Assembly (NCBI RefSeq): GCF_900009145.1
Contig: NZ_LN889812.1
Coordinates: 66,969-107,034, forward strand
Direction: 5' to 3'
Length of the DNA stretch: 40,066 bases
DNA from: Planktothrix tepida PCC 9214
GTDB lineage: Bacteria; Cyanobacteriota; Cyanobacteriia; Cyanobacteriales; Microcoleaceae
The notes below the pieces were generated by a model, which saw only the letters and a program-made list of their open reading frames with translations, did no database searches and was not told where the DNA came from. A program made the translations under genes and the position numbers. Shown in pieces: positions 1-40,066 of the stretch (its first letter is position 1; every line of letters starts with the position of its first letter).

Positions 1-1087
1 CACTCCCACACCATCACCATCACCGACTCCAACACCATCACCGACCCCTGCACCAACTCCCACCCCATCACCGACTCCAACACCATCACCGACTCCTGTA
101 CCCACTCCCACACCATCACCAGATGACTGTTCTTCTAAACCCTTTCCCCCTGTGGATGTAGAAACCAGTCGTCAAAAAAATGTTATTCAAAATTACTTCA
201 ATGGAACCGAAAATAACGATTATTTGATAGGAACTGATGTGAATGAAGCAATTGATGGAGGAAATGGAGACGACATTTTATTGGGGATGGAAGGAAATGA
301 TAATTTAGACGGAAAAATTGGAAATGATACTATTTTTGGGGGTCAGGGAACCGATTTTATTAATGGTGATACAGGTTCAGATTTTCTGTATGGTAACGAA
401 GATTCAGATTTTCTCTTTGGAATGGAAGGAGAAGATCACCTTTGGGGAGATAACGGGGATGATTATTTGAGTGGGGGAACTGAAAATGATAATTTATTAG
501 GGGGAAGTGGAAATGATTTAATATTTGGGGATGAGGGAGATGACACCTTATTTGGTGAAACTGATCATGACTCTCTCAGTGGAGGATTAGGAAATGATAT
601 TTTATTTGGAAATCAAGGTAACGATCAACTTCAAGGAAATTTAGGTAATGATATAATTTATGGCGGAAAAAATGATGACTTTTTATGGGGGAATGAGGAT
701 AATGATTTATTATTTGGAAATTTAGAATCTGATACGTTAGAAGGATGCGAAGGCAATGATAGTCTTTATGGGGGTCAAAACAATGATAGTTTAATGGGCG
801 GAATGGGTAATGATTTCCTCAGTGGAGATCAAGGAGAAGATACATTAATCGGAGGAAGTGGAAATGACCAATTTACGATCGCAATTGGCACTGGAAACGA
901 TATCATTCTTGACTTTAATATCAACGAAGATCTAATTAATTTAGTTGGAGGATTAACCTTTGAACAATTAACTTTGACAACACAAAATAATTCTACCTTA
1001 ATTCAGTTAGCCAATAATGGAGAAATATTAGCAACATTAATCGGCGTTAATTCTTCTAGTTTAAATGGTAGTCACTTTACAATCTAA
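1..1087 (+). CDS. RTX/hemolysin-type calcium-binding protein, C-terminal part (5' partial)
   Basis: The reading frame is already open at base 2, so the gene starts upstream of the window. A GTG at 152 is in frame, but I do not take it as the start because coding continues upstream. The first ~45 codons form a (TPTPSP)n Pro/Thr/Ser linker. After a short DDCSSKPFPP segment come about 25 glycine/aspartate nonapeptide-type units such as GGNGDDILLG and GGSGNDLIFG. These are the RTX beta-roll repeats, which in this family bind Ca2+ outside the cell. The last ~60 residues (DFNINEDLINLVGG onward, ending SLNGSHFTI) look like the uncleaved C-terminal type I secretion signal. Expected location is the cell surface or medium. 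The upstream domain that would define the function (protease, lipase, adhesin) lies outside the window. Confidence 0.88.
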   Translation, partial: TPTPSPSPTPTPSPTPAPTPTPSPTPTPSPTPVPTPTPSPDDCSSKPFPPVDVETSRQKNVIQNYFNGTENNDYLIGTDVNEAIDGGNGDDILLGMEGNDNLDGKIGNDTIFGGQGTDFINGDTGSDFLYGNEDSDFLFGMEGEDHLWGDNGDDYLSGGTENDNLLGGSGNDLIFGDEGDDTLFGETDHDSLSGGLGNDILFGNQGNDQLQGNLGNDIIYGGKNDDFLWGNEDNDLLFGNLESDTLEGCEGNDSLYGGQNNDSLMGGMGNDFLSGDQGEDTLIGGSGNDQFTIAIGTGNDIILDFNINEDLINLVGGLTFEQLTLTTQNNSTLIQLANNGEILATLIGVNSSSLNGSHFTI

Positions 1088-1138
1088 TTCTGCTGATTGG
1101 AACAATTCGTAGTAAAGCGTTTACGCCTCAAATCTCTA

Positions 1139-1154
1139 AAGGGCTTACGCCCTT
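1139..1154. terminator. Short hairpin between convergent genes
   Basis: Arms AAGGGC (1139-1144) and GCCCTT (1149-1154) enclose a 4-nt loop. The hairpin lies between the RTX gene and the convergent Uma2 gene and touches the latter's stop codon. It may end transcription on either strand. Related 'aagggctta' palindromes occur at 2888-2905, so it may instead be a dispersed repeat. Confidence 0.35.
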
Positions 1155-1740
1155 AAATTTCACTGAATAGAATTTGATTAACCGTTAGATTTAGTTCAGT
1201 AAAAGTCGGAGAAATGAGGCGATCGCTTTCTGTAAAAACAACTTCGTCATACCAGCCTTCAGAAAGCGTAAAAACAGTAATTTTAGCTTGTAATGGATCA
1301 ACAACCCAATATTCAGGAATATTTAAAACACAATATTCAGCCCGTTTAGCCCGATAGTCAACACTTTTCGTTGAAGTGCTAACAACTTCTACCACTAAAA
1401 GCGGGGGTGCTTCATTTAAACGAATAACAGCCTCGCGGTTTTGTAAATTCCGCCACTGTTCTTTAGGAATAATTACAACATCAGGAATGCGAACGGTATC
1501 CCAGCGATCGCCACGAGGAGATTGAACACCGATCGCCATTTGTTTAGATACCCAATCTCGTCCTATTCTAGCAATCTCGGTGCGAAATTGTGTATTAATA
1601 AAATCGACAATTTCACCATGTTGTCCAGTTCCTAAAGCCATAGAAACTAATTCTCCGTTGACTAATTCATAGAGACTATCTGTGCCGTCATCGTAGTTAA
1701 GATACTCTTCTAGGGTAAAGCGTTGGGTTGTGAGAGTCAT
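1153..1740 (-). CDS. Uma2 family (DUF820) endonuclease-like protein
   Basis: A 195-residue protein of the Uma2/DUF820 family, which is hugely expanded in cyanobacteria and has a PD-(D/E)XK restriction-endonuclease fold. The N-terminal LYELVNGEL segment (23-31) is typical. The putative catalytic residues are D87 in RIPDVVII and E118 in LLVVEVVS, followed by the conserved YRAKRAEY helix (129-136). The length is normal and no frame disruption is seen. The cellular role of the family is not established. These genes are usually scattered singly, as here, between unrelated neighbours. The start at 1740 opens with the familiar [15 protein letters not shown]-terminus. Confidence 0.9.
1219..1226. repeat. 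HIP1 octameric palindrome GCGATCGC (first of at least nine)
   Basis: The octamer GCGATCGC occurs here and at 7334, 16186, 19632, 22154, 24983, 28449, 32783 and 35479 (left coordinates). A random 40-kb sequence would hold fewer than one copy. Overrepresentation of HIP1 is a known hallmark of many cyanobacterial genomes. Most copies sit inside coding regions. Confidence 0.9.
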
Positions 1741-1795
1741 CTGATTTTACGGGGTTGGGGATAATTCTATTCTACTATCTGATTAACTGATCCAA

Positions 1796-1830
1796 AATCC
1801 CCCATTAAGCTATGCACTCAATAGGGGATT
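1796..1830 (-). terminator. Putative terminator of the CsbD-like gene
   Basis: Arms 1796-1806 (AATCCCCCATT) and 1820-1830 (AATAGGGGATT) pair over 11 bp with one mismatch. Read on the minus strand, the hairpin lies just after the CsbD-like stop codon and is followed by TTTTGG. It separates that gene from the downstream Uma2 gene. Confidence 0.55.
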
Positions 1831-1856
1831 ATCAATTTATAATCTAATTTTCTTAA

Positions 1857-2093
1857 CTAATCCAATTTCTTTTTGACGCTATCGAGTGCATTGTTAGCTG
1901 CATTTTTTAAGTCATCAACAACGTTTTTAGCTTTGTCTTTGAGATCGGCTGCTGCATTCATAGCCTCTGCTTGTAATTGTTTGGCTTCCCCTTCTGCTTT
2001 CAGTTGGTTATCACCAGTCAACTCACCCGCCGCAGCTTTTAATTTACCTTCGACATCGGTAGCCGCCGCTTTGATTTTATCTTCTATACTCAT
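1857..2093 (-). CDS. CsbD-like stress-response protein
   Basis: This small 78-residue protein is rich in Ala, Lys, Glu and Asp and is predicted to be highly helical. It opens with MSIEDKIKAAATDVEGKLK and carries the GELTGDNQLKAEG segment characteristic of CsbD-like proteins. Members are general-stress-induced in other bacteria, with unknown molecular activity. A clear Shine-Dalgarno (AAGGAGG on the minus strand, 2103-2109) lies upstream of the ATG. No signal peptide or membrane segment is seen, so it is probably cytoplasmic. A hairpin follows the stop codon. Confidence 0.85.
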   Translation of the reverse strand: MSIEDKIKAAATDVEGKLKAAAGELTGDNQLKAEGEAKQLQAEAMNAAADLKDKAKNVVDDLKNAANNALDSVKKKLD

Positions 2094-2165
2094 AGCTTTT
2101 TCCTCCTTAAAGGATACTAAAGTGATTTGTCAAAATTTAAACAGAAACTTGTTCAAAATAGTAGG

Positions 2166-2531
2166 TTAGCGATTTGAATTTGAGTAGGGAGCCGTATCCC
2201 AATAGATATAAATTGATTCATTCGCTAACCGATAAATTTGCCCTTTATCGTCCAAACCAGCTTGACGATAGGCGGATTTACCATTTTGGTCTACATAGTT
2301 ACCCGGTTCATCTCCTACCGGGCGCAGGTCGTAGCGTTTGCCATTCTGGAGTTGAATGCCAACGGCGCCTTGACGCTGAGAAAAGGTACATAGACCAGAA
2401 GATGAGGCTTTATCTTCTCCTTTGGGATAAACATCACAGCGAGCTTTTACGGTGTCTGCTTTAGCAACATTGGCAGTAGCCAGAACGCTCAAAGACAGGA
2501 GTGCTGCAAAAACAGAAGTCTGAACTTTCAT
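2166..2531 (-). CDS. Small secreted protein of unknown function
   Basis: This 121-residue protein has a clear signal peptide: MKVQ, then a hydrophobic core (residues 7-20), then AKA-D with predicted cleavage after residue 25. The mature ~96 residues contain two cysteines (C32 and C48) that could form a disulfide in the periplasm. Tyrosines are plentiful, especially near the end (SIYIYWDTAPYS). I do not recognise a named domain. Close relatives are likely cyanobacterial. It is on the same strand as the CsbD-like gene, about 70 bp upstream of it, so co-transcription is possible. Confidence 0.75.
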   Translation of the reverse strand: MKVQTSVFAALLSLSVLATANVAKADTVKARCDVYPKGEDKASSSGLCTFSQRQGAVGIQLQNGKRYDLRPVGDEPGNYVDQNGKSAYRQAGLDDKGQIYRLANESIYIYWDTAPYSNSNR

Positions 2532-2990
2532 GGTCGTTGTATATTAAACGATGGCAGGAATTCGTTTATTTCCTGAGATAGATGGCTTTTGACAAATTTT
2601 AGGATATTACATCCTTGCTGAAATTCCAATAAATTTAATGTTAATCAAAGATTTATGTCTACAACCCAAAGAAACCTACAATGGTAGGTAATAATTCCTT
2701 GCATTTTTCAACTAATGCCACAGCAGCAGGTGATTCCGTTAACAAACCTTTTAAGAATTGTGGGGCATCTTTTGCTATTTAATAGAATTAATTTTTGAGT
2801 TATCTTGAGATAACTTTAGCTTTTGACCTGAAATTTATTTTAGGGTGTAAGTTGACTTTGTAGCTAGGGGTTTACCTATGAATCCCCTAAGCCCTGAAGG
2901 GCTTACTACGAAGGGTTGACAAATGTTCGGTTCAAAAGCCATCTTAATAACAGAGTTAAACTTGCGATACCAGAGAGTAAATAGTTGTTT
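2532..2990. other. Non-coding spacer with short hairpins
   Basis: This is a 459-bp spacer between divergent genes. I see no convincing gene. It contains two perfect small inverted repeats: ACCTAC/GTAGGT at 2674-2689 and TAAGCCCT/AGGGCTTA at 2888-2905. The second resembles the repeat at 1139-1154. A 27-codon ATG frame at 2714 has no ribosome binding site and no recognisable family. Promoters for both flanking genes should lie here, but none can be assigned confidently. Confidence 0.5.
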
Positions 2991-4385
2991 ATGTTTCCTT
3001 TTGTTCCTGCGTTTTATTTGGCTGAAGTGATTACGATTCCACCCCCAACCTCTGGGAAACGATATATTACCCAAATGCAGGAAATTCGGCCCTTACCCGG
3101 ACAGTTGAATGAAATTCCGGTTTTTAATAGTAATAGTCCTGAAGTGGTCACAGGAGAAGGAATATTATTATCGACTTTTCCACAAACGGCGAAAAAATTC
3201 CCCAATGCCCATCTTAATATTCCCATAAGCGGACAGTTTGACTTTTTTTCCCATCATATTGCTCGTCCGATTAATAAACAACAAACCTTATATCAAGGGG
3301 TATTAATTTATAATCCCAGTTCTCAACCGGTTACTTTAAATATTTTGCAAGGAATTAGTTATGTCACGTCACCGGATGCGCCATTTGTGGAATTGCCGCC
3401 AATGGTGGAAGACCCTCAAGGTCGGGTGTTTTCTGGGCCGGGGTCACGGTTGGCGGGGGATATTTTACGAGGACGCCATCAACGCACCTTTCCTGAACAA
3501 ATCATGATTCCGCCGCAACAAACCCAGATGTTGTTTAGTTTACCGATTCCAACGGCCAGTGCCCGTTCAACGTTCCTGCGGTTACAAAGCAATGGCCCGG
3601 TGCATCTGGCGAATTTAGTTCGGTTTGCGACTTCTGGGAGTTCTCCAACTTTTCCGAATATTCCGGGTTTTCCCATCTCTTCCTTTTCTCCCCAAATGCC
3701 GATATTAGGTCAATGGCTAAATTTCTTAAATACGGGCAGACTAGCAGAACCTAGAGATATTATCCCGACTTTAGGGGAAAATGCGTATCAGGGAGAAAAA
3801 GTTTATGGTCGTGTCGCCGGGGTATCGGTGGGTTCTGAATGGACAGGGACAGTGGTAGACCGTCCGGGGATGAATGTTTTAACGATTCCCTATCCAGGGT
3901 ATGCTTTTTCCTATCCTTTGAGTACGGTTTCAACGGCTACTTTGGGGACTCAGCAAATTCAGAGTGCGCCGTTGTTAGCCCGTTATCCCGATACGGCGAC
4001 TCGTGCCAATGGAAATTATGGCGTACAATATCGCCTGACCTTACCGTTATATAACCCTACCCGCCAATCTCAACGGGTGAGTTTATCGATTCAAACCCCC
4101 TTTAAACAAAATGTGGCTTCTAATCGATTAACCTTTATTGAACCTCCTCAAGGACAGGTGTTTTTCCGAGGAACAGTTCGGTTTACATACAGCGATGATT
4201 TTGGACAAACTCAACAGCGTTATTTTCACTTAGTTCAACGTCAAGGACAGCAAGGGGAATCATTAATTACGTTAACATTACCCCCCGGAGGATCTCGTTC
4301 TGTGGGAGTGGAGTTTATTTATCCCCCCGACGCTACACCTCCCCAAGTCTTAACGGTAAAAACCTGGGAGTCCGGTGTAAATTAA
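2991..4385 (+). CDS. DUF3370-type cyanobacterial protein
   Basis: The product is a 464-residue protein that I match to the DUF3370 family, a cyanobacterial family of about this length without known function. Recognisable segments are an N-terminal Pro-rich ITIPPPTSGKRYI, followed by QEIRPLPGQLNEIPVFNSN and later LYQGVLIYNPSSQPVTL. The C-terminal half is rich in beta-type sequence (GTVRFTYSDDFGQTQQRYFH). The ATG at 2991 is preferred over an in-frame TTG at 2985. The N-terminus MFPFVPAFYLAEV is hydrophobic but short for a classical signal peptide, so a longer N-terminus using a non-ATG start is possible. An exported or envelope role is inference only. Confidence 0.75.
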   Translation: MFPFVPAFYLAEVITIPPPTSGKRYITQMQEIRPLPGQLNEIPVFNSNSPEVVTGEGILLSTFPQTAKKFPNAHLNIPISGQFDFFSHHIARPINKQQTLYQGVLIYNPSSQPVTLNILQGISYVTSPDAPFVELPPMVEDPQGRVFSGPGSRLAGDILRGRHQRTFPEQIMIPPQQTQMLFSLPIPTASARSTFLRLQSNGPVHLANLVRFATSGSSPTFPNIPGFPISSFSPQMPILGQWLNFLNTGRLAEPRDIIPTLGENAYQGEKVYGRVAGVSVGSEWTGTVVDRPGMNVLTIPYPGYAFSYPLSTVSTATLGTQQIQSAPLLARYPDTATRANGNYGVQYRLTLPLYNPTRQSQRVSLSIQTPFKQNVASNRLTFIEPPQGQVFFRGTVRFTYSDDFGQTQQRYFHLVQRQGQQGESLITLTLPPGGSRSVGVEFIYPPDATPPQVLTVKTWESGVN

Positions 4386-4452
4386 GGCTTATTTAGCTTT
4401 AAAATTAAGCACTATAATAGGATCTTGAATTTTCAATCTCAAGGAAAAAACA

Positions 4453-5382
4453 ATGACTGAAAAATATAGACTTGTTACCCGCAGTGATTTCGATGGTTTA
4501 GTCTGTGCGGTTCTTTTAAAAGACTTAGATATCATTGATGAAATTAAATTTGTGCATCCTAAAGATATGCAGGATGGCAAAATAGAAATTACAAATCAGG
4601 ATATTACAACAAATTTACCTTATGTTGAAGGGGTGCATTTGGCGTTTGATCATCATTTAAGTGAAACCATTCGCAACCCTGTGGTTAATAGTAATTATAT
4701 TATCGATCCGAATGCCCCTTCTGCGGCTAGGGTTTTATACAATTATTATGGGGGAAAAGCTAAATTTCCGGCTATTTCTGAGGAAATGATGGAGGCAGTA
4801 GATAAAGGAGATTCTGCCCAATTTAATCAAGAAGAAATCTTAAATCCTGAAGGTTGGGTTTTATTAAATTTCCTCATGGATGCTCGGACAGGGTTAGGAC
4901 GGTTTCGGGATTTTCGCATTTCTAATTATCAACTAATGATGGAGTTAATTGATTATTGTAAAAATCATCAGATTTCTGATATTTTACAACTGCCAGATGT
5001 AAAAGAACGGATTGAAATTTATTTTGAACATGAGGAAAATTTTAAGGATCAAATTAAACGCTGTTCTACAGTGCATCAAAACTTAGTGGTTTTAGATTTA
5101 CGACCTGAAGAGGTGATTTATGCCGGAAATCGGTTTATGATTTATGCTTTATTTCCCGAATGTAATATTTCAATTCATGTTTTATGGGGCGTTAAACAAC
5201 AAAATACCGTGTTTGCGGTGGGTAAATCCATTTTTAACAAAACCTCTAAAACTAATATTGGAGAGTTAATGTTAAAATATGGCGGAGGCGGTCATGAAAA
5301 TGCCGGAACTTGCCAAGTCGAAAATGAGCACGCTTCTCAAATTTTACAGGAATTAATCACTCAAATTAATCAAGACGGTTAA
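4453..5382 (+). CDS. DHH superfamily phosphoesterase
   Basis: This 309-residue protein has the DHH/DHHA1 architecture. The N-terminal metal-binding motif is SDFDGLVCAV (residues 11-20), and the name-giving DHH is at 66-68 in LAFDHHLSE. The C-terminal GGGGHENAG (277-285) is the substrate-binding glycine-rich loop of DHHA1 domains. Family members hydrolyse phosphodiester or phosphoanhydride bonds (oligoribonuclease NrnA, exopolyphosphatase, cyclic dinucleotide hydrolases). The exact substrate cannot be read here. AAGGAAA lies upstream of the ATG. It is transcribed in the same direction as the DUF3370-type gene, 67 bp downstream of it. Confidence 0.88.
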   Translation: MTEKYRLVTRSDFDGLVCAVLLKDLDIIDEIKFVHPKDMQDGKIEITNQDITTNLPYVEGVHLAFDHHLSETIRNPVVNSNYIIDPNAPSAARVLYNYYGGKAKFPAISEEMMEAVDKGDSAQFNQEEILNPEGWVLLNFLMDARTGLGRFRDFRISNYQLMMELIDYCKNHQISDILQLPDVKERIEIYFEHEENFKDQIKRCSTVHQNLVVLDLRPEEVIYAGNRFMIYALFPECNISIHVLWGVKQQNTVFAVGKSIFNKTSKTNIGELMLKYGGGGHENAGTCQVENEHASQILQELITQINQDG

Positions 5383-5449
5383 ATGGGTTCCTTTTAACTT
5401 CTTCCCGAATTCCCAGTGGTGTTTTATTTTCGCTCACAAATTTGTGTCA

Positions 5450-5487
5450 CTTCTCCCCTAGCTTCTCCTACACGGAGAGGGGAGAAG
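5450..5487. terminator. GC-rich hairpin after the DHH gene
   Basis: Perfect 10-bp arms CTTCTCCCCT (5450-5459) and AGGGGAGAAG (5478-5487), with further pairing inside (TTCTCC/GGAGA). The position is 67 bp after the DHH phosphoesterase stop. No strong T-run follows. It probably acts as a terminator or is part of the dispersed CCCCTCTCC repeat family also seen at 5529, 18310 and 35774. Confidence 0.45.
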
Positions 5488-5528
5488 AATTATGAATATT
5501 AAATTTGCCCTCAATTTCATACAATTAA

Positions 5529-5568
5529 TCACCCCCTTTTCCTGGCAGGGAAGAAGGCTAGGGGGTGA
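5529..5568. repeat. Dispersed CCCCCT...AGGGGG repeat copy
   Basis: Arms TCACCCCCT (5529-5537) and AGGGGGTGA (5560-5568) flank a GCAGGGAAG centre, with ATCATAC following. Sequence and layout match the inner ends of the element at 18277-18464 (AGAGGTCATAC end). This looks like a short, internally reduced relative. Confidence 0.5.
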
Positions 5569-5599
5569 GATCATACAAAATTGATCCGGCAACAGGAAA

Positions 5600-5616
5600 C
5601 AAGCCTGGGAGGCTTG
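5600..5616 (-). terminator. Putative terminator of the phasin-like gene
   Basis: A perfect 7-bp stem (CAAGCCT/AGGCTTG) with a 3-nt loop. Read on the minus strand it lies 24 bp after the stop codon at 5640 and is followed by TTTCCTGTT. Confidence 0.4.
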
Positions 5617-5639
5617 CTAAAAGGTCGTTAGACAAAATA

Positions 5640-5909
5640 TTACACCGCCGGAGTAGCGGTTTTTTTCATAAATTCAAAATAATTATCCCAAAATTGTTTT
5701 TGAGATTCCATTACCGCTTGATTCGTAACTTCTTGAACTTTGAAGCCTGTTTGTACCAGTTCTTCTTGGTAACTTAAGGTTTTTTCATAGGCTTCTTGAG
5801 CATTCAAGGTCTTGGGTGCTGTTTTGAGGTTTTCCAGCCAAGTATCAAACAGTTGTTTTTGCCAATTCACCAACTGTTTTTGGTATTCGTTGATAAAATC
5901 ATTGTTCAT
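5640..5909 (-). CDS. Small phasin-like helical protein
   Basis: An 89-residue protein, entirely helical in character and rich in Gln, Glu, Lys and aromatic residues (EYQKQLVNWQKQLFDTWLE near the start). It has no signal peptide or membrane segment. The pattern resembles small cyanobacterial phasin-type proteins that coat polyhydroxyalkanoate granules, but this is a weak similarity judged by eye. No PHA synthesis gene is in the window. A coiled-coil protein of other function is equally possible. A hairpin follows the stop codon. Confidence 0.6.
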   Translation of the reverse strand: MNNDFINEYQKQLVNWQKQLFDTWLENLKTAPKTLNAQEAYEKTLSYQEELVQTGFKVQEVTNQAVMESQKQFWDNYFEFMKKTATPAV

Positions 5910-6249
5910 GAGTTAACAAACCGCTAAAGGCTCCATCTCAATAAGGAATGGAGAGAAAACAGGGCGGAATTTACTGTTTTCTAAGGAAAAAATACAGGTT
6001 TGTCCCGGTCATAGATTAACCGTCGCTGTTCTTCCATCAATCCGTAAGTGTACAGGGGTAAAAATAGGAGACAGTTAATTTATTAAGTAATTATACTAAA
6101 ACTTTGATTCATTGAACAGTCAATTTCAACCAAAACCTGTAAATTTATCAGAATTAAAACGCAAACTTTCTTAACAAAAGCAGTTACAGGGGTTCAAAGA
6201 TTTGCGACAATAGAAGTAATTCAATGGTTCTTCTGGACTTAGAAACCCC
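5910..6249. other. Divergent intergenic spacer, no gene seen
   Basis: A 340-bp AT-rich spacer between the phasin-like gene (minus) and the NfeD-like gene (plus). Stop codons are frequent in all frames and no RNA gene is recognised. It presumably holds both promoters; AATTATACT near 6090 is a plausible -10-like element for the rightward operon, but this is weak. Confidence 0.4.
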
Positions 6250-6858
6250 ATGATGCTGACACTGTATCTATTCTGTCTGACAATTGGTGGGGGTTTTGTG
6301 ATTTTATCTGCCTTTGCTGGACTCGATGGTGTTGATTTTGATCCCCATTTTGAGATAGATGTAGAACTGTCTAAGCCACCCCAGGATGCAGAAGCCCTCA
6401 CCCCGCAAAAACACCCGAAAAACCGTCAAACGGGTTTCCGATTACCCATTTTCAGTTTAAGATTTTGGACGTTTGGGGGCTGTTTTTTTGGCTTAACCGG
6501 ATTTCTTTTAACAAAACTTAATCTTTTGCTTTCCCCTAGCTTCATTTTTGCTATTTCTCTAGGGGTTGGGGTGAGCTTTGGAACGGTAATGGTTGGAATT
6601 TTAAGGCGACTGCACCAACAACAAGCCAATAGTTTAATTTTATCGGAAGATTTAATCGGATTATGGGCAACGGTTGAAATTCCCTTTGATCACAACTGTA
6701 AAGGAAAAGTCCGATTATATTTAAAAGAATCAATGGTTGATGTGGTTGCCATCACCGAGGAGGAGCATCAGTTTGAAAAAGGAGATAAAGTTTTTGTTGT
6801 AGGAAGACATCATGATAAAGTCTTAGTAATTCCTGAAGAATTCTTAAATTCTAATTAA
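6250..6858 (+). CDS. NfeD-like membrane protein with C-terminal OB-fold
   Basis: This 202-residue protein has three predicted membrane segments (about residues 3-24, 71-90 and 97-118). A soluble C-terminal domain (about 130-202) follows, with the pattern LIGLWATVEIPFD...GKVRLYL...FEKGDKVFVVGRHHDKVLVIP typical of NfeD OB-folds. NfeD-type proteins partner SPFH/flotillin proteins in membrane microdomains. The two SPFH genes immediately downstream (88 bp, then 52 bp spacing) support that pairing. Start: ATG at 6250 or the adjacent ATG at 6253; no strong ribosome binding site distinguishes them. Confidence 0.8.
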   Translation: MMLTLYLFCLTIGGGFVILSAFAGLDGVDFDPHFEIDVELSKPPQDAEALTPQKHPKNRQTGFRLPIFSLRFWTFGGCFFGLTGFLLTKLNLLLSPSFIFAISLGVGVSFGTVMVGILRRLHQQQANSLILSEDLIGLWATVEIPFDHNCKGKVRLYLKESMVDVVAITEEEHQFEKGDKVFVVGRHHDKVLVIPEEFLNSN

Positions 6859-6946
6859 AAATTAAGGATTAAGATTCGGGAAACTGTAAAAAAAGTTAGA
6901 GACCCTAAATCTGACTCAGATTAATTTTATAATAAGAGGGAAGATC

Positions 6947-8275
6947 ATGCCAAATTCCATCCCCAAAATTCAAAATTCATCAAGGATTACAGAAGTTGCC
7001 CAAGCCCCCACTCCTGATAATTCACCTGATACATCTTCTACCAGTATTGGAACGGCTTTACCCATTGCTTTATCAATTTTTGGCGTTATAATTTTTATTT
7101 GGTTTTTGAATACCTTTCTACGAATTTGTAAACCTAATGAAATTTTAATTTTATCCGGTCGCAAACGTCGCAATAAAGACGGCCAGGAAGTCGGATATCG
7201 GGTTATTTTTGGCGGACGCACCCTTTGTATCCCCATTTTAGAAACTGTTAAAACAATGGATTTACGGACGATGCCGGTGCGTGTGGAAGTGAAAAATGCT
7301 TATTCTAAAGGGGGAACACCTTTAAATATTCAAGCGATCGCGAATGTTAAAATTTCTAATGATCGTGCTATTGTGGGGAATGCCATTGAACGGTTTTTAG
7401 AGCGAGATCGTTCAGAAATTTCACGGGTTGCTAAAGAAACCTTAGAAGGAAATTTACGGGGTGTTGTGGGAACCTTAACCCCGGAACAATTAAACGAAGA
7501 TCGGTTACAATTTGCTGAACGCATTGCCGAAGATGTTTCACGGGATTTATCAAAATTAGGTCTACAATTAGACACCTTAAAAATTCAAAGTGTCTCCGAT
7601 GATGTGGATTATTTTAACTCCATTGGTCGTCGCCAAATTGCTTTAATTGTTCGAGATGCGGAAATTGCCGAATCAAATGCTTTAGCGGAAGCAGAACAAA
7701 CGGAAGCCGACTGTCGGCGACAAGCAGAAGTTGCCAAAACCCAGGCGCAAACCGTTGTTTTACAGAAAGATAATGAACTGCGAAAAATTAAAGCGGAATT
7801 AGAACAACAAGCGCGTTCAGAAGAAGAAAGAACCATCGCAGCAGCCAAAGAAGCCAGAGCAAAAGCTGAACAATTATTACAAACCGTAAGAGCAGAATTA
7901 GAACGGTTACGGTTAGAATCGGATGAAGTTTTACCTGCGGAAGCTCAACGCCAAGCCCAGGAATTAAGAGCAAGAGGAGAAGCGGCATCTTTAACAGAAA
8001 ATGCCTTAGCTGCGGCAACGGTAACAGATTTATTAAATCAAGTTTGGCAGGAAACCGGGACAGATGCTTCACAATTATTTAATTTACAACAAATTGAAAT
8101 GATCCTCACTGAAGCAGCCAAAGTTCCTAACCGAGTTCACTTACAAAATATTAATGTCATTGATAGTGGGGATGGTAAATCTATTGCCGGAGTTGTCAAT
8201 GCCTATCCTGAAATTTTCCGACAATTTTTAGAGACGGTTGAACACACTTTAGGGGTTAAATTAGCCGGAAAGTAA
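6947..8275 (+). CDS. SPFH/flotillin-like membrane scaffold protein (copy 1)
   Basis: A 442-residue protein with a Pro/Thr/Ser-rich N-terminus, one membrane segment (about 37-59) and an SPFH domain (about 60-235, including the flotillin-typical VKNAYSKGGTPLNIQAIANVK). A long Ala/Glu/Gln-rich coiled coil (about 240-345) follows, then a C-terminal oligomerisation region. Flotillins organise membrane microdomains. A strong ribosome binding site (AGAGGG) precedes the ATG. It is the middle gene of an NfeD-SPFH-SPFH cluster and is clearly paralogous to the next gene. Compared with copy 2, its N-terminus before the membrane segment is about 35 residues longer. Confidence 0.9.
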   Translation: MPNSIPKIQNSSRITEVAQAPTPDNSPDTSSTSIGTALPIALSIFGVIIFIWFLNTFLRICKPNEILILSGRKRRNKDGQEVGYRVIFGGRTLCIPILETVKTMDLRTMPVRVEVKNAYSKGGTPLNIQAIANVKISNDRAIVGNAIERFLERDRSEISRVAKETLEGNLRGVVGTLTPEQLNEDRLQFAERIAEDVSRDLSKLGLQLDTLKIQSVSDDVDYFNSIGRRQIALIVRDAEIAESNALAEAEQTEADCRRQAEVAKTQAQTVVLQKDNELRKIKAELEQQARSEEERTIAAAKEARAKAEQLLQTVRAELERLRLESDEVLPAEAQRQAQELRARGEAASLTENALAAATVTDLLNQVWQETGTDASQLFNLQQIEMILTEAAKVPNRVHLQNINVIDSGDGKSIAGVVNAYPEIFRQFLETVEHTLGVKLAGK

Positions 8276-8327
8276 ACTTTATTGTTGGGCTTTAACCCTC
8301 CCAATTACACTTTAGGAGATTTTACAG

Positions 8328-9647
8328 ATGGAAATTATCATTGCTTTATTAGGAGTTTTAGGATTAGGAACTGGGGCGGGATTTTTAGTGATTCGTAACC
8401 TTTATTATATTTGTCAACCCAGTGAAGTGTTAATTTTTGCCGGAAGTCGTCGTCCCGTTGAAGGGGGACAAGATGTTGGCTATCGTTTAGTTAAAGGCGG
8501 GAGTAGCATTAGAATTCCCTTATTAGAACACGCTTTTCGTATGGATTTAACCAATATGATTATTGAGTTAAAAGTGTCGAATGCCTATTCTAAAGGGGGG
8601 ATTCCGTTAACCGTTGAAGGGGTTGCTAATATTAAAATTGCCGGGGAAGAACCGACAATTCATAATGCAATTGAACGGTTATTAGGCAAAAGTCGCAAGG
8701 AAATTGAACAATTAGCCAAAGAAACCTTAGAAGGAAATTTGCGGGGGGTGTTAGCGAGTTTAACGCCAGAACAGGTGAATGGGGATAAATTAGCTTTTGC
8801 GAAAAGTTTATTAGAAGAAGCAGAAGATGATTTAGAGAAGTTAGGATTAGTGTTAGATACGCTGCAAATTCAAAATATTTCTGATGATGTCGGATATTTA
8901 GATTCTATTGGCCGAAAACAACGGGCAGATTTATTCCGAGATGCTCGAATCGCCGAAGCCAAAGCCCATGCAGAATCTATTATTCAAACCGCAGAAAACC
9001 AGAAAAATACTTCGTTGAAAAAGTTAGAAACGGATATTGAAGTTGCCAAAGCTGAAGCCGAACGTCGGGTGAAAGATGCGATTACAAAACGACAAGCGGT
9101 CATTGCAGAATCGGAATCAGAAACGGCTTCCCAAGTGGCAAAAACCCAAGCGGAAGTGTTAGTTCAACAAGCTCGACTTAAGCAAGTTGAACAACAGTTA
9201 CAAGCGGATGTTGTTGCACCTGCCGAAGCCCAATGTAAACGAGCAATGGCGGAAGCGAAAGGTAATGCGTCTCAAATATTAGAAGCAGGAAAAGCCCAAG
9301 CGGAAGCCGCCAAACGATTAGCAGAATCTTGGAAATTAGCGGGTTCAAATGCGAGAGAAATTTTCCTCTATCAAAAATTAGAAGTGTTATTAAAAACAAT
9401 GGTAGCAACGGTTCCTGAAGTGGAAGTAGATAATGTTACCGTTGTCAATAGTACCCAGGGAGGAAGTGCCACAAAATTAGCGGCGTTTTTAGCAGAATTA
9501 AAACAAACAACGGGAATTGATGTTGCAGAAACCATTGAAACTCTCAGTCAAAATCGTGTTCAACCTCAAGTTATTACTCCGGTTGTTTCTAAACCGTTAA
9601 AATCTGCCTCGAATCATTCCCTAGAACCTCTTAATTCTGACAGTTAA
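8328..9647 (+). CDS. SPFH/flotillin-like membrane scaffold protein (copy 2)
   Basis: A 439-residue paralogue of the preceding gene. The membrane anchor is at the very N-terminus (residues 2-22). An SPFH domain follows (VSNAYSKGGIPLTVEGVANIK near residue 83), then an Ala/Glu/Lys coiled coil (about 205-330). A Ser/Asn/Pro-rich tail beyond residue ~405 is absent from copy 1. AGGAG lies upstream of the ATG. The 52-bp spacing suggests co-translation with copy 1. Two flotillins with diverged ends could form hetero-oligomers, as flotillin pairs do elsewhere; this is inference. A strong hairpin follows the gene. Confidence 0.9.
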   Translation: MEIIIALLGVLGLGTGAGFLVIRNLYYICQPSEVLIFAGSRRPVEGGQDVGYRLVKGGSSIRIPLLEHAFRMDLTNMIIELKVSNAYSKGGIPLTVEGVANIKIAGEEPTIHNAIERLLGKSRKEIEQLAKETLEGNLRGVLASLTPEQVNGDKLAFAKSLLEEAEDDLEKLGLVLDTLQIQNISDDVGYLDSIGRKQRADLFRDARIAEAKAHAESIIQTAENQKNTSLKKLETDIEVAKAEAERRVKDAITKRQAVIAESESETASQVAKTQAEVLVQQARLKQVEQQLQADVVAPAEAQCKRAMAEAKGNASQILEAGKAQAEAAKRLAESWKLAGSNAREIFLYQKLEVLLKTMVATVPEVEVDNVTVVNSTQGGSATKLAAFLAELKQTTGIDVAETIETLSQNRVQPQVITPVVSKPLKSASNHSLEPLNSDS

Positions 9648-9665
9648 GTGCTTAAAATAGGGTGT

Positions 9666-9692
9666 AAGGAGTAATATTAATTATTACTCCTT
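9666..9692. terminator. Bidirectional terminator between SPFH operon and toxin gene
   Basis: A perfect 10-bp stem: AAGGAGTAAT (9666-9675) and ATTACTCCTT (9683-9692) with a 7-nt loop. It sits between convergent genes and is flanked by A/T-rich sequence, so it may serve both strands. Confidence 0.65.
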
Positions 9693-9707
9693 TAATATCA
9701 AAAAATA

Positions 9708-10049
9708 TTAGAAAATGAGTACCTCTATTTTTGCCTGAACTTCTTGAATTACATCTTCGGGTACTATTTCAATAAACTGAATTAAACGAACTTTATAATC
9801 CAAACTTTTGATATGGTCTACCAAAATAACGCCATAAGTTTTTAAGTCTAAAGGAAGACTCACTTCAAAAGGATAGCCTTTTACCTGTGCTGTAATTGGC
9901 ATAAATAAAGCTAAGGAGTTCTTAACATTATATTCGTAAGGTGAAATAACGAAAGCGGGTCTTAAGCCCTTTTGTTCATGTCCTTGAGTGGGATTAAAAT
10001 TTAATTTGACAATATGTCCCCTATCAGGAATATAGGATTGATTTACCAA
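9708..10049 (-). CDS. mazF: MazF/PemK-type endoribonuclease toxin
   Basis: A 113-residue protein with the MazF/PemK hallmark N-terminus: RGHIVKLNFNPTQGHEQKG, then LRPAFVIS. The conserved arginine of that segment and the loop Thr/Ser positions in MPITAQ are consistent with an mRNA-cleaving toxin of this family, though the Glu/Thr active-site set was not aligned. It overlaps the upstream antitoxin gene by 7 bp (10043-10049), the usual TA arrangement that keeps translation coupled. The frame is intact, so the module may be functional. Confidence 0.88.
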   Translation of the reverse strand: MVNQSYIPDRGHIVKLNFNPTQGHEQKGLRPAFVISPYEYNVKNSLALFMPITAQVKGYPFEVSLPLDLKTYGVILVDHIKSLDYKVRLIQFIEIVPEDVIQEVQAKIEVLIF

Positions 10050-10285
10050 ACTTCATTCCCCACGGCGAGTCCTGTGTCTGTTTCAGTGTGGCAATTTTCA
10101 GGAGTGATTTGGCTCACAAGTTCTTCAAGAGAATAACGTTTACGATTACTGGGTTTAATCACAATCGTTCCATTTTCTACACTAAAAGTAACTTGTGAAC
10201 CTTCGGAAATTTGAATCGCTTGAGCAATATTTTGAGGGATGCGAACCGCTAGACTATTCCCCCACTTCGCTACATTAGTTACCAT
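10043..10285 (-). CDS. mazE: MazE-type AbrB-fold antitoxin
   Basis: This 80-residue protein has an N-terminal SpoVT/AbrB DNA-binding domain (AKWGNSLAVRIPQNIAQ, then EGSQVTFSVENGTIVI). Its acidic, flexible C-terminal tail (EELVSQITPENCHTETDTG) is the part that wraps the toxin in MazE proteins. It is expected to neutralise the overlapping MazF product and to autorepress the operon by binding upstream of 10285. It is the promoter-proximal gene, as usual for MazEF. Confidence 0.88.
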   Translation of the reverse strand: MVTNVAKWGNSLAVRIPQNIAQAIQISEGSQVTFSVENGTIVIKPSNRKRYSLEELVSQITPENCHTETDTGLAVGNEVW

Positions 10286-10490
10286 TATTATTAATCCTTT
10301 TTAATCTATGTAAATACTATGTATACACTATACCAAATATTTGAGAAAAACACGATTAAGTTAATAATACTTAAATTGTGAGAAGGTGTAGGGTGGGTGA
10401 CAACCCATGACTAGGGTTAAGATTAAAAGTCTATGAGTGTCGCCCCCCTAGGGTTAGAAAAATGGGTGAGGAAATGCTTGATAAAACCTG

Positions 10491-11414
10491 TTAATCATCT
10501 CCTAACAATACCGCTAATAATGCTTTTTGAACGTGCATTCGGTTTTCTGCTTCATCCCAAACTTTTGATTTTGAACCTTCAATTACTTCATCCGTAATTT
10601 CTTCATCTCGATGGGCGGGTAAACAATGTAAAACAATGGAATTTTCGGCGGTTTTTTCCATTAATTTAGCATTCACTTGATAAGGTTGAAACAGAGGAAT
10701 TCGGGCTCTGGCTTCTTCTTCCTGTCCCATACTTGCCCAAACATCAGTATAAACAACATTCGCATCTTTTGCCGCTTCAATGGGGTCATCGGTAACAATA
10801 ACTGCTGTTTTTCCTTGAGCAATACTTTTCGCTTGTTCAACAATATCAGCATCGGGTAAATAGTTAGCCGGGGTAGCAATTCTCACATTCATGCCTACCA
10901 TTGCACAGCCTAATAATAACGAATGAGCCATATTATTAGCCCCATCGCCAAAATAACTTAAGGTCAATCCTTCTAAGGTTCCAAAACATTCTTGAACCGT
11001 CATTAAATCCGCTAACACTTGACAAGGATGTTCTCGATCTGTTAAAGCATTAATTACAGGAATTTCAGCATAATTGGCAAAGGTTTCTAAATCCTTTTGT
11101 TCAAAGGTACGAATTGCCATAATATCTAAATATCGGTCTAATACCCTAGCCGTATCCACTAAGGGTTCTCCTCGACTTACCTGGGTAACATTCGGGTTTA
11201 AATCAATGACTTGACCCCCTAATTGATACATGGCTACGGTAAAACTTACACGGGTTCGGGTTGAAGCTTTAGAAAACATTAATCCTAAAACTTTATTGCG
11301 ACGTAATTTAACCATGCCGGATTTTAATTTTGTCGCTAAATCTAATAAAAAATAAAGTTCATCAATACTAACATCCGCTAAACTTAAAAAATCTCGTCCT
11401 TTTAAACTTTCCAT
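10491..11414 (-). CDS. argF: Ornithine carbamoyltransferase
   Basis: This enzyme condenses carbamoyl phosphate with ornithine to citrulline in arginine biosynthesis. Diagnostic motifs: the carbamoyl-phosphate loop SKASTRTRVSF, HPCQVLADL and the ornithine-side LHCLPAHRDEEI near the C-terminus. The length (~307 aa) is normal. Three consecutive ATG codons exist at 11420, 11417 and 11414. I chose the third because a GAGG Shine-Dalgarno then sits 7 nt upstream, whereas it is too close to the first. It stands alone, with dusB 160 bp upstream on the same strand. Confidence 0.96.
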   Translation of the reverse strand: MESLKGRDFLSLADVSIDELYFLLDLATKLKSGMVKLRRNKVLGLMFSKASTRTRVSFTVAMYQLGGQVIDLNPNVTQVSRGEPLVDTARVLDRYLDIMAIRTFEQKDLETFANYAEIPVINALTDREHPCQVLADLMTVQECFGTLEGLTLSYFGDGANNMAHSLLLGCAMVGMNVRIATPANYLPDADIVEQAKSIAQGKTAVIVTDDPIEAAKDANVVYTDVWASMGQEEEARARIPLFQPYQVNAKLMEKTAENSIVLHCLPAHRDEEITDEVIEGSKSKVWDEAENRMHVQKALLAVLLGDD

Positions 11415-11580
11415 CATCATTCCTCACGAATTATGTCCAATAGGGGCAAGGATACCTCACCTCTACAAAACCAGGGTTGTTTTATAACAGTATTCAAGGC
11501 AATTAGGACATCAAAGTTTGCGACTTTCTTCCCTGTTCCTAGTTAAGCTGTTCCCTGTTCTCTTATAATTTTAAAGTTTT

Positions 11581-12606
11581 CTAGGCAACAAAACTGTTCT
11601 GAGATAACTGATTTATTGCATTATCTAATAATTCCCATCCTTGAGCAACGGTTTCAATTTGGGCCAAATGATTGCGTAATTCCTGTGCCCCAGGAAACCC
11701 TTTCGCATACCAGGTTAAATGTTTTCGAGATTGATAAATTCCCCGTTGTCCTTTATACTCCGAGAGTGCTTGCAAGTGTTCTTTTGCACATTGCAACCGT
11801 TCAATTACTGAAGGCGGGGTTTTTAATATTCCTGTTTTCAGAAAATAGTCAATTTCTCCCACTAAAAACGGATAACCTAGGGTTCCTCGCGAACACATCA
11901 CCCCATCAGCACCCGTTTCTTGTAAACATTGAATCGCGGCGTCTACGGAAAAAATATCGCCATTAGCAATAACGGGAATGCTTAACTGTTCCTTAACCTG
12001 TCGAATCCAGTCCCATTTGGCTTGACCATTATACCCTTGAGCACGAGTTCGAGCGTGAATGGTGATCATTTTTGCCCCCGCATCCTGCATTCTACGGGCA
12101 AAATCCAAAATTGTGATCTCTTCATCACTCCACCCTATCCGAGTTTTTACGGTGACAGGCACATTCACCGCCTCAACCACTGACCGGACAATGGTTTCCG
12201 CAATTTCCGGTTGACGCAACAACGAAGACCCGCCCCCATTTTTGGTAATTTTATTGACGGGACACCCCATATTAATATCAATGGTATCAGCGCCTTCTTC
12301 AACGGCTTTTTGCGCGGCTTCGGCTAAAAAATGGGGGCGACAGTCAAATAATTGAATACTAATTGGGCGTTCATTGGGGTCAACTTCCATCATTTTGGGG
12401 AGTTCCCGAACATGACAAACTTCGCTGGCGTGCACCATTTCGGTATACATCATCGAGTCCGGGGCGTAACGACGAACTAAACGCCGAAATACCAAGTCTG
12501 TGACACCGGATAGGGGAGATTGTAACACCCGACTATTGACTTCTACCGTGCCAATTTTTAAGGGTGTGGATAAACGTTGTTTTAATTCAGGTGAGAGAAC
12601 AGACAT
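11581..12606 (-). CDS. dusB: tRNA-dihydrouridine synthase
   Basis: A 341-residue FMN enzyme that reduces uridine in the tRNA D-loop. The N-terminal region has LQSPLSGVTDLVFRRLV. The catalytic cysteine lies in DINMGCPVNKITKNGGG, followed by VKTRIGW and the FMN phosphate-binding IPVIANGDI plus GVMCSRGTLG. The C-terminal helical domain is complete. Bacterial proteins of this pattern group with DusB, so I use that symbol; separating it from other Dus subfamilies would need an alignment. It is divergent from the small membrane protein gene at 12703. Confidence 0.93.
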   Translation of the reverse strand: MSVLSPELKQRLSTPLKIGTVEVNSRVLQSPLSGVTDLVFRRLVRRYAPDSMMYTEMVHASEVCHVRELPKMMEVDPNERPISIQLFDCRPHFLAEAAQKAVEEGADTIDINMGCPVNKITKNGGGSSLLRQPEIAETIVRSVVEAVNVPVTVKTRIGWSDEEITILDFARRMQDAGAKMITIHARTRAQGYNGQAKWDWIRQVKEQLSIPVIANGDIFSVDAAIQCLQETGADGVMCSRGTLGYPFLVGEIDYFLKTGILKTPPSVIERLQCAKEHLQALSEYKGQRGIYQSRKHLTWYAKGFPGAQELRNHLAQIETVAQGWELLDNAINQLSQNSFVA

Positions 12607-12702
12607 GGTTTAAGGGAAACAAATGTAGCAAGTCAGACTCTCTTTATATTAAAATAGAACCACCCTTTCTGGGATATAACCCTTTAACTCATCGTTTATT
12701 TT

Positions 12703-12990
12703 ATGATGAACCTTCCCCCGAATAATCGTGAACCGTTTCAACAAAATGGCAATGCTAACAATGTACATTTTCCTAAAGTTGAATCGGATGAGTTTAGCGA
12801 AGAAATTCAAGATTTCCAAGTTCAGGAATATGACCCCAAAACCCTCAAAACGATTCAACGTTCTTTTTGGTTTTTAACGGTGGTGGGTTTAGTGGTTGGT
12901 GTCTTTGTAGCGGCAGGGGTGTTGTATTTAATGCAACGCTTTAATATTACGGCAAATCCAGCGCAATTAGAGCAACAAATTCGTCGATAA
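12703..12990 (+). CDS. Small single-span membrane protein, unknown function
   Basis: A 95-residue protein with a polar, Asn/Glu-rich N-terminal half (residues 1-55) and a single strong membrane segment (about 59-80, WFLTVVGLVVGVFVAAGVLY). A short tail ending in Arg-Arg follows. Topology is probably N-in. No named domain is recognised. The gene ends 20 bp before the convergent channel gene's stop and is divergent from dusB. The first or second ATG could be the start. Confidence 0.7.
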   Translation: MMNLPPNNREPFQQNGNANNVHFPKVESDEFSEEIQDFQVQEYDPKTLKTIQRSFWFLTVVGLVVGVFVAAGVLYLMQRFNITANPAQLEQQIRR

Positions 12991-13010
12991 ACCCTCAAAA
13001 CATGAGAAAA

Positions 13011-14381
13011 TTATTCTCGAACTTGATGGCGTTGGTCTGCAATTTTTTTAACTTTTTCGGAAAATTGAGGGTAATTATTGAGGACTTTATCAAAATCTTC
13101 TTTATAGAGAACAAATAACTCACAGTATGTTAAGGTTTTGACTGAAGCAGTCCGGCGACTATCATACAGTAAAGCTATTTCACCAAAAAAAGAACCTGCT
13201 ACCAATAAACTATAGACTTTTCCCGTTTTTTCAGAAAAGGCTTGCAATTGTCCTCGTTTCACAAAATACATTTCATGCCCCATTTGATCTTCTCGAATTA
13301 CATAGTCATGGGGTGGGAGAATTCGGGGTTTTAATTTAATCACTAAATCTTCAATAAAACAGGGTTCTGCGTCTTGAAAGATGGGAACTTTTTCTAATAG
13401 TTCTTGATAAAGATAACAATAGACTCGTGTTTTAATCGAGTGCGGAAGTTCATCTAAAAAGTAAAAATCCAGCGTCACATCTCGATTATATTCCCACATA
13501 TATTGATAATAATCTAAGATATTTTTTTGTAAGGAAGGAGGAATTTTTCGTTCCCACATATAAGCTTGAACTTGACCCAATTTATCTCGAAATCGATTTT
13601 TACTGGCATCTAAATTAGAAATCACTGCCACCACATTTCCAATTACAAAGGCATACAGCGATACTCCTAAGAACATCACCATAAAGGTAAATATCAATTC
13701 AATATTGTTTTGGGGAGTAATATCCCCATAGCCTACAGTTGTTAATGTTGTAATTGACCAATACAAGGAATATAAATATTGAGTTGTTGTATTTTCTAAA
13801 TGCAAATTATCACCTTGAAGCCAAGACTCTCCTGATTGTCCCGTTAAATTTCCAATAAAAAACCATAAACAAGCGACCCAATGATCAATCAAAAAAACAA
13901 TAATGAATAGTTCAAACATCCGAACAACACCCGAATTAAAATAAACATTGTTATCCCATTTTCTAAAAATCAAAAAACATTGAGGAAATCTTAATAATCT
14001 CGGAATTCGGCATAAACCCATTAAAATTAGAGAAGCCTGGGGTAAAAATAAATAGACGAAAATATCTAAGGGCAAACTTGCAATTAAGTTGGATTTAAAG
14101 TCTGTTTTTCGATAATGAATACTAATTTCAGCTTTATCTTTAATCAGTTCACCCTCCTTAGTATAACTAATGTGAAACCGCAAAAAAATATCTATTATTA
14201 AAATTAAATCTGCTAAATTATCTAAAAGAAACCAATTTTTATAAATTGTGGCATTAAACGCTATGCGAAAGGGAATAGTAAAGCAGTTATAGAGGGTTAC
14301 TAAAACAATCAAGGCTTCCCAGATAATCAGGAGTCTTGATTCGGGGTGAAAAGACGGTATTCGGGAGAAGAAAGATAGCAT
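13011..14381 (-). CDS. Cyclic-nucleotide-gated potassium channel
   Basis: This 456-residue protein has six transmembrane segments (S1 about 17-40, S4 with Arg 125, 128 and 131 around LCRIPRLLRF). Its pore loop carries the K+ selectivity filter TTVGYGD (214-220). A C-linker and a C-terminal cyclic-nucleotide-binding domain (about 330-445) follow, with the phosphate-binding cassette FGEIALLYDSRRTASV including the Arg that contacts the cyclic phosphate. The architecture matches bacterial homologues of HCN/CNG channels. It may respond to cAMP made by the class III cyclase at 18920-20542, a plausible but unproven link. No frame damage is seen. Confidence 0.93.
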   Translation of the reverse strand: MLSFFSRIPSFHPESRLLIIWEALIVLVTLYNCFTIPFRIAFNATIYKNWFLLDNLADLILIIDIFLRFHISYTKEGELIKDKAEISIHYRKTDFKSNLIASLPLDIFVYLFLPQASLILMGLCRIPRLLRFPQCFLIFRKWDNNVYFNSGVVRMFELFIIVFLIDHWVACLWFFIGNLTGQSGESWLQGDNLHLENTTTQYLYSLYWSITTLTTVGYGDITPQNNIELIFTFMVMFLGVSLYAFVIGNVVAVISNLDASKNRFRDKLGQVQAYMWERKIPPSLQKNILDYYQYMWEYNRDVTLDFYFLDELPHSIKTRVYCYLYQELLEKVPIFQDAEPCFIEDLVIKLKPRILPPHDYVIREDQMGHEMYFVKRGQLQAFSEKTGKVYSLLVAGSFFGEIALLYDSRRTASVKTLTYCELFVLYKEDFDKVLNNYPQFSEKVKKIADQRHQVRE

Positions 14382-14579
14382 TCAAATGGAAGGATTAAGT
14401 CTTAAATAAGAGTGTATATTATTTAATTCCATTTTTGGGCGTTATCATCTCTTCCTTTCCTCTGGAGTGAAGAAAGTGGGTGTCAATTTATCTGTGGATG
14501 TGTCAAGGTAAACCTAAATCGAGAATCTACTGCTAAAATCAGTTCATGTTCATTTATAGACTCAACACTGATTCAACTC

Positions 14580-15566
14580 ATGATTCAAACAACGCTGACA
14601 CCGTTTGCTCAAAAACTGGGTTTTCCCCTCACTAAACAACCCATTACAATTTTACAAATTAACTTAGGAAAACGGTGTAACCTCGCTTGTAACCATTGTC
14701 ATGTAGAAGCAGGGCCAAAACGGAGTGAAGAATTGAACCTAGATATTAGTTTACAATTAATTGAATTAATTCATTGCTTTCCCCAAATTCAAACCGTCGA
14801 TTTAACCGGAGGGGCACCGGAAATGAATTATGGATTTAAACTTTTAGTTGAAGCCGCACGCACAACCGGAAAGCAAGTGATTGTTCGATCAAATTTAACG
14901 ATTTATTTTGTTCCCGGTTATGAGGATATTCCTGAATATTGCGCGAATCATCAATTAAGAATTGTCGCTTCTTTACCTTGCTATTTAGAAAATAATGTTG
15001 ATCAAATGCGAGGAAAGGGAGTCTATCAAAATTCCATCCAAGCCCTACAATGGTTAAACCGTTTGGGATATGGTCGTACACCGGAATTAATCTTAGATTT
15101 AGTTTATAATCCGGCTTTACCTACCGCCGAAAAGTTTACTCTTCCTGGGGAACAGTCTAAACTAGAACAAGCTTATAAAGAGTATCTAAAACAACAGTTT
15201 GATATTGACTTTAATCAGTTACTAACCATTACTAATTTACCCATCGGACGCACGAAATCTTACTTACAGCAGAAAAAACTTGAAGATTCCTATTTAGAAT
15301 TTTTAGAATATAACTATAACCCTGAAACGGTGTCCCATTTAATGTGTCGTAATCAGTTATCCATTGATTATCAAGGTTATATTTATGATTGTGATTTTAA
15401 CCAAATGGAAAATATTCCCGCCCGCACAACTTCTGGAAAACCTTTAATGGTGAGTGATTTATTAGCTGCTAACAATTTAGATTTAATTGAAACCGTAAAA
15501 ACCGCTTCCTATTGTTATGGGTGTACCGCCGGGTGTGGTTCTAGTTGTGGGGGGGCATTAATTTAA
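14580..15566 (+). CDS. arsS: ArsS-type radical SAM protein (arsenosugar biosynthesis family)
   Basis: A 328-residue radical SAM enzyme. The [4Fe-4S]-binding CX3CX2C lies at C33, C37 and C40 in GKRCNLACNHCHVEAGP, followed by the glycine-rich VDLTGGAPEMN. The C-terminus is rich in cysteines (MCRNQ, YDCDFNQ, then CYGCTAGCGSSCGG), which suits auxiliary cluster ligation. The overall pattern matches ArsS, which attaches an adenosyl-derived ribosyl group to methylated arsenic. No arsM methyltransferase is nearby, so its partner must be elsewhere. The stop codon at 15564 runs directly into a heptamer tandem repeat. Confidence 0.85.
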   Translation: MIQTTLTPFAQKLGFPLTKQPITILQINLGKRCNLACNHCHVEAGPKRSEELNLDISLQLIELIHCFPQIQTVDLTGGAPEMNYGFKLLVEAARTTGKQVIVRSNLTIYFVPGYEDIPEYCANHQLRIVASLPCYLENNVDQMRGKGVYQNSIQALQWLNRLGYGRTPELILDLVYNPALPTAEKFTLPGEQSKLEQAYKEYLKQQFDIDFNQLLTITNLPIGRTKSYLQQKKLEDSYLEFLEYNYNPETVSHLMCRNQLSIDYQGYIYDCDFNQMENIPARTTSGKPLMVSDLLAANNLDLIETVKTASYCYGCTAGCGSSCGGALI

Positions 15567-15627
15567 CAGTTATCAGTTATCAGTTATCAGTTATCAGTTA
15601 TCAGTTATCAGTTATCAGTTATCAGTT
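15567..15627. repeat. Heptamer tandem repeat (CAGTTAT)8.7
   Basis: Eight perfect copies of CAGTTAT and a partial ninth begin at the base after the arsS stop codon. The same heptamer, in the same orientation relative to the gene, directly follows the stop codon of the nitrilase gene at 32710. Short tandemly repeated heptamers are known from filamentous cyanobacteria. Confidence 0.95.
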
Positions 15628-15685
15628 TTTGCTGTTAATAATTAGGCTTTAATTGTGATGATTATATTAAAAAAAGGGAAATAAA

Positions 15686-16303
15686 ATGGGTATTCAACAG
15701 TTAATAACTCATCTTTTGGATTGGGTTGAGCATTTAGGATTTTGGGGGCCGATTGCTTTTATTATTGTCTATAATTTAGCTACGATATTATTTATTCCCG
15801 GTTCCCTTCTAACCTTGGGTGCTGGGGTTATTTTTGGGGTGATTTGGGGTTCAATTTATGTGTCTATTGGTTCGGTCATTGGGGCTACTTTTGCCTTTTT
15901 AATTGGGCGATACTTTGCCCGAAATTGGGTAGCTAAAAAGCTAGAAAATTATGAAAACTTTAAAGCAATTGATCAAGCGGTCGGTGAAGAGGGATGGAAA
16001 ATTGTCGGGTTAACTCGTCTTTCTCCTATTTTTCCGTTTAATTTACTCAATTATGCCTTTGGATTAACCAATGTTTCCTTAAAAGATTACTTTTTAGCGT
16101 CTTGGATTGGAATGTTACCTGGTACAATTTTATATGTTTATGTGGGATCGTTAGTGGGAAGTTTAGCTCAGTTAGGTATGGGAGAGCGATCGCGTACTCC
16201 GATAGAATGGTTATTATATGGAATTGGTTTAATTGCTACCGTTATTGTTACGATTTATATCACTAAAATTGCTCAAAATGCTCTCAATCAAAAAATCAAA
16301 TAG
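15686..16303 (+). CDS. TVP38/TMEM64 (DedA superfamily) membrane protein
   Basis: A 205-residue integral membrane protein with about five hydrophobic segments. Family signatures include LATILFIPGSLLTLGAGVIFG with the re-entrant helix-breaking glycines/prolines, IGATFAFLIGRYFAR, and LTRLSPIFPFNLLNYAFG in the centre. Members of the VTT/DedA superfamily are linked to lipid transport and membrane homeostasis. The molecular substrate is not known for this protein. AAGGGAAATAAA lies before the ATG. Confidence 0.88.
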   Translation: MGIQQLITHLLDWVEHLGFWGPIAFIIVYNLATILFIPGSLLTLGAGVIFGVIWGSIYVSIGSVIGATFAFLIGRYFARNWVAKKLENYENFKAIDQAVGEEGWKIVGLTRLSPIFPFNLLNYAFGLTNVSLKDYFLASWIGMLPGTILYVYVGSLVGSLAQLGMGERSRTPIEWLLYGIGLIATVIVTIYITKIAQNALNQKIK

Positions 16304-16326
16304 ATGGAAAACACAATTTATATCGG

Positions 16327-16354
16327 GTAGAGACGCGCCATGGCGCGTCTCTAC
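16327..16354. repeat. 28-bp perfect palindrome
   Basis: A perfect palindrome: GTAGAGACGCGCCA joined to its own reverse complement, centred on CATG. It lies between the convergent TVP38 and DUF1269-like genes and could terminate both. A diverged half copy follows at once (ATGGCGTGTCTATAC), and another fragment (CAGACGCGCCA) is near 32615. These suggest a dispersed, possibly mobile hairpin repeat. Confidence 0.75.
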
Positions 16355-16379
16355 ATGGCGTGTCTATACTCTAAATTAA

Positions 16380-16931
16380 TTAAGATTCTGGGGGAGTTGA
16401 TTCCACTTCAGAATTAACGGTTTTTGCTGTTACTTCTAATTGAGAAGCAATATCTGCTTTAATCGAACGCTTATACAATCTTCCTGCATATTGTTCTAAC
16501 GCTTCCGTTAATTGATCAACCCAAGTATGTTCAACTAACGCAATTAAAGCCGAACTTCCAGGGGTTAAAGATTCCGACAATTCTTTGAGATCTTCTTGAG
16601 GAAATCCTAAATCCATAAAATGAGTAATTAAAGCACCAACTCCTGCCCCACCTGCGGTTAAAGCAATGACTCCTAATGCTCCAATGGGGTTAAATAAAGC
16701 AATTAATCCGGCTGTAATTCCACCAATAATTGCTCCCCCTTTAGCATCCGTATCTCCCGTTTCACTAATAGAAACTTTGCCTTTTTCATTTTTGACCATC
16801 ACCGCAGCATTGACAACTGAAATAATCCCTTGTTCTTGCAGTGCTTTAAGTTGTTTTAAAACTTCTTTCGCCTTTTCTTGCTCTGGGTAAGCAACAACAA
16901 CTAAATTGGTTAACTCTTCGGAATAAGTCAT
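16380..16931 (-). CDS. DUF1269-like membrane-associated protein
   Basis: This ~183-residue protein resembles the DUF1269 family. The N-terminal ferredoxin-like segment is LVVVAYPEQEKAKEVLKQL. A central Gly/Ala-rich hydrophobic hairpin follows (about residues 69-102, AIIGGITAGLIALFNPIGALG then GGAGVGALI). The C-terminal domain has PGSSALIALVEHTW. I start it at the ATG at 16931 (MTYSEEL) rather than at 16973, because the extra 14 residues are unlike the family and AGGA lies upstream of the inner start. The function is unknown; a glycine-zipper membrane insertion is possible. Confidence 0.78.
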   Translation of the reverse strand: MTYSEELTNLVVVAYPEQEKAKEVLKQLKALQEQGIISVVNAAVMVKNEKGKVSISETGDTDAKGGAIIGGITAGLIALFNPIGALGVIALTAGGAGVGALITHFMDLGFPQEDLKELSESLTPGSSALIALVEHTWVDQLTEALEQYAGRLYKRSIKADIASQLEVTAKTVNSEVESTPPES

Positions 16932-17122
16932 GGTATATTTATCCTGATGAACTGTTAAAAAAAATTGGGTCAATTTTGATCACAATTTTAATCTTCTTTA
17001 CTTTAGCACATCTACAATCAACATCATCAATTCAAGTCATGATACAGTAACGAAAGGGATTTTGAGCTTTCAAAGCCAATAAACAAGCGTAATCTTAACC
17101 AACCGTTAAGGATTTTTATGAT

Positions 17123-18214
17123 ATGAGCTTGAGCGTGATTTTGTTGCTGATAGGGGGTTTAGTCTTGCTGGTTGTGGGTGCAGAACTCTTAGTTCGGGGC
17201 GCTTCAAACATTGCTGCAATGTTAAGAATTCCCTCCTTACTGGTGGGACTTACCATTGTTGCTTATGGAACCAGTTCACCTGAAATGGCGGTCAGTATTC
17301 AATCGAGTTTTGCAGGTCAAGCGAATGTTGCATTAGGAAATGTAGTTGGAAGTAATATTTTTAATGTCTTAATTATTTTAGGAATTTCGGCTTTAATTGC
17401 CCCTTTAATGGTCGCGAGTCAATTGATTCGTTTAGATGTTCCGATTATGATTGGGGTGTCTATTTTAACCTTAATATTTGGCAGTGATGGCATTATTAGT
17501 CCGGTCGATGGAACGATTTTATTTATTGGGGCAATTGTCTATACTTTGTTTTTAATTTACGAAGCCAAGAAACAAAAAGATGAGGAATCTGCGGAGAATT
17601 CCTCTCATACTTCCATTGAAAACAGCCCCAAAAATTGGCTGATTAATATTGCCTTAATTGCCCTGGGGTTAGTGTTACTGATTCAAGGGTCTAATTGGTT
17701 AGTTGAAAGCTCAATTACTATTGCTAAAGCCCTGGGAGTGAGTGATTTAGTCATCGGATTAACCATTGTCGCAGCCGGAACTTCCCTCCCGGAATTAGCG
17801 AGTTCTGTGGTAGCCAGTATTAAGGGAGAACGCGATATTGCGGTTGGTAATGTAGTCGGAAGTAATATTTTTAATATCTTGGCTGTTTTAGGACTATCTT
17901 CCGCTATTTCCCCAGATGGAATTCCAGTTGCAACGGCTGCTTTAAATTTTGATATTCCGGTAATGATTGCGGTGGCGATTTCCTGTTTTCCAATTTTTTA
18001 TAGTGGGAAATCTATTGCTCGTTGGGAAGGAATACTGTTTCTCGCTTATTATGTTGCTTATAGTTCCTATTTAATCCTCGACTCTTCTCAACATTCTCAA
18101 CTTCCTTGGTTTAATTTTGTGATGATCAGTTTTGTCATTCCGATTACAATCTTAACCTTAATTGTTACTACTGTCCGTACCTATCAAGCGAAACGAAAAC
18201 GGTTAAATTCTTAA
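17123..18214 (+). CDS. Ca2+/cation antiporter (CaCA family, YrbG-type)
   Basis: A 363-residue membrane protein with ten or eleven predicted spans in two inverted halves. Each half carries an alpha repeat. The first has VAYGTSSPEMAVS (about 47-57) with GNVVGSNIFNV, the second GTSLPELASS (about 219-228) with GNVVGSNIFNILAVLG. The acidic residues (E54 and E224 or nearby) bind the transported cation. A charged cytoplasmic loop (about 147-172) separates the halves. It exchanges Ca2+ for Na+ or H+ across the inner or thylakoid membrane; the counter-ion cannot be read from the sequence. Confidence 0.92.
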   Translation: MSLSVILLLIGGLVLLVVGAELLVRGASNIAAMLRIPSLLVGLTIVAYGTSSPEMAVSIQSSFAGQANVALGNVVGSNIFNVLIILGISALIAPLMVASQLIRLDVPIMIGVSILTLIFGSDGIISPVDGTILFIGAIVYTLFLIYEAKKQKDEESAENSSHTSIENSPKNWLINIALIALGLVLLIQGSNWLVESSITIAKALGVSDLVIGLTIVAAGTSLPELASSVVASIKGERDIAVGNVVGSNIFNILAVLGLSSAISPDGIPVATAALNFDIPVMIAVAISCFPIFYSGKSIARWEGILFLAYYVAYSSYLILDSSQHSQLPWFNFVMISFVIPITILTLIVTTVRTYQAKRKRLNS

Positions 18215-18276
18215 TCTAAAAATAGTTATATTCCATCCCTTAATGTTTGCTAAAAATTCCCCCTGGGTGTAGAGAC

Positions 18277-18464
18277 CAGGGCTGTTTCATTCTCTTCCAT
18301 AAACCTCTGTGACCTAACCCCCCAACCCCCTTCCCTATTAGGGAAGGGGGAGTAATTAATAATTTTTGATATTTAATAGTAATAATTAGTCCCCCCTCTC
18401 CTTGCAGGAGAGGGGGTTAGGGGGAGAGGTCATACAGTTTTTCCTGGAAAATGAAACAGCCCTG
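18277..18464. mobile_element. 188-bp MITE-like element
   Basis: The outer ends are inverted copies of CAGGGCTGTTTCATT (18277-18291 and reverse complement 18450-18464). Inside, TGACCTAACCCCCC (from 18310) is mirrored by GGGGGTTAGGGGGAGAGGTCA (to 18432), giving imperfect terminal inverted repeats of about 55 bp. The centre is AT-rich with two further CCC/GGG hairpins. No ORF is inside. The size, ends and lack of coding capacity fit a non-autonomous miniature element. I see no clear target duplication. Confidence 0.7.
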
Positions 18465-18732
18465 CTTCTCCACCGCCATTGGCGAAGGTAAATTGAGGGC
18501 CAGTGGGCTGATAAAAAATTTCACTATCTTCAAAATTACGTTTAATCACTGGAGAAAGACCAAACCACAAACTATGATAATTTGCTGTGGGAACTTGGCT
18601 TATATCGGTAACATTAGAACTTAAACTATTAGCCTGTCCAAGTCCGGCAGAATCGAAGAAAAAGTTTGTTGGGGAAATGATCCGGCTGAAGGTTGCTGTT
18701 ATTTGACTGCGGTAAAATTTGGAGATGGGTGT
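18430..18732 (-). pseudogene. Gene remnant truncated by the MITE-like element
   Basis: An open frame of ~100 codons without a start codon. Its stop lies inside the MITE-like element: the last ~10 codons (GLFHFPGKTV) are element-encoded. The original part includes FFFDSAGLGQANSLSS, NYHSLWFGLSPVIKRNFED and PTGPQFTFANGGGE. Codon choice is like neighbouring genes, so this was probably a real gene. The upstream end runs into a stop at 18733. I do not recognise the family. No matching continuation is visible on the far side of the element. Confidence 0.55.
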
Positions 18733-18807
18733 TCAATTACAATTCGTCAAATTACCAATTTGAATCTCATTGAATTTAAGTGTCAACTGTCAGCTAATAA
18801 TAACTGA
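18625..18807 (+). pseudogene. Start-less coding remnant on the plus strand
   Basis: A 60-codon open frame without Met, ending at TGA 18805-18807. The later part (WGNDPAEGCCYLTAVKFGD, then ITIRQITNLNLIEFKCQ) has the composition and codon pattern of a real protein C-terminus. It overlaps the minus-strand remnant, so the true border between the two fragments must lie within about 18625-18732. The family is not recognised. Confidence 0.4.
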
Positions 18808-18919
18808 TATAGCGCTATAAAACTAGGAATTTGTTCAGGGTGGCTTATTTTTTTTGAGTTGTTATGAGTCAATTAGGGTGCAAACGGATGTCAAACTGAT
18901 CACCAATCTATGATTCCAT

Positions 18920-20542
18920 TTAAAACGATAAAACCGTTGATTGAACTTCTTGCCAGTGAATCCGATACAGTTGTAACGGTTCAGCTTTGCCTTTAACAAT
19001 AACGGGGGGAATTTTTTCTAAGGGAATACTGCGATCTTTGAGTTGATCAAATGTGGATTGAGAAATTAAAATTTCGTTTTTTTGAGCGGCGGAACAAATC
19101 CGACTAGCTACATTCATGGTATCTCCAATATGGGTATATTGAATCAGTTTAGAAGAGCCAATATTTCCCGCCGCCACCTGTCCGGTATTAAGTCCAATAT
19201 GAATATAAATGGGTTCACCATAACGTTGTTTCCATTGCTCATTCATCCGATAAACAGACCATTGCATTTCAATCGCCGCCCGCACCGCTCGATCAACATC
19301 ATCATGACGGGAATAAGGTGCTCCCCAAACCGCAACTAAGGCATCTCCAATATATTTTTCTAAGGTTCCTTCAAAGGGAAAAACAATTTCCTCCACCATA
19401 ATTTTAAAATATTCATTTAACATAGAAATGACTTGTCGAGGCTGCATTCGAGACGACATTTCAGTAAAGCGAGTAATATCAGAAAATAAAGCGGTGACTT
19501 CACTTTCTACAATCCCTAATTTTCCTTCTTCTCGAAGTTTTCGACTCACCGCCGGAGGAAAAAATCGTTCAAGTTTATTACGAATGACCGCCTCTTCCTG
19601 CATTTTTTTATATAATTCAGCGTTATCAATAGCGATCGCTGATTGATTGGCTAAAGCCGTTAAAAACTCTACATCTTCGGGAGAATAAATATCTGTTAAA
19701 GATAAATTATCGACATACAACACCCCAATCACACTTTCTCGAAGTTGTAAGGGCGCACACATCGACGCATGAATCGCTTGACACAAAATCGACTCGGAAC
19801 CCTCAAAGCGTTCATCCGATTGGGCATCGGCTATTAACAATGCCTTCCCTGTTTCTCGAACGGTATTGGTAATTTTTTTACTATAAAAATGTTCATCCGC
19901 TAAGGGTTCTTCCCGAAATTTAACCGCTTTTCGTTCTAAATTATTCGTTTTGGGATTAACGAGCAAAATTGCAGCCCGATCAACATTCATAATCTGAAAT
20001 AACAGATCTAAAATTTTATCCAGCAGTTTATTGAGTTCATGGGGAGAAGATAACTCTTTGCTGACTTCTAATAAAATTTTTAACTTATCAACAACTCGTA
20101 AATGGGCATCTTGTTGGCGAATATTTAAAACTGAACTTCCGGCTGGGGCGGGTTCTAATAAATCTTGAATAATCGTATAACTCGCATCGGTAGCAAATTC
20201 TTGAATCACTGAGGTTTGAGAATTCTCTGCATGGGCTTTTAAGGCGGGTGTGAGGGAAACATTCATAAACTTAAATACCACACGACCACAACGAATTAAA
20301 TCCCCAGACTTGAGATTTGAGTGTTCAATCATCACCTCATTAACAAAGGTATGATTGCTACTCTGCATATCGGTAATCGTGATTTTATCTTCACGGACAT
20401 CAATGCAAGCATGACGACGAGACAAACTAACATCTGCCAAACAAATCGTGTTATCCCGTCCCCGTCCGATGGTATTCTCACCGAACTGTAAGTTAAACGT
20501 CATGGCGCTGGTCGTATCGGGGTTGTAAATGATATACGGCAC
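18920..20542 (-). CDS. Class III adenylate cyclase with FHA and GAF sensory domains
   Basis: This 540-residue multidomain enzyme makes cAMP from ATP. An N-terminal FHA domain (about 20-95: IGRGRDNTICLADVSLSRRH) binds phosphothreonine. A GAF domain (about 165-310, from LLDKILDLLFQIMNVDRAAIL) probably binds a small ligand. The C-terminal class III catalytic domain (about 345-530) has metal-binding Asp residues in FSDITRF and YIGDALVAVWG, the purine-selecting Lys in TLEKYIGD, and the transition-state Asn/Arg in MNVASRICSAA. Those residues favour ATP over GTP. No membrane segment is seen. The cNMP-gated channel in this window is a candidate target. Confidence 0.93.
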   Translation of the reverse strand: MPYIIYNPDTTSAMTFNLQFGENTIGRGRDNTICLADVSLSRRHACIDVREDKITITDMQSSNHTFVNEVMIEHSNLKSGDLIRCGRVVFKFMNVSLTPALKAHAENSQTSVIQEFATDASYTIIQDLLEPAPAGSSVLNIRQQDAHLRVVDKLKILLEVSKELSSPHELNKLLDKILDLLFQIMNVDRAAILLVNPKTNNLERKAVKFREEPLADEHFYSKKITNTVRETGKALLIADAQSDERFEGSESILCQAIHASMCAPLQLRESVIGVLYVDNLSLTDIYSPEDVEFLTALANQSAIAIDNAELYKKMQEEAVIRNKLERFFPPAVSRKLREEGKLGIVESEVTALFSDITRFTEMSSRMQPRQVISMLNEYFKIMVEEIVFPFEGTLEKYIGDALVAVWGAPYSRHDDVDRAVRAAIEMQWSVYRMNEQWKQRYGEPIYIHIGLNTGQVAAGNIGSSKLIQYTHIGDTMNVASRICSAAQKNEILISQSTFDQLKDRSIPLEKIPPVIVKGKAEPLQLYRIHWQEVQSTVLSF

Positions 20543-20734
20543 TTTCCTCTTAACCTAATTCCTATAAAAGCGTTACATGGACGGGATTGTGCGAATCAAT
20601 GAAATCTCTGTGTGATGTTAAAGGCATTTATTAGAAGGTCAAAAATGAACAGCCCAGTCATAAACCGTTGATTCCTGCGGTTGGCATTACTGTCTGTTTA
20701 CAATTTAACTCCAATTACCCGATTTATTCTAATT

Positions 20735-21391
20735 TTAGATTGCCCCTTCTAAAGCAGCCCCGACGACGCGATGATCTTCATCTTTTTTTAGATAGTGTAA
20801 TGCAGCCTGGGCTTGGGGATGATTAAATTTTCTCAAGGCTAAAGCCACACGAGTGCGAATTCGCCAAACTGGAGTTCCGACTAATTCTAAAAGCTGTTCT
20901 AAGGCTTCTGTTTGTTTCTCTGTTCCGGCTAATCCGGCTAATCCTTCAATGGCGGCTTCTTGAGCGACTTGTTCTGGGGCACTCAACGCACAAATACAGA
21001 TGTCATACAACGCTTGGGGGTGACGACGGCTGATCAACGGTTCTAAAATACTACGTCGCACGAGCCAGTTACAATCTTGACCAAAACAGCGCACGAGGTA
21101 AGGGATGGCCATTTCCCCATATTGGGAGAGGGAGTTAGCCGCTTCAGCGCGAACATTGGGATCGGGATCGTGATCGAGGAGTTCCACCAACGCTTGAAAT
21201 GATTCGGGGGATTGTTGACGTCCCAGTCCCATCGCCACAAAAGACCGGATAATAAATTCAGGATCACTGAGTTTACTGATTAATAGAGGAATCGCTACTT
21301 GACTCTCATGATCGTTTAGCTCAGTTAGTCCCCGGAGTCGCTCCTGAAAATCATGGCTATTCAGGTAGGTTTGGATTTGCTGGATCTGCAT
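20735..21391 (-). CDS. HEAT-repeat protein
   Basis: This 218-residue all-helical protein is built from about six HEAT-like repeats of ~31 residues: AIPLLISKLSDPEFIIRSFVAMGLG, ALVELLDHDPDPNVRAEAANSL and RTRVALALRKFNHPQA are examples (each with the Asp/Arg turn). Cyanobacterial HEAT proteins of this size include phycobilin lyase-like and general scaffold proteins. None of the lyase hallmarks can be confirmed here, so I leave the function open. It is a stand-alone gene, divergent from recF. Confidence 0.82.
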   Translation of the reverse strand: MQIQQIQTYLNSHDFQERLRGLTELNDHESQVAIPLLISKLSDPEFIIRSFVAMGLGRQQSPESFQALVELLDHDPDPNVRAEAANSLSQYGEMAIPYLVRCFGQDCNWLVRRSILEPLISRRHPQALYDICICALSAPEQVAQEAAIEGLAGLAGTEKQTEALEQLLELVGTPVWRIRTRVALALRKFNHPQAQAALHYLKKDEDHRVVGAALEGAI

Positions 21392-21540
21392 CAGAATCCT
21401 CCAGAAGCGTTAAAATTTAAAGTCTGTGTTTGCAACAAAAGGGTCTTAATGGCGTTTGATTTATTAATGATGACCGATAGACTTATTTACTTTACTGCAA
21501 AATTTTAATTCCGCAAAACTATCTCCAGAAAGAGGAGTGA

Positions 21541-21576
21541 ATGCGTATATATACTGACCTCTGTGTCAATTCCTAA
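21541..21576 (+). other. Possible leader ORF upstream of recF
   Basis: An 11-codon frame ([11 protein letters not shown], stop TAA) is preceded by the only strong Shine-Dalgarno in the region, AGAGGAGTGA. Its stop lies 10 nt before the recF ATG at 21587. It may allow translational coupling, or the signal may serve another start. This is weak and based on position only. Confidence 0.3.
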
Positions 21577-21586
21577 TTCTATCGAT

Positions 21587-22744
21587 ATGTATTTAAAATT
21601 GTTACATCTACGACAGTTCCGCAACTATGTTGATCAAAAAGTTTTATTTGAAGCCCCTAAAACGATTTTATTAGGAAATAATGCTCAAGGAAAATCGAAT
21701 TTATTAGAAGCGGTGGAATTGCTTTCTACCCTCAAAAGTCATCGGGTGAGTCGAGATCGGGATTTGATTTTTGATCCTGAACCCACTGGACAAGTCAGTG
21801 CTACGGTGGAACGGGACGTGGGAACTTTGGATTTAGCCATTACCCTGCGTTCCCAAGGCGGACGAACGGTTGCTCTCAATGGTCAATCTTTGCGTCGTCA
21901 CTTGGATTTTTTGAGTGTATTAAATGTGGTTCAGTTTTCTAGTTTAGATTTAGAATTAGTTCGAGGTGGCCCTGAACATCGACGCAGTTGGTTAGATCGG
22001 TTATTGGTGCAGTTAGAGCCTATTTATGCTTATATTTTACAACAATATAATCAAGTCCTACGTCAACGGAATGCCCTTCTGAAACAAATTAAACAGAATG
22101 GGGAAATCTCCGATTCTCAACCAGAAGAATTAAAGCTTTGGGATGTGCAGTTAGCGATCGCCGGAACCCGGGTTTTACGACGGCGGAATCGGGTTTTAGA
22201 ACGTTTAGTTCCTTTAGCTAAAGCTTGGCATCAATCGATTAGTGGAAATACAGAATTATTAGAGATTATTTATCAACCCAATGTTAATTTAGAGTTACCG
22301 AATCAAAGTTTATCAACCACACCCCCGGAAAAAATTCAACAGGCTTTTTTTGAGAAACTTGCAACTCGATTAATCGCAGAAAAACAACAAGGCATTTCTT
22401 TGGTCGGCCCCCATCGAGATGATGTGATCTTTACCATTAATCAAACCCTTGCCCGCAATTATGCTTCATCGGGTCAACAACGCACGTTAGTTTTAGCTTT
22501 AAAATTAGCGGAATTACAACTGATTGAAGCGGTGGTGGGAGAACCTCCCTTACTATTATTAGATGATGTCTTAGCTGAGTTAGATCTACATCGACAAAAT
22601 CAACTGTTAGAAGCCATTCAAGATCGCTTTCAAACATTAATTACAACCACCCATTTAGGGTCTTTTGATACTCAATGGTTAAAGAACACTCAAATTTTAA
22701 GCGTTAAAGCTGGACAAATTCACCCGCTAAACTCCTGTAGCTAA
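21587..22744 (+). CDS. recF: DNA replication/repair protein RecF
   Basis: RecF is an SMC-like ATPase that loads RecA through RecOR at gapped DNA. Walker A is [16 protein letters not shown] near the N-terminus, the ABC-type signature is [17 protein letters not shown], and Walker B is [13 protein letters not shown]. The length (~385 aa) is normal. The ATG at 21587 ([14 protein letters not shown]) matches the usual RecF N-terminus. An in-frame GTG at 21563 would add eight residues unlike the family. Confidence 0.95.
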
Positions 22745-22898
22745 ACCCTAGCCAAATTTTAAATTCAACGTATAATCAAATTAGGATCGGCTATATTGTG
22801 GTAACTCCAGGAATCAGGTTCAATGCTTTCTGAGGGTTCCCCCAAAGAAACAAGTACAACCTTGGTTTTTACGTTTGAGCTAATCAAACAATTCCATC

Positions 22899-25800
22899 AT
22901 GGATTTCTCCCAGTTCTTCCGTTCTCTATGGATCAGTCAAACCTGGAAAAAAATTCCCTTACGGTTTGTCTTGATTATTCCCTTTGTTATCCAGATTACA
23001 GCAACGGTATCTATTATTGGTTATCTCTCCTTTTTAAGTGGACAACGTGCCATTGAGAAAATGAGTAGCGAACTCATGGATGAGATAACTCAGCGTGTGA
23101 AAGCTCATATTGAACACCTAACAGAAGATACAGAAACAATTACAAATTTGACACTCGATTATTGGAAATCTGAAAACTTAGATTTAAACAATCTGAATCT
23201 GTTAGAAAGACAGCTATTTTTAAATTTACATAATTTTAAGTTGATTAGTACAATATTAGTGGGAAATGAACAGCATCAGTTTGTAGCCGTTAGTCATTTT
23301 AATGGACTGCGACTCTGGCGTTCTAGTCCCCAAGATTCATCCCTAATTTATGATTATGCGATTGATCAAACGGGAAAACCGATTAAACTTTTAAGAACCT
23401 TTTGGAAACCTAGTGTTACCCTGCGTCCTTGGTATCAAGATGCCGTAAAAAGTCAAAAAACACGCTGGGGTTCCTTTTTTGTATTAGGAAATCAAGAAGA
23501 TTGGGGATTAAATCTCAATACGCCAATTTATGAACCCAAAACAGGGAAATTGTTGGGGGTCTTGTCCGCTGGAATTGTCTCTTCTGATCTCAGTAATTTT
23601 CTGAGCCAGATTCAAGTTGGAGATGGGGGACAAATCATTCTGATTGATAGACAGGGAAATTTAGTAGCAGATTCTCAAGGTAAAGTTGATCAACACAAAT
23701 CTCAAAATTTAAAACTAATTAATCTGTTCACCAGCCAAGATTCGCTCTTAAATAATATCGGAAAGTTTTTAATTAAAAATTATGGGGATTTACAAAAACT
23801 TCAAACTGTACAAAATCTTGATTTTCCCATTCCATCGACAACTTGGGGAAGTTTATCAAACCATTATTATTTACAAGTTGTTCCCTTAAACGATCAATAT
23901 GGTTTAGATTTACTGACCATTATTGTGATTCCTCGAAGCGATTTCATGGCTGAAGTTTATGCTCAGTTTAAACAAACCTTTTTTCTGTGTACTGGTATTT
24001 TTATATTGGCGATTGGTGTGGGGAGCTTGACCAGTCGTTGGATTATTAAACCCATTTTAGCAGTTAATCAAGCGGCTAAACGGATTGCAGAAGGTGAAAT
24101 TCAACACCTCAGAGATTTTGAAAGAAGTGATGAAATTGGGGAATTAGTTCAATCTTTTAAAGGAATGAATACTCAATTACAAAATACTTTACTTCAACTT
24201 AAAATAGAAATTCTTAAACACAAAAAAACCGAAGCAAAATTGCGCCAAGCTCAACAAATTTCAAAACTGAGTATTTGGGAATTTTATTGTCAAACTCAAA
24301 CCACAATTTGGAGTCCAGAAGTTTATCAAATTTATGGTCTTGATCCTACAGTTAAACCTCCTCAAGGAGATGAAATATTACAGTATATTTATTTTGAGGA
24401 TCACTGGATCTATCGTCAGGAAATCCTTGAACCTTTATGGGCGAAGAAACCTTTCGCAGCAGAATTACGAATTGTGCGTTGTGATGGTTCAATTGGCTAT
24501 GTAGAAATCCAGGGAGAACCGATTTTTGATCAACAACACAAAGAGGTCATTCGCTTATTAGGAACCCTCAGAGATGTTACAGACCGAAGACAAGTGGAAA
24601 TTACCTTAAAAAATCAAGAACAATTATTACGAAGTATTTATGAGGGAGTAGAGGAACCTATTTTTGTGGTAGAAGTTGGAGATGATGGAGAGTTTTACTA
24701 TGTAGGAACTAATCCCGCCCATGAGAGAATAACAGGTTTTTCGCGTAAATCATTGTTAGGAAAAACCCCTCAAGAATTAAAGATTCCTTCCTGGGAAAAG
24801 GTCGTCCAACATTATCAAGACTGTATTGATGCAGGAGCGTCTATTTGTTATGAAGAAGTCGTAATTTTAAATGGTGTAGAAATGTTTTGGTATACAAGCC
24901 TTACACCCTTAAAAGATTTACAATCTAAGATTTATCGGATTGTTGGAACCACAATAGATACCACTTATATTAAAAAAACGGAGCGATCGCTACAATCCGC
25001 TTTACAACAAATTCAAGAACATTTTGAAAACTCACCTTTAGCGATTATAGAATGGGATTCTCAAAGTAAAATTAAACGCTGGTCAAAACAAGCTGAACAA
25101 ATATTTGGCTGGAAAGCAGATGAAGTTGTCGGTTTATCGAATGATGATTTTTCCATGTTTCATGAAGAAGATAAAGAAAAGGTTTATCAGGGAATTCAGA
25201 AAATGGTATCCGGTCAAAGCAGTACCTTAAAAATGCAAAACCGCAATTATACGAAAACCGGAGAAATTATAACTTGTGAATGGTTTTCGTCAGGTATTTT
25301 TGATCAACGCGGAAATTTAACCTCTACTTTATCCTTTATTCAGGATATCACTGCTCGTCAACAAGCGGAAGAAACCTTACGTCAAAGTGAAGAACGGTTT
25401 AGAAGTGCATTTACCAATACCGCAATTGGAATGTTTATTGTTTCAACAAACTGTAGATTTTTACAAGTTAATGATGCAATTTGTCAAATTTTAGGCTATT
25501 CCGAGGCAGAACTTTTAAATTTAACGTTTCATGAAATTACTTATCCTGATAATTTAGAAAGAGATTTAAGTTATGTCAAAAAAATATTAGAAGGTCAAAT
25601 CAAAACCTATACGTTAGAAAAACGATTAATTCATAAAAAGGGAAATTTAGTTTCAGGATTACTCAGTATTGGTTTAGTTCAAGATCGTCAGAATCATCCC
25701 CTTTATTTTGTCGCTCAATTTCAAGATATTACTCAACGAGTACAAGCAGAACAAGCCTTAAAAGAAAGTGAACAACGATTTGAGCGCGCCATTAAGGGAT

Positions 25801-27986
25801 CAAATGATGGAATTTGGGATTGGTTTGATACCCATCAAGAACAAATTTGGTATTCTCCTCGACTTTTTGAAATTATGGGGTATCAACCGAATGAATTTCA
25901 ACCCACTTTAACCCAGTTCAGAAATTTTATTCATCCTGATGATCGTCAACTGGTATTTCAAGCCATTGAAAATCATCTGCGGTTTAATAGTCCTTACTTT
26001 ATTGAATATCGGTTGTTGCACAAATTAGGTGATTATATTTGGGTACGAGCTAGGGGAGAAGCCCTTAGAGATGAACAGGGAAACCCAGTGAGTATGGCAG
26101 GTTCCGTAACAGATATTACCGAACAAAAATTAGGAGAATTAGCCCTACGCCAAAGTGAAGCCAAATGGCGGCATTTAATTGAAGCTAATATTGTGGGGAT
26201 TCTTTTTGCTGATTTTGAAGGCAGAATTTTAGAAGCCAATGATGCCTTTTTACAGATAATTGGCTATAGCCGAGAGGAGTTAGAAAAGGGACAATTACGC
26301 TGGGATACGATTACCCCCCCTGAAGGTAAAGTGGCTGATCAAGAAAGGGTTCGGAAAATTTTAACCGATAAGGTTTTACCCCCCGATGAAAAAGAATATT
26401 TCCATAAAGATGGAACTCGAATTCCGGTTATTTTAGGAGCAACTTTATTAGAAGAACAAAATCAATGTGTTGCTTTTGTGTTAGATATGAGCCAACAAAA
26501 ACAAACCAAAATCGAGCTTCAAAAAGCCAAAGAACAAGCGGAAGCCGCTAATCGGGCTAAAAGTAACTTTTTAACTAATATGAGTCATGAACTTCGTACC
26601 CCTTTGAATGCTATTTTAGGGTTTACGCAACTGATGGTGCGGGATTCTACCTTAGCATCCCATCATCGAGATAAATTACAAATTATTAACCGCAATGGAG
26701 CTTATTTATTACAGTTAATTAATGATATTTTATCCATTTCTAAAATTGAAGCTAATCACGTTACCCTCGATATAACATCATTTGATTTATATCAATTATT
26801 AGCAGATTTAAAAAATACCTTTGAACTGCGTTCTAGCTCTAAAGGAATACAACTGATCATTGAGAAATCTCCCCAGTTACCTCGATATATACAAACCGAT
26901 GAACGCAAATTGCGACAAGTTCTGATCAACTTATTAGATAATGCGATAAAATTTACTTATCGGGGTTCTGTCACCCTGCGAATTAAGCCTTTAGACCCGA
27001 CTGTTAACTGCTCTAATTCTTCTGAATACACACTTGGGTTTGAAGTACAAGACACCGGGGATGGGATTGCATTAGAAGAATTAGATACCATGTTTGATGC
27101 TTTTGTACAAACCACAACTGGACGACAATCTCAACAAGGAACCGGGCTGGGACTGCCGATTAGTCGTCGATTTGTAGAGCTTTTGGGTGGTAAAATCACC
27201 GTCAGGAGTCAAGTTGGAATAGGAACTTGCTTTCAATTCACAATTCAGCTTCCTGAAATTGACGCTACAACCCTGGCGTTATCACAAACCCAATATCAAG
27301 TGATTGGACTCGCACCCGATCAACCTGAATACCGAATTTTAGTGGTTGATGATTTAGAAGCCAACCGTCACTGGTTAGCGAAATTATTACGTTCCGTGGG
27401 GTTTGATGTTGAAGAAGCGGAAAATGGGGAAATGGCTTTGATTCTGGTAGAATCCTACAGCCCCCATCTAATATGGATGGATATGCGAATGTCGGGTATG
27501 AATGGCTATCAGGCTACTCAAGAAATTAGAGCCAAAAAAGCTCAAATTTTGTTATCGACCCCCCCTGATTTTGAGCCGTTTCCCAAAATTATTGCGGTTT
27601 CTGCTAGTGTATTTGAAGAGGAACGCCAACAAGTAATTGATGCAGGTTGCGATGATTTCGTTGGTAAACCTTTAACCGAAACTACTATTTGGGAGATGCT
27701 AAAGAAACATTTAGGCGTAAAGTACACAGTTGAAGAGTTGAAGCCAAACCAAGCTGAACATCATCAAATCCAGGATGCAGTCATTGTCGAAGCTTTAACC
27801 ACTCTTCCTCCAGAATTACTGAATCAGCTTGCTATCGAGACTCAAATTGGGGATTCTGAAAAGCTTCTCAGTTTGCTAACACAAATTCCTAATTCTCAAC
27901 CGTTTTTAATTAACACACTTACGGAATTAATCAATAACTTTGAGTTTGAATTAATTCTCCATTGGGTTACACTCGCGCTCTCATGA
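22899..27986 (+). CDS. Hybrid sensor histidine kinase, Cache-HAMP-multi-PAS-HisKA-HATPase-REC
   Basis: This 1695-residue membrane sensor has a TM at ~22-44, a large periplasmic Cache-type domain (~45-355, including TRWGSFFVLGNQEDWGLNLN), a second TM (~362-385) and a HAMP domain (~385-437). Six tandem PAS/PAC modules follow (~450-1215, each ending in a DIT/DVT-type motif). HisKA has the phospho-acceptor in NMSHELRTPLNAILGF (~1228). The HATPase has LLDNAIKFT, DTGDGI and GTGLGLPISRR. A receiver domain (~1479-1605) has D in WMDMRMSG and K in VGKPL. The ~85-residue helical tail has no Hpt motif that I can see. The signal sensed is unknown. It overlaps the next gene by ATGA, so the two are translationally coupled and probably form one phosphorelay. 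Confidence 0.93.
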   Translation: MDFSQFFRSLWISQTWKKIPLRFVLIIPFVIQITATVSIIGYLSFLSGQRAIEKMSSELMDEITQRVKAHIEHLTEDTETITNLTLDYWKSENLDLNNLNLLERQLFLNLHNFKLISTILVGNEQHQFVAVSHFNGLRLWRSSPQDSSLIYDYAIDQTGKPIKLLRTFWKPSVTLRPWYQDAVKSQKTRWGSFFVLGNQEDWGLNLNTPIYEPKTGKLLGVLSAGIVSSDLSNFLSQIQVGDGGQIILIDRQGNLVADSQGKVDQHKSQNLKLINLFTSQDSLLNNIGKFLIKNYGDLQKLQTVQNLDFPIPSTTWGSLSNHYYLQVVPLNDQYGLDLLTIIVIPRSDFMAEVYAQFKQTFFLCTGIFILAIGVGSLTSRWIIKPILAVNQAAKRIAEGEIQHLRDFERSDEIGELVQSFKGMNTQLQNTLLQLKIEILKHKKTEAKLRQAQQISKLSIWEFYCQTQTTIWSPEVYQIYGLDPTVKPPQGDEILQYIYFEDHWIYRQEILEPLWAKKPFAAELRIVRCDGSIGYVEIQGEPIFDQQHKEVIRLLGTLRDVTDRRQVEITLKNQEQLLRSIYEGVEEPIFVVEVGDDGEFYYVGTNPAHERITGFSRKSLLGKTPQELKIPSWEKVVQHYQDCIDAGASICYEEVVILNGVEMFWYTSLTPLKDLQSKIYRIVGTTIDTTYIKKTERSLQSALQQIQEHFENSPLAIIEWDSQSKIKRWSKQAEQIFGWKADEVVGLSNDDFSMFHEEDKEKVYQGIQKMVSGQSSTLKMQNRNYTKTGEIITCEWFSSGIFDQRGNLTSTLSFIQDITARQQAEETLRQSEERFRSAFTNTAIGMFIVSTNCRFLQVNDAICQILGYSEAELLNLTFHEITYPDNLERDLSYVKKILEGQIKTYTLEKRLIHKKGNLVSGLLSIGLVQDRQNHPLYFVAQFQDITQRVQAEQALKESEQRFERAIKGSNDGIWDWFDTHQEQIWYSPRLFEIMGYQPNEFQPTLTQFRNFIHPDDRQLVFQAIENHLRFNSPYFIEYRLLHKLGDYIWVRARGEALRDEQGNPVSMAGSVTDITEQKLGELALRQSEAKWRHLIEANIVGILFADFEGRILEANDAFLQIIGYSREELEKGQLRWDTITPPEGKVADQERVRKILTDKVLPPDEKEYFHKDGTRIPVILGATLLEEQNQCVAFVLDMSQQKQTKIELQKAKEQAEAANRAKSNFLTNMSHELRTPLNAILGFTQLMVRDSTLASHHRDKLQIINRNGAYLLQLINDILSISKIEANHVTLDITSFDLYQLLADLKNTFELRSSSKGIQLIIEKSPQLPRYIQTDERKLRQVLINLLDNAIKFTYRGSVTLRIKPLDPTVNCSNSSEYTLGFEVQDTGDGIALEELDTMFDAFVQTTTGRQSQQGTGLGLPISRRFVELLGGKITVRSQVGIGTCFQFTIQLPEIDATTLALSQTQYQVIGLAPDQPEYRILVVDDLEANRHWLAKLLRSVGFDVEEAENGEMALILVESYSPHLIWMDMRMSGMNGYQATQEIRAKKAQILLSTPPDFEPFPKIIAVSASVFEEERQQVIDAGCDDFVGKPLTETTIWEMLKKHLGVKYTVEELKPNQAEHHQIQDAVIVEALTTLPPELLNQLAIETQIGDSEKLLSLLTQIPNSQPFLINTLTELINNFEFELILHWVTLALS

Positions 27987-28875
27987 AATCTAACTCAGCT
28001 ACCCCGTCTTTAGCCAATATTTTAATTGTTGATGATGTGCCTGATAACTTGCGGGTTTTATCTCAAGTTTTATTACAGCAAGGTTATCGAGTTCGCAAAG
28101 CAACTAATGGGCAATTTGCCTTAAATTCTGCCCAATTGATGCCCCCTGATTTAATTTTATTAGATGTGATGATGCCAGAGTTAGACGGGTATGAAGCTTG
28201 TCGTTTTCTCAAGGCAGATGAACGCACGCGGGATATTCCGATTATTTTTATTACGGCCAGAGATGATATTGAAAGTAAACTCATGGGGTTTGAAGTGGGA
28301 GGATTAGATTATATTACGAAACCCTTTGATGTTCAAGAAGTTGTGGTTCGGGTTGCCACCCAACTTAAAGTCAGTCGATTGCAAAAAGAACTGCAATTAC
28401 AAAAAGAACAGTTAGAGCAAAAAAATCAACAACTCGAACAGGAAATTAGCGATCGCATTACCGCCCAAACTGAACTCCAAAACTTAAATCAAGAGTTAGA
28501 AACTAAAGTTGAACAACGTACTCAAGAACTGAGACTGAGAAATCAAGAGTTAATTAGTTTACAAAAGAAATTAGAAATTTCTTTAAAAAAAGAACAATCT
28601 TTAAGCGAAATGAAATCTCAATTAATTACGACGATTTCTCATGAATTTCGGACTCCTTTAACGGTGATTATGACTTCTAATGAGTTAATTAAATATAAAA
28701 TTGAAAAACAACAAACTCAAAATTTAGACCGACATTTAAACCGAGTCAATGAAAGCGTTAAACGCATTGAACAGATTTTGAATAGTGCAATTGTATTGGC
28801 ACAAGCCGAATCTAATTTAATTAATTTTGAACCCCAAATTTTAAATTTAGATTTATTTACAATAACCGTATTCAA
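27983..28875 (+). pseudogene. Receiver-histidine kinase gene, 5' part, interrupted by IS200/IS605 element
   Basis: The ATG overlaps the upstream kinase stop (ATGA). The N-terminal receiver domain (~13-128) has the acceptor D61 in LILLDVMMPELDG and K in YITKPFD. A coiled coil (~130-210) rich in Gln/Glu follows, then a HisKA domain with H220 in TTISHEFRTPLTVI. After codon 297 (GTA TTC AA) the frame enters the IS and runs on to a stop at 28949-28951. The expected product therefore ends in ~25 foreign residues and lacks the ATPase domain. It cannot autophosphorylate, but could still be phosphorylated at D61. Joined to 30613-31057 it gives an intact 445-residue protein. Confidence 0.9.
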
Positions 28876-28931
28876 AGCCCACGTCTTTCAAGCGTGGGAT
28901 GTAGAATACCCGCCTTTAGGCGGAGTGAAGG

Positions 28932-29330
28932 CTAGTGAGAGTTTTGGTTAGCAATATACTTTTTGATAGTTTCACTAGAAACAGAACCAGCCGTCCCACA
29001 ATAATAGCTTCGACTCCACAAAGAAGGTAGTTTAAGTAAATGAGGAAATTCTTTTCTTAATATTCTTGATGATGCCCCTTTGATTCTGAACATAATTTGA
29101 TGTGGAGCAATCAAAGGGTGACAACTAATAAATAAATGCACATGATCAGGCATTATCTCCAGAGCTAGGACATCACATTCTAGCTCTTTTGCTTTTTGGT
29201 AGATAATTTCCTCTAATCTTCTGCTCACTCCGTTAACCAACACCCTTTTCCTCCTTTTTGGGCAAAAGACAAAATGATAGTTGATCAGACTAACTGATGT
29301 GTTTTTTCTTCTATATTGATTTTCTGTCAT
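28932..29330 (-). CDS. tnpA: IS200/IS605 Y1 HUH transposase TnpA
   Basis: This 132-residue single-strand DNA transposase has the HUH pair H63 and H65 in IMPDHVHLFISCHP and the nucleophilic tyrosine Y125 in TIKKYIANQ. The LINYHFVFCPKRRKRVL N-terminus is typical of the family. All catalytic residues are present and the length is normal, so it looks active. It is divergent from tnpB with a 35-bp gap between start codons. Confidence 0.95.
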   Translation of the reverse strand: MTENQYRRKNTSVSLINYHFVFCPKRRKRVLVNGVSRRLEEIIYQKAKELECDVLALEIMPDHVHLFISCHPLIAPHQIMFRIKGASSRILRKEFPHLLKLPSLWSRSYYCGTAGSVSSETIKKYIANQNSH

Positions 29331-29365
29331 TGTCGATACACACGATTCATCAACCTTATGTTATC

Positions 29366-30592
29366 ATGGATGACATGACAAAAATAACTCGGACGATTAA
29401 ATTGAAATTCGTGGATCTCAACCGTTGTAAAGCTCAGGTGTTTGAGCAAATGACGGCAGAAAACACACGGGTTGCCAACAAGCTGTTGTCATTGCCGATT
29501 AAAGAACGGCGTAAAATGACAACAGCTAAAATTATGTCCGAGTTAAAATCTGCCCTTGTTAACCAAGTAATCCGACATACCACATCACCCACAGGTCGTA
29601 AAACCAAACAATATAAAGTTCTTCCTGTGGAAGTTAACAACCAAAACTGGAAGTTAACCCTAAAAGGGAATACTTATTCAATTAGTTTTCCAACCCTTAA
29701 AGGTGAAAAAAGAATTCCCATTGAAGTTGCATCTCCCCATTGGCAACCTGTTTTAGACGGATTGTTAGAGGGAACAATTCAAGGGGGTTCTTTTAAATTA
29801 ATTAAACATCGAAATAAGTGGTATGCCTATCTGTCAATTACTGAGGATGTTCCAGAAGTTAAGACGGAGAAAAGATTAGGATGTGACCGAGGACAGAATA
29901 ATTTAGCGGTAGTTGCACCTAAACAGGGTTTTGGTAAGTTCTTTAATGGTCAAAGCGTTAAGCATCGGAGACGTTATTTTCAACAACGAAGAAAACAACT
30001 TCAAGAAGCTAAAAAGTTTCGAGCATTAAAGAAATGGGACAAAAAAGAACGACGATGGATGGATGCAATCAATCATACAATCAGCCGTCGAATTGTTCGT
30101 TTTGCCGAATACCATAATGCTGATGTTGTTATTGAGGATTTAGAAGGATGTCGAAGCACAATGAAACAGAGCCAAAAATCTCGTTCTGATTCCGGTGAAT
30201 CTCGACATAATTGGTCTTATTATTCTTTGGAACAGAAACTTAATTATAAGTTGGCTCTTAAAGGATTGAAATTAATTAAAAGACCTGCGCCATACACTTC
30301 CAAATCCTGTTCAACCTGTGGTTTTATTGGTAAAAGAAATCGACATGATTTCAATTGCCCTAATGGTCACTACCATAACTCTGATTTGAATGCTGCGAAA
30401 AACCTAGCTCAATGGGACGGTTTTTCTTGTCAGTTAGACCTACAGAGAGATGCTTCTGTAATGGATTCATCCGGTTTAACTGATGGGGTGCTTGGCACAC
30501 CCCTGAACTCGGTGAATACAGTCAAACAAGAGTATATTCAACTGTCTCTGCTTGACTGGACTAGATACGAGAATCCCACCCCTTTAGCGTAG
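29366..30592 (+). CDS. tnpB: TnpB, RNA-guided nuclease of the IS605 element
   Basis: A ~408-residue RuvC-type nuclease of the family ancestral to Cas12. The catalytic carboxylates are D174 (LGCDRGQNN), E257 (VVIEDLEG) and D340 (NSDLNAAKNL). The zinc ribbon has CSTC (C315, C318), but its second half reads CPNGH (C331...H335) where CxxC is usual, so it may be a CCCH site. I start it at the ATG at 29366 (MDDMTKITRT) or the nearby 29375; upstream in-frame residues are unlike TnpB. The 3' end overlaps the right-end hairpin, where a guide (omega/reRNA) would be made. Confidence 0.92.
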   Translation: MDDMTKITRTIKLKFVDLNRCKAQVFEQMTAENTRVANKLLSLPIKERRKMTTAKIMSELKSALVNQVIRHTTSPTGRKTKQYKVLPVEVNNQNWKLTLKGNTYSISFPTLKGEKRIPIEVASPHWQPVLDGLLEGTIQGGSFKLIKHRNKWYAYLSITEDVPEVKTEKRLGCDRGQNNLAVVAPKQGFGKFFNGQSVKHRRRYFQQRRKQLQEAKKFRALKKWDKKERRWMDAINHTISRRIVRFAEYHNADVVIEDLEGCRSTMKQSQKSRSDSGESRHNWSYYSLEQKLNYKLALKGLKLIKRPAPYTSKSCSTCGFIGKRNRHDFNCPNGHYHNSDLNAAKNLAQWDGFSCQLDLQRDASVMDSSGLTDGVLGTPLNSVNTVKQEYIQLSLLDWTRYENPTPLA

Positions 30593-30612
30593 CGCAGGGG
30601 TGGGAGTGTCAA
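30520..30612 (+). ncRNA. Predicted TnpB guide RNA (omega/reRNA) at the IS right end
   Basis: In characterised IS200/IS605 elements, the guide RNA covers the 3' end of tnpB and the right-end hairpin, and its guide is the flanking host sequence beyond the element. Here the hairpin is at 30575-30604, the element ends at 30612, and the guide would begin CAACAGATCC or nearby in the interrupted kinase. The 5' limit given is arbitrary. This rests on family knowledge and position only. Confidence 0.45.
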
Positions 30613-31057
30613 TCAACAGATCCTAGAAGATTGGAAATCTCTCGAAAACCAATCCCATCCCATAAAATTATCTATTAAAGGGAATCATCCTGAAATCTTT
30701 AAAGCTGATCCCAATTTTCTTAAACAAATTTTAATTAATTTACTAACCAATGCAATTCGTTATTCTCCAGAGGGAGGGACAATTAATCTGGAACTGATTT
30801 ATCAACCCACTGAAGTTATCTTTAAAATTCGAGATCGGGGAATTGGCATTCCTGAATCTGAACTAGACCAAGTATTTGATGCCTTTTATCGTGGCAGTAA
30901 TGCGGATTCTATCTCAGGAACTCCCGGTGCTGGATTAGGATTAACTGTTGTTAAACGCCTTGTAAAACTCCATCAAGGAACAATAACTCTGGAAAGCATT
31001 CTCAACCAAGGAACAATCGTTACCCTTTCTTTACCTGTTTCAGAGGTTAAGAGTTGA
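30613..31057 (+). pseudogene. Receiver-histidine kinase gene, 3' part (ATPase domain)
   Basis: This is the downstream fragment of the gene starting at 27983. It encodes QQILEDWKSLE, then a HATPase_c domain with the N-box QILINLLTNAIRYSPEGG, G1 IRDRGIGIPE and G2 GAGLGLTVVKRL, ending at TGA 31055-31057. No start codon suits independent expression. Fused in frame to 27983-28875 it completes a 446-codon gene. No stop codon or frameshift has accumulated in either half, which suggests a recent insertion. Confidence 0.9.
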
Positions 31058-31087
31058 CGCTCAACCGTCAACCCTTAACAAACTCCC

Positions 31088-32512
31088 TTAAGTTGTTTCC
31101 GTAGACGGAGATGGAGTTTCAGTTTTAAACACAATTCGCAGTAACGGAGGCGCTAAAAATGTAGTGAGGATAACCATCAAAATAATCGCCACATCCAAAG
31201 CGGGAGATAAGGCACCACTGGCAGAACCAACGGCGGCGAAGACTAATCCCACTTCTCCTCGTGGAATCATCCCAACGCCAATTCCTAAACGATTGGGTTT
31301 ATCCAAACCAAATACCCCCCAACCTGCTGAGATTTTGCCAACAATTGCCACCACAATTAAAAACACAGCAATAATTAATCCTTCCCGATTTTCAGGAACA
31401 GCCGGGTTTAAAACACTTAAATCCGTTTTTGCCCCAACCGCTACAAAAAATACCGGAACAATTACATCGGCAATCGGTTTAATTAGCTCTTCTAACTCCT
31501 TACCTGGTTCAGTTTCATCTAACACTAACCCGGCGGCAAATGCCCCTAGAATGGCTTCTAAGTGAATTGCACCCCCAATATAGGCTAAAAGAAACGCTAA
31601 AATTAAGGCAGGAACCACAACCCGACCTCGTGTTTTAAATTGTGAGGCAAGAGCAACAAAAGTTCCATTAAAAAACTTGCCTAAAACAATCGCACCGATA
31701 ATAAAAACACTAGCACTAATAATCAAATAAATGATATTAGCAATATCAATTTCGCCTGTTTTTGCCAAACTGGCAACAACCGCTAAAATCAAAATTCCTA
31801 ACACATCATCAATCACCGCCGCACCCAAGATAATTTGACCTTCTTGGGTAGACAAACAACCAATTTCTGATAGAACCCTAGAGGTAATTCCGATACTGGT
31901 AGCCGTCAACGCAGCACCCGCAAATACTGCCGGAATGACGGGAACATGGAAGATGGCAATTAATCCCACCGTTCCTGCAACAAAGGGAACAACAACCCCC
32001 AAACAAGCCACAATAAAAGCTTGAATTCCTACAGCCAGCAGTTGTTCAATATTGGATTCTAAACCAATTTCAAACAACAGAATAATCACACCGAGTTCGG
32101 ATAAAATCTCTAAAACTTCACTTTGAGATTTAAACGTTGCTTCTGCTGCATCGGGGCTTAAGCCGGCGGTCGTTTCCAGAATACTAATAATCAGTGAACG
32201 AGAACTATCAATTCCCCCTTCTGGAAAAACCACTAAATGCAGGGCAGAAACCCCAATAATTACCCCTCCCAGCAATTCTCCCAAAACCGGAGGAAACCCT
32301 AACCAGTTGGCAAACTCTCCCCCTGCTTTACTGGCTACAAAAATCGCCACTAAACTCAGCAGAACCCCCAGTAATACCATTGTTGATTCTGCTTCCCCTG
32401 GATGGCCAGCTTCCGTCGCCGTTCCCAAAATTGGGAAAAATCCCAATTCAAACCTTGAGAACATAGAACCCAACGGGAAAACCCCTGTAACTAGATCCAC
32501 AGTTAACTCCAT
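31088..32512 (-). CDS. nhaS3: Na+/H+ antiporter, CPA2 family (NhaS3-like)
   Basis: A 474-residue membrane protein with about 12-13 hydrophobic spans. The CPA2 ion-binding pair is GAAVIDDVLGILIL, and other family signatures are GFPPVLGELLGGVIIG, LEIGLESN-type (LLFEIGLESN), ATSIGITSRVL and GMIPRGEVGLVFA. In Synechocystis the homologous NhaS3 is an essential thylakoid Na+/H+ antiporter. The similarity is by eye, so the symbol is given with moderate confidence. The ~35 residues before the first conserved span are a little longer than usual. The gene is convergent with the interrupted kinase. Confidence 0.85.
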   Translation of the reverse strand: MELTVDLVTGVFPLGSMFSRFELGFFPILGTATEAGHPGEAESTMVLLGVLLSLVAIFVASKAGGEFANWLGFPPVLGELLGGVIIGVSALHLVVFPEGGIDSSRSLIISILETTAGLSPDAAEATFKSQSEVLEILSELGVIILLFEIGLESNIEQLLAVGIQAFIVACLGVVVPFVAGTVGLIAIFHVPVIPAVFAGAALTATSIGITSRVLSEIGCLSTQEGQIILGAAVIDDVLGILILAVVASLAKTGEIDIANIIYLIISASVFIIGAIVLGKFFNGTFVALASQFKTRGRVVVPALILAFLLAYIGGAIHLEAILGAFAAGLVLDETEPGKELEELIKPIADVIVPVFFVAVGAKTDLSVLNPAVPENREGLIIAVFLIVVAIVGKISAGWGVFGLDKPNRLGIGVGMIPRGEVGLVFAAVGSASGALSPALDVAIILMVILTTFLAPPLLRIVFKTETPSPSTETT

Positions 32513-32550
32513 CTAACTCACCCCAATTACTTTAGCGGAAACAGACACAG

Positions 32551-32590
32551 GGGGACAAGGGGATGAGGGGATGAGGGGATGAGGGGAGGG
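32551..32590. repeat. GGGGATGA tandem repeat
   Basis: Three near-perfect GGGGATGA units with related GGGGACAA and GGGGAGGG units on either side, in the spacer upstream of the antiporter start. This is one of several short tandem repeats in the intergenic regions of the window. Confidence 0.8.
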
Positions 32591-32660
32591 ATGGGAAATT
32601 ATTAACTTCTGTACAGACGCGCCAAACCTGGAGTGATATCGTGGAGTCCGAGTCCGTCTA

Positions 32661-32709
32661 ATAACTGATAACTGATAACTGATAACTGATAACTGATAGC
32701 TGATAACTG
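32661..32709. repeat. Heptamer tandem repeat (ATAACTG)7
   Basis: Seven units, one with a G variant (ATAGCTG). On the minus strand it reads CAGTTAT, beginning at the base after the TAA stop of the nitrilase gene. This is exactly the arrangement seen after arsS at 15567. Confidence 0.95.
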
Positions 32710-33522
32710 TTAACTAAAGACTCGATGTTGGAGGCTGGGCATTTGGCGGCGGACTTGTTCAAGACGGACTGGATCAATTTCTGCGATCGCCACCCCTGGT
32801 TTATCTCCCCCATCAGCGAGGACAGCCCCCCAAGGATCAAGAATCATGGCATGACCATGAGTATATCGACGGCCATAATGACACCCAGTTTGAGCAGGTG
32901 CAATCACATAACAGGTATTTTCGATCGCTCTGGCTTTGAGGAGAATTTCCCAGTGATCCTTTCCGGTATAGGCGGTAAAAGCAGCCGGGACAAATAAAAT
33001 TTCTGCTCCCTTTTGGGATAAATGGCGATAAAGTTCAGGAAATCGGACATCATAACACACCGATAATCCTAAATTTCCCAATTCTGGGGAATCATAAACC
33101 GGAGGTAAAACACTTCCGGCCATCACCGTATTAGATTCGCGATAAGTATTGCCATCGGGTAAATTAACATCAAAGAGATGAACTTTCTGATAACGCGCTA
33201 ATTCCTGACCATTAGACCCCATCAACACCGCCGTATTGTAGACTTTGCCATCTGTTGTGGGAACTGGAAAACCCCCAGCTAAAAGCGTAATTTGAAACCG
33301 TTGGGTAATCGTTTTGAGAAATTTTTCGGTTTTTTGGGCAATGATTTCAGCTTGAGCCAGTTTCTCGGCTTCTTCACCCATAAAGGGAAAATTCTCAGGT
33401 AAGCTGACTAACTCCGCCCCCTGACGAACTGCTAAATCAATCAATTCTTCTGCCTCTGCTAGATTTTTATCTAACCAAGGCGTACTGGTCATTTGAATAG
33501 CCGCAGCAAGATAGGATTTCAT
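32710..33522 (-). CDS. Nitrilase-superfamily amidohydrolase (Nit1-like)
   Basis: A 270-residue carbon-nitrogen hydrolase with the full catalytic triad: E43 in SLPENFPFMG, K114 in YQKVHLFDV and C157 in LSVCYDVRFPELYR. The CYDVRFPELYR context is typical of the Nit1/omega-amidase branch. That branch repairs metabolites such as deaminated glutathione or alpha-ketoglutaramate; the substrate is inferred only. The length is normal and the protein is cytoplasmic. The last codons (RVFS, stop) abut a heptamer repeat that supplies the stop codon context. Confidence 0.88.
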   Translation of the reverse strand: MKSYLAAAIQMTSTPWLDKNLAEAEELIDLAVRQGAELVSLPENFPFMGEEAEKLAQAEIIAQKTEKFLKTITQRFQITLLAGGFPVPTTDGKVYNTAVLMGSNGQELARYQKVHLFDVNLPDGNTYRESNTVMAGSVLPPVYDSPELGNLGLSVCYDVRFPELYRHLSQKGAEILFVPAAFTAYTGKDHWEILLKARAIENTCYVIAPAQTGCHYGRRYTHGHAMILDPWGAVLADGGDKPGVAIAEIDPVRLEQVRRQMPSLQHRVFS

Positions 33523-33559
33523 TGAACAATATATATCGAAAATTAAATACAGTTAATCC

Positions 33560-33645
33560 TTAAGGGTTGACGGTTGAGGGTTGAGGGTTGACGGTTGAAA
33601 GTTGACCCTTAACTCACAACCGACAACTGACAACCGACAACCAAA
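33560..33645. repeat. GGTTGA/TCAACC degenerate repeat with inverted halves
   Basis: The left half is made of GGGTTGA and ACGGTTGA units and the right half of ACAACCGACAACTG units in the opposite sense. The whole can therefore fold back on itself. It occupies the spacer between the nitrilase gene start and the psaJ stop. A related run (GTTGACGCTCAACCGTCAACC) is near 31052-31072. Confidence 0.65.
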
Positions 33646-33668
33646 ACCCCATTTAACTCAAGGTTAAA

Positions 33669-33797
33669 TTACGGCATAGGGTGGAAAAGTAAATCGGGGA
33701 AAAAGCGATTAAATTCGATTAAAATTCCCGCAGTAACGGCCATCCAAGCGGCGGCTAAAACAGGGGCTGTTGAAAGATATTTCAGGAAATACTGCAT
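33669..33797 (-). CDS. psaJ: Photosystem I subunit IX
   Basis: A 42-residue one-span membrane protein: [18 protein letters not shown], hydrophobic core, [16 protein letters not shown]. This is the classical PsaJ sequence and length. It sits in the thylakoid membrane, binds chlorophyll and stabilises PsaF. It lies downstream of psaF on the same strand (179-bp gap), the standard cyanobacterial psaFJ order. GGAGAAAAA precedes the ATG. Confidence 0.96.
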
Positions 33798-33976
33798 GAG
33801 TTTTTTCTCCTAAGTTTGCAACCGTGTGAAAAAGAATTAATCAGTTAAAAGAAAGCAGAATTCACAAAGAGTATTGGTACATAAACAAATCTTGTTTATG
33901 AATCGATTAGATAGAAAATTTTCAGGTAATAAAGTTAACCTAAATTTTCCCCAATCTTTGGATGAGAATTCTGCAA

Positions 33977-34468
33977 TTAGCGAGGTGAAACGGTGATTTC
34001 GTCATCTTTAGCGAACATTTCACCTGTAGTGAATTCTTTCAACGCTGCTAAAGGCCACAGGAAGCCACTGAGCATATAGGTCAGGGCCACAGGAACATCG
34101 ATGATAATTTCTTTTTCTGTGGGACTGTCGCTCTTTTTAGCATATTGTAAATACGCCCGACCAACCCAACCAATCCACCCTGCAATATACAGGAACAGAA
34201 TGCTCGGAATTACGAAGTCTCCCGCATGAGCTAGGCTTCCATCAGCGATTAAATGGGGTAAGCCGTCTTCTTTACCACACAGTTCTTGTGAATAACGCTC
34301 AAAGCGTGCTTTCACTCGTGCAGGGTCAGCAGAAGAAGAGAGAGCAGTTTTGGCCCGTTGCTGAAACACCGAAGATTCAGAACAAGGAACGAGATTATAA
34401 GCTGAAGCTGCGGGAACAACGCTCATCCACAAGCCCAGGGCTAGAATAGCAGCCAACAATCGACGCAT
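33977..34468 (-). CDS. psaF: Photosystem I subunit III (plastocyanin/cytochrome c6 docking)
   Basis: A 163-residue protein with a cleavable signal peptide ([13 protein letters not shown]...AASA, cut before YNLVPC at residue 24). The lumenal domain carries the paired cysteines of NLVPCSES and [14 protein letters not shown] membrane span follows ([19 protein letters not shown]) and a second hydrophobic stretch near the end. This matches PsaF in order and length. It is a thylakoid lumen-facing subunit of PSI. It heads the psaFJ operon and is divergent from tsaD. Confidence 0.97.
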
Positions 34469-34707
34469 AGAAGTGTTTCCTTTTGTTACAAAACAATACG
34501 TTTTTTATCCTTTGAGTCCAGGGGGGTTGTAAAAAACATCCCCTTGACGTAGGGAGGACAAAGCGTTTGTTATCCCTCGTAGCGAGGTCAAAACCCACGC
34601 AGAAGAATGGGGACTATTAGGTTCAGTTGTTCACTGTACCCAAAAAGATCTGTAATGATTAAGCTACTCAATAGAAGCTCCAATCATTTCATAAAATTTA
34701 TCAGTCA

Positions 34708-35751
34708 ATGGCAACAGTTTTAGCAATTGAAACAAGTTGTGACGAAACCGGGGTCGCAATTGTAAAGAATCGTAAAGTTTTGAGTAATGTTGTGGCATCT
34801 CAAATTGCCATTCATCACCCTTATGGGGGAGTTGTACCCGAAGTCGCCTCTCGCCATCATTTAGAAATGGTTAATTCTGTTCTTGACCAAGCCTTAGAAA
34901 CCGCAGGGTTAGACTGGTCAGCGATTGATGGCGTTGCAGCAACCTGTGCCCCTGGACTGGTAGGGGCTCTATTAACCGGAATTACGGCTGCTAAAACTTT
35001 AGCCTTGGTACAGAATAAACCTTTTCTGGGCATTCATCACCTCGAAGGACATATCTACGCCAGCTATTTAACCGAAACCACTCTCCAACCGCCCTTTTTA
35101 TGTTTATTAGTATCGGGAGGTCATACCAGTTTAATTCACGTTAAAGACTGTGGCGTTTATCACACCTTGGGACACACTGTAGATGATGCGGCCGGAGAAG
35201 CCTTTGATAAAGTTGCCCGGTTATTAAATTTAGGATATCCTGGCGGGCCTATTATTGATCAATTAGCCAGCCAAGGCAACCCCAAAGCCTTTACATTACC
35301 CGAAGGCAAAATTTCTCTACCCAATGGGGGTTATCATCCCTATCATTCGAGTTTTAGCGGATTAAAAACGGCGGTGTTAAGGTTAGTGCAAGCGTTAAAA
35401 CAGGACAATCAACCGTTACCCGTTGCCGATATTGCAGCAAGTTTTCAAGAGACTGTTGCTAAAAGTTTAACAAAACGGGCGATCGCTTGTGCGGTAGATT
35501 TTGGATTAGATACGATTGCAGTTGGGGGTGGTGTGGCGGCGAATAGTGGGTTAAGAAACTATCTGCAAGAGGCGGCTAAACTTCACAATTTGCGGGTTTT
35601 ATTTCCCCCTTTAAAATATTGTACCGATAACGCCGCGATGATTGCTTGTGCGGCTTCAGACCATCTTAATCAAGGTCATCTTTCACCCTTAACATTAGGG
35701 GCACAGTCCCGAATGTCGTTAGAGGAAGTTATGCAGTTATATCAGCAATAA
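34708..35751 (+). CDS. tsaD: tRNA N6-adenosine threonylcarbamoyltransferase
   Basis: A 347-residue ASKHA-fold enzyme that transfers threonylcarbamoyl to A37 of ANN-decoding tRNAs. Motifs: [13 protein letters not shown] at the start, [12 protein letters not shown], metal-binding H111 and H115 in [36 protein letters not shown] and [11 protein letters not shown]. The length is normal. It is divergent from psaF; 239 bp separate the starts. Confidence 0.97.
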
Positions 35752-35773
35752 ATTTGTTTTACCCATCCCCTAA

Positions 35774-35796
35774 CCCCTCTCCTGCAAGGCGAGGGG
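35774..35796. terminator. Hairpin after tsaD
   Basis: Arms CCCCTC (35774-35779) and GAGGGG (35791-35796) enclose CCT/AGG inner pairs. The position is 23 bp after the tsaD stop, between convergent genes. The sequence belongs to the CCCTAACCCCTCTCC repeat family also seen at 18310-18432. Confidence 0.5.
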
Positions 35797-35858
35797 AGAA
35801 TAAATTTTATAGTTAATTAAATCTCAAATCAATTTAAAAATATTAATATACACAATAA

Positions 35859-35890
35859 GGGAACAGGAAACAGGGAACAGGGAACAGGGA
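35859..35890. repeat. GGGAACA heptamer repeat downstream of the exporter
   Basis: About four units of GGGAACA, one of them GGAAACA. The same heptamer recurs at 38132-38160, so the exporter gene is bracketed by two copies of the repeat in the same orientation. Confidence 0.85.
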
Positions 35891-35933
35891 TAATACTTCT
35901 GGCTGTTTCATATCAGTTTTAAATGATTACAAT

Positions 35934-38084
35934 CTATTTTAATCTTAAAAAATTTAAGTGTTGTCCATCAAGTTGTAGGAGCTTATTTAAGTTTCCTTGT
36001 AATTTTAATTGACTTTCTTCTAAATAAATAATCTCATCTGCTCTCCGATTCACGCTAGGACGATGACTAATTAAAATTGTGGTTTTCCCTTGACGATAAG
36101 TTAATAATTCATTTAATAAATTTTCTTCACTAATCGGATCTAATCCTGATGTTGATTCATCTAAAATTAAGATAGGGGGATCATTTACAATCGCTCTAGC
36201 TATTGCTAATCTTTGACGCTGACCGCCGGATAAATTAGCCCCAAATTCCCCTAAGATTGTAAAATATTTATCAGGAAGTTGATCAATAAAATTATCGGCT
36301 TGGGCAAATTGACACGCTCTCACAATTTCTTCAAAAGTAACATGAGGTGATCCAATTCTAAAATTTTCAATAATACTCCGACTCCAAAACTGAGCTTCTT
36401 GGGGCACTAAAATCACTTGTTTTCTAATACATTCTAAACTTAAATTTTGTAAATTATAAGCCCCGACTCTAATTGTTCCTCCCTGCAATTCATATAATCC
36501 CGCTAGAAGTTTTACCAAGGTACTTTTTCCACAACCGGATTCCCCAATAATTGCTGTGACTTTTCCTCCTTTAATATCGACATTAAAATCTTGAAATAAA
36601 TCTAATCTTCCTGCATGATGATATAATATATTTTCACAGTAAATTATATCATTATTTTTAAATGTTACCCATTCTTTTTGAACATCATTATCAATTTCTG
36701 AAGGATAATCAATTACTGAAAAAATTCGTTGAATAATAATTCTTATTCTAACAAGTTCAGTCAGTAAACCTACTACTGTTTTAATAAAAACAGTAAAATT
36801 AACACTCATACTGTTAAAGGCTAAAAGTTGTCCGATGGTTAATTCTTTATTAATAACTAAGGTACTTCCAAACCACAATAAAACTATCCCTCCAATACTA
36901 GAAATAATCTCAGAGAAATTAAAATTTGTTACGCCAATTTGTCCGATTTTAAATTCTAAATTGGCTAATCTGCCAAAACGAGTTTGTAAATCTTCCCAGA
37001 ATTGAGGTTCGGCTGTCGTTGTTTTTAAGGTAATTGCGCCTTTGAAACTTTCAATTAAAACCCCATGAGTTTCTCCTTCTAATACCATAATATCTTTAAT
37101 TTTTTTTCTTAAAGACATCAAAAAAACTAAAGATGATGTCGCACTCAATAAAGTGATAAATATGATTAATAAAGTTAATTTATAACTATAAAATAGCATT
37201 AAACTCAACGAAATAATAGCGGTAAAAGATTGAGTCAAAACTCTAACAAACGATTGAGAAATAAAGAAATTAATTTCTTGAATATCTTTTAAACGGCTTA
37301 CCACCTCCCCACTGCGATGAGTTTCATAATATTGTAAAGGTAAATTTAATATTTTGCGACCAAATTCTTTAATTAATCCTAATTGTAACCGATTAGAAAA
37401 TTGCATACTTAAGTTAGCTTGAATCACTTGTAATCCACTACTAACTAAGTTCATTATAATAATCGCTATGGCTAATCCTCTTAGGATTTTTTCTTCTCCT
37501 CTAATTAATACATCATCGGTTAAGATTTGAATCAGAAAGGGAGAGGTTAAGGCTAAAAGACCGAGAACACTATTAATTAATAAAACTTCAAATATAATAA
37601 ATTTATAAGGCGCAATACGCTGAAAAAATCTCCCTATTCCCTCAATTTTATCGTCAGGTTGTTGAGCAAAACGTATCGGATCAGGTTGTAATAAAAGAGT
37701 AATAAATCCTGACCAACTTTCTGATAATTCTTGACGGGTCACATAACGCATCCCCACACCGGGATCTGCAATAATATATCTTTTACCTTTTTGTCCATAT
37801 AAAACCACATAATGATACCCTTTCCAGTAAATAATGGCGGGTAAAGGTGCATTTTTCATCTGATCTAATATTTGCGGTTGTGCTCTGGTGGAACGCGCAT
37901 CAAATCCCAAATTTTCTGCACCCCTTCTTAAACCTGTTAATGTTGTTCCTAATTGACCCGTACCTACGGCTTCTCTAATGCGATTAATACTAAAATTTTT
38001 GTGATAATATTTAACAATGGTAGCTAAACAAGCGGCTCCGCAATCTTCTTCACTATGTTGTAAAACAATAGGATATTTTGGCAT
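35934..38084 (-). CDS. Peptidase-containing ABC exporter (C39 protease-TM-ATPase)
   Basis: A 716-residue fused exporter that cleaves double-glycine leaders and translocates the released peptide. The N-terminal C39 domain (1-135) is catalytically complete: Q9 (oxyanion), C15 in EEDCGAACL, H91 in GYHYVVLYG and D107 in IADPGVG. Six membrane segments follow (~160-440). The ATPase has Walker A in IGESGCGKSTLVKLL, signature LSGGQRQRLAIARAI, Walker B in ILILDESTSGLD and the switch His in LISHRPSVN. The double-glycine precursor genes on the same strand at 38671-39884 are its evident substrates. No HlyD-type adaptor gene is adjacent. The ATG is preceded by an AT-rich region holding repeats. Confidence 0.95.
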   Translation of the reverse strand: MPKYPIVLQHSEEDCGAACLATIVKYYHKNFSINRIREAVGTGQLGTTLTGLRRGAENLGFDARSTRAQPQILDQMKNAPLPAIIYWKGYHYVVLYGQKGKRYIIADPGVGMRYVTRQELSESWSGFITLLLQPDPIRFAQQPDDKIEGIGRFFQRIAPYKFIIFEVLLINSVLGLLALTSPFLIQILTDDVLIRGEEKILRGLAIAIIIMNLVSSGLQVIQANLSMQFSNRLQLGLIKEFGRKILNLPLQYYETHRSGEVVSRLKDIQEINFFISQSFVRVLTQSFTAIISLSLMLFYSYKLTLLIIFITLLSATSSLVFLMSLRKKIKDIMVLEGETHGVLIESFKGAITLKTTTAEPQFWEDLQTRFGRLANLEFKIGQIGVTNFNFSEIISSIGGIVLLWFGSTLVINKELTIGQLLAFNSMSVNFTVFIKTVVGLLTELVRIRIIIQRIFSVIDYPSEIDNDVQKEWVTFKNNDIIYCENILYHHAGRLDLFQDFNVDIKGGKVTAIIGESGCGKSTLVKLLAGLYELQGGTIRVGAYNLQNLSLECIRKQVILVPQEAQFWSRSIIENFRIGSPHVTFEEIVRACQFAQADNFIDQLPDKYFTILGEFGANLSGGQRQRLAIARAIVNDPPILILDESTSGLDPISEENLLNELLTYRQGKTTILISHRPSVNRRADEIIYLEESQLKLQGNLNKLLQLDGQHLNFLRLK

Positions 38085-38113
38085 AAGTTAAAGATGTTAT
38101 ATTAGTTTAACTC

Positions 38114-38219
38114 TATAGCGCTACGATGAAAGGGAACAGGGAACAGGGAACAGGGAACAGTAAGATGTGAAAGGGTTTCAGGATTTACACCTGTCCTAAC
38201 CATCGCGCGTAGTGCTATA
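38114..38219. repeat. Inverted-repeat segment TATAGCGCTAC...GTAGTGCTATA with GGGAACA core
   Basis: The end TATAGCGCTAC (38114-38124) is mirrored by GTAGTGCTATA (38209-38219), with CGATG/CATCG just inside. The left half carries four GGGAACA units (38132-38160). A TATAGCGCTATA palindrome is also at 18809-18821. It resembles a small non-coding mobile repeat placed just upstream of the exporter gene, where it could affect its transcription. Confidence 0.5.
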
Positions 38220-38240
38220 TTATTGCAGGTTGAGTGGGTA

Positions 38241-38339
38241 TTATCTATTTGACAAATTATGTTTATCTAACAATCTTTGTAACAAACTTTCCGATAAAAT
38301 CAAGTAATTAATGGGCGAAGTATTAGAAATAATAATCAT
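38241..38339 (-). pseudogene. PIN-domain toxin remnant with internal deletion
   Basis: A 32-codon frame. Residues 1-15 (MIIISNTSPINYLIL) match the start of VapC-like PIN toxins, including the first acidic-site region (here N instead of D in SNTSPI). Residues 16-32 (SESLLQRLLDKHNLSNR) resemble the C-terminal helix of such proteins. The catalytic middle is missing, so it is probably a deletion relic. Its ATG overlaps the stop of the BrnT-like fragment (GAATGA). Confidence 0.55.
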
Positions 38340-38461
38340 TCCGATTGATCTTCAAAAGAAAGTGCATAAGGATCGAACAACACAGCCTCAGCATCAGAAA
38401 AACTGACTCCGTGTTTTTGTAAATTGCTTTTAGCTTTTTCAGGATTCCATTCAACTCGCAT
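38336..38461 (-). pseudogene. BrnT-like toxin, truncated
   Basis: A 41-codon frame with the BrnT N-terminal pattern: MRVEWNPEKAKSNLQKH, then GVSFSDAEAVLFDPYALSFED, then a stop. Full BrnT ribonuclease toxins are ~90 residues, so about half is missing, including most catalytic residues. No BrnA antitoxin is seen. An AT palindrome (ATACATATAATATATGTAT) lies immediately upstream and may be the old promoter/operator. Confidence 0.7.
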
Positions 38462-38479
38462 ACATATATTATATGTATT
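38461..38479 (-). promoter_or_regulatory. AT-rich palindrome with TATAAT at the BrnT remnant
   Basis: A near-perfect 19-bp palindrome (ATACATATA-A-TATATGTAT in essence) contains TATAAT on the minus strand and overlaps the BrnT start codon. TA operators often have this layout, so it may be a relic promoter/operator. No -35 box is assigned. Confidence 0.35.
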
Positions 38480-38604
38480 CGTGAGAATTATGTCTAAATT
38501 TCTTGAGGGTTTGCTGAATAATTGATCTGTGAGGGGTAAGAGTTCAGGATTTAGGAGGAGAAGTTAGAATCGTCTATTTTCATAAATAGCTAAAAAATAA
38601 GTTA

Positions 38605-38634
38605 AACTTCCGAAACTATAATATCTCGGAAGTT
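38605..38634 (-). terminator. Hairpin downstream of the last precursor gene
   Basis: A perfect 9-bp stem: AACTTCCGA (38605-38613) and TCGGAAGTT (38626-38634) with a 12-nt loop. On the minus strand it follows the first precursor's stop by ~36 nt and is followed by TAACTTATTTTTTAGC. It may terminate most precursor transcripts before the exporter. A diverged copy of the right arm and its 3' flank lies at 39313-39358 after precursor 4, showing that the repeat unit includes this region. Confidence 0.55.
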
Positions 38635-38670
38635 AGGACTTTAATGATCAACATTTAATCAATACTTACA

Positions 38671-38835
38671 TTATCCAGGCATTTTGGGTCTACCTACCAT
38701 TCCCCCCCATCCACCGCGTACAAATACTTCTTCTTGTGCTGTCATATCAGTAAATAAAGAATTATTGCGAATATCTGGGCTGGGTTTTTGGGTTTTGTTG
38801 GTGGTAGTAGCGGAATTGTTTTGAGTAGCTTTCAT
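38671..38835 (-). CDS. Double-glycine precursor peptide 1
   Basis: 54 residues. The leader (1-42) ends RNNSLFTDMTAQEEVFVRGG and the predicted core is WGGMVGRPKMPG (12 aa). The leader fits the C39 consensus: hydrophobic at -4 and -12, Thr at -11, Glu at -8 and GG at -2/-1. I start at the ATG at 38835, preceded by AAAGGTC on the minus strand. A longer in-frame start at 38952 would run through the neighbouring precursor gene in another frame and is not likely. It is the precursor nearest the C39 exporter, about 590 bp upstream of that gene. The core has no Cys, Ser or Thr, so lanthionine chemistry is excluded. Confidence 0.85.
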   Translation of the reverse strand: MKATQNNSATTTNKTQKPSPDIRNNSLFTDMTAQEEVFVRGGWGGMVGRPKMPG

Positions 38836-38851
38836 GATTTTGACCTTTTTG

Positions 38852-39016
38852 TTAATTAATGAAAGTGGGTTTAAATAATAGTTCTGGCGCACGGAAGCGT
38901 CCACCCTGGACAAACACTTCTTCTTGGGCTGTAATATCAGTGAATAAAGCATTGTTGCGAATATTTTTGCTGGTTTTGTCGGTGTTTTTTTTAGAATTGT
39001 TGTGATTAGTTTTCAT
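38852..39016 (-). CDS. Double-glycine precursor peptide 2
   Basis: 54 residues, MKTNHNNSKKNTDKTSKNIR followed by NNALFTDITAQEEVFVQGG and the core RFRAPELLFKPTFIN (15 aa). It has Q instead of R at -3. The Shine-Dalgarno GAGGGTAAAACT lies directly before the ATG. It ends 16 bp before precursor 1 starts, so they are surely co-transcribed. The leader N-terminus is nearly identical to precursor 4. Confidence 0.85.
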   Translation of the reverse strand: MKTNHNNSKKNTDKTSKNIRNNALFTDITAQEEVFVQGGRFRAPELLFKPTFIN

Positions 39017-39072
39017 AGTTTTACCCTCAATTTAATAATTCCTGTCAGTACAGAAAGGAAAATTAATCTTTA

Positions 39073-39246
39073 TCAGAATGTCATACCTAACTCCATGATA
39101 ATCTTGCTTAACCAGTTCGTTTCACCCCGTCCACCGCGTACAAACACTTCTTCTTGGGCTGTAATATCAGTAAATAAGGCATTGTTGCGAATGTCTGGGC
39201 TGGTTTTGTCGGTGTTTTTTTGAGAATTGTTATAATTAACTTTCAT
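39073..39246 (-). CDS. Double-glycine precursor peptide 3
   Basis: 57 residues. The leader (1-39) ends NNALFTDITAQEEVFVRGG and the core is RGETNWLSKIIMELGMTF (18 aa), the longest among the complete copies. I use the ATG at 39246, with GAGGATAAAACC immediately upstream; a longer in-frame start at 39300 lacks this signal and breaks the leader similarity. The core is amphipathic rather than proline-rich. Confidence 0.85.
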   Translation of the reverse strand: MKVNYNNSQKNTDKTSPDIRNNALFTDITAQEEVFVRGGRGETNWLSKIIMELGMTF

Positions 39247-39368
39247 GGTTTTATCCTCTTTATATGTTGATTTTTGGGAATGTAATTTAAGATTGTGCAA
39301 AGCATAACCTCACTATAATATTTCGGAAGTTATGGCTTTACTTATTAACATTTAATAAAATTGTTTGA

Positions 39369-39518
39369 TCATCGTTCCGGTGGTGCGACCACTTTTATTT
39401 TACCACCCCGGACAAACACTTCTTCTTCAGCCGTTATCTGAGTAAATAAAGCATTGTTGCGAATATCTTTCCTGGTTTTGTCGGTATTATTTTTAGAATT
39501 GTTGTGATTAGTTCTCAT
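39369..39518 (-). CDS. Double-glycine precursor peptide 4
   Basis: 49 residues. The leader MRTNHNNSKNNTDKTRKDIR continues NNALFTQITAEEEVFVRGG; the core is KIKVVAPPER (10 aa), the shortest. GAGGATAAAACC precedes the ATG, identical to precursor 3. Its downstream flank (39313-39358) is a diverged copy of the flank after precursor 1. Confidence 0.85.
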   Translation of the reverse strand: MRTNHNNSKNNTDKTRKDIRNNALFTQITAEEEVFVRGGKIKVVAPPER

Positions 39519-39654
39519 GGTTTTATCCTCTTGGCAAATTAGCTGATGTTTATGGATGCAATTTATGAGTTTTGAGGAGAAGCAATTTAATCAAAATCAT
39601 TTCCGGTGTACAATGCCTGGGCCTGACTCATCATTTGAGGTGAGTGTTACTCTG

Positions 39655-39682
39655 GGAGTGTCCTCTCCTTGGGAGGGACTCC
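39655..39682 (-). terminator. Weak hairpin after precursor 5
   Basis: Outer arms GGAGT/ACTCC with partly paired CCTCTCC/GGGAGGG inside, 16 nt after the precursor 5 stop on the minus strand. It could attenuate transcription into precursor 4. No T-run follows. Confidence 0.3.
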
Positions 39683-39697
39683 AAATTGAAATTGAGG

Positions 39698-39850
39698 TTA
39701 TGTCGGCCTCATGAAAGGCGGCACCCCTACTTTCCCCCCACGTACAAACACTTCTTCTTCAGCAGTGATATCAGTGAATAAAGAATTATTGTGAATGTCT
39801 TTGCTGATTTTTTCGGTGTTGTTGTGAGAATTTTTGTGATTAGTTTCCAT
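39698..39850 (-). CDS. Double-glycine precursor peptide 5
   Basis: 50 residues. The leader METNHKNSHNNTEKISKDIH continues NNSLFTDITAEEEVFVRGG; the core is KVGVPPFMRPT (11 aa), proline-rich like that of precursor 4. GAGGACAAAATC precedes the ATG. The 5' untranslated sequence (39851-39886) is a near copy of that of precursor 2 (39017-39052), including TTTAATAATT and CTACAGA/GTACAGA. Confidence 0.85.
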   Translation of the reverse strand: METNHKNSHNNTEKISKDIHNNSLFTDITAEEEVFVRGGKVGVPPFMRPT

Positions 39851-39881
39851 GATTTTGTCCTCGATTTAATAATTTCTGTTA

Positions 39882-40066
39882 CTACAGACAAGCGCCTCCT
39901 TTTTCTTTTTTAAGATACCACGATCCAGCCTCAGTATCCAAACCACCCCGGACAAATACTTCTTCCTGTGCTGTAATATCAGTAGACATCTCCGAAAATC
40001 TCCAAATGCCCTCTATCGCTACTTTTGGAATCTCTAGCACTCCTGTGACGGCTTCTCCAAAAGTAA
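39882..40066 (-). CDS. Double-glycine precursor-like ORF 6, 5' partial, divergent N-terminus
   Basis: The frame is open to the right edge of the window. The visible 60 residues include TFGEAVTGVLEIPKVAIEGI, then WRFSEM, then STDITAQEEVFVRGG and a tail LDTEAGSWYLKKEKGGACL (19 aa, the only core with Cys). The GG-proximal part matches the other precursors, but the Asn-rich leader N-terminus is replaced by unrelated sequence. An internal ATG at 39989 would give a minimal 16-residue leader. It may be a recombinant between a precursor and another gene, a longer-leader class, or a relic. Completeness cannot be judged here. Confidence 0.6.
   Translation of the reverse strand, partial: TFGEAVTGVLEIPKVAIEGIWRFSEMSTDITAQEEVFVRGGLDTEAGSWYLKKEKGGACL

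Follow-up and report, generated by a model that had tools for sequence, protein, structure and literature searches.

Tandem precursors of very short double-glycine peptides beside a C39 exporter in Planktothrix tepida, and a core peptide that recurs in related cyanobacteria

We analysed a window of 40,066 nucleotides from Planktothrix tepida PCC 9214 (the whole stretch, positions 66969-107034 of contig C56 in host genome G000), which carries a tandem, minus-strand array of genes for tiny double-glycine (GG) precursors with a C39 peptidase/ABC exporter downstream of it. Judged from gene content and sequence, the products would be short unmodified peptides that are cut after the GG, exported by the adjacent type I system and active outside the cell, most likely as signals; we give this reading about an even chance of being right. 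One core, RFRAPELL[FY], is a promising candidate for a signal common to several lineages (see below). The features of the locus are as follows:

35934..38084, minus strand: C39 peptidase/ABC exporter, 716 aa, short type (PF03412, PF00664, PF00005)
38336..38461, minus strand: 41-aa remnant of a BrnT toxin, located between array and exporter (PF04365)
38605..38634, minus strand: terminator-like hairpin, AACTTCCGAGAT..TTTCGGAAGTT, 3' of the last array gene
38671-38835, minus strand: precursor 1, 54 aa, core WGGMVGRPKMPG, which recurs in genome G002 as IVGRPKMPG
38852-39016, minus strand: precursor 2, 54 aa, core RFRAPELLFKPTFIN, the conserved core
39073-39246, minus strand: precursor 3, 57 aa, core RGETNWLSKIIMELGMTF, which recurs in genome G008
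39369-39518, minus strand: precursor 4, 49 aa, core KIKVVAPPER
39698-39850, minus strand: precursor 5, 50 aa, core KVGVPPFMRPT
39882..40066, minus strand: gene 6, with its leader split at an assembly join by an insert that is repeated elsewhere; remaining core LDTEAGSWYLKKEKGGACL
C56:107272-107418: gene 7, core AARIAGAQ, just past the window
C56:108190-109656: hlyD, 488 aa, just outside the window, after gene 7

The five intact precursors (38671-39850; 49-57 aa) bore out the preliminary description of this DNA as tandem tiny double-glycine genes, with the cores as it had written them. Their common leader end was xxLFT(D/Q)(I/M)TA(E/Q)EEVFV(R/Q)GG, so that the leader given earlier, NNxLFTDITAxEEVFVRGG, is indeed shared with small differences: gene 1 has LFTDMTA, gene 4 LFTQITA and gene 2 VQGG. 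A GAGG/AGGA-like site was seen by eye 5' of most start codons. None of the five intact cores contained Cys, four of the five contained Pro and had a net charge of +2, both as described before, and Ser and Thr were few. Over the last 25 leader codons of 17 genes in five genomes, all pairs pooled, pS was 0.357 and pN 0.082, which argues that the shared leader motif is more than chance. The matching comparison for cores, which had been proposed together with that for leaders, gave pS 0.197 and pN 0.041 (five sets of recurring cores, pooled; pN/pS about 0.2, with RFRAPELL dominant); all these values come from few, related sequences and are indicative only.

A single-protein search of the host genome returned eight matches, all on the array contig. 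Five are the intact genes 1-5 and one is a short stretch of gene 6; the other two are the gene beyond the window, which appears twice through the duplication of its region. The second copy of this gene-7 region lies at C56:121,445-122,231 (99.9% over 787 bp) and could be either a true duplication or an assembly artefact. A profile search gave ten matches, the extra two being leader-start fragments beside single-N joins. Gene 6, previously noted as a partial gene, is present but is not simply cut by the window end: a single-N join occupies the base directly after it (C56:107035), and the two leader halves are kept apart by at least 80 bp of an insert that recurs near C56:122,720, about 0.4 kb from another N. 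Gene 6 thus lies at an assembly gap and has been interrupted, probably by a mobile repeat; Pfam gave no name for the ORF overlapping the other copy of the insert. The hairpin was one of four terminator-like sites found against a shuffle mean of 2.9, so the scan is weak by itself; the same hairpin is present whole after the last array gene in G002 and G008, and its first part only in G005 and G117. The promoter scan was uninformative (14 found, 11.2 expected). A conserved stretch 3' of the RIAGA gene, compared in four sequences and paired by eye, had no compensatory change, and one pair was broken in the host and G002.

The exporter matched PCAT1 (4ry2) and ComA (8hf7) over nearly its full length. 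Its C39 domain begins at residue 3, without an N-terminal CAP_ED domain; Cys15, His91 and Asp107, which we take to be the C39 motif residues, stand in the expected motifs, and Walker A and LSGGQ are present. The catalytic triad named in the available text of PMC6363468 agrees with this assignment. PF13437 was found in the HlyD of all four loci scanned (host, G008, Phormidium LEGE 05292 and the Planktothricoides genome G117), and the HlyD of G005 is cut by a contig end. In a sample of ten genomes of the genus, an exporter orthologue at least 95% identical occurred in all four with the array and a full-length one in none of the six without it. One of the latter, G006, keeps a 123-residue exporter fragment where G008 has the locus, between folD and a polyprenyl synthase gene (read by eye), and neither a leader match (E<=1) nor an ORF of HlyD length remains there; most simply, G006 once had the locus and then lost it. 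Leader motifs beside C39 exporters were thus found in relatives, and the earlier view of a secreted double-glycine family agrees with both the anatomy of the locus and this co-occurrence.

The locus adjoins tsaD in the host and G002 and has other neighbours in G008, G005, LEGE 05292 and Planktothricoides (by eye). The parts recognised as shared by all these loci are the exporter, HlyD and the array. Stretches homologous to BrnT and BrnA were present in G005, G008, Planktothricoides and LEGE 05292, and no BrnA match was found in locus L009. In the ORF lists, read by eye and in some cases scanned with Pfam, no receptor, immunity or modification gene common to the loci was recognised, nor was a second, peptidase-less ABC transporter or SurA recognised by eye near the array in the host, G002, G008, LEGE or Planktothricoides.

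The cores had been called unrelated and hypervariable. The first holds within the window; between species, several cores recur and one is strongly conserved, so that hypervariable alone does not describe them. The cores were IVGRPKMPG, RFRAPELLYKPTFIGMELS, AQYDESGPGIVHRK and TSRIAGAS in G002; KRGVLNL, TQRFRAPELLY, GGRGETNWLSKIIMELGKTFS and AQYDESGPGIVHRKCF in G008; RFRAPELLF and ASRIAGAS in G005; RRVQ and RFRAPELLY in Phormidium LEGE 05292 (G192); and TQRFRAAELL, TQRFRAPELLF, AAELLFKPT and RFRAAEL in Planktothricoides, the last set from the one-contig genome G117, assigned by the tool to the same genus as strain SR001, whose own draft is interrupted by a gap at the array site. The GETNW, GRPKMPG, RIAGA and QYDESG cores each occurred in at least two genomes, and KIKVVAPPER, KVGVPPFMRPT and KRGVLNL in one genome each. 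Core length was 8-18 residues in intact host genes and 4-21 in the short-core relatives, whole precursors measured 44-60 aa, and array size varied between species. Farther off, a Nostocales MAG had a similar leader end followed by a core of 85 aa, and marginal family matches (E 2e-4 to 9e-3), mostly in genus g11, presumably Microcoleus, shared LFTE(I/L)T..E and had their own, longer cores. A relationship of KVGVPPFMRPT and KIKVVAPPER with RFRAPELLFKPTFIN was plausible by eye, but their core DNA identities to host gene 2 (29% and 10%) lie below the shuffle 95th percentile (44%), so it is not claimed.

All four array genomes of the genus carried RFRAPELL[FY] or its AAEL form (RFRA[PA]EL), as did the two other named lineages that have more than one such gene, Phormidium LEGE 05292 and Planktothricoides. 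The changes in RFRAPELL summed over pairs were 12 synonymous and 6 non-synonymous, the latter all F/Y at the end. Scans for RF[R]A[PA]EL over two overlapping draws of 388 genomes, one from the order and one from the class, gave matches in 41 and 44 genomes, of which 30 were read in each; the class scan added no further GG-linked RFRAPEL among the matches read. Among these, GG-linked RFRAPEL occurred only in G000, G002, G005, G008, G192, the Planktothricoides genomes G095 and G117, and G166, a genome of a further family (f7). The G166 gene reads MSEIKITELTIDQNPKMIDLKAEAEKGNEEAIIALKSLRGG-AQRFRAPELLF and lies inside a 12-kb contig among apparently ordinary chromosomal genes. Its leader had no relation to the array leader in a profile comparison (probability 0.6%), and its RFRAPELLF codons differ from those of the host at 9 of 27 bases and in no residue, every change being synonymous. 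Leaders of the G166 family matched in 13 of 388 genomes, and RFRAPEL was absent from the other G166-type cores read (the G297 core fell outside this reading). The two C39 matches of G166 sit in open frames 917 and 990 codons long, long-type by length. Thus, in this one case from one draft genome, a single peptide seems to have been kept behind two leaders, possibly with two export routes. A search of the open-access literature for the string RFRAPEL found no paper.

By its gene set (short-type C39-ABC, HlyD and GG precursors in a row, with no LanM recognised at the locus) the locus appears to fit group III of Wang et al. 2011, which has a short C39-ABC, HlyD and several small GG precursors, with diverse cores noted (available text of PMC3140520). 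Group III precursors span 29-129 aa as given there, against the 44-60 aa precursors and 4-21 aa cores of the arrays, and recurrence or shuffling of cores is not described in the portion of that paper available. The earlier statement that no named class applies therefore stands for the precursors but not for the gene set: none of the six window precursor sequences matched Pfam or NCBIfam at E<=1, the NHLP/N11P (Nif11) families or the CTB family NF038167 (cut-off 32 bits), which one long-core g11 relative approached only below cut-off (16.6 bits, E 0.0065), and PHROGs had no match for the five precursors. Synechococcus elongatus offers a likeness in EbfG1-4/PteB, four small GG peptides encoded in a row, with a C39 peptidase transporter on which their efficient secretion depends and with a tested biofilm function; in size, the mature EbfG peptides, of 6-7 kDa in the text available, far exceed the array cores (PMC4997328). 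HetC is a C39 exporter proposed, in the part of PMC10986499 available, to export a signalling peptide, and Pancrace et al., as far as their accessible text goes, name a 3.4-kb "bacteriocin-like" cluster, RiPP1, in Planktothrix serta PCC 8927 (PMC5259702). The leader has Ile/Met at -12, Glu at -8 and Val at -4 before the GG, and Glu at -7; the PCAT consensus in the available text of PMC6363468 is Leu-12, Glu-8 and Leu-7, with pockets for V-4, L-7 and L-12.

ComA aligns along the exporter, and in ComA-type systems short unmodified pheromones of similar length are cut after GG by a PCAT; unlike them, the array has Glu and not Leu at leader position -7, and no two-component receptor was recognised at the locus. 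At 8-18 residues (4-21 in relatives), the peptides fall in the size range of pheromones and below that of most pore-forming bacteriocins. The machinery is of a known kind; what sets the locus apart is that its cores are so short, that one of them is conserved and that cores seem to be shuffled (see below).

Under the reading we favour, the exporter C39 domain would recognise the leader and cut after the GG, the ABC/HlyD/outer-membrane channel would release the unmodified short peptide, and the released peptides would most likely signal from cell to cell or filament to filament; RFRAPELL[FY] would be the conserved signal and the other cores lineage-specific. Secretion is supported by the anatomy of the genes, while signalling is what we infer from size, conservation and precedent, since no common receptor or immunity gene was recognised. 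The contrary reading, that the peptides are bacteriocins, short unmodified antimicrobials diversified by competition, seems unlikely to us. It can point to the same gene kit in cyanobacterial clusters called bacteriocin (in the available text of PMC3140520), to the basic charge of four of the five window cores, to an array size that differs between species and to BrnT/BrnA genes near several arrays; yet the cores are very short for such products, no immunity gene was recognised by eye among the common neighbours, and one core is unchanged across genera, unlike an arms-race weapon. Given peptide size and the EbfG/PteB and HetC precedents, signalling is the reading we would favour over bacteriocins, itself at about even strength overall.

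The array appears to evolve in part by exchange of cores. Over the last 66 nt, leader identity is about 85%, both between genes with matching cores and between genes whose cores differ. We compared 18 genes from five loci in five parts (60 nt upstream, two leader parts, core and 60 nt downstream) by Mantel tests, whose p-values ignore shared ancestry: the 5' flank followed the leader 5' part (r 0.38, p 0.0004) and the core followed the 3' flank (r 0.43, p 0.0002), with no link of the core to the 5' flank (r 0.00, p 0.49) or to the leader 3' part (r 0.03, p 0.35). Leaders thus tend to keep to their 5' flank and cores to their 3' flank, as if cores were shuffled by recombination at the leaders. 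Weaker links were also found between the two flanks (r 0.20, p 0.014) and between the leader 5' part and the core (r 0.23, p 0.010); these two cut across the mosaic pattern. An identical 60-nt 5' flank precedes KIKVVAPPER in the host, RFRAPELLY in G002 and GETNW in G008, and host gene 7 and the QYDESG gene of G008 are 97% alike upstream, 98% in the leader and 12% in the core. Crossing-over inside leaders would be a simple explanation for these mosaics, although in draft genomes some could be artefacts of assembling such similar leaders from short reads. Two orphan 48-bp units of leader end plus core (EVFVRGGRFRAPELL(F)-stop), with no leader or start, lie directly behind the first gene of G117 and may be either raw material for exchange or slippage debris. 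Such arrays would evolve by birth and death, and recombination between similar leaders would bring cores behind other leaders and upstream regions. Cores could also be copied as short cassettes, and indels could displace them or inserts break them.

Other cores decay or get lost. KRGVLNL in G008 precedes a still readable GRPKMPG core sequence (none of 1000 shuffles reached the alignment score), C-terminal extensions differ by small indels, and the RRVQ (LEGE) and KRGVLNL cores look like drift; at least part of the differences between genes can be put down to core exchange, indels and decay. Decay of cores had been named beforehand as evidence against the family, and it does occur, as in the KRGVLNL gene and the broken gene 6; other cores recur. 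That most cores are noise, with only RFRAPELL[FY] or the leader itself functional and the rest a decaying multigene family, would account for these genes and RRVQ, for the orphan cassettes without starts and the indel-bearing extensions, and for the loss of the locus from G006 save for the exporter fragment. We consider it rather improbable: four further cores are each kept in two or more genomes, and core pN/pS is low, though dominated by RFRAPELL.

Class II lanthipeptides were ruled out, in agreement with the preliminary description, since G000 has no DUF4135/LanM match and the five cores no Cys. Prochlorosins (Nif11-type lanthipeptides) also pair near-constant leaders with diverse cores, whereas the array has intact window cores without Cys and an adjacent exporter in a host without a LanM match. 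That the peptides are RiPPs modified by an enzyme encoded elsewhere in the genome, as a promiscuous enzyme serves many precursors in the prochlorosin case (according to the available text of PMC10783134), is very unlikely, because no enzyme gene common to the neighbourhoods was recognised, LanM (DUF4135), the enzyme family searched for in whole genomes, matched in two of seven genomes tested and was absent from five including the host, and the window cores offer no Cys and few Ser/Thr.

Signalling by short exported peptides thus remains our preferred reading, and it can be extended, tentatively and with less than an even chance, to a broader picture. In it, (x)QRFRAPELL[FY] would be a leader-independent extracellular signal of several Cyanobacteriales lineages, mobile between two unrelated leader families and export routes; the arrays would be peptide banks, in which recombination at the conserved leaders places core cassettes under different promoters.

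To our knowledge, cyanobacterial C39 exporters and GG precursors are many and their products mostly uncharacterised. Here, comparative sequence separates one peptide, unchanged in amino acids, from a changing background, and the mosaic genes present the constant leader as a likely recombination site for swapping secreted peptides. RFRAPELLF is a single short synthetic peptide that can be purchased and tested for signalling or killing.

The roughly 60 nt downstream of the array gene whose precursor carries the RIAGA-type core (gene 7 in the host, also in the same-genus genomes G002 and G005) or, in Phormidium LEGE 05292, the short RRVQ core were kept across genera despite the differing core that precedes them. 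The four sequences are listed here by locus, each in its own coordinates. The ends of the stretch are able to pair (AGCTGACTCT..AGAGTCAGCT); two of the four sequences disrupt one of the pairs.

L009 (host locus), 4280-4376, minus strand: conserved 3' stretch
L024, 9571-9667, minus strand: conserved 3' stretch
L025, 6442-6538, minus strand: conserved 3' stretch
L028, 9655-9751: conserved 3' stretch

At several loci, BrnT/BrnA toxin-antitoxin sequences (supported by Pfam for two of them) were placed between the C39 exporter gene and the array. LEGE 05292 presented a BrnT/BrnA pair on the far side of the adaptor gene hlyD and a second BrnA stretch beside the exporter. Neither BrnT nor BrnA was found in the G002 locus stretch.

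Window, 38336-38461: BrnT remnant, the only BrnT/BrnA sequence found in the window
L094, 7315-7730: BrnT/BrnA sequence
L023, 8351-8771: BrnT/BrnA sequence
L025, 5595-6015: BrnT/BrnA sequence
L028, 6853-7267 and 10029-10166: BrnT/BrnA sequences

In the host, a truncated second copy of the hlyD start lies between the intact hlyD and the array (L009:4721-4916, 5262-5480). The products encoded after hlyD (L009:6771-11099) are, by Pfam, a kinase fused to GUN4 and two proteins with RTX calcium-binding repeats. By eye, similar ORFs likewise follow hlyD in G002; none were recognised there in G008 (same genus), LEGE 05292 or Planktothricoides, and the G005 contig stops before that region. On contig C57 (L138:5260-9637) the host encodes another C39 exporter of the short type, 58% identical. 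It comes with an adjoining ORF that looks HlyD-like by eye and with a single ordinary double-glycine (GG) precursor, whose core is ~40 aa long.

Other small GG precursors form a family apart, in which the leader MAEIKIN..L..EIIDLK.EA..GN..AI.AF..LRGG or similar precedes short cores, several of them Cys/Trp-rich (CCCWC, ACWC).

L141-L145, L147-L151 and L153 (genomes G165, G115, G309, G341, G273, G300, G257, G249 and G279): MAEIKIN-type precursors

Downstream of many of these genes was a large ORF with a PYFDLG-like start, and both such ORFs scanned contained TPR repeats. Genus g11, of the host's family, and relatives (entries within L036-L061) showed the leader SLFTE(I/L)T.EESASVNGG or similar, with which two longer cores recur: one Tyr/Arg-rich and often ending in AVVRYW, the other ending in QLY.YDPSR.RPYKT(L/I)VV or similar.
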